Source: a virus. From it: 27,344 nt of DNA. Below the pieces are notes generated by a model. That model was not told where the DNA came from. It did no database searches and worked only from the letters and a program-made list of their open reading frames with translations. Position numbers and translations under genes: made by a program. Shown here piece after piece: positions 1-27,344 of this stretch (position 1 is the stretch's first letter; each line of letters opens with the position of its first letter). Where the stretch lies: positions 1 through 27,344 of the IMG/VR virus record IMGVR_UViG_3300025314_000083. One strand, 5' to 3'.

Positions 1-170
1 TGATCACTGATCTTGCGAACCTCGCTGAGCTCGCGCCGAATCCAAAAGTGCGCGAGCATGTCCTGCTCGCTGTCGATGCGATCAAAGACGCGCGTGAGAT
101 CGCAAAAGAGTTCGAGCCGAACAAGCCGCCCAAGGCCAAGAAAGCAGAAAAGAAAAAGCAAGCCGCATGA
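1..170 (+). CDS. 3' end of an unrecognised gene, Lys/Ala-rich C-terminus
   Basis: The reading frame is open from the window edge to a TGA at 168-170, giving about 55 residues. The visible part starts with a helical stretch (ITDLANLAELAPNPKVREHV) and ends in a tail made mostly of Lys, Ala and Pro. The stop overlaps the ATG of the next gene (ATGA at 167-170), the same coupling used by most genes downstream, which supports it as real. The start and any N-terminal domain lie outside the window, so no function can be assigned. A basic tail is compatible with nucleic-acid binding, but that is only inference. Confidence 0.7.
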   Translation, partial: ITDLANLAELAPNPKVREHVLLAVDAIKDAREIAKEFEPNKPPKAKKAEKKKQAA

Positions 171-547
171 ACAAGCGTCAAGAACTAAAGCGCGCGCTCG
201 TCGATAATCCCTTGCGAAAGGTGATCATCGACGGGCGCGTGTTCTCTTGTGAGGGTCAGGCGTTCGTCGATCACGTTTGCAGTGGTGGTCTCGAAATGAA
301 TGAGGTCTTTATTACGAAAGGTCGCGTGCAAAAGATGAGCGCACGCGATCGCGATTACATCAACGACGAGATCAACTGCTCGATCGTGTGCTCTGCGTTT
401 CACGCAGAGCACGGACACTCTCGAGAGTTTCGTCGCTTTTTTATTTTGCAACAGAAAGAGCGTTACGGAACTGATCGAGTGAAAAATTATCTGATCAACT
501 CGCCGCTCAAAATTGCGAACGATCTTTTGGAAGACACAGTGCCATGA
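167..547 (+). CDS. HNH-like endonuclease, possibly degenerate
   Basis: This 126-aa protein resembles the small phage HNH group in which a His-Glu-Val-Phe-Ile-Thr-Lys-Gly-type segment is followed by an Asn-Cys-x-x-x-Cys-x-x-x-His segment. Here the first is NEVFITKG (residues 45-52) and the second is N70-C71-S-I-V-C75-x-x-x-H79-x-x-H82. It is followed by an aromatic/basic helix with ERYG (98-101). HNH proteins bind a metal and nick or cut DNA. The residue expected to be the first catalytic His appears to be Asn45, so activity may be reduced or lost. Its ATG overlaps the previous stop, and the next gene overlaps its own stop by ATGA. The family call comes from pattern recognition alone. Confidence 0.55.
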   Translation: MNKRQELKRALVDNPLRKVIIDGRVFSCEGQAFVDHVCSGGLEMNEVFITKGRVQKMSARDRDYINDEINCSIVCSAFHAEHGHSREFRRFFILQQKERYGTDRVKNYLINSPLKIANDLLEDTVP

Positions 548-927
548 TCGACAATCAAATGTCAAAGACAGGTTTTCAGAAAGCGCTCAAAGAGAGCGAG
601 CGCAAGCGCCTTGAGAAATTGCTCGCGTCGCAGATGAGCGCAGTGCGACTGCCTGATGCAGTGCGACAGCATCGCTTTCATCCGACGCGCAGATGGCAAT
701 TTGATTTCAGCTATCCCGAGATCAAACTTGCGATCGAGGTTGAGGGCGGCACTTGGGTCAATGGCGCGCACAATCGCGGCGCACATTACGAAAGCGACTG
801 TGAGAAATACAACGCGGCCGCGCTGTTGGGCTGGGTTGTTCTGCGATACACAACGAACATGGTGCGCGATGGCAAGGCGATCGATCAGATCGAGAGCGCG
901 TACAAGATGATGAGCAAAAAGAAATGA
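544..927 (+). CDS. PD-(D/E)XK / Vsr-like endonuclease
   Basis: This 127-aa protein has the layout of small phage nucleases related to Vsr/DUF559 or VRR-NUC enzymes. A basic N-terminal helix (10-30) comes first. Next is R-R-W-Q-F-D54-F, the strand carrying the first catalytic acid, then A-I-E65-V-E67-G-G, the E-x-E/G strand. H-x-R-G-A-H-Y-E-S-D85-x-x-K88 and G96-W-V-V-L-R follow, typical of the end of the core. Such enzymes cut DNA with bound metal and act in repair, recombination or attack on foreign DNA. The chosen start overlaps the preceding TGA; an in-frame ATG at 559 (MSKTGF) is an alternative. The adjacent HNH and methyltransferase genes suggest a DNA modification/cleavage cluster. Confidence 0.65.
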   Translation: MIDNQMSKTGFQKALKESERKRLEKLLASQMSAVRLPDAVRQHRFHPTRRWQFDFSYPEIKLAIEVEGGTWVNGAHNRGAHYESDCEKYNAAALLGWVVLRYTTNMVRDGKAIDQIESAYKMMSKKK

Positions 928-1477
928 CAAAACAAAAATCGCAAAAGCCTGCGTCGATGGAACAAGGACACGCCGACGACTTTCAGACCCCCCCTATGTT
1001 CTCGAGCCGCTCATGCAGTTTATAGATCGACGCTGGAAGATCTGGGAGTGCGCCTGCGGAAAAGGAAATCTTTCTGAGAGATTTCGCGTGTTGAACTTCG
1101 ATGTCGTTGCAACCGACGTGCAAGGCGTAGGTACTTATTGGTTGAGAAATTTCCTTGACTGGCATCCTGACGCGTTCGACTGCATTATTACAAACCCGCC
1201 ATTCAGTTTGAAAGACGAATTTATTGCGCGCTGTTATTTACTGTCAAGACCGTTCGCGTTGCTCTTGCCGATTACTGCTATCGGCGGCGTTGAGCGTCAG
1301 CGTCTTTATAGAAAATATGGGGGCTTGCAAATTATGATGTTGGGCGGTCGCGTCAAATTTGAAACGCCGAGCGGCGAGGGCACGGGGGCTTGGCAAGAAC
1401 ATGCGTGGTTTACTTGGGGCTTGAATCTGCCAAGTGAGCTGACGTTTGTTGCGCTGGATAGATCGAGTAAAAGATGA
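924..1477 (+). CDS. DNA N6-adenine methyltransferase, frame broken at a 7-C run
   Basis: The protein is split between two frames. The frame opening at ATG 924 (overlapping the previous TGA) encodes MTKQKSQKPASMEQGHADDF then QTPP, and soon meets a TAG. The adjacent frame carries the rest: Y-V-L-E-P-L-M-Q-F-I-D, then W-E-C-A-C-G-K-G-N (SAM-binding motif I), D-V-V-A-T-D, and I-I-T-N-P-P-F, the NPPF catalytic motif of N6-adenine methyltransferases. Phage enzymes of this group usually begin with an uninterrupted DDFQTPPYVLEPL-type segment. The break lies at seven Cs (988-994); eight would restore one frame. A downstream ATG at 1013 would omit part of that N-terminal segment. The cause could be a sequencing error, a real indel or -1 slippage. 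Confidence 0.7.
988..995 (+). other. Homopolymer C7 / slippery site C CCC CCT in the methyltransferase gene
   Basis: In the frame starting at 924 the codons read CAG ACC CCC CCT ATG. The last base of ACC with the next two codons forms C CCC CCT, which fits the X XXY YYZ pattern for -1 slippage. Slipping back one base gives CCC TAT GTT, the frame that carries the methyltransferase body. The same run is also a classic place for a one-base sequencing or replication error, so function is not established. Confidence 0.5.
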
Positions 1478-1575
1478 GTTCTCAATTTGTCTCTCAAGGC
1501 TCTTTCTTAGCAGTTCTTATAAGCCTGAAAAGACCCGCTGACGTGTATGTGAGTATTGCTATGGGTTGGGCGTAG
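1474..1575 (+). CDS. Possible 33-aa peptide overlapping the methyltransferase stop
   Basis: ATG 1474 overlaps the methyltransferase TGA (ATGA), the local coupling style, and opens a 33-codon frame: MSSQFVSQGSFLAVLISLKR followed by PADVYVSIAMGWA. The middle is hydrophobic (FLAVLIS). The same DNA belongs to a repeated intergenic element with a second copy at 22297-22396. That copy encodes a similar FLVVLIS stretch but has in-frame stops and no start. Conservation between copies includes third codon positions, which argues for a nucleic-acid element rather than a peptide. Whether this frame is translated is therefore uncertain. Confidence 0.35.
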   Translation: MSSQFVSQGSFLAVLISLKRPADVYVSIAMGWA

Positions 1576-1580
1576 AGAAC
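1478..1580 (+). repeat. Intergenic repeat element, copy A
   Basis: This sequence begins right after the methyltransferase stop. It contains TTTCTTAGCAG followed immediately by TTCTTATAAGC (1503-1524), and 20 of these 22 bases match copy B at 22322-22343. Weaker similarity continues through ACCCGCTGACGTG and GTGAGTATTGCTATG, and upstream as far as the stop codon. CTTATAAG at its centre is self-complementary. It precedes the zinc-ribbon gene at 1603. It may be a regulatory or processed RNA element; its role is unknown. Confidence 0.6.
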
Positions 1581-1602
1581 GCCTAGAAAGCGATTTTATA
1601 AA

Positions 1603-2034
1603 ATGTCATTTGAGCCGATGCCGCCCCCGCCCGACAAGCCATTTACAGCCGCCGAGTTCAACGCGTACCTCACCGATAATTTCGATTCGCTTTCGATGTC
1701 AGCCGAGAACGCGGCTCGAGCGTTAGAGAACTTGTCGGTTGCGATGCGCGGCGGTACGCTGAAAAAAGAAATTGACGCGGGCGAGGTGTGGCAAGAGTGC
1801 GAGTATTGTGCGCGGCCTAATAAACTGAGATACGAAACTTGCAAATCGTGCGGTGCGCCACTACGAATAAATCCGAAAGCGTTGTCGCTCAAGATCGGCG
1901 ATCACACTTACCCCGTTGAGCTCGACGAGAGTTTGCAACCCGACGAGTTTCGCATGCGCTTTTATGCGACGCAAGAAATGTTCGACGACGATGTGCTCGG
2001 CGGCGCTTGGAAATTCCCGTTTGAGCTCAAATAA
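1603..2034 (+). CDS. Unrecognised protein with a C4 zinc ribbon
   Basis: This 143-aa protein starts with a Met/Pro-rich stretch and a predicted helical region (15-55). A four-cysteine module follows at about residues 66-83: C-E-Y-C, 12 residues, then C-K-S-C-G-A-P-L. That spacing is typical of a zinc ribbon. The rest (90-143) looks like mixed sheet and helix and ends in WKFPFELK. No Shine-Dalgarno motif is evident before ATG 1603; the leader reads GCGATTTTATAAA, so the start is less certain than others. Upstream is intergenic repeat A and downstream is a promoter region. Ribbons of this kind commonly mediate protein or nucleic-acid contacts. No specific function can be given. Confidence 0.75.
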   Translation: MSFEPMPPPPDKPFTAAEFNAYLTDNFDSLSMSAENAARALENLSVAMRGGTLKKEIDAGEVWQECEYCARPNKLRYETCKSCGAPLRINPKALSLKIGDHTYPVELDESLQPDEFRMRFYATQEMFDDDVLGGAWKFPFELK

Positions 2035-2107
2035 GCGAAACTGGAAGATGAGAGTTTTTTACGAGTAAACCTCAAGCGTAAGTCAGCAAAGAGCCTCTCG
2101 TGCTGGC

Positions 2108-2135
2108 TTGACCCCTACACTGGACACAGTATAAT
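2108..2135 (+). promoter_or_regulatory. Sigma70-type promoter
   Basis: TTGACC (2108-2113), a 16-nt spacer and a perfect TATAAT (2130-2135) match the bacterial housekeeping consensus. Transcription would start near 2142, giving a leader of about 38 nt before the small membrane protein at 2180. It lies in a 145-nt gap (2035-2179), the longest intergenic stretch here, which otherwise shows nothing clear. It is the best promoter in the window and probably drives the small-gene operon up to the terminator at 6069. Confidence 0.8.
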
Positions 2136-2179
2136 TTTCAATGTAACTCGAAACGCACTAGACGAAAGCTGAGGGAAAG

Positions 2180-2326
2180 ATGCAAAAGATTTCTCGCTTC
2201 ATCCAGCAAGTACGCAAGAACTCGAATCACTGGGCTTGGTTTGTTTTAGCCATGCTCTTGTTATTCGGGGGATCGTGCTTCTTGCTGTGGCTGATAGCGC
2301 CCGTCTTGCAAGCACGCGGTTTATGA
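2180..2326 (+). CDS. Small single-pass membrane protein (48 aa)
   Basis: ATG 2180 follows the motif GAAAGCTGAGG (2164-2174) by five bases, a strong ribosome binding site. The peptide has a basic N-terminus (MQKISRFIQQVRKNSNHW) and one long hydrophobic segment at about residues 18-42 (AWFVLAMLLLFGGSCFLLWL), ending with VLQARGL. The positive charges before the helix suggest the N-terminus stays in the cytoplasm. It is the first gene after the promoter at 2108 and is followed by a hairpin. No family is recognised. Small early phage membrane peptides can affect host envelope or superinfection, but nothing here shows that. Confidence 0.7.
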   Translation: MQKISRFIQQVRKNSNHWAWFVLAMLLLFGGSCFLLWLIAPVLQARGL

Positions 2327-2334
2327 AGTCTCGA

Positions 2335-2363
2335 GAGAGAGGGCGCGACCTGCGCCCTCTCTC
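2335..2363 (+). terminator. 12-bp perfect hairpin, weak terminator or RNA processing site
   Basis: GAGAGAGGGCGC (2335-2346) pairs perfectly with GCGCCCTCTCTC (2352-2363) around the five-base loop GACCT. The 3' side continues AACTATTTG, so there is no proper U run. A partial terminator, a pause site or an mRNA-stabilising hairpin between the first and second genes of the operon is more likely than full termination. Confidence 0.55.
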
Positions 2364-2388
2364 AACTATTTGAAAGCTGAGGTACGAA

Positions 2389-2832
2389 ATGTTTTTGTTC
2401 AAACAGCACGATTGGAAATTGCCAAAGAAAATAGCAACCCTGCTCGTGCATCATCCCGACAAAGAGAGAGTCGTCGGCGTGAGCAAGATCGCTGGCATGA
2501 AAGTTCAGCATGTCGAGAGCACAGGTGCGCTCCTAAAAAACAGGTTCGTGCTTTCGTCTGATGGCGGGTATATGAATTACAGAATTGATGCGACCCGCGA
2601 GCATGTGAACGCCACAGTCCGCAAGATGCGCCCCGAGGAAGAAGGTGAGTACGACAATCTCACTGCGCAGATCAGAAAACTCGAGCAGGCTCGACGTGAT
2701 CTGCTGGCGCTTGCGTGGAAAAAAGCGCACAAGGTTACAGTCAAAGAGCTCAACGAAATGGCTAATCATCGAGACGAGATGTTCGCACAGCATAGAGCGG
2801 AAGCCAGCGCTCGCAAGAAAGCTGAGGGCTAG
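2389..2832 (+). CDS. Unrecognised protein with C-terminal coiled coil
   Basis: This 147-aa protein has an N-terminal half rich in short strands (residues 1-75: MFLFKQHDWKLPKKIATLLV, then VVGVSKIAGMKVQHVES). The C-terminal half is highly charged and helical (about 80-147), with heptad-like Leu/Ile spacing in EYDNLTAQIRKLEQARRDLL, so a coiled coil is likely. ATG 2389 is preceded by GAAAGCTGAGG at 2372-2382, a good ribosome binding site. The stop TAG (2830-2832) is one base before the next ATG. No function is recognised; an oligomeric accessory protein is the most that can be said. Confidence 0.75.
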   Translation: MFLFKQHDWKLPKKIATLLVHHPDKERVVGVSKIAGMKVQHVESTGALLKNRFVLSSDGGYMNYRIDATREHVNATVRKMRPEEEGEYDNLTAQIRKLEQARRDLLALAWKKAHKVTVKELNEMANHRDEMFAQHRAEASARKKAEG

Positions 2833-2833
2833 A

Positions 2834-3247
2834 ATGTCGCTCACCATGTATCGTTTTCAAGTATCGCACGACAAGACTCTGCTCAACGCAGAGCGAACTT
2901 TTGAGGAAGCATTGCGCGCCGCCGCGAGAGTGCTCGAGCGCGAAGCTAAGTTCCCGAACGGCATTCGCGTCGTGCAGATTTACGACTCGATGGCGCACTA
3001 TGGAAAGCCCAACCTTTGGGATGTCAACAAAGATCATTACATCGATGTTGGCGTGAAGCGCCGCGAGCCTGATGTGTCCGGCACTGTAACCGCATCTGAG
3101 ATCAACACCGCGTTTGCCGACAATCTCAAGCCGCTCGACGATCGTGCTCAAGTCGAGCGCGATGATCACGAGCGCGAGATCGCCGAAGAAGCGGGGCAGT
3201 ACGACCCGTCTGTTGGTCTTGGGCGTGGAGGCACAGACTGGGAATGA
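2834..3247 (+). CDS. Unrecognised 137-aa acidic protein
   Basis: The frame is open further upstream, but ATG 2834 (MSLTMYRFQVSHDKTL) fits best: it follows the previous stop at once and has GAAAGCTGAGG at 2817-2827. The first 60 residues alternate strand and helix (YRFQVSHDKTLLNAERTFEE, then the helix ALRAAARVLEREAKF). The C-terminus is acidic and probably flexible (DDHEREIAEEAGQYDPSVGL). The stop overlaps the next ATG (ATGA). No known family or catalytic motif is apparent. Confidence 0.75.
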   Translation: MSLTMYRFQVSHDKTLLNAERTFEEALRAAARVLEREAKFPNGIRVVQIYDSMAHYGKPNLWDVNKDHYIDVGVKRREPDVSGTVTASEINTAFADNLKPLDDRAQVERDDHEREIAEEAGQYDPSVGLGRGGTDWE

Positions 3248-3615
3248 GCAAGCAAAAGATGTTCAAGGTAACAATGGTGATCGGCGGCAACGAGACTGAT
3301 TTCGTTGCCGCCGAGAACGTTTCTCTTGCAAAGCGATCGTTCTTGCAGAAGCGCAATCTTTCGACTGCCGCTGTGCGCACGATCGTCGCGAAAGAGGTCA
3401 AAGAGCCACGCCGCCCGACGAGCAGAGACGCGGCGATTGGCACGTTGGTCGAGTGGTTTCTCTGGGTGCATCCCGAGTTCAGAGGCAAGACTGTCTCTGC
3501 TGGCCGCGGCGATCGCCCTGTGTTCGTAGAGTGCGACGATCAGTTCTTTGGCATCATCGACACGATCGACGGCGTTGAGTTCGTGGCACTCAGTCAAGAT
3601 GAGGTGAAGAAATGA
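3244..3615 (+). CDS. Unrecognised 123-aa phage protein
   Basis: ATG 3244 overlaps the preceding TGA, and its own stop overlaps the next ATG. The protein begins with short alternating hydrophobic residues (KMFKVTMVIGGNETDFVAAE) that look like a beta hairpin. A basic linker with EVKEPRRPTSR follows (about 50-60). A second strand-rich part (GDRPVFVECDDQFFGIIDTI) leads to the acidic end. It carries no cysteine motif or nuclease signature. Position and overlaps support it as an expressed member of the small-gene operon; function is unknown. Confidence 0.75.
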   Translation: MSKQKMFKVTMVIGGNETDFVAAENVSLAKRSFLQKRNLSTAAVRTIVAKEVKEPRRPTSRDAAIGTLVEWFLWVHPEFRGKTVSAGRGDRPVFVECDDQFFGIIDTIDGVEFVALSQDEVKK

Positions 3616-4151
3616 GGGATGATTTTCAGAAATTTGGCGTGACTGTTTTTGTAGGAAGCGCTCTTCAACGCAATTACAAGCCTAGTCTCGAACGTTGCCG
3701 CGTTTCTGTGGCTGATGGTGGTCGATCGTTCGGCTCGCATCAGTGTCGTGGCAAGGTGTTTGAGACGATCGATGGCTTCGGCTTCTGTTCGTTGCATGCT
3801 CGCAAGGTTCACGATCATCGTCGACAACTAGGCTTAGAGGGCGACCCTGACGGCGCTGTTGTGATCTGGGTCGTCTCGCTCAGATTTGACGTGCCTAAGA
3901 TCGTAAGCTTCAAGGCGATCAAGCGCGGCAAGAGTTACCACGCTCTCGACGGCATGCTCAGCGAGCTCAGCTACCAAGACAAGTTCGACGAAGGCTCAAA
4001 TAATGTTTTGCACGATGAGCTTTCTGCTGTTTCGAGACTGCTTTATCTACTAGGTGAACATCGAAACGATGCTCAAAAGACTTTGCGTACTATCGACAAG
4101 GCGATCGCCAAGTACAACAAGCGCGCTGAAAAGCTGATGGATAGAAGTTAA
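3612..4151 (+). CDS. Unrecognised protein with a Cys/His cluster
   Basis: This 179-aa protein carries a possible zinc site between about residues 29 and 62. C29 (E-R-C-R-V) is followed by S-H-Q-C45-R-G-K and G-F-G-F-C59-S-L-H62, a C...H-x-C...C-x-x-H pattern like treble-clef modules in other phage hypotheticals. The C-terminal half (about 105-179) is helical, ending in a basic coiled-coil-like stretch (TLRTIDKAIAKYNKRAEKL). ATG 3612 overlaps the previous TGA. The TAA stop at 4149-4151 lies inside the palindrome at 4146-4165, so the operator-like site overlaps this gene's end. No enzyme motif is visible. Confidence 0.7.
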   Translation: MRDDFQKFGVTVFVGSALQRNYKPSLERCRVSVADGGRSFGSHQCRGKVFETIDGFGFCSLHARKVHDHRRQLGLEGDPDGAVVIWVVSLRFDVPKIVSFKAIKRGKSYHALDGMLSELSYQDKFDEGSNNVLHDELSAVSRLLYLLGEHRNDAQKTLRTIDKAIAKYNKRAEKLMDRS

Positions 4152-4165
4152 TCTGTAAATTAACT
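4146..4165. promoter_or_regulatory. 20-nt palindrome, copy 1 (operator candidate)
   Basis: AGTTAATCTGTAAATTAACT consists of two perfect 7-base arms (AGTTAAT / ATTAACT) around CTGTAA. An almost identical copy, differing only by T to C in the spacer, lies at 11831-11850. It is 12 nt before the start of the ribbon-helix-helix-like gene at 4178. Repetition of a short symmetric site at two control positions is typical of a repressor operator. Confidence 0.65.
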
Positions 4166-4177
4166 CTGAGGTGATAA

Positions 4178-4393
4178 ATGGCACGAATAGAGATCAAAAT
4201 GACTGACAGAAAGGCTCGGGAGCTCGCTTACTATCTGCGCCAGCGTTACGGGGCGACAAAGCGAACCCCTCTTGCTGTGCTGATCAAGCTCGCCGCGATG
4301 AAAGAGGCGGCTGATCAGGCGCAGAAAGACGCAGACAACTTGTTCGAGAAGCTCGACGCAATTGAGATCAAGAGCGTTGAGGGTAAGGGTTAG
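4178..4393 (+). CDS. Small protein, ribbon-helix-helix-like DNA-binding candidate
   Basis: This is a 71-aa protein. The first 46 residues could fold as a short strand (ARIEIKM, 2-8), helix A (DRKARELAYYLRQRYG, 10-25), a turn (ATKRT) and helix B (PLAVLIKLAAMKEAADQAQK, 31-50). That is the order of ribbon-helix-helix repressors, which bind palindromes as dimers with the strand in the major groove. A helical acidic tail follows. ATG 4178 has GAGGTGAT just upstream. The palindrome at 4146-4165 sits directly before it and recurs before the structural operon, so autoregulation plus late-gene control is an attractive inference. Strand polarity is good, but the match to the family is weak. Confidence 0.6.
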   Translation: MARIEIKMTDRKARELAYYLRQRYGATKRTPLAVLIKLAAMKEAADQAQKDADNLFEKLDAIEIKSVEGKG

Positions 4394-4395
4394 CT

Positions 4396-5046
4396 ATGTG
4401 GATAATTCTGATCAAGAAACTACCGACTGAGGTTTCGCCGCCCAAGCTCTCGATCTTTTGGTCGACCCCTTGGGCGCACGAGGGCTTCGCTCAAAGCTCG
4501 GCTCGGCACGCGCTGGCTATCGGCGATCTCGACGGCTACGAGCCTACTGACGCTCAGCTCAGAGCGAAGCGACGTAAGGGCGAAGAAATCGAGTTCGATC
4601 TAGCAGATCCCACGTTCGACCGTGATCTGTTTTGGGATGGTTTCGGCTTCGAGCCTAACTATGCTCGAGCTCGAAAGATCATCTATCAGGGCGAAGCGCT
4701 GAGAGTTTCTCCACATGAGTTCAGCTTTGTCGAGCCTGCGAATATGCGTCTCTACGTCTTGGGTAGCGGCAAGAGCAATGATGCGTCGCACGAGCTCGTC
4801 GCTTCTGATGTTGCAAGTCAGAAAGTGATCGATGGCATTCTCGACGGCGAGACTCGCCCGATCTACGAAGCCTCTTTACTCGATGGCTGTACGGAAGATC
4901 AAGCGATGATGGTTGCACTCGGTCAAGATATCACTGCTGACGACGATTTCGGCATCCCGCCGATCGGTTGGTATCGATGTCGCCGAGAGTACGCTGAGTT
5001 CTACTGCTCAGAGAGCGAAATGCAAGAGACTGTGCTCAATGGGTAA
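4396..5046 (+). CDS. Unrecognised 216-aa protein
   Basis: ATG 4396 is two bases after the previous TAG. The first residues (MWIILIKKLPTEVSPPKLSI) are hydrophobic but too short and interrupted for a reliable membrane segment or signal peptide. The central region is acidic with many aromatics (DPTFDRDLFWDGFGFEPNYA). The C-terminus contains CRREYAEFYC, too little for a zinc module. The 3' end overlaps the next gene by eight bases. Codon use resembles the neighbours. No family, catalytic motif or repeat is recognised. Confidence 0.7.
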   Translation: MWIILIKKLPTEVSPPKLSIFWSTPWAHEGFAQSSARHALAIGDLDGYEPTDAQLRAKRRKGEEIEFDLADPTFDRDLFWDGFGFEPNYARARKIIYQGEALRVSPHEFSFVEPANMRLYVLGSGKSNDASHELVASDVASQKVIDGILDGETRPIYEASLLDGCTEDQAMMVALGQDITADDDFGIPPIGWYRCRREYAEFYCSESEMQETVLNG

Positions 5047-5395
5047 GGTAACAATCAAAATCGAGGGCTTGCCCGAGCTCAGAGAGCGCATGCGAGAGAT
5101 CGCAAAGAAACAGATACAAGAGGCGATCGACAAGATGCTCAACTGCAAGCACGAGCGTTTGATCGGCACTGGCATCGAAACGACGTGGCAGGCAAGCTTT
5201 TCGATCTTTGAGGCTAACGACACCGAGTTTCCGTTCGTCGGCATGAAAGAGGGCGAGTGGTCTTGCCTCGACTGTGGCAGACCGATGGGAAACCTGATGC
5301 GCATGTTCTCTGACAAGCCGATTGCCGAGAGCCGCCCGCCTACGCCCGATGTTGTGCGTGATGTCTTTTGGTTGATCTTCGAGCGTGATCTGTGA
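5039..5395 (+). CDS. Unrecognised protein with C-x-H...C-x-x-C motif
   Basis: The frame extends further upstream, but ATG 5039 (MGKVTIKIEGLPELRERMRE) is preferred because it overlaps the previous gene by only eight bases and starts a clear strand-helix pattern. The 118-aa product has C37-K-H (NCKHERLIGTG) and, about 40 residues on, W-S-C-L-D-C-G-R-P, together a plausible zinc site. A helix-rich basic N-terminus (residues 11-36) precedes it. The stop overlaps the next gene's GTG start. The motif pattern matches small metal-binding phage proteins of unknown role. Confidence 0.7.
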   Translation: MGKVTIKIEGLPELRERMREIAKKQIQEAIDKMLNCKHERLIGTGIETTWQASFSIFEANDTEFPFVGMKEGEWSCLDCGRPMGNLMRMFSDKPIAESRPPTPDVVRDVFWLIFERDL

Positions 5396-5679
5396 GCAAG
5401 CCTGATCAGAGCGTCGTGCGTTACACGTTGCCCGATGGGCGAAAGATAATCTGCGCCTCGACCGAGACGTTCCCGCCGAAGCGCATGTTCGAGGTTGTGG
5501 GTTTTGGCTTTGCGCTCTACGAGCTGAACGGCGACGGGTATCAGACGTACACACATCAAGGGCTCGTGCAAGACGCAGACGAGGCGATCAGGTGGTGTAA
5601 GCGTGAACTGCCTCTCGAGGAAGCGGCGTTCGTCATTCGCATCTATGGCGAAAACGATCGTAAAGACTTTGACGACTAG
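5392..5679 (+). CDS. Unrecognised 95-aa protein, GTG start
   Basis: GTG 5392 overlaps the preceding TGA (GTGA), the same coupling as its neighbours, and no in-frame ATG lies close by. The product begins SKPDQSVVRYTLPDGRKIIC and is mostly short strands with conserved-looking Gly and Asp turns (ELNGDGYQTYTHQG). It ends in helix and strand (DEAIRWCKREL, then AAFVIRIYGEND). It could be a compact alpha/beta domain. No motif gives a function. Confidence 0.65.
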   Translation: MSKPDQSVVRYTLPDGRKIICASTETFPPKRMFEVVGFGFALYELNGDGYQTYTHQGLVQDADEAIRWCKRELPLEEAAFVIRIYGENDRKDFDD

Positions 5680-5695
5680 AGAAAGCTGAGGAAAA

Positions 5696-5992
5696 GTGAG
5701 ACGTTGGAAAGTAGAGCATCAGAGCACAGATCACGCGCTCGCCTCGAATCACTCTGAGGAAACGTGGCATGTAACCGAGATCAGCACTGACAAGCAGATC
5801 ACGGTGTGGCGCTATTCTTTCAAGAAAACGGGCTTTGTGTATTTCGTCTGCGCCAAATGCGTAACGCCGAGAGGTTCGCAAGCTGGCGACTGCAAGCACA
5901 TTCGAGCTGTCAAGCGCATCGTTGCCCCCGAAATACACTCAGGGCAAGGGCGACGAGCGAGAGAGCGCAAAAAGAAAGGGGGTGATAGCTAA
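5696..5992 (+). CDS. SWIM-like zinc-finger protein
   Basis: GTG 5696 follows GAAAGCTGAGG (5681-5691) by four bases. The 98-aa product has strand-rich residues 20-50 (TWHVTEISTDKQITVWRYSF). Then Y-F-V-C-A-K-C, ten residues, C-K-H at about residues 51-68 and I-R-A-V-K-R. C-x(1-2)-C...C-x-H followed by a basic helix is the signature of SWIM-type fingers, found in transposase- and recombination-related proteins and thought to bind DNA or protein. The C-terminus is very basic (GQGRRARERKKKGG). The stop overlaps the following ATG (TAATG). Confidence 0.65.
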   Translation: MRRWKVEHQSTDHALASNHSEETWHVTEISTDKQITVWRYSFKKTGFVYFVCAKCVTPRGSQAGDCKHIRAVKRIVAPEIHSGQGRRARERKKKGGDS

Positions 5993-6063
5993 TGTGGTTT
6001 GAGAATACCGATCTCGACGACGAGACCGACGCAGAAGAAGGCGGCGACGAGCCCCCGTTCTAG
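5992..6063 (+). CDS. Possible 23-aa acidic peptide
   Basis: ATG 5992 overlaps the preceding TAA and has AAAGGGGGTGAT just upstream. It encodes MWFENTDLDDETDAEEGG then DEPPF, an extremely acidic peptide with no structure motif. It is the last reading frame before the terminator at 6069-6104. Good ribosome site and tight overlap support translation, but a frame this short can occur by chance. Confidence 0.45.
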   Translation: MWFENTDLDDETDAEEGGDEPPF

Positions 6064-6068
6064 TCGAG

Positions 6069-6104
6069 AAAGAGCTCAGCGTAGATGCTGAGCTCTTTTA
6101 TTTT
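6069..6104 (+). terminator. Strong rho-independent terminator
   Basis: AAAGAGCTCAGC (6069-6080) pairs perfectly with GCTGAGCTCTTT (6087-6098) around the six-base loop GTAGAT, followed by the T-rich tract TATTTT. It closes the small-gene operon that begins at the promoter at 2108. In the next 50 nt, TATAGT (6110-6115) and TACACT (6143-6148) resemble -10 boxes, but neither has a convincing -35 box. Confidence 0.88.
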
Positions 6105-6154
6105 GACCCTATAGTGGTTTGGCGACCTCAGGGGTTTAGGTGTACACTGCGCCC

Positions 6155-6796
6155 ATGGCTCGACTTGCTCAGCTCAAGCACGATTACCAGTTTATGCGAA
6201 ACGCGAAAGGTAAGCTCGTGCTTTCTCGAATGGCTCTGCCGTACAGGGGCGGCAAGTTCCCTAAGTATTTCCCCGACACAAAAATTCCCTACAACGCAAC
6301 GCCCGAGACTTGCCCGTTCTCGATCAAAAAGCTGTCGAAAGATGGCAAGCTCGTCAAAGACAATATCGAGCTGTTCACTGAGTGGGAGTCTTTCGTTGCT
6401 GTGCTCAACGGGTGGCGCTCTTACAAGTTTCTCGTCTCGCCGCCTGCAGGTTGGCGAAACAGAGATACGTTTATCGACACGCTGGGCTTCGGCGGCAATT
6501 TCGTCGAGGTGCTCAACATCGTAGGTAACTCAGCGCAGATCAAGACCATGGTGTTGGGCGACAAGAAAAAGCCGATCGTGCCTGACCCGTCTCGTATGAA
6601 TTACAAGACGAAGCCGACGCTCATTCACAAGTTCACAGTGATCACTCGGCAAGGCAAGATCGTCAACCCCGCTGACAATATCGATGTGTATGTGCCTCTG
6701 ATCAGCAGAACGGGCTCGCTGTGGGTGTCACTCGAGCGGCTCGATTTCAACTTACAAACGCTCAAGCCGCCCGCGCCAAAGCTCGCTGTGATATAG
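6155..6796 (+). CDS. Unrecognised 213-aa protein
   Basis: ATG 6155 (MARLAQLKHDYQFMRNAKGK) is preferred; an in-frame GTG at 6140 would add five residues. No Shine-Dalgarno site precedes the ATG, and TACACT at 6143 could be a -10 box, so a leaderless mRNA is possible but unproven. The protein is basic and strand-rich. Segments such as FVEVLNIVGNSAQIKTM (about 115-132) and YVPLISRTGSLWVSLERL (about 180-197) look like SH3-type barrel strands, but this is weak. It is the first gene after the terminator at 6069. No enzyme motif is recognised. Confidence 0.7.
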   Translation: MARLAQLKHDYQFMRNAKGKLVLSRMALPYRGGKFPKYFPDTKIPYNATPETCPFSIKKLSKDGKLVKDNIELFTEWESFVAVLNGWRSYKFLVSPPAGWRNRDTFIDTLGFGGNFVEVLNIVGNSAQIKTMVLGDKKKPIVPDPSRMNYKTKPTLIHKFTVITRQGKIVNPADNIDVYVPLISRTGSLWVSLERLDFNLQTLKPPAPKLAVI

Positions 6797-6805
6797 TCTG
6801 CGACT

Positions 6806-7522
6806 ATGACAAACAAGTCGCTCACGGCCGCGGCCGTCACCGACAAAGGCATAAGGCTCTCGATCATCTATGTTCGACTGAGCCAAGCTCGTAAGTGGGA
6901 AAAGAATCCTAAGCGCCACGATTTCGACAAACTGATCGCATCCCTGCGCAGATACGGCTTTCGTGATGCGCCGATCTACGACGAGACACTCGGTGCTCTC
7001 GTGGGTGGCAACGGCCGTCTGGAAGCTCTGGAACGCATGCAGGCGCAAGGAAAGTCTCTGCCCCCTGCTGGTGTACTGCTCGACACAGAAACAGGGGAAT
7101 GGTGCTTGCCTGTGCAGGTTGGCGTGAACGCCAAGAGCGTCAGCGAAGCTGAGCAGTTCGCAGTCGATCACAACAATCTGACGCTGGCGGGTGCTGATCA
7201 TTTCGAGCTGTGGAATGAGGGATACCTTGCGCTGATCACTGAGCTCAAAGAACAGGGGCAACTCCCGATCTCGATTTCTGACAACGACATGCAGGCGATC
7301 GCTTTGCAGATGGGCGAGCTCGAAGCTGAGGGCGGGCGCAAAGAGTTCGGTGAGTTTCAAGATCAAAACGTAGGCGAGGACAACGTGCGCTTTGCGTTCG
7401 GTGAGTACAGGGGCTTGATCAGTCGCAAGACGTATGACGCTTTTGCGAAGCGAGTCGAGAGCTTGCGTAAGAGCAAAAAGACGACGCTCGGCAAGATTCT
7501 CGAAGTGATGTTCAAACGATGA
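6806..7522 (+). CDS. ParB/Srx-like domain protein
   Basis: This 238-aa protein has a ParB N-terminal-type fold: ARKWEKNPKRH (28-38, the strand and N-P turn), DFDKLIASLRRYGF, then P-I-Y-D and G-G-N-G-R-L-E-A-L (67-75), which matches the G-x-x-R-x-x-A nucleotide-binding motif of ParB/sulfiredoxin domains. V-D-H-N-N-L (135-140) is also usual in phage members. Phages often carry this domain beside a DNA methyltransferase, where it is annotated as a ParB-like nuclease or DNA-modification protein; its exact reaction varies. The stop overlaps the next ATG. The C-terminal 60 residues are basic and probably bind DNA or partner proteins. Confidence 0.8.
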   Translation: MTNKSLTAAAVTDKGIRLSIIYVRLSQARKWEKNPKRHDFDKLIASLRRYGFRDAPIYDETLGALVGGNGRLEALERMQAQGKSLPPAGVLLDTETGEWCLPVQVGVNAKSVSEAEQFAVDHNNLTLAGADHFELWNEGYLALITELKEQGQLPISISDNDMQAIALQMGELEAEGGRKEFGEFQDQNVGEDNVRFAFGEYRGLISRKTYDAFAKRVESLRKSKKTTLGKILEVMFKR

Positions 7523-7683
7523 CACCCGAGGAAATTCAAGACTTAGAGAGTTTGCGCAGAGCGATCAGGGCGATCGACAGCGCACGCATCCCAACGGTAG
7601 GGCAGATCGTCTTGCTCGCGATCGCTGTTGCGCTCATATTGGCTACGATCATTCTGATCGCGGGAGCTCGTCTCTATGGCTAA
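7519..7683 (+). CDS. Small membrane protein between ParB-like and methyltransferase genes (54 aa)
   Basis: ATG 7519 overlaps the preceding TGA, and the stop TAA (7681-7683) lies inside the next gene, an eight-base overlap. The N-terminal 25 residues are charged (MTPEEIQDLESLRRAIRAID). One long hydrophobic helix follows (about 28-50: GQIVLLAIAVALILATIILI), ending AGARLYG. It is a probable single-pass membrane protein. Sharing bases with both neighbours suggests co-translation, so it is unlikely to be a chance frame. No family is recognised. Confidence 0.7.
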   Translation: MTPEEIQDLESLRRAIRAIDSARIPTVGQIVLLAIAVALILATIILIAGARLYG

Positions 7684-8602
7684 GGCAAAGAAAGCAAAGA
7701 ACGTCGCTGAGCTGAAAGCTTCTGTCGAAGCGGGGCAAGACCGCCGCGCGGATCTACATAAGCAGTTCGGCTTTATCCCGAGATCAGTTCTGCACTTGGG
7801 GCGTGGTGCGCTCAGTGCTCGAATGCACAGCTATCAGAAAGAGAACCCGTCTACGTTGAGATCAGCCGCGGCGATGATGGGCGACGATAGCCAGTCGAGA
7901 CTGCGCAAGTCGATCGGCGTGATCGGTGGCGTGAAAGCAACACAGCAAGACAGCGCTCGAGCGTCGACAATGCCAGCAGAGCTCGTCGACTTTTGCATCA
8001 AGTATTACGCCAAGCCATTTGACAACTATCTTGACCCGTTCATGGGACAGGGTGTGCGCATGCAGGTTGCCAAGATGCGCTCGCTCAATTATTGGGGGTA
8101 CGACGTGAGCGAGGATTTCTTTGCCTACTGCGAGCATGTGCGAAAGCTGATCATCAGAGATCAGCCTGAGGTCGGCATCAACATCACTCGAGGCGACAGC
8201 AGAACGCCTCTCGACATACCTGACGGCATCGGCGATTTTTCTTTTACGTCGCCGCCCTATTGGGATATCGAGTTCTACGGCAACGAGCCTGAACAGCTCG
8301 GCACAAACAGCACTTACCCCGCCTTTCTCGAGAGCATGTACGAGGTAGCGAAAGCGTGGCATCCCAAGTTCAAGGCGGGTGCGTGGGTCGTGGTCAACGT
8401 CAATGACTTTCGCAGAGAGGGCAAGTTCTATAGCTACCATACCGACACGATCGCACTGTACGGGCGAGCGGGCTACACCCTGCACGACACTTGGATAATC
8501 GAGGGCTTGGTCGGCGGGATGAACAGGCTCTTTGCAGTCGATTTCAACTTGAAGCGCATCGCTCCAAAGAATCACGAGTACTTATTGGTTTTCAAAGCGT
8601 GA
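7676..8602 (+). CDS. DNA methyltransferase, N4-cytosine type (SPPYW)
   Basis: This 308-aa protein carries D120-P-F-M-G-Q-G126, the SAM-binding motif I, and G-Y-D at 141-143 after it. The catalytic motif IV is T191-S-P-P-Y-W196. S-P-P-Y-[W/F] is the hallmark of N4-cytosine and related beta-class amino-methyltransferases. The order (motif I before IV) and the last strand V-V-N-V-N-D agree with that group. The lysine-rich N-terminus (MAKAKKAKNVAELKASVEAG) is probably flexible. Phage enzymes of this kind methylate the genome to evade host restriction. It is co-transcribed with the ParB-like gene. The target site cannot be read from the sequence. Confidence 0.88.
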   Translation: MAKAKKAKNVAELKASVEAGQDRRADLHKQFGFIPRSVLHLGRGALSARMHSYQKENPSTLRSAAAMMGDDSQSRLRKSIGVIGGVKATQQDSARASTMPAELVDFCIKYYAKPFDNYLDPFMGQGVRMQVAKMRSLNYWGYDVSEDFFAYCEHVRKLIIRDQPEVGINITRGDSRTPLDIPDGIGDFSFTSPPYWDIEFYGNEPEQLGTNSTYPAFLESMYEVAKAWHPKFKAGAWVVVNVNDFRREGKFYSYHTDTIALYGRAGYTLHDTWIIEGLVGGMNRLFAVDFNLKRIAPKNHEYLLVFKA

Positions 8603-8610
8603 GGTGAGAA

Positions 8611-8838
8611 ATGCTTGTTGTCTGCACTGACTGCGGCAGAGTTTACGACGACGCGAAAAGTTCGACGTTGTGCCCTCAGCACAACCCGCTTGACGTGCCG
8701 CCTCGTATGAACTATTGCGCAAAGCATGATCTATTTGGCGACCCTTGCCCTGCCTGCGAGCCAGCGCCGGGCAGGACGGACTATTACGGCGTTTATATGA
8801 GCGATGGGTTCAAAGAAACCCCCACGAATGCCAAATGA
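8611..8838 (+). CDS. Zinc-ribbon protein (75 aa)
   Basis: ATG 8611 has GTGAGGTGAGAA just before it, a strong ribosome site. The peptide starts MLVVCTDCGRVYDD, then C-P-Q-H and later Y-C-A-K-H and C-P-A-C-E-P, giving two or three C-x-x-C or C-x-x-H half-sites and probably two zinc atoms. Its 3' end overlaps the small terminase start at 8804 by 35 bases. It may act as a small DNA- or protein-binding factor near packaging; that is inference only. Confidence 0.75.
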   Translation: MLVVCTDCGRVYDDAKSSTLCPQHNPLDVPPRMNYCAKHDLFGDPCPACEPAPGRTDYYGVYMSDGFKETPTNAK

Positions 8839-9556
8839 AAAGTTCACATGCGGGCGCAGGAAGAAATCTTGCAGAAACCCTGAATGCGCACATCGCTATA
8901 CAAAGGCAGAGTACGAGCTTTGGGCTTGCCCTGAGTGCGGCACTGATCGCCATTGCGAGCAACCCGTCGATCATGAGGGCGATGCGTGTCGCTTTCACGG
9001 TGGGAAATCTCTCAAAGGTGTCGCGGCGAAAGGGTACAAGCACGGTCATTATTCTAAGTACGTCCCCAAAGATTTAGCGCCGGCATTTCAACAATTTCTC
9101 GACGACCCTGAGGTCGTGAACCTAAAGCAAGAAGCGGCGCTCACGCGCACGATGCTCTTGCAGGTCTTGCAAGAGAGCGAGCTCGGCAACACCGTCGATC
9201 TGTGGCATGCGCTTCGAGACACCTACAAAAAAGCGATCGCGGCGCAGGCTCGCAATGACACAAAGCGCTTTGCGAAATATTACGTCGAACTTGGCAAGAT
9301 CATTGACGACGGCGTTTCAGCAGTCGAGTCAAGAGCTGAGCTCAACAAGCAGATCGAGCAGACGCGGCGCGTCGTGGACACACAGCGGCAGATCAACACC
9401 GACAAGGGTGAGTTCATCCAGCGAGCATGGGTTATAGGCATCATGCTCGAGCTCGTCGACGTAATTCGCAATGAGATTGGTCGTGTGAGCGGCGGGCAAG
9501 GCGCACTGCAACGCATTCAAGAGCACATGGCAAAGACGCTCGGGAAGATCAGATAG
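8804..9556 (+). CDS. terS: Terminase small subunit-like protein with zinc knuckles
   Basis: This 250-aa protein lies directly before the large terminase; its stop is immediately followed by that ATG. The N-terminal 65 residues hold a Cys/His array (C16, C23, C28, H30, C42, C45, C51, C62, H65). Next comes H-G-G-K-S-L-K-G-V-A-A and Y-K-H-G-H-Y-S-K-Y-V-P, a segment seen in other phage small terminases with zinc fingers. The rest is helical (100-250), suited to forming a ring. Small terminases recognise the packaging start on the genome and load the large subunit. An alternative start is ATG 8828 (MPNEKFTCG), which would reduce the overlap with the upstream gene. Confidence 0.75.
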   Translation: MGSKKPPRMPNEKFTCGRRKKSCRNPECAHRYTKAEYELWACPECGTDRHCEQPVDHEGDACRFHGGKSLKGVAAKGYKHGHYSKYVPKDLAPAFQQFLDDPEVVNLKQEAALTRTMLLQVLQESELGNTVDLWHALRDTYKKAIAAQARNDTKRFAKYYVELGKIIDDGVSAVESRAELNKQIEQTRRVVDTQRQINTDKGEFIQRAWVIGIMLELVDVIRNEIGRVSGGQGALQRIQEHMAKTLGKIR

Positions 9557-11143
9557 ATGTACTCATACGGCGCTCAAGTCAAACAGCTCGAAGAAAAGAT
9601 ACGCCTTAGCGGCGGCTCTGCGCAAGACGTGCTCGAGGACTGGCTGATCGAAGCGCTTGCTATGCCGACTGATCTGACGATCGCCCACAAACTACAAAAG
9701 ACATACGGCCACGACCCGCTCGCCTTTGCGCACGATCTGATCATCTGGCCTGAGGGCGGCGGGTTGACCGAGTACCAAGACGAGGGATTTGCGCGGCTTG
9801 GTGAAAATCATTTCTTGTCGATGCGTGCGCCCCACGGAACGGGCAAGACGACGTTCGCGTCGATAACCGTGCTATGGGGCGTGATGACAGCGCCCGACGT
9901 GATCGTGCCGACGACAGCCTCGGCATGGCGACAACTCACAGAATTTCTGTGGCCTGAGATTCACAAGTGGTCTCGGCAACTGCGCTGGGATAAGATCGGC
10001 CGCGAGCCGTTCAGATCAACAGAGCTTCTCGCTCGAGCACTGCGCATCGGCGAAACTCAAAAGGCTTTCGCGGCGGCGTCGAATGACCCTGCCAAGATGG
10101 AGGGTGCTCACGCTGAGCGCGTCGTCTATATCTACGACGAGGCCAAGACCATTCAGACAGCCACGTTCGACGCTACAGAGGGGGCTTTTGCGGGTGCTGG
10201 TGCTGATACCCGTATGGAAGCATACGGCATAGCTAATTCGACCCCCGGTGAAGCTCGTGGCCGCTTCTACGAGATACACCAGCGAGCAAAGGGAACTGAG
10301 CACTGGGACCCGATGCACATTACGATCGATCGTGTGATCAAGGCTGGGCGCATCTCTGCTGAGTGGGTTGCGCGCATGGCTAAGCTGTGGGGCGAGGAAG
10401 ACCCGCGCTATCAAAATCGCGTGCTCGGCGAGTTCGCAGATAGCGACACAGAGTCGACCGTCATCCCCGTCTCTTGGGTGCAGAGAGCGATCGAGCATTA
10501 CAACGCATGGCAAGAAGCGGGCGAAAAGATCACGACGAAAGAGCCGCCCGTCATTGGCGCTGACGTTGGCCGCGGTGGTGATCGCGGCGCTTACGCCCCA
10601 CGCTACAAATGCCCTGTGCCTGCTCAGTACGTTGATGAGTTCGGCGAGTGGGGCGAGGTCATCCCTAACATCTTCACGAGCAAGAGCAGAGACACGATGC
10701 AATTTACGGGCGAGCTGGTGAACGCTGGTGGCGAGGATACGAGCTACGTTGTCGACGTGATCGGAATTGGCTCGGGCGTGGTAGATCGTCTCGCTGAGCT
10801 GGGCTATTCAGTGATCTCATTCAGCGCTGGTGCGGGCACGAAAAAACGAGACGAAACGGGCGTCGTCGGCTTTGTCAACGTGAGAGCGGCCGCGTGGTGG
10901 GGATTGCGCGATCTGCTCAACCCCGCGAACGGGCACTTTATTTGTCTGCCTGATTTCAGCGACAAATATTCGAGCCTCTTGCAAGAGCTGAGCGCCGCTG
11001 AGTGGTGGGAAACGTCGAACGGAAGAATCCAGATCAAGCCTAAAGACGAGATCAGGGCTGAGATCGGCGTATCGACTGATCTCGCTGATGCTATAGTGCA
11101 TGCGTTTTGGAACGCCGATCTTGAAGGGAGCTTGTCATCGTGA
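9557..11143 (+). CDS. terL: Terminase large subunit (packaging ATPase/nuclease)
   Basis: This 528-aa protein has the two terminase domains. The ATPase shows Walker A A-P-H-G-T-G-K-T (91-98) and Walker B V-V-Y-I-Y-D-E-A (189-196), with A-N-S-T-P-G (226-231) as likely coupling motif. The nuclease shows I-G-A-D336-V-G-R-G-G-D, V-V-D400-V-I-G-I-G-S-G and S-T-D507-L-A-D-A-I, whose acids bind metal. It pumps DNA into the procapsid and cuts the genome. The start is immediately after the small terminase stop, and the stop overlaps the next GTG. Length is normal for the family. The packaging type (cos or headful) cannot be told by reading. Confidence 0.96.
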   Translation: MYSYGAQVKQLEEKIRLSGGSAQDVLEDWLIEALAMPTDLTIAHKLQKTYGHDPLAFAHDLIIWPEGGGLTEYQDEGFARLGENHFLSMRAPHGTGKTTFASITVLWGVMTAPDVIVPTTASAWRQLTEFLWPEIHKWSRQLRWDKIGREPFRSTELLARALRIGETQKAFAAASNDPAKMEGAHAERVVYIYDEAKTIQTATFDATEGAFAGAGADTRMEAYGIANSTPGEARGRFYEIHQRAKGTEHWDPMHITIDRVIKAGRISAEWVARMAKLWGEEDPRYQNRVLGEFADSDTESTVIPVSWVQRAIEHYNAWQEAGEKITTKEPPVIGADVGRGGDRGAYAPRYKCPVPAQYVDEFGEWGEVIPNIFTSKSRDTMQFTGELVNAGGEDTSYVVDVIGIGSGVVDRLAELGYSVISFSAGAGTKKRDETGVVGFVNVRAAAWWGLRDLLNPANGHFICLPDFSDKYSSLLQELSAAEWWETSNGRIQIKPKDEIRAEIGVSTDLADAIVHAFWNADLEGSLSS

Positions 11144-11379
11144 AAGCAATAAAGTTATTGTGGGGCTTCTACTGTCTGCTGGCGCTCGCTCAGAAAGCGA
11201 AGCTCGGCAAGGAATATCACGCGGCCGCGACGCGATGGGCTCAGCGCTCGAAGCGTTTGCTTGATCGTCGAAAGGGCGGCAGGCAGATCGTCTCGAAGAT
11301 TCTCGTTGAGATTTGCCTCTCGTTGTCGCACATGAATCTTGCTATCGCAAAAGGTCTCATCCCGAGGTTGGCGAAATGA
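11140..11379 (+). CDS. Small basic protein (79 aa)
   Basis: GTG 11140 overlaps the terminase TGA. The product starts with a hydrophobic stretch (MKAIKLLWGFYCLLALAQKA) too short to be a certain membrane segment. A basic middle follows (RWAQRSKRLLDRRKGGR) and then a second hydrophobic helix. The stop overlaps the next ATG (ATGA). It lies between packaging and head genes but matches no family that can be recognised. It might be a membrane-associated peptide or DNA-binding accessory. Confidence 0.65.
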   Translation: MKAIKLLWGFYCLLALAQKAKLGKEYHAAATRWAQRSKRLLDRRKGGRQIVSKILVEICLSLSHMNLAIAKGLIPRLAK

Positions 11380-11672
11380 GCGTCGGCGGCGAAACTCGCA
11401 AGATGACTGTGCTTGTGCCTCTGCACAAGACCCCGATCGGTATTGCGTTGATCGATGGCGGCTGGCGACTAACGAGGCCAGTGATCGTATTCAAGCAACT
11501 GCCTTACTGGGTGATCTATACGATGCTCGCGCCTTACAAGGACGCGATCGAGAAAACTGTTACTGAGCTGATCGCGGCGCGCCAGATCCGCGAGCAGACT
11601 GTGAAAGTGGTCGGCGACGTGCTCGAGAAAACGAAACGCAAGATTGTTCGAGAGGCAGGCAGGAATGGATGA
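11376..11672 (+). CDS. Unrecognised 98-aa protein
   Basis: The frame is open from 11313, but ATG 11376 overlapping the preceding TGA is the better start. The product begins with strands (MTVLVPLHKTPIGIALIDGG and RLTRPVIVFKQL). It ends with a long basic helix, including IREQTVKVVGDVLEKTKRKI. No motif is recognised. Its 3' end overlaps the next gene by a few bases, and the three small genes from 11140 to 11829 appear to form one translational unit. Confidence 0.65.
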   Translation: MSVGGETRKMTVLVPLHKTPIGIALIDGGWRLTRPVIVFKQLPYWVIYTMLAPYKDAIEKTVTELIAARQIREQTVKVVGDVLEKTKRKIVREAGRNG

Positions 11673-11829
11673 GCGCGAGTTTTGGGTAGGCATTCGGCGT
11701 TATCTGCTTGCGATCGTAAAGCTAATCGCCGATAAATCGCCATTCAGACGCGAGGTGATCGGCATTGTGCGCCTGATCGAGAAGCGCTATTCGATCTCGT
11801 CGAAAGAACCGACAGGGGATGAGGGCTAG
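11665..11829 (+). CDS. Small helical protein (54 aa)
   Basis: ATG 11665 has AGGCAGG close upstream and overlaps the end of the preceding gene by eight bases; an in-frame TTG at 11644 is less likely. The peptide (MDEREFWVGIRRYLLAIVKL and on) is probably one or two amphipathic helices with a charged C-terminus (SKEPTGDEG). It is the last gene before the control region at 11831. No family is recognised. Confidence 0.6.
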   Translation: MDEREFWVGIRRYLLAIVKLIADKSPFRREVIGIVRLIEKRYSISSKEPTGDEG

Positions 11830-11830
11830 A

Positions 11831-11850
11831 AGTTAATCTGCAAATTAACT
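11831..11850. promoter_or_regulatory. 20-nt palindrome, copy 2 (operator candidate)
   Basis: AGTTAATCTGCAAATTAACT has the same perfect 7-base arms as the copy at 4146-4165, with one spacer change (T to C). It is followed by CTTATAAG (11849-11856), the same 8-mer palindrome found in the repeat elements at 1478 and 22297. The site is 24 nt upstream of a candidate -35 box, a position suited to activation or remote repression of the structural operon. Confidence 0.65.
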
Positions 11851-11873
11851 TATAAGTCTGCATGTGGGGGCGC

Positions 11874-11903
11874 TTGACAGCGAACCCCCGTATCTGGTAA
11901 GGT
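11874..11903 (+). promoter_or_regulatory. Candidate promoter TTGACA - 18 nt - TAAGGT with extended -10
   Basis: TTGACA (11874-11879) is a perfect -35 box. Eighteen bases later TAAGGT (11898-11903) is a poor -10 box, but it is preceded by TGG, giving the extended TG-n form. The -35 box lies inside an imperfect inverted repeat (GGGGGCGCT / AGCGAACCCCC). Expected transcription start is about 11910, so the hairpin at 11925 would be in the first 60 nt of RNA. It probably serves the head and tail genes. Confidence 0.5.
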
Positions 11904-11924
11904 GCACGTCGAGTCACCGTCTCT

Positions 11925-11966
11925 AAGACGCTCGCTCTCAAATTCGAGAGGTGAGCGTCTTTTTAT
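11925..11966 (+). terminator. Terminator-like hairpin (possible attenuator)
   Basis: AAGACGCTC (11925-11933) pairs with GAGCGTCTT (11953-11961). Inside, CTCTC (11935-11939) pairs with GAGAG (11946-11950), and the 3' arm runs into TTTTAT. It could end transcription from the terminase operon. Because a promoter candidate lies just upstream, it may instead be an attenuator in the leader of the structural operon. Confidence 0.75.
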
Positions 11967-12146
11967 ATGCTGAGTGAAATAAGAGAGCGCACGAAAAAGA
12001 TCAACCTGATGAGCGGCGTTGTTTGGCTCATCGCTTTTCCCTTTGTCGCGCTCGGCTGGGTAGGTGGGAAGATCAGCCTGTTCGTTCGTTTCATAATCGC
12101 CGCCGCGATCGTGGGTTTCAACAGAGCGACCAATGTCAATTCTTGA
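11967..12146 (+). CDS. Small membrane protein before portal (59 aa)
   Basis: ATG 11967 opens a 59-codon frame whose stop (12144-12146) lies 14 bases into the portal gene. The N-terminus is charged (MLSEIRERTKKINLM). Two hydrophobic stretches follow at about 15-32 (SGVVWLIAFPFVALGWVG) and 36-50 (ISLFVRFIIAAAIVG), probably one or two membrane helices. It has no good ribosome site because the start sits right behind the terminator hairpin; ATG 12009 is an alternative. The portal ATG also lacks a Shine-Dalgarno site, so translation of this frame may be what couples portal expression. Confidence 0.55.
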   Translation: MLSEIRERTKKINLMSGVVWLIAFPFVALGWVGGKISLFVRFIIAAAIVGFNRATNVNS

Positions 12147-14352
12147 CGACATCAACAAACAGCTTGCGCCGCGTGCGCGCTCGTACCTCTTGGGTGAGGG
12201 CGTTTCGACTCCGATCTACCCGCTGAGCGACAAGAAATTCAGCCCGTCAGAGTATGGCAATTACATTGCCACGTCGAACGGCGTGTATGTGTGCTCGAAC
12301 CTGCGAGCGGATCTGCTTTCGAGCTCGCCCCTGAAAACTCTCAAGCGCATGAAAGTCAAAGACGAGATCAAGGGCATCGAGCAGACGAGCGGTGATCTCT
12401 ACGATCTGCTAAATAAAGTAAATCCGTTTTGGACTTTGAACCGCCTGCTCTACATGACTGAGCTCTCGCTCTCGTTGTGGGGTAAGGCGTTTTGGTTTGT
12501 TGAGCGTGGCGCGAGTGGCAAAGGTGCGCCGCAAGAAATCTGGTGGGCGCGCCCCGATCGTGTAAAAGTAATTCCTCACCCGACGAAATACATTGATCAT
12601 TTCGAGTACGACCCCGGCGCTGGTAAGCCGCTCGAGTTCTCGCCTGCTGAAACTGTTTGGCTGAGATACCCGAACCCGATCGACGAATACGAGGGTCTCT
12701 CGCCGCTGGCCGCGGCGCGCATCGCGGCAGACATCAGCACGTCAGCAATGAAGTCAAACAAAAATTTCTTTGATCAAGGCATGCTGTTGGGCGGTGTGAT
12801 CAAGCCGCCTGAGGGTGTTGCGTGGTCGCCCAAGCAGAGCGACGAGCTCGAAGAAAACATGGAGCGCCGCTTCGCTGGCAAAGACCGACATCATCGCTGG
12901 ATGGTGATGAGGCAGTCTGTCGGCGTTGAAAAAGTGGATATGAGCATGAAAGACGCTGAGTTTATTGCGACGCTCAAGTGGTCTCTCGACGACATCGCTC
13001 GCGCTTACAAGATTCCCCCTGATCTCATCGGCGGGCAAGCGATCTATAGCAACGCTCACGAAGCCGAGCGCGCTGTGTGGAATAGAGCGATCAAGCCCGA
13101 GGCTCGCTTCTTACAGACTGAACTGACCGAGCAACTCGTGCCGATGTTCGGCCTGCAAAAAGACACCTACGTTGAGTTCGATTTCTCGGGTGTGGCTGTG
13201 CTCAACGAAGCCGAGAATGACAAGTGGACGCGAGCGAGCGGTCAGATCGCCTCGGGCGTTATCACGATCAACGAGCAACGCGAGGAGCTCGGTCTCAAAA
13301 AAATGCCATGGGGCGACACTTGGTGGAAGCAATTCTCTCTCGCTGATGTAGCTATGGACGCGAAGCCCGACGACGAGCCTGCTGATGATCAAGTCGACGA
13401 GGAAGATGACGACGATGCTGAGCGCGGTGTGCGCTCGTACAGCCCGATCGTCTACGGCGACGAGCGACATCAGTTTCACTGGCAGAGACACATTCGCCGC
13501 GCGAGCAAGTACGAGACGAAGCTCAGCGATCGAGTGATCGCATTGCTCGAGCGCCAGCGCGCAAGTGTGCTCGCAAAGCTCAAGGCGCGCAGTGCACGAA
13601 CGCCGAGCGAAGCTGAGCTCAACCCGTTCAGTCTTGCTGAGTGGACTAAGACGTTTCGCGAGTCTGTTCGCCCTGTGATCTCTTTTATCGTCTCAGATGC
13701 CGGCCAAGCCGCGATGGAAGATTTAGGTGTGAGCGCCGCGTTTGATCTGAGCAACCCGCAATTCATTCGTTTCATGGAGCGACGCACGCAACGCTTTGCA
13801 GAGCTCGTCAACGAGGCTACATGGAATGAGCTCAAGTCGTCTCTCGCTGAGGGTATGGCGGCTGGTGAAGCTGTGCCGTCTCTTGCTGATCGTGTTGAAC
13901 AGATCATGGCAGAGCGCATTCGATCAACCCCCGAGGTGATCGCACGCACTGAGGTCAACGGCTCTGTCAACGGTGGCACGCTGATCGGCTGGAAGCAAAG
14001 CGAGGTCGTCTCAAAGAAAAGCTGGCTCGGCACTCTCGACGATCGCACTCGAGAGACGCACATCGAAGCCCACAACCGCTATCAGCAAGAGCCGATCGAT
14101 CTCGACGAGGATTTCATTGTTGGCGCTGGCGCAGGCGACGCGCCCGGACAGATCGGCTTGCCCGAGGAAGACATTCAGTGCCGTTGCTCGATGATGCCCG
14201 TGATCGACGAGCGCACTTATTTTCAAAAGGTCGGTCGCTCACCGATCGGCGCTGTGCATCTGCCGTTCATAATGCAGAAAGATCGCAAGATGACTGAGAA
14301 ATATTTGAAACGCCTACTAGACAAATTGGAGGTCGTACCCCATGTCGACTAA
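12133..14352 (+). CDS. Portal protein fused to a MuF-like minor head domain
   Basis: This 739-aa protein combines two phage head proteins. Residues 1-405 are a portal of the HK97 type, with Y-V-C-S-N-L-R-A-D near the start, L-S-P-L-A-A-A-R (189-196), and Y-K-I-P-P-D-L-I-G-G (292-301), the usual end of the core. A strongly acidic linker (411-430) follows. The C-terminal part (about 585-692) is MuF-like: A-R-T-E-V-N-G-S-V-N, W-L-G-T-L-D-D-R-T-R-E-T-H, and I-Q-C-R-C-S-M-M-P. Portal rings form the DNA entry vertex; MuF proteins sit inside or near it and may be injected. Stand-alone portals are usually 400-500 aa. The next gene starts 10 bases before its stop. Confidence 0.92.
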   Translation: MSILDDINKQLAPRARSYLLGEGVSTPIYPLSDKKFSPSEYGNYIATSNGVYVCSNLRADLLSSSPLKTLKRMKVKDEIKGIEQTSGDLYDLLNKVNPFWTLNRLLYMTELSLSLWGKAFWFVERGASGKGAPQEIWWARPDRVKVIPHPTKYIDHFEYDPGAGKPLEFSPAETVWLRYPNPIDEYEGLSPLAAARIAADISTSAMKSNKNFFDQGMLLGGVIKPPEGVAWSPKQSDELEENMERRFAGKDRHHRWMVMRQSVGVEKVDMSMKDAEFIATLKWSLDDIARAYKIPPDLIGGQAIYSNAHEAERAVWNRAIKPEARFLQTELTEQLVPMFGLQKDTYVEFDFSGVAVLNEAENDKWTRASGQIASGVITINEQREELGLKKMPWGDTWWKQFSLADVAMDAKPDDEPADDQVDEEDDDDAERGVRSYSPIVYGDERHQFHWQRHIRRASKYETKLSDRVIALLERQRASVLAKLKARSARTPSEAELNPFSLAEWTKTFRESVRPVISFIVSDAGQAAMEDLGVSAAFDLSNPQFIRFMERRTQRFAELVNEATWNELKSSLAEGMAAGEAVPSLADRVEQIMAERIRSTPEVIARTEVNGSVNGGTLIGWKQSEVVSKKSWLGTLDDRTRETHIEAHNRYQQEPIDLDEDFIVGAGAGDAPGQIGLPEEDIQCRCSMMPVIDERTYFQKVGRSPIGAVHLPFIMQKDRKMTEKYLKRLLDKLEVVPHVD

Positions 14353-15562
14353 GAAAAAACTGATGCGGGCTTATCGAGCTGACGAGGTCGTCGGCGAAAT
14401 GGGAACTGCGATGCGCTTTGTTGCGTCAACGTCTGAGATCGCACGCGACAACATGATCATCGATGCTAAGGGGTGGGAGCTCGACAATTACAAACTGAAC
14501 CCTGTCATCTTGTGGGCGCACGATCTATTCGGCAAGACCCCGCCCATTGGCCGCGGCGATGCGTTTATCGATGGCAAGAATCTGATGGTCGATATTATTT
14601 TCGATCAAGACGACGCGTTCGCCGTCTCAGTCGAGCGCAAGTACCGCAAAGGCTTTCTGAATGCGCTGTCTGTGCAGTGGGAAACGCTCGAGGTTGAGCC
14701 TGCACAAGCGGGACAACCGTTCACGATCACTCGAGCAGAACTGCTCGAGATTTCTGCTGTGCCTGTGCCTGCCGACCCGCTTGCTTTGAAAGAGCGCGGC
14801 ATGGCTGAGGTTCGAACCCTACGCAGTGAGCTCGGTGAAATGCTCGTCGAGCTCGGCGAGAAAGTTTCTGATGTCGTCGTGATGGGTGCAGTCACCCGCG
14901 TCGGCACTCGCGTCTCGATCACGGGCTCACCGCTCAACGTCTCAGCTTATCGGCCGGGGGTTGTGAAACCTCACAACAAAGGCACTCACGAACTCGAGTA
15001 TGAGTTCAGCGACGAAAGAGATTTCCCAGCTTCGCACGATCTGAGTGATGACAAGTTCGGCGAGCTGTTTGCTTACGTCGGCAATTTTGCCGACGATCAA
15101 CATGAGTTCTACCTCTTGCATCACAGCAAAGACGGGAAGGCAGTTTGGCGCAGTGTGGCGGCCTGTATGGTCGATCTCTACTGCGGCACTGCTGGAGTAC
15201 CGGATGAGGCTGTGCGCGGGGTGTATGAACACCTTGCTCGACACTATCAGCAGTTTGGCAAGATCGCCCCTGAGTACATCGAGCCTGTTGCGTTGCGTGC
15301 CTACACGGGCGCGATGCGAGCTGGCTTGTTCCTCGAGGGCGAGGCAGAGACATTCCCTGATCAATTCAGCGAACCGCTCTTAGAGCGGGGAACGCGATCG
15401 CGGGTCAGGGAAGGTCTAAAGGCGATCAGATCGCTCGTCGATGATCTGTACATCGATCTCGCGGGCGACGAAACGCCTGAGCCAACGTCAGACGTGTCTG
15501 GTGTAGAGCTCAAACTAAAGCAGATCGACGATCTGCTATCACCTACTCAAGGAGAAAAGTAA
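14342..15562 (+). CDS. Prohead (maturation) protease, HK97/U35 type, with extra C-terminal domain
   Basis: This 406-aa protein begins with the serine protease core: L-N-P-V-I-L-W-A-H60-D, N-A-L-S110-V-Q-W-E and L-L-E136-I-S-A-V-P-V-P-A-D-P, the His, Ser and Glu positions of this family. It trims scaffold and capsid N-termini during head maturation. Ordinary members are about 160-230 aa. Here a second domain at about 215-315 follows, with SHDLSDDKFGELFAYVGNFA, Y-L-L-H-H-S-K-D-G-K-A-V-W-R and YEHLARHYQQFGKIAPEY. Its H-H...W-R-S-V-A-A-C-M and H-L-A-x-H-Y-x-x-F pattern is seen in other phage protease fusions. GGAGG just upstream is the ribosome site. It directly precedes the capsid gene. Confidence 0.88.
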   Translation: MSTKKKLMRAYRADEVVGEMGTAMRFVASTSEIARDNMIIDAKGWELDNYKLNPVILWAHDLFGKTPPIGRGDAFIDGKNLMVDIIFDQDDAFAVSVERKYRKGFLNALSVQWETLEVEPAQAGQPFTITRAELLEISAVPVPADPLALKERGMAEVRTLRSELGEMLVELGEKVSDVVVMGAVTRVGTRVSITGSPLNVSAYRPGVVKPHNKGTHELEYEFSDERDFPASHDLSDDKFGELFAYVGNFADDQHEFYLLHHSKDGKAVWRSVAACMVDLYCGTAGVPDEAVRGVYEHLARHYQQFGKIAPEYIEPVALRAYTGAMRAGLFLEGEAETFPDQFSEPLLERGTRSRVREGLKAIRSLVDDLYIDLAGDETPEPTSDVSGVELKLKQIDDLLSPTQGEK

Positions 15563-17110
15563 ATGCCTGACAAAGACACACAGCTTGAGAAAGAGTTTGG
15601 CGCGTTTCTCGAGAAAATCGAACAACGCATGAGCGCCATGGACAAAGCGCCGACCGAAGATCAGGTCAAGGCGTGGGTTCGCGAGGGTCTCGACGACCTC
15701 AAGGGCGACGAGGAATTTATCCGTCGCATGCGCTTCGGCGACAACACGACTGAGCGCGAGCTCGTCGGCACGAAATTCGCTCGCCACAATCTCGGTCTTG
15801 CCGAGGTCGAGCTTTTGTTTGACTTGCAGAACGCTCTGACGGGTCAGAAGCGCGCGACGGGCGACGGTGTGTATAAAGGCCCAAGCGACGAGCTGAAGAA
15901 CACGTTTGAAGCGATCTCTGACGCGGTGTACATCCCCGACGAAGAAATCCGCAAGATCGATCGCAAGGCGCTCGACGATCTGTTTCCCCGCATCCCTCTC
16001 GCCCGCTTCTACGGTAAAGATCGCGTGCTCGCCAAGAAAGGCGCATTCGAGCTGACTGAGGCGTACCAGCGCGCGATCCGCGCCATGGACACCGCTGAAA
16101 GCGGCTATGGCTCTCAGCTCGTCGGCGCTCAATACGTCGGCGATCTGTGGGAAGCCGCCCGCCGCGAGAGCGTGATTTTCAGCCGCATCGAATCGTTCGA
16201 GATGACTGCCCCGACCGCGTACCTGCCCGTCGAGGTCGACATCCCTGAGCTCTTGTTCGTGAGCGAAAGCACTGCGAACAACAGCGCGAACTATTCGACC
16301 GTCAAGACTGGATCTCAGCGCGTGCAAGTCGACGCGAAGAAATTCGTCTTGCATCAGATGTTCTCGGGCGAAATGGAAGAGGACGCGATCTTGCCGTTCG
16401 TGCCTTTCCTGCGCCGCCAAGCTGAGCTCGGAATGCGCCATTACTCCGACTCGCTTGCTCTGAACGGCGACACCACCAACGCAGGCACAGGCAACATCAA
16501 CCTCGACGATGCTGACCCCGCCGACACCAAGCACTATCTGGCGTTCGACGGCATCCGGCACGTTGGCTTGGTCGATGTGACCACCAATCAGACCGACATG
16601 AGCGGCGCGGCCGTGGCGCTGTACGACAAGCTCTTGAAACTGCGCGGCAAAATGATCGACAGCGCCCGCTTTGTGGACTGGGGTCATCCCATCGACCCGA
16701 CTGATCTGATCTACGTCGCAGACCCCGAGTCTGCTGACCTGATCGCGTTGCAAGACGAAGTGCTGACTGTCGACAAGTACGGTGCTGGTGCGACCGTGCT
16801 CGCTGGCGAACAGCTCAAGATCGGTCGTCACCCGCTGATCTCGTCAATGGCGATGAGCAAGACCGAAGCTGACGGCAAGGTCAGCACGACTGGCGGGAAC
16901 AACACTCTCGGGCAAGTCGCCGCTTTCAACCGCCGCGGCTATGTGGTCGGCTGGCGTCGCCGTGTGAAGCTCGAAGCTGAGCGTCTCATCGGTTCTGACC
17001 AGACCCGCCTCGTGTGGTCGATGCGTCTCGGCATGGGTCGGTTTACTCCGACTGGTGCCGCGAGCGGCATCGAGAGCGCGGCCGTGCTGTTCAACTTGAG
17101 CCTCGCCTAA
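15563..17110 (+). CDS. Major capsid protein (HK97 fold)
   Basis: This 515-aa protein immediately follows the protease, as in HK97-type operons, and has the ribosome site AAGGAG. Residues 1 to about 120 are charged and helical, like the delta domain that scaffolds assembly and is removed by the protease. The rest shows familiar capsid segments: a strand region LPVEVDIPELLFVSES, K-F-V-L-H-Q-M-F-S-G-E-M-E-E-D-A (E-loop to spine region), then S-L-A-L-N-G-D-T-T-N (axial domain). The C-terminal strands end IESAAVLFNLSLA. It builds the icosahedral shell. A hairpin follows the stop at 17145. A 430-codon open frame lies opposite it but is a codon-bias shadow. Confidence 0.92.
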   Translation: MPDKDTQLEKEFGAFLEKIEQRMSAMDKAPTEDQVKAWVREGLDDLKGDEEFIRRMRFGDNTTERELVGTKFARHNLGLAEVELLFDLQNALTGQKRATGDGVYKGPSDELKNTFEAISDAVYIPDEEIRKIDRKALDDLFPRIPLARFYGKDRVLAKKGAFELTEAYQRAIRAMDTAESGYGSQLVGAQYVGDLWEAARRESVIFSRIESFEMTAPTAYLPVEVDIPELLFVSESTANNSANYSTVKTGSQRVQVDAKKFVLHQMFSGEMEEDAILPFVPFLRRQAELGMRHYSDSLALNGDTTNAGTGNINLDDADPADTKHYLAFDGIRHVGLVDVTTNQTDMSGAAVALYDKLLKLRGKMIDSARFVDWGHPIDPTDLIYVADPESADLIALQDEVLTVDKYGAGATVLAGEQLKIGRHPLISSMAMSKTEADGKVSTTGGNNTLGQVAAFNRRGYVVGWRRRVKLEAERLIGSDQTRLVWSMRLGMGRFTPTGAASGIESAAVLFNLSLA

Positions 17111-17144
17111 TCGGGAGCTCGAGCAAAGACTTTTGATCGTTTGA

Positions 17145-17172
17145 AATAGGGGCGGGTTCGCCCGCCCCTATT
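17145..17172 (+). terminator. Perfect 12-bp hairpin with TTCG loop after the capsid gene
   Basis: AATAGGGGCGGG (17145-17156) pairs perfectly with CCCGCCCCTATT (17161-17172) around TTCG. The following bases (CTCGAAAG) contain no U run, so it is either a weak terminator read through into the next genes or an mRNA 3' stabiliser. Placement right after the major capsid gene suits producing more capsid than downstream proteins. Confidence 0.75.
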
Positions 17173-17190
17173 CTCGAAAGGAAAGTAGAC

Positions 17191-18363
17191 ATGAAAGATT
17201 TTCTGAAAAAAGTTTCTTGGCCGACCGTGATCTTGTGCCTGATCGTCTCGATCTTTGCAGTGAATTTTCTGCTCAACGAAACGAGCGCTGGCATCGAAGC
17301 TCGCGGGGTAAGAGAGCGCATCAGCATCGACGCTGGTGAGGATGCTTACCTCTACAACGGCGCTGATGTGATCGTCTACTCAGACAATCACACGACCGAG
17401 GTTGCGCGCATCGACGGCGCGACAGGCGCGATCACGTCGTCCGCAGGCATCACTGTCTCGGGCGTGGTCGACTTGAACGGCTTAGAGCTCACGCTCGACG
17501 CAGATGCCGACACGTCGCTCACTGCCGACACCGATGATCAGGTCGACGTTGAGATCAACGGCGCTGATGACTTCCGCTTTGTGGCGAATATCTTTCGTGC
17601 GCTGAGCGGCTCAAGCATCGAAACGAACACGATCAACGAAACGACCGCAACTAACGGCGTTACTGTCGACGGTCTGTTGATCAAGGATTTAGGCTGGTTA
17701 CTCGGCACAGGTGGCTTTGCTGACATCAACGGCGAAGCTGACGGGCTGATCTTGGATGCCGATGCTGACACAACGCTCAGCTCGCCAACAGACGATCAGA
17801 TCGATGTCGAGATCAGCGGCGCTGATGATTTCACGTTTACCGCCAACCTGCTTACAGCTCTCTCGGGCTCAACGATCGCGACAAATACGATCGCAGAGAC
17901 AACGGCCGCGAGTGGTGTAACGATTGACGGCTTGCTCGTGAAAGACGGTGGTCTGACTGTTCTTGCGGGTGCAGATGTCATCGCCCAAAACTCTACTAAC
18001 TCGGGCTTGATCTTTGCCTGCGAGAACACGGTCGCTTTTGGCGACACCGCCAACAAAACGATCTGCGTCATTCCTGCGAATGCAAACATCGTCGACATCA
18101 CGTTTTGGGTATCGACTGCATTCGATGACAGCGGCACTGACCTCATCGCCTGCGGCACGACAAGCGGCGACCCCGACGAATATGTGGATGATCTCGCTGG
18201 CGGCACTGCTGGCATCAACCGTATGGGTGACGCGGCCGACATGGTTATCGCAATGGCCGATGTTGGTGCAAGCGACATCACCGTGCTCTGCAAGTACACA
18301 GGCCAGAATGCGAACGCGACCGCGGGTGCGGCTCGTTTGGCGATCTTGTATACGGTCGACTAA
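17191..18363 (+). CDS. Membrane-anchored repeat protein, probable virion/decoration protein
   Basis: This 390-aa protein starts with a basic stretch and one hydrophobic helix (about 11-28: PTVILCLIVSIFAVNFLL), a signal anchor without a clear cleavage site. Then come two copies of a 65-residue unit at about 102-166 and 188-252. Each starts L-D-A-D-A-D-T, passes through T-D-D-Q-[VI]-D-V-E-I and G-A-D-D-F, and ends G-V-T-[VI]-D-G-L-L-[IV]-K-D. The period is 86 residues. Dense Asp/Asn turns suggest a beta-helix or calcium-binding fold. The C-terminal 110 residues are a different, Cys-containing domain. GAAAGGAAAG is the ribosome site. Similar repeats occur in metagenomic phage structural proteins, so head decoration or fibre is the best guess. 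Confidence 0.75.
   Translation: MKDFLKKVSWPTVILCLIVSIFAVNFLLNETSAGIEARGVRERISIDAGEDAYLYNGADVIVYSDNHTTEVARIDGATGAITSSAGITVSGVVDLNGLELTLDADADTSLTADTDDQVDVEINGADDFRFVANIFRALSGSSIETNTINETTATNGVTVDGLLIKDLGWLLGTGGFADINGEADGLILDADADTTLSSPTDDQIDVEISGADDFTFTANLLTALSGSTIATNTIAETTAASGVTIDGLLVKDGGLTVLAGADVIAQNSTNSGLIFACENTVAFGDTANKTICVIPANANIVDITFWVSTAFDDSGTDLIACGTTSGDPDEYVDDLAGGTAGINRMGDAADMVIAMADVGASDITVLCKYTGQNANATAGAARLAILYTVD
17494..17946 (+). repeat. Two diverged coding repeats of about 195 nt
   Basis: Copies at 17494-17688 and 17752-17946 encode the duplicated 65-residue unit of the preceding protein. They are similar in protein (LDADADT, TDDQ, GADDF, ALSGS, GVT, DGLL) but diverged in DNA, indicating an old duplication kept under protein-level selection. 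A third short trace (VDLNGLELTLDADADT) leads into copy one. Confidence 0.8.
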
Positions 18364-18375
18364 GAGCCTGCTCTT
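18362..18375 (+). promoter_or_regulatory. Inverted repeat covering stop and TTG start
   Basis: AAGAGCCTGCTCTT is a perfect inverted repeat (AAGAGC / GCTCTT around CT; a folded RNA would leave the innermost pairs open). It covers the end of the previous stop, the weak Shine-Dalgarno AAGAG and the first two bases of the proposed TTG start. Folding in mRNA would hide the start, so translation may depend on ribosomes arriving from the upstream gene. Confidence 0.4.
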
Positions 18376-18919
18376 GAAATCTGTTCTTGCTCTGACTGCT
18401 CACAGCTACCTCAGGGCAACCTTAGAGGTAATCGGGGATGCTGGCAATGTGCTGGCATTCCCGCCTCTGTGGGCTGGCGCATTGCAGGCAGATTTTTTCA
18501 CTGGCTACGACGTGATCTATCTCGACTTGCACGGCTTCACAGATTCGATCTACTTGTATTTCGATCGTGAGGGTCAGCAAGGCGCTCTGAACGTGAACAC
18601 ACTGAAAGATGCGAAGCTCGGCGATGTGGTTGTTTTCTCGACTGCGTGCAACTTCACCAAGACAGCTTTCCCTCAAGCGTTTTATGACGCTGGTGCGCAA
18701 GCTGTGATCGGCGGCGAGGGCTTGAACTATGCAGGCAAGACCCGCATAGCTGGCGCTCAGCAATTGGCAAAATTCTTGATCAAGCGTTTGAACGCAGGTG
18801 AAATGCCTGATCGAGCGCTTGCAAATGCGAAAATGAATTTACGTTTCACACCTGCGGCTCTCTTGAGGCGACCCGAGGTGATCGATGCTCTCGACTTTGA
18901 AATCTTGCGGAGGCAGTAA
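18374..18919 (+). CDS. CHAT / caspase-like protein in the head operon
   Basis: From TTG 18374 this is a 181-aa protein: MKSVLALTAHSYLRATLEVI and on. It has the core of CHAT/caspase-fold peptidases: Y-D-V-I-Y-L-D-L-H53-G-F, then D-V-V-V-F-S-T-A-C92-N-F, then F-Y-D-A-G-A-Q-A-V-I-G-G-E-G. A helical end with L-N-A-G-E-M-P-D-R-A-L-A-N-A-K follows. In CHAT proteins a His-Gly and an x-A-C strand supply the His-Cys dyad, and G-A-x-x-V-[IV]-G plus G-x-x-x-x-x-A-L follow, as here. The start is uncertain because no ATG or GTG precedes the fold in frame without deep overlap. The stop overlaps the next ATG. Activity, substrate and virion location are unknown; this domain is rare in phage structural operons as far as I know. 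Confidence 0.65.
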   Translation: MKSVLALTAHSYLRATLEVIGDAGNVLAFPPLWAGALQADFFTGYDVIYLDLHGFTDSIYLYFDREGQQGALNVNTLKDAKLGDVVVFSTACNFTKTAFPQAFYDAGAQAVIGGEGLNYAGKTRIAGAQQLAKFLIKRLNAGEMPDRALANAKMNLRFTPAALLRRPEVIDALDFEILRRQ

Positions 18920-19422
18920 TGGCTACAAAGACTTATGAAATCGCTTGGAATTACGCGAGCTCGTACGGCGGGCCTTGGATGGCTGGCGACAAGGTGCAAC
19001 TCGACGAAGACGTTGCCGCTATGGTGAACAGCGACTCCCCCGGCGTGCTCAAGGGCTATAAGGCTGACAGCGACCCGATCGTTGAGCAGTCGAAAAAGAA
19101 TCGCATGGTCACTCAGGCAGAGACCCGCGAAGGCGACTGGCCGCGAGCTGATCGCGTCACTGGCTCGAAGAAAGCCAAGGGCGCGCCCAAGTCGAAAGCC
19201 GTCGCTGGCGAGAAAGGCGAGAAGCCTGAGAAAGTCGAAAAGGCTTCTGTCTATCCCGAGGGCACTCGAGCTCACGAGCTCGATCAAGTCGTCGGCGCTG
19301 GCAAGGACGGCATGACGAACCTGTGGTCGCTGGCAAAGAAATACGGCTTGAGCCAGAAGGGTAAGAAGCCTGAGCTGATCGATCGCATCGTGGCTTTCGA
19401 GGCCGAGGAAAAAAAAGAGTAA
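18919..19422 (+). CDS. Head-region protein with C-terminal SAP-like motif
   Basis: This 167-aa protein starts at an ATG overlapping the preceding TAA. Residues 1-50 (W-N-Y-A-S-S-Y-G-G-P-W-M-A-G-D-K-V-Q-L) form a small strand-rich domain common in phage head modules. A Lys/Ala/Pro-rich linker runs about 80-110 (KKAKGAPKSKAVAGEKGEKP). The C-terminus (about 131-162) reads LWSLAKKYGLSQKGKKPELI then DRIVAF, close to the SAP helix-turn-helix in which G-L-x-x-x-G-K-K-x-E-L-I-x-R binds DNA. This suggests a head protein that touches packaged DNA or the host chromosome. Confidence 0.7.
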   Translation: MATKTYEIAWNYASSYGGPWMAGDKVQLDEDVAAMVNSDSPGVLKGYKADSDPIVEQSKKNRMVTQAETREGDWPRADRVTGSKKAKGAPKSKAVAGEKGEKPEKVEKASVYPEGTRAHELDQVVGAGKDGMTNLWSLAKKYGLSQKGKKPELIDRIVAFEAEEKKE

Positions 19423-19517
19423 AGCCTGAAAACGTGTGGCCGACCGCCGACAGGCAGGGAAGCCCAAGTGATCAAGGCGTAATTACTCGATCAGATTTCA
19501 AGGCGATGAAAGACTAG

Positions 19518-20153
19518 ATGGCACTCGTACACCCTTACGCTGACGTAGCCGCAAACGCCGCCGCTTCACTTGCGGCGGTGAAAGCGCGTCTCGACATCAC
19601 CGCTGGCGACACCGCCGACGATACTAAGCTGGATAACGTCATCGGTGCGGTCTCTCGCAAGATCGACGACATCACGGGTCGTCGCTTTTGGCAGGCATCA
19701 GAGACGCGTTATTTCAAAGCTAAGTACGCGGATCTACTCAAGGTCTTTGATTTCACTGCGATCTCGAGCTTGCAGACTGACGATGACGGCGACGGGGTGT
19801 ATGAAAACACTTGGGGCGTTGGCGACTATTACTTTCTGCCTGAGAACGCCGCTCTCGATCTCGAGCCTTACACAAAGATCGAGGCCAACCCGAACGGGCT
19901 GTACATGTTTCCGAGGGGCGTGCGCAAAGGTGTCAAGCTGACTGCGACGTTCGGTTACTGGGCGGCTGTTCCTGAAATGATCGTTGAGGGGTGCATCTTG
20001 CAGAGCATGCGTATTTTCAAACGCAAAGATGCGATCTACGGCGTGCAGTCAGCGACCGATTTTGGCACGATCAATTTGCAAATGGTAAAAATCGACGACG
20101 ACGTAATGGCTATGGTGCTCCCGTTCGTGCGAGAGGTAGGCATATCGAGCTGA
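19518..20153 (+). CDS. Head-tail adaptor (gp6-like)
   Basis: This 211-aa protein fits the phage adaptor family: S-L-A-A-V-K-A-R-L-D-I-T, D-T-K-L-D-N-V-I-G-A-V-S-R-K-I-D-D-I-T-G-R (the conserved N-terminal helices). Then come strands around A-I-S-S-L-Q-T-D-D-D-G-D-G and a C-terminal helical part with P-E-M-I-V-E-G-C-I-L-Q. Such proteins form a ring below the portal. The 95-nt gap before it (19423-19517) contains AAGCCTGAAAACGTGTG, which resembles part of the repeat at 1520-1553, and no clear promoter. The stop overlaps the next ATG. Confidence 0.82.
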   Translation: MALVHPYADVAANAAASLAAVKARLDITAGDTADDTKLDNVIGAVSRKIDDITGRRFWQASETRYFKAKYADLLKVFDFTAISSLQTDDDGDGVYENTWGVGDYYFLPENAALDLEPYTKIEANPNGLYMFPRGVRKGVKLTATFGYWAAVPEMIVEGCILQSMRIFKRKDAIYGVQSATDFGTINLQMVKIDDDVMAMVLPFVREVGISS

Positions 20154-20656
20154 TGGCCGGCCTAAGTGTGCAGATCAAAGGTCTCGACGCGATCATCAAG
20201 AAGCTATCGCCTGCTTTGATCGCTCGCCCTGTGCTGAACTTTATGACGCGCTCAGCGATCGCTGTCTCTGGCGAAGCTCGTCGCAGATCACCTGTCGACA
20301 CGGGGCGCTTGCGTGGAAGCATCACGCACGCGGTAACGGGTGCGCCAGTGCCGACGAGAGCTGTGATCGGCACGAACGTTGCGTATGCGCCTTTCATGGA
20401 GTTCGGAACGGGCAGGCTGTCAGATGGCGACGGTGGCAAGGCCGGACACTTCCCGCCCGGCGCGGCGCTCAATAGATGGGCGCAACTGCACGGCTTCTCG
20501 AGCGGCTACGCCATTGCTCGAGCGATCGCTATTCGTGGCGGTCTGCGACCTAGACGTTATCTGCGCGGCGCACTCGAAAGCTCGATGGCGACGATCAATC
20601 GTTTTCTCGACATGATGAAAGACGAGATTTTGGTGAACTTCAATGCCAGCAAATAA
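20153..20656 (+). CDS. HK97 gp10-like neck/tail-completion protein
   Basis: This 167-aa protein starts at ATG 20153, overlapping the previous TGA (the frame is open upstream to 19991 but the overlap start is better). It shows the gp10-family signature: R-R-R-S-P-V-D-T-G-R-L-R-G-S-I, then A-V-I-G-T-N-V-A-Y-A-P-F-M-E-F-G-T-G, then R-P-R-R-Y-L-R-G-A-L. These proteins join the head connector to the tail terminator. Its 3' end overlaps the next gene by 14 bases. Confidence 0.88.
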   Translation: MAGLSVQIKGLDAIIKKLSPALIARPVLNFMTRSAIAVSGEARRRSPVDTGRLRGSITHAVTGAPVPTRAVIGTNVAYAPFMEFGTGRLSDGDGGKAGHFPPGAALNRWAQLHGFSSGYAIARAIAIRGGLRPRRYLRGALESSMATINRFLDMMKDEILVNFNASK

Positions 20657-21080
20657 GAAAATTCAACACGCTCTCGACGCAATTATTGCGATCATCACTG
20701 CAAATTATTCGAGCGGTGCGAACGCGATCAGACTGCGCACCGCTAAGCCGCCTAACAAGATCAGCGTGTTCCCCGCCGCGATCGCGTGGGTGGGAAACGG
20801 CAAGTGGACTAAAGACGATGCGACCACGAAGCGCGGCCTGCACACGCTCAAGCTGATCATTGCAGTCGCGGCGAAAGGTGATTTTCAGCGCGAGGTAACT
20901 ACGCTGATGAATTACAGCGACGACCTACCAGACAAACTACTTGGCGACGTGGCGCTCAGCGGCAACGTTGACACGATCATCGAGATTCGGTACGAGTTCG
21001 GTGATGTTCCTTGGGGCGATCAGATGCTCATTGGCTGGCTATTTCAAATCGATGTCAAGATGAAATCGCCAATTGCGTAA
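20643..21080 (+). CDS. Tail terminator-like protein
   Basis: This 145-aa protein lies between the gp10-like gene and the tail tube, the usual slot of the tail terminator or tail-completion protein. Its N-terminal helices (ALDAIIAIITAN), strand-rich middle (KISVFPAAIAWVGNGKWTKD, then LKLIIAVAAKGDF) and W-L-F-Q-I-D-V-K-M end suit that compact alpha/beta fold. Direct sequence resemblance is limited, so the call rests mainly on gene order. Confidence 0.65.
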   Translation: MPANKKIQHALDAIIAIITANYSSGANAIRLRTAKPPNKISVFPAAIAWVGNGKWTKDDATTKRGLHTLKLIIAVAAKGDFQREVTTLMNYSDDLPDKLLGDVALSGNVDTIIEIRYEFGDVPWGDQMLIGWLFQIDVKMKSPIA

Positions 21081-21096
21081 TGTTAGAGAGGAAAAA

Positions 21097-21294
21097 ATGA
21101 CTGACGGAAAAAAGAGAGTTATCGCTTACGTCTACATCGGCCAAGGTAGTTTCTTGCACGATGTGCCAGCTCGAGATTTGACGGCTGATGAAGCCCGCGA
21201 CGCTGGCAAGCTGTACAAGGACGCGGGCGGCGAAGAATATCTCGTCGTCTGTGGCCTTTATGAACCCGCTAACCCGAAAGGGAAAAAGGAGTAA
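21097..21294 (+). CDS. Unrecognised 65-aa protein before tail tube gene
   Basis: ATG 21097 has AGAGAGGAAAA just upstream; an in-frame TTG at 21073 is less convincing. The product is MTDGKKRVIAYVYIGQGSFL followed by HDVPARDLTADEARDAGKLY and ending PANPKGKKE. Small proteins of this kind next to the tail tube gene often carry a P-A-R-D-L-T motif and are of unknown function. The next gene starts four bases after its stop. Confidence 0.7.
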   Translation: MTDGKKRVIAYVYIGQGSFLHDVPARDLTADEARDAGKLYKDAGGEEYLVVCGLYEPANPKGKKE

Positions 21295-21297
21295 GAC

Positions 21298-22296
21298 ATG
21301 GCAGGCGTTTCAGGACTTAGAAAACTTCAGTTAGGTCGTGAGTCGACTGCTGGCACAGCGGTCGCGGCGACAACGATCTTGCGCTCGAAGGGTACGCTCG
21401 AAGATGCACGCGAGCAGAAACAGCGCAACGAGCACGTCGGCTATCTGAGCGCGATCGACAACTCGTATCAGCCGAAGCTGGCCGCAAAGCTGGCGCAGGA
21501 AGATAGCGAGGCAACGTTCGAGCAACTTTTGCACACGCTCGAAGCTGGCGTGATGACTGCGACCCCCACGCAAGACGGCACTGGCTCGGACTATATCTAC
21601 GTTTACACCATGGCGACGACTGCGCCCAAGACCCCCAAGTCGTACACGATCGAGGGCGGCGACAACGAGGAAGTCGAAGAAATGGAATACAGCCTCGTCG
21701 AAGATTTCACGCTGTCGGGCAACGCGGGCGAAGCGGTCATGCACGCGGCAAATTGGTTCGGTCGTCAGCTCACAGTCTCGAGCTTCACGGGTTCACTGGC
21801 CGCGCCCTCTGTCGAGGACATCTTGTTCTCTAAAGGCAAGATTTACGCTGATCTTGTTGGCGGCACACTGGGCGCGACTGTGCTTGCGAATACTTGGCTT
21901 TATTTCAGCCTGCAAGTCAAGACGGGTTTTCGCCCTGTCTTTACTGGCGACGGCAACAAGTATTTCAGCTTTCACAAGCAGGTCGAGTCCGAGGTCTTGC
22001 TCGACATTACGTTCGAGCATGACGCGATCTCGAAAGCGAAAAAAGTTCTGTGGCGTGCTGAGACACCTCAGCAGATCCGTTTGAAGTTCGAGGGCAATGC
22101 GGTCGCAACCCCCGGCACAACTTACTCGCTGAAAACTCTGCTGATCGATCTGGCGGGTCGCTTCGAGAAGTTCGACAAGCTCGGTGAGCGCGATGGAAAC
22201 GACGTGATCAACGCTCGTTTCCGTGCGAGCTACAACCCGACTGCGGCGCTGTTTGCCAAGTTCACCGTCGTCAACGAGCTGACAGCAGTTCCTTAG
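21298..22296 (+). CDS. Major tail tube protein
   Basis: This 332-aa protein has AAAAGGAG as ribosome site. It opens with G-L-R-K-L-Q-L-G-R-E-S-T-A-G-T-A-V-A-A-T-T-I-L, a pattern shared by siphovirus tail tube proteins (x-x-G-x-E-x-x-x-G-T). It continues with many strands, including SYTIEGGDNEEVEEMEYSLV and DFTLSGNAGEAV. Such proteins polymerise as the tail tube. Its position just before the tail chaperone and tape measure supports the call. Extra C-terminal residues (about 200-332) may form a surface domain. Confidence 0.85.
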   Translation: MAGVSGLRKLQLGRESTAGTAVAATTILRSKGTLEDAREQKQRNEHVGYLSAIDNSYQPKLAAKLAQEDSEATFEQLLHTLEAGVMTATPTQDGTGSDYIYVYTMATTAPKTPKSYTIEGGDNEEVEEMEYSLVEDFTLSGNAGEAVMHAANWFGRQLTVSSFTGSLAAPSVEDILFSKGKIYADLVGGTLGATVLANTWLYFSLQVKTGFRPVFTGDGNKYFSFHKQVESEVLLDITFEHDAISKAKKVLWRAETPQQIRLKFEGNAVATPGTTYSLKTLLIDLAGRFEKFDKLGERDGNDVINARFRASYNPTAALFAKFTVVNELTAVP

Positions 22297-22396
22297 TTTC
22301 ACAACGAAGCTCGCAGGCGCATTTCTTAGTGGTTCTTATAAGCTAGTTTGACCGCTGAGAGTGCGCTTGCGAGTGATGACATAGATACGCCGAAAC
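22297..22396 (+). repeat. Intergenic repeat element, copy B, with long hairpin
   Basis: The element starts at the tail tube stop and resembles 1478-1580. It can fold into a long stem: CTCGCAGGCGCA (22310-22321) with TGCGCTTGCGAG (22362-22373), 11 Watson-Crick pairs and one G-T pair. After a one-base bulge, TTCTTAGTGG (22323-22332) pairs with CCGCTGAGAG (22352-22361). A 19-nt loop containing CTTATAAG remains. It separates the tail tube and chaperone genes. Reading frames through it contain stops and no start. It may be an RNA processing or stability element, or a regulatory leader. Confidence 0.65.
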
Positions 22397-22429
22397 GTGC
22401 GCTTAGAGAGCTTCCTGAAAGGTTCGATC

Positions 22430-22789
22430 ATGTCGAGAAACAGAGCAAAAAACAAGACGCTCGCCGCCCCCCACAGAGCGCCCACCCCCAAAATAAAGAT
22501 CAAGCTACCCGAGAGCGATGCGCCGGGCTATCTGAGCCGTGAGCGTGAACGCTTGGCTGTTTTGAATGCGCCCCTGAATGAACGTCGCAAGCCTGAGTAC
22601 ATCGATCGCATGGCTCAACTGATCTTGAAATACACGATCGAACCTGTCGATCGAGACAAGGCTCTCGCCGCGATCATGGAGCTGACCGAAAATCAGTTCG
22701 ACGCAATTCTTGAAGCGCTGACGGGCAACGTGAGTTCAGCAAACCCTACATTGTCGGCTCAGCCTACACAGTCACCAAAGCAGAGCTAG
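22430..22789 (+). CDS. Tail assembly chaperone, short form (gpG-like)
   Basis: This 119-aa protein sits between tail tube and tape measure, the position of phage lambda gpG. ATG 22430 with GAAAGG upstream is preferred to a GTG at 22397. The N-terminus is basic and Pro-rich (RAPTPKIKIKLPESDAPG). The middle is helical (RMAQLILKYTIEPVDRDKAL, IMELTENQFDAILEALTG) and the end is Ser/Gln-rich. It would coat and fold the tape measure during tail assembly. A slippery site near the 3' end generates a longer form. Confidence 0.8.
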   Translation: MSRNRAKNKTLAAPHRAPTPKIKIKLPESDAPGYLSRERERLAVLNAPLNERRKPEYIDRMAQLILKYTIEPVDRDKALAAIMELTENQFDAILEALTGNVSSANPTLSAQPTQSPKQS

Positions 22790-23004
22790 AAGACCTCAAG
22801 CTCTATTACAAGGGTGTTCCGACAGTCTTACCAAGGTGGCTAGACGTTCTCGAAATGGCTGAGGCGTGGGGCACTGCGCCGTGGCTTGTTGAACAGCAAG
22901 CCAGCGAGAAATGGGTGAAGCGCTTTCTTGCTCAGCGTAAGCAAAGAAACAGAGCAAGAAACGAAATGCACGAAGCGGCACAGAGAGCGAAAAAGAAAAA
23001 ATAA
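22430..23004 (+). CDS. Tail assembly chaperone, -1 frameshift product (gpGT-like)
   Basis: The frame one base back from the short form is open from after a TGA near 22711 to TAA 23002-23004. Entered by slipping at 22741-22747 it encodes YIVGSAYTVTKAELEDLKLY, YKGVPTVLPRWLDVLEMAEA and on to a Lys-rich tail. This extension lacks its own good start and ends exactly at the tape measure ATG. In siphoviruses the longer chaperone binds the tape measure and the tube protein. The fused product would be about 191 residues. Confidence 0.78.
22741..22747 (+). other. -1 ribosomal slippery site A AAC CCT
   Basis: In the short-form frame the codons are GCA AAC CCT ACA. The heptamer A AAC CCT fits X XXY YYZ: after slipping back one base the tRNAs re-pair with AAA and CCC, and the next codon is TAC. 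It lies about 45 nt before the short-form stop, as expected. Other heptamers in the overlap fit less well. Confidence 0.7.
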
Positions 23005-24957
23005 ATGGCAACGACAGCGACAGGCAGAGTAGAGGTCGAGCTCGTAGCGACCGACAAAGCCAGCAAGCCTATTGAGCAGGTAAACCGCAAGCTCACTGAT
23101 CTCGGTGGTGTCGCCAAGAAAACAGCGACCCCGTCGATCGGCGAGCTCGATCGCAAGATCGGCGGGTTCATTCAGACTGCCTTTGCTGGCTCGTTGACGA
23201 TCGCCGCCTTTGGGATGATTCTCAAGGGGGCGTTCGATCTGCTCAAGCGCGCTGAGGAAATCTCAGATGCAAAAGCGGCGCTGACTGTTTACACGGGAAG
23301 CGCAGAAGCGGCGGCGTTCGCTACGAAAGCAGTGCGCGACGCGTCAGACGGCATGCTCAGCAGTTTCGATGCAACGCGTGCCGCAACTCGTCTTTTCTCA
23401 ATGGGTCTCGCAGAGAATGCAATTCAGGCCGCTGAGGTTACTCGAATCGCGGTAACACTCGGCGACGCGTTCGGCAAGGAAGCTGGCCCCGCGATCGAAG
23501 ATTTCTCAAACATGCTTTCGACGGGTCGCATCATGGGGCTCAAGGATTACGGTATCAGCATGAAAGAGGTGCGCACTCGTGCTCAAGAACTAGCTCGAGA
23601 AACGGGCAACCTCGACGAACGCACTGCTCTCGCTATGGCGACGATGGAAGTCGCACGCGAGAAACTCGGTGAGCTCGAAGCGCAAGGCTACAAAGCAGGC
23701 GATGCGACAACTCGTTTCAATTCGGCAATACAAGACTTGATCGATTTCGGCATCGTGGTCTTTTCAGATCGCGCCGCGCCTGCAGTAGAGGTCATGGGCG
23801 ACTTTGCTCGCGGCGCTCTCGATGCGGCAGAGGCAAATAAAATTCTTGGGGTTACAAGCGAAGATTTCAACGAAGACATGACCGAGGTATTTTATGATCT
23901 GCAAAACGGCGCTCGGGTGACCTACGGCGAGCTCTTGCTGATGCGAGACGCGCTCACTTGGACAGGCGTTGCAGGCTATGAAGCGTCGACTGGCCTGTAC
24001 GAAATGGCTGACGGGGCAACTTACACATTTCAGCAACTATTTGTCATGCGTGAAGAACTCGCCACAACGTACAGCTCAATGTCTCTGGCGACTGAGGGGT
24101 TGCTGGTCTCGCTCGAGGACTTGCAATTATTCGTAAAAGGTCCGCTCGGCAAAGAGTTCGACACGTTCACGAAAAAGAATGAAACGCTGGAAGAAAAAGC
24201 CGCTGACGTGCAAACTCGCGTCGATGAGCTGAACGGTATGAGCTGGCTAACCGATGAGCAAAGAACAGAGCTCGACGAGAACAAACAAAAGCTCGCCGAT
24301 ATTCAGCAACAGATCAAGGACAACGCGGCCGAGCACAGCTTAGCAACAAAGCAGATCGTCTTTGATCTGCTCGTGCAACGCGCGTCTGTAGATGAGCTCA
24401 CGTCGGAAGAGAGTCGCTTGTTGCTCGAGGTCGCTGAGAACTGGGGTCTCATTGACACCAAGACTAAAGAGGCAACTCTTGCGATCGACGGCGCTCTCGT
24501 TGATCTTGCCGCTGGCGATGGCTTTGAAACTGTGCTTGCAAAGATCGACGAGATCCAGTTCAACGCCGAAGATGCCGCAGGTACTTACCAGATCGGCTTT
24601 GACGTTATCTACAGAGGCGGCAGTGGCGGCTATTACGACCCGCGCAAAGGCACTTATGTCGTCGAGGGTCAGCGAGCTGAGGGCGGCGACGTGATGGCTG
24701 GCAAGTCATATCTTGTCGGTGAAAACCGCCGCGCTGAGCTCTTTGTGCCGGGTCAAAACGGTCATGTCTACCCGATCGATGAGGCGACGCAGTACGCTGG
24801 CGGCTCGAATGGTGCTGGCTGGAGCGGTGGCGATCTAAATGTGAACGTCGTTCTTTCGTCGTTTCTTTCGCTCGCTGAAACACGCGATGCTCAAGACAAG
24901 ATCGCTCCGATCATTCGTCGAGAGGTCGAGCGAGCGATCAGAGAGAGCAGACAGTAG
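23005..24957 (+). CDS. Tape measure protein
   Basis: This 650-aa protein follows the chaperone pair. It has a hydrophobic segment at about 53-80 (GGFIQTAFAGSLTIAAFGMI), helices with S-N-M-L-S-T-G-R-I-M-G-L-K-D-Y-G-I, and a coiled-coil stretch (about 400-440). Near the end is A-E-G-G-D-V-M-A-G-K-S-Y-L-V-G-E-N-R-R-A-E-L-F-V-P-G, a common C-terminal motif of tape measure proteins. It sets tail length and is ejected into the host. At about 0.15 nm per residue, 650 residues imply a tail near 100 nm, an inference from the family rule. Confidence 0.93.
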   Translation: MATTATGRVEVELVATDKASKPIEQVNRKLTDLGGVAKKTATPSIGELDRKIGGFIQTAFAGSLTIAAFGMILKGAFDLLKRAEEISDAKAALTVYTGSAEAAAFATKAVRDASDGMLSSFDATRAATRLFSMGLAENAIQAAEVTRIAVTLGDAFGKEAGPAIEDFSNMLSTGRIMGLKDYGISMKEVRTRAQELARETGNLDERTALAMATMEVAREKLGELEAQGYKAGDATTRFNSAIQDLIDFGIVVFSDRAAPAVEVMGDFARGALDAAEANKILGVTSEDFNEDMTEVFYDLQNGARVTYGELLLMRDALTWTGVAGYEASTGLYEMADGATYTFQQLFVMREELATTYSSMSLATEGLLVSLEDLQLFVKGPLGKEFDTFTKKNETLEEKAADVQTRVDELNGMSWLTDEQRTELDENKQKLADIQQQIKDNAAEHSLATKQIVFDLLVQRASVDELTSEESRLLLEVAENWGLIDTKTKEATLAIDGALVDLAAGDGFETVLAKIDEIQFNAEDAAGTYQIGFDVIYRGGSGGYYDPRKGTYVVEGQRAEGGDVMAGKSYLVGENRRAELFVPGQNGHVYPIDEATQYAGGSNGAGWSGGDLNVNVVLSSFLSLAETRDAQDKIAPIIRREVERAIRESRQ

Positions 24958-26460
24958 ATGGCTCTCTTTGGAACTTTCACTTACGGCACTAGCGTTCTCT
25001 ACGGGGCGACGGGTGACAACACGAATCTCTTGTATGGCGTTCTCGTCGACTGGGATGAGGACGGTTACTACGATGCAAACGAAGCGCCCGATCGTTTGCT
25101 CAAATGGTTCTCGCGTCGTGGGCGAGAGAATTATCTGAGAGACAGCGACGAGGGCGGCTTTGCGCCCTACCGAGAGGGCGAGGTCGTGATCGAGCTCGAC
25201 AATAGAGATCAGCGGTACAACCCGCTCAACACGAGCTCGCCGATTTACCCGAACGTTGCAGAGGGTAAGTACATCAACTTTTTTATCAAAGACGGATCTG
25301 CGGGAACACGCGAGGACTTGATCACAGGGCAGATCGATGACATTGATCTCGTCGGCAACGGCGCAGATGCGAAAGCAGTCATTACGATCGTCGACGGCTG
25401 GAACAAACTAAGGGCTGACGAGGTCAGCATTGCAATTCAGGAAGATGTTTTGACGAGCGACGCGATCGATGCTGTGCTCGATGCGACTGAGTGGCCTGCG
25501 ATCTATGGGCGAAATATTGGTATCGCAAGTCAGACGATCGCTTACTGGTGGGAAGATGGGCGAAGCCCGTCAGCGGCACTGAAAGACTTGGCCGACTCTG
25601 AGTTCGGCAGATTCTATATTGCGAGAAACGGCAACGCTGTTTTTGCCAGCCGTCATCAGATCGACGAGAGTGTGGTTACTCTGCAAGACGCGACATCGCT
25701 GAAAGATGTTGGCTTGGCAAACGTGTTCAAGTCTTACCGAGATAAGGTCTCGATCAAAGTGCAACCGCTGAGCCCACAAGCAACGAGCGAGGTCTGGCGG
25801 CATCGTGAAATTCCTGTTGTGCCTGCGGGTCAGGCGATTCAAATATGGGCTGAGTTCAGCTTCGAGGGAAAGATCGTGCCTGTGATCAACCCGATCAGCC
25901 CCGTTGCAACGACAGACTACACAGCCAACACTGCCGCCGATGGGAGCGGTTCGAACCTCACAGCCGACATCGTTGTAACGCCGACTTGGTTCGGCTCTCG
26001 AGCTCTGCTCAACGTGCAGAACAACAACGGGTCGGACGCGCACTTGACCTTGATCAAAGTGAGGGCTGATGCTCTTGCTTCGCTCGATGCGTCCTACGCG
26101 ATCAGTGGTGAGGGTAAACGCATTTTCAAGCTCGAACTGCCATGGCAACAGGCGATCAACTTTGCAAATGACCTAGCCGAGTACCTCGTTGATCTTTTGT
26201 CGAGCAAGCGCCCGCGCCCGATCATCAGGCTCGAGAACCGCTTCGAGGAACAATTCACACCTGACCTGACGAGCCAAGTAACAGGAAGCTACCCGTCGCT
26301 CGAGATTGCCGACGATTACCGCATAGGGTACATTGAGCACGAGAGCGGCGAGACAGTGCAGGAAGTGCGCACAATGTTCAAGCTAGAGCCTTTCGCAGTG
26401 CTGACTGGTAGCTGGCAATTCCCAACAGAGATCGGAGTTACATCGAGTTTCGGCCTATGA
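24958..26460 (+). CDS. Distal tail / hub protein (minor tail protein)
   Basis: This 500-aa protein directly follows the tape measure stop. It opens with Y-G-V-L-V-D-W-D-E-D-G-Y-Y-D, S-R-R-G-R-E-N-Y and V-V-I-E-L-D-N-R-D-Q-R-Y-N-P-L-N, a pattern common to siphovirus minor tail proteins that form the tail-tip ring or hub. Then come strand-rich sections with L-I-T-G-Q-I-D-D-I. It probably joins the tube to the receptor-binding parts. The C-terminal region (about 300-500) has no recognised enzyme motif. The stop overlaps the next ATG. Confidence 0.8.
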   Translation: MALFGTFTYGTSVLYGATGDNTNLLYGVLVDWDEDGYYDANEAPDRLLKWFSRRGRENYLRDSDEGGFAPYREGEVVIELDNRDQRYNPLNTSSPIYPNVAEGKYINFFIKDGSAGTREDLITGQIDDIDLVGNGADAKAVITIVDGWNKLRADEVSIAIQEDVLTSDAIDAVLDATEWPAIYGRNIGIASQTIAYWWEDGRSPSAALKDLADSEFGRFYIARNGNAVFASRHQIDESVVTLQDATSLKDVGLANVFKSYRDKVSIKVQPLSPQATSEVWRHREIPVVPAGQAIQIWAEFSFEGKIVPVINPISPVATTDYTANTAADGSGSNLTADIVVTPTWFGSRALLNVQNNNGSDAHLTLIKVRADALASLDASYAISGEGKRIFKLELPWQQAINFANDLAEYLVDLLSSKRPRPIIRLENRFEEQFTPDLTSQVTGSYPSLEIADDYRIGYIEHESGETVQEVRTMFKLEPFAVLTGSWQFPTEIGVTSSFGL

Positions 26461-26990
26461 AAACCTACAAGCGCATCCCGCAAGATGATCAGTACGTTAC
26501 AGGCAAAGATTACGCCGCCCGAGATTTTGTCGCGTCTCACACCGCACGCATTCAAAAGATCGCTCGAGCTCGAATAAAGGATGGCACGATCGACTTTGTT
26601 CCGACTGGCAAGGTGAGAGGTGTCGTGCAGGCTCGCATCGACTTTGAGCGCTGGATTGCCGACTGCCCCGATGCGAACTGCTCAGGGGCAGAAATGGTTG
26701 AGCTCGACGAGCCTGTGATGTTCTGCCTGTCTTGCGGCAACGCCGCGAACAAAGGCGATTACTACGAGGTTGAGTTTCCCAAGGCAGAGGCGAGAGCTCA
26801 GATTTACGACGAGCTCGAGCAACGCCCGCTATTGCGCCCGCCCAACACGAACAAGATCATGCGAGCTGAGCGCAGTCGCGGCGCTCTGCATCCGATGCTG
26901 ACGCGCTCGTGGCGACCTGACGAGAAAGTCTCTGATCTGAAATTGCAACGTCAGCACGCAGAGAACACCATGAAAGCGAGAAAGCGCTAA
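26457..26990 (+). CDS. Unrecognised tail-region protein with C4 zinc motif
   Basis: This 177-aa protein starts at an ATG overlapping the previous TGA. The N-terminal half is basic and helical (ARIQKIARARIKDGTIDFVP). A four-Cys module follows at about 70-100: W-I-A-D-C-P-D-A-N-C-S-G-A-E, then F-C-L-S-C-G-N-A, a probable zinc ribbon. The C-terminus contains M-L-T-R-S-W-R-P-D-E-K-V-S-D-L, a pattern seen in phage proteins next to tail-tip genes. Its role is unknown. The stop overlaps the next ATG. Confidence 0.75.
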   Translation: MKTYKRIPQDDQYVTGKDYAARDFVASHTARIQKIARARIKDGTIDFVPTGKVRGVVQARIDFERWIADCPDANCSGAEMVELDEPVMFCLSCGNAANKGDYYEVEFPKAEARAQIYDELEQRPLLRPPNTNKIMRAERSRGALHPMLTRSWRPDEKVSDLKLQRQHAENTMKARKR

Positions 26991-27344
26991 TGGCTTACTC
27001 AGCAGTACCCACCGTCGTAACGGGGCAGGTTTGGACTGCCTCGAATCACAATACTTATATTCGAGACAACTTCGCCGCGGGCGTGCCTGATCTCTTTACG
27101 ACTGCTGGCGATATTGTGTACGCGACGGGTGCAGATGCCGCCGCTCGACTTGCGCTCGTAACGAACGGGGTGCTGATTGGTGGGGCGGCCGCGCCAGCAT
27201 GGCTGACGGGCGGTGCGATCGGCAAGCTCTTGCGCTTCGGGACTGCGCCTGCTTGGGCGACGATCGCAGAGGCGCTCGGCGTGGCGTGGGATTCGGATTT
27301 GACTCAGCGTAGCGGTATTGTCGGGACAAGCTATGCCGCCGTTA
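26990..27344 (+). CDS. 5' part of a tail fibre-like protein
   Basis: ATG 26990 overlaps the preceding TAA. About 118 codons are visible before the window ends: MAYSAVPTVVTGQVWTASNH, then N-T-Y-I-R-D-N-F, F-T-T-A-G-D-I-V-Y-A-T-G-A-D-A-A-A-R-L, and repeats of G-V-L-I-G-G-A-A-A-P-A-W. The pattern G-D-[IL]-x-x-A-[TS]-G-x-x-x-x-x-R-L is common in phage tail fibre and surface proteins. Receptor binding or virion decoration is likely. The end lies outside the window. Confidence 0.8.
   Translation, partial: MAYSAVPTVVTGQVWTASNHNTYIRDNFAAGVPDLFTTAGDIVYATGADAAARLALVTNGVLIGGAAAPAWLTGGAIGKLLRFGTAPAWATIAEALGVAWDSDLTQRSGIVGTSYAAV

Follow-up and report, generated by a model that had tools for sequence, protein, structure and literature searches.

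A candidate CHAT-like cysteine peptidase paired with a predicted membrane-anchored spike in phage head operons

What might a small caspase-like protein be doing among the head genes of a phage? The question arises from the window, by which we mean the whole 27,344-base IMG/VR virus record analysed here; an identical copy is present in three other contigs. A sequence-only reading had singled out a 181-aa frame at 18374 for its motifs D-L-H53-G-F, S-T-A-C92-N-F and G-A-Q-A-V-I-G-G, located between a membrane-anchored repeat protein and a SAP-like protein, and had proposed it as a second protease next to the canonical prohead protease. The frame, its motifs, both neighbours and the prohead protease are all present (Table 1). 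The operon runs from a portal-MuF fusion (12133) through the S78 protease (14342), the capsid protein (15563), the anchored repeat protein (17191), the CHAT-like gene and the SAP gene (18919) to a head-tail connector (19518). The stop codon of the CHAT-like gene and the ATG that starts the SAP-domain gene overlap. Its TTG start matches, in the family alignment, the N-termini of relatives that begin with ATG or GTG and read M-R-I-L-A-Y-C or similar. Elsewhere in the window, a DUF559 protein is encoded at 544-927 (4.9e-5, above the cut-off), and genes for a ParB-like protein and, after it, a DNA methyltransferase lie just 5' of the terminase region (6806-8602).

Table 1. Features of the window that bear on the CHAT-like gene and its partner.
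Feature	Position	Strand	Basis
CHAT-like (caspase-fold) cysteine peptidase candidate, 181 aa, TTG start	18374..18919	+	Sub-threshold Pfam CHAT match, 15-row family alignment, AF2 model, Foldseek
His53 codon CAC, putative catalytic His, end of third core strand	18530..18532	+	16/17 full-length homologues; aligned with CHAT His
Cys92 codon TGC, putative catalytic Cys, end of fourth core strand	18647..18649	+	17/17 full-length homologues; aligned with CHAT Cys
SAP-domain small head-operon protein, 3' neighbour of the CHAT-like gene	18919..19422	+	Pfam SAP 7.4e-6, above cut-off
S78 prohead protease, separate and canonical	14342..15562	+	Pfam Peptidase_S78 4.6e-5, above cut-off
Major capsid protein	15563..17110	+	phrog_267 3.9e-4; 61 relatives
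Beta-repeat spike, predicted membrane-anchored, 390 aa; partner gene 10 bases 5' of the CHAT-like gene	17191..18363	+	Hydropathy, neck motif
Spike hydrophobic anchor, aa 12-28	17224..17274	+	Mean hydropathy 2.72
Spike juxtamembrane neck, conserved, aa 40-48 (VRERISIDA)	17308..17334	+	Alignment of spikes
Spike C-terminal tip, last 110 aa, exchangeable part in relatives	18031..18360	+	Tip comparison, 20 spikes

We found 17 further distinct homologues of the 181-aa protein on IMG/VR contigs of uncultured phages. One of them, in L018, was reached via the relatives of the window's capsid protein (phmmer 1.5e-35, 41% identity) and occupies the same slot, after the capsid and membrane protein genes. 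Iterated scans together with two nucleotide patterns built on the His motif yielded 15 distinct proteins, including that of the window, and a scan with the membrane protein later added L135, L140 and a truncated member, L137. Homologues keep the two proposed catalytic residues: across members down to 27% identity with the window protein, the Cys is invariant among those of full length and the His is missing from a single one, L067 (L067:8001-8561), which has Asn (codon AAT) in its place and retains the Cys. This substitution may represent a natural inactivation or, as it comes from a single contig, a sequencing error. In two close pairs of homologues the dN and dS values were 0.074 and 0.69 (ratio ~0.11) and 0.044 and 0.43 (~0.10), which shows strong purifying selection. 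Taken at the level of sequence, the homologues, the conserved His/Cys pair and the low dN/dS confirm that the frame is more than a chance one. When three different members served as tblastn queries, none of the 50,697 named phage records gave a detectable homologue, and scans of 84,980 genomes with a degenerate pattern gave no confirmed homologue; L099, the one match of the second pattern scan, is a chance match within an unrelated 517-aa frame. PHROGs, NCBIfam and PADLOC hold no model for the protein, with no meaningful match from PADLOC. Given this and the lack of a relative in named phages, current annotation overlooks the gene. Weak matches to the BsuBI/PstI endonuclease, phrog_1639, ComF, chagasin, MerF and a DRT protein, each involving one or two members rather than the family, were regarded as noise.

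The assignment to the caspase fold rests mostly on structure prediction and profile alignment. With the 15-row alignment of homologues, AlphaFold2 gave a model with a pLDDT of 94.6 and a pTM of 0.91; a single-sequence model (pLDDT 38) was set aside. In the alignment-based model, His53 follows the strand formed by residues 47-51 and Cys92 that formed by residues 86-89, a strand order and placement of the two residues that we take to be those of clan CD enzymes. Foldseek searches of the PDB ranked Csx29 at the top (8eey_B, E 6.6e-5, TM 0.61), then SAVED-CHAT (8tl0, 1.5e-4) and the Craspase TPR-CHAT protein, followed by gingipain R and caspase-11; in this lower-ranked part the E values were 1.4e-3 for gingipain R (1cvr) and 1.4e-3 for a caspase (6kmt). 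Flavodoxins also matched, at ranks below CHAT, and we attribute these matches to the common alpha/beta core. The best viral structural match was an uncharacterised 320-aa protein of Myoviridae sp. ctWaE18 (BFVD A0A8S5MXG5, 8.4e-5, TM 0.54), possibly another phage-encoded CHAT-like enzyme.

At the profile level, hhalign against 30 cellular CHAT domains gave a P value of 3.6e-6, with His53 and Cys92 falling on the CHAT His and Cys. A profile of the 15 phage proteins run against 394 cellular genomes of one phylum retrieved two matches only, both of which are CHAT proteins by Pfam (1.2e-36 and 5.3e-23). Direct Pfam searches were less telling. The window protein matches CHAT (PF12770) with 16.9 bits (E 0.0045) against a cut-off of 24, over profile positions 141-267 of 289 and hence less than the full domain, and just two of the 15 family members match at all; by Pfam's own cut-off, the protein thus falls outside PF12770. 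The L018 homologue has a weak match to peptidase C25 (0.064), sequence searches of the PDB returned chance matches only, and the 181-aa protein matches no known prohead protease family, S78 or other. The predicted structure combines what characterises clan CD, namely a caspase-type alpha/beta fold and a conserved His/Cys dyad aligned after successive core strands. It is therefore almost certain, as far as a model can tell, that the protein has a caspase fold closest to CHAT enzymes, and the earlier identification of a stand-alone enzyme of this kind is upheld by prediction, structure comparison, profile alignment and conservation alike. By its dyad, the protein would be a cysteine endopeptidase.

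The genetic context is equally consistent. The gene 5' of the CHAT-like gene codes for an N-terminally anchored beta-repeat spike in 17/17 readable loci (contig L089 starts inside its spike gene), and in none of them does a CHAT-like gene occur without a spike. The reverse arrangement exists: four loci (L141, L143, L144 and L145) have a spike without a CHAT-like gene, the next head genes coming directly after it. Furthermore, a search with a profile of the spike neck brought up no membrane protein beyond those of the known members, apart from the one in L062, where the contig breaks off within that gene. On account of the spike-only loci and of this distribution, the CHAT-like gene accompanies the spike, and the spike can dispense with the CHAT-like gene. 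Among the relatives of the window's capsid protein, L018 is the only one to harbour a CHAT-like gene. Where the sequence is readable, the others have no anchored spike in the slot, often a protein of ~140 aa without an anchor instead, and those without a CHAT-like gene retain their other head genes. The CHAT-like gene is an accessory cistron of the head operon. The pair also appears to cross capsid backgrounds: between L135 and L137, the capsid proteins are 34% identical as against 64% for the spike N-termini and 60% for the readable half of the CHAT-like proteins, and in L081 the pair is found 5' rather than 3' of the capsid gene. Such constant pairing suggests that the spike and the putative protease work together. 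As for the spacing of the two genes, they mostly touch, overlap or sit within ~100 bases of each other, with gaps of ~400-460 bases in L070 (7588-7995) and L073 (7531-7995). Another accessory insertion is seen in L138, where a frame whose start resembles that of a DNA methyltransferase (ITDLPYGT, read by eye) lies between the connector and the next head gene (L138:7834-8604).

The spike of the window has one strong hydrophobic segment followed by repeats. In seven other spikes (L066, L067, L068, L069, L074, L081 and L090) the anchor has a lipobox-like motif at its end, read by eye, and membrane anchoring of the spikes is predicted from hydropathy and these motifs. The C-terminus of the L069 spike (L069:6652-7911) matches Phage_depo_C, the C-terminal beta sandwich of depolymerases (1.7e-5, above the cut-off); here a domain of virion type sits on a protein that bears a lipobox. 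The tips appear to be swapped among spikes, as in adhesins and receptor-binding proteins: a closely similar 110-aa tip is found on L140 and on L090, L075 and L143 despite their differing necks and anchors. Judging from the anchor and the exposed, swappable tip, the spike may have a role at the cell surface, for example in superinfection exclusion or receptor masking.

Which part of the spike does the protease follow? We distinguished by eye three types of necks, I (VRERI-ID), II (EIVALG-THFSGL) and III (R-Y-T-VY--GG). The tree of CHAT-like proteins accounts for these neck types and one unassigned row with three changes, the lowest number possible, and 0/200 shuffles were as low; neck type I has full support in the tree, types II and III weak support. 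Tips do not follow the protease in this way. The tips of L140 (neck I) and L090 (neck II) are 62% identical and their CHAT-like proteins 33%, whereas L138 and L140 have CHAT-like proteins 92% identical and different tips. As neighbouring genes are co-inherited, the agreement between tree and necks supports, without proving it, an action of the protease at the neck or anchor. In a separate comparison, the linker between anchor and neck measures 7-14 aa in spikes with a CHAT-like gene (n=8) and 22-37 aa in those without (n=4), a perfect separation that is a lead only, because the four CHAT-less spikes resemble one another. The latter also have IDS in place of IDA in the neck.

We tentatively favour, with a confidence somewhat short of even, the idea that this minimal stand-alone CHAT-type peptidase acts on or with its spike. 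The spike, first gene of an accessory two-gene unit, would be held in the host membrane by its transmembrane segment or a lipid, with a layout of anchor, conserved neck, beta-repeat stalk and exchangeable tip. The peptidase, encoded by the second gene, would be made right beside it and act on or with its anchor/neck end, most likely by cutting the spike at a specific site and so processing, releasing or controlling it. Contact between the two could take place before export, via the short cytosolic tail of transmembrane-type spikes, or at lysis, and the pair is presumably expressed late. In a broader form of the proposal, possible albeit more doubtful, the two would make up a surface module in which an exchangeable-tip spike is matured, released or controlled by a dedicated minimal caspase-type peptidase, and which moves as one piece among capsid backgrounds unrelated to each other. 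Several observations argue against an action on the spike. The peptidase has no signal sequence, and the neck of an N-in/C-out or lipidated spike is expected outside the membrane; the seven lipobox-like spikes would retain no cytosolic tail. In addition, four loci have a spike without the enzyme, and L067 lacks His53. The suggestion in the sequence-only reading that the 17191 protein may be the substrate agrees with the strict gene pairing and conflicts with the predicted topology, and cleavage is putative.

The topology difficulty disappears if the peptidase is instead an active late enzyme aimed at a host or host-defence protein, since the spike would then act separately at the surface: the two genes would form one cell-protecting cassette, with an exported spike and a cytosolic enzyme in different compartments. 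Its moron-like presence or absence and its conserved dyad would suit such a role, and many CHAT enzymes are conflict proteins (see also PMC10028731). By itself, a host target does not explain why the CHAT-like gene is never found without a spike or why it tracks the neck rather than the tip, and we consider this explanation rather unlikely, albeit the strongest of the competing ones. The same fold is common to the TPR-CHAT and SAVED-CHAT defence proteins, so the phage protein could also be a decoy or inhibitor that mimics them, its catalytic residues being irrelevant. A near-invariant His/Cys pair would be needless for a decoy, the pairing with the spike would go unexplained and a late operon is a poor position for an anti-defence gene; this scenario seems to us very improbable. 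Of the earlier proposal that the protein blocks host CHAT defence, the pure decoy version is therefore disfavoured, and an active anti-defence enzyme survives as part of the host-directed explanation.

The dyad also bears on whether the protein is a peptidase in practice. Helper genes often come directly after a fibre-like gene, as the CHAT-like gene does, and L067 has Asn at position 53, which would suit a caspase-fold chaperone for spike assembly or export; we find such a role improbable in view of the invariant Cys92 and nearly invariant His53 across distant members. Little probability likewise attaches to a virion protein or virion-maturation protease, be it a second prohead protease or a protein packaged and injected with the DNA. 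The location of the gene in the head operon, near the capsid gene, makes the idea natural, and the sequence-only reading had raised it. Yet almost every relative that shares the capsid protein lacks the CHAT-like gene and keeps its other head genes, the pair moves among capsid types and in L081 flanks the capsid gene on its opposite side, and a separate S78 protease is present. A general virion protease role is thus disfavoured, and an action on or with the spike is the reading that we tentatively retain.

What is known of CHAT enzymes comes mainly from large and regulated proteins of bacteria, several of which take part in antiphage defence. The phage protein, in contrast, is a single 181-aa domain. 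Csx29, its best structural match, includes an N-terminal domain, TPR repeats and a pseudo-caspase CHAT1 domain and works with an RNA-guided partner; its catalytic pair, H615 and C658, shows the same order of His then Cys, with a spacing of 43 residues (PMC10028731) compared with 39 in the phage protein. Similarly, the TPR repeats, CHAT1 pseudo-domain, Cas7-11 partner and regulator of TPR-CHAT/Craspase are all absent, and the gene adjoins head genes rather than a CRISPR system. The SAVED-CHAT filament protease is the second-best structural match, but the phage locus has neither a SAVED sensor domain nor a cyclic-nucleotide system. Relative to the cellular proteins of PF12770, the phage protein is missing the N-terminal portion of the domain; its His and Cys align. 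Gingipain R (C25) and the caspases (C14) have the same fold with structural scores below CHAT, and the phage protein is devoid of the signal and pro-domain of gingipain. As for the spike, the Ltp-type superinfection-exclusion lipoproteins are phage-encoded and anchored at the host surface (PMC3952083). The spike resembles them as a phage-encoded protein with a predicted surface anchor, a likeness in description rather than in compared sequences, and differs by its beta-repeat stalk, its virion-type tip, its place in the head operon and the caspase-fold gene that follows it. Searches of the open-licence literature yielded no description of a CHAT protein standing alone in a phage head operon. 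A conserved single-domain form that occurs in head operons and is linked to a membrane spike would show that phages, too, put the CHAT fold to use, and the CHAT-like protease and its spike represent a small enzyme-partner pair open to direct test.
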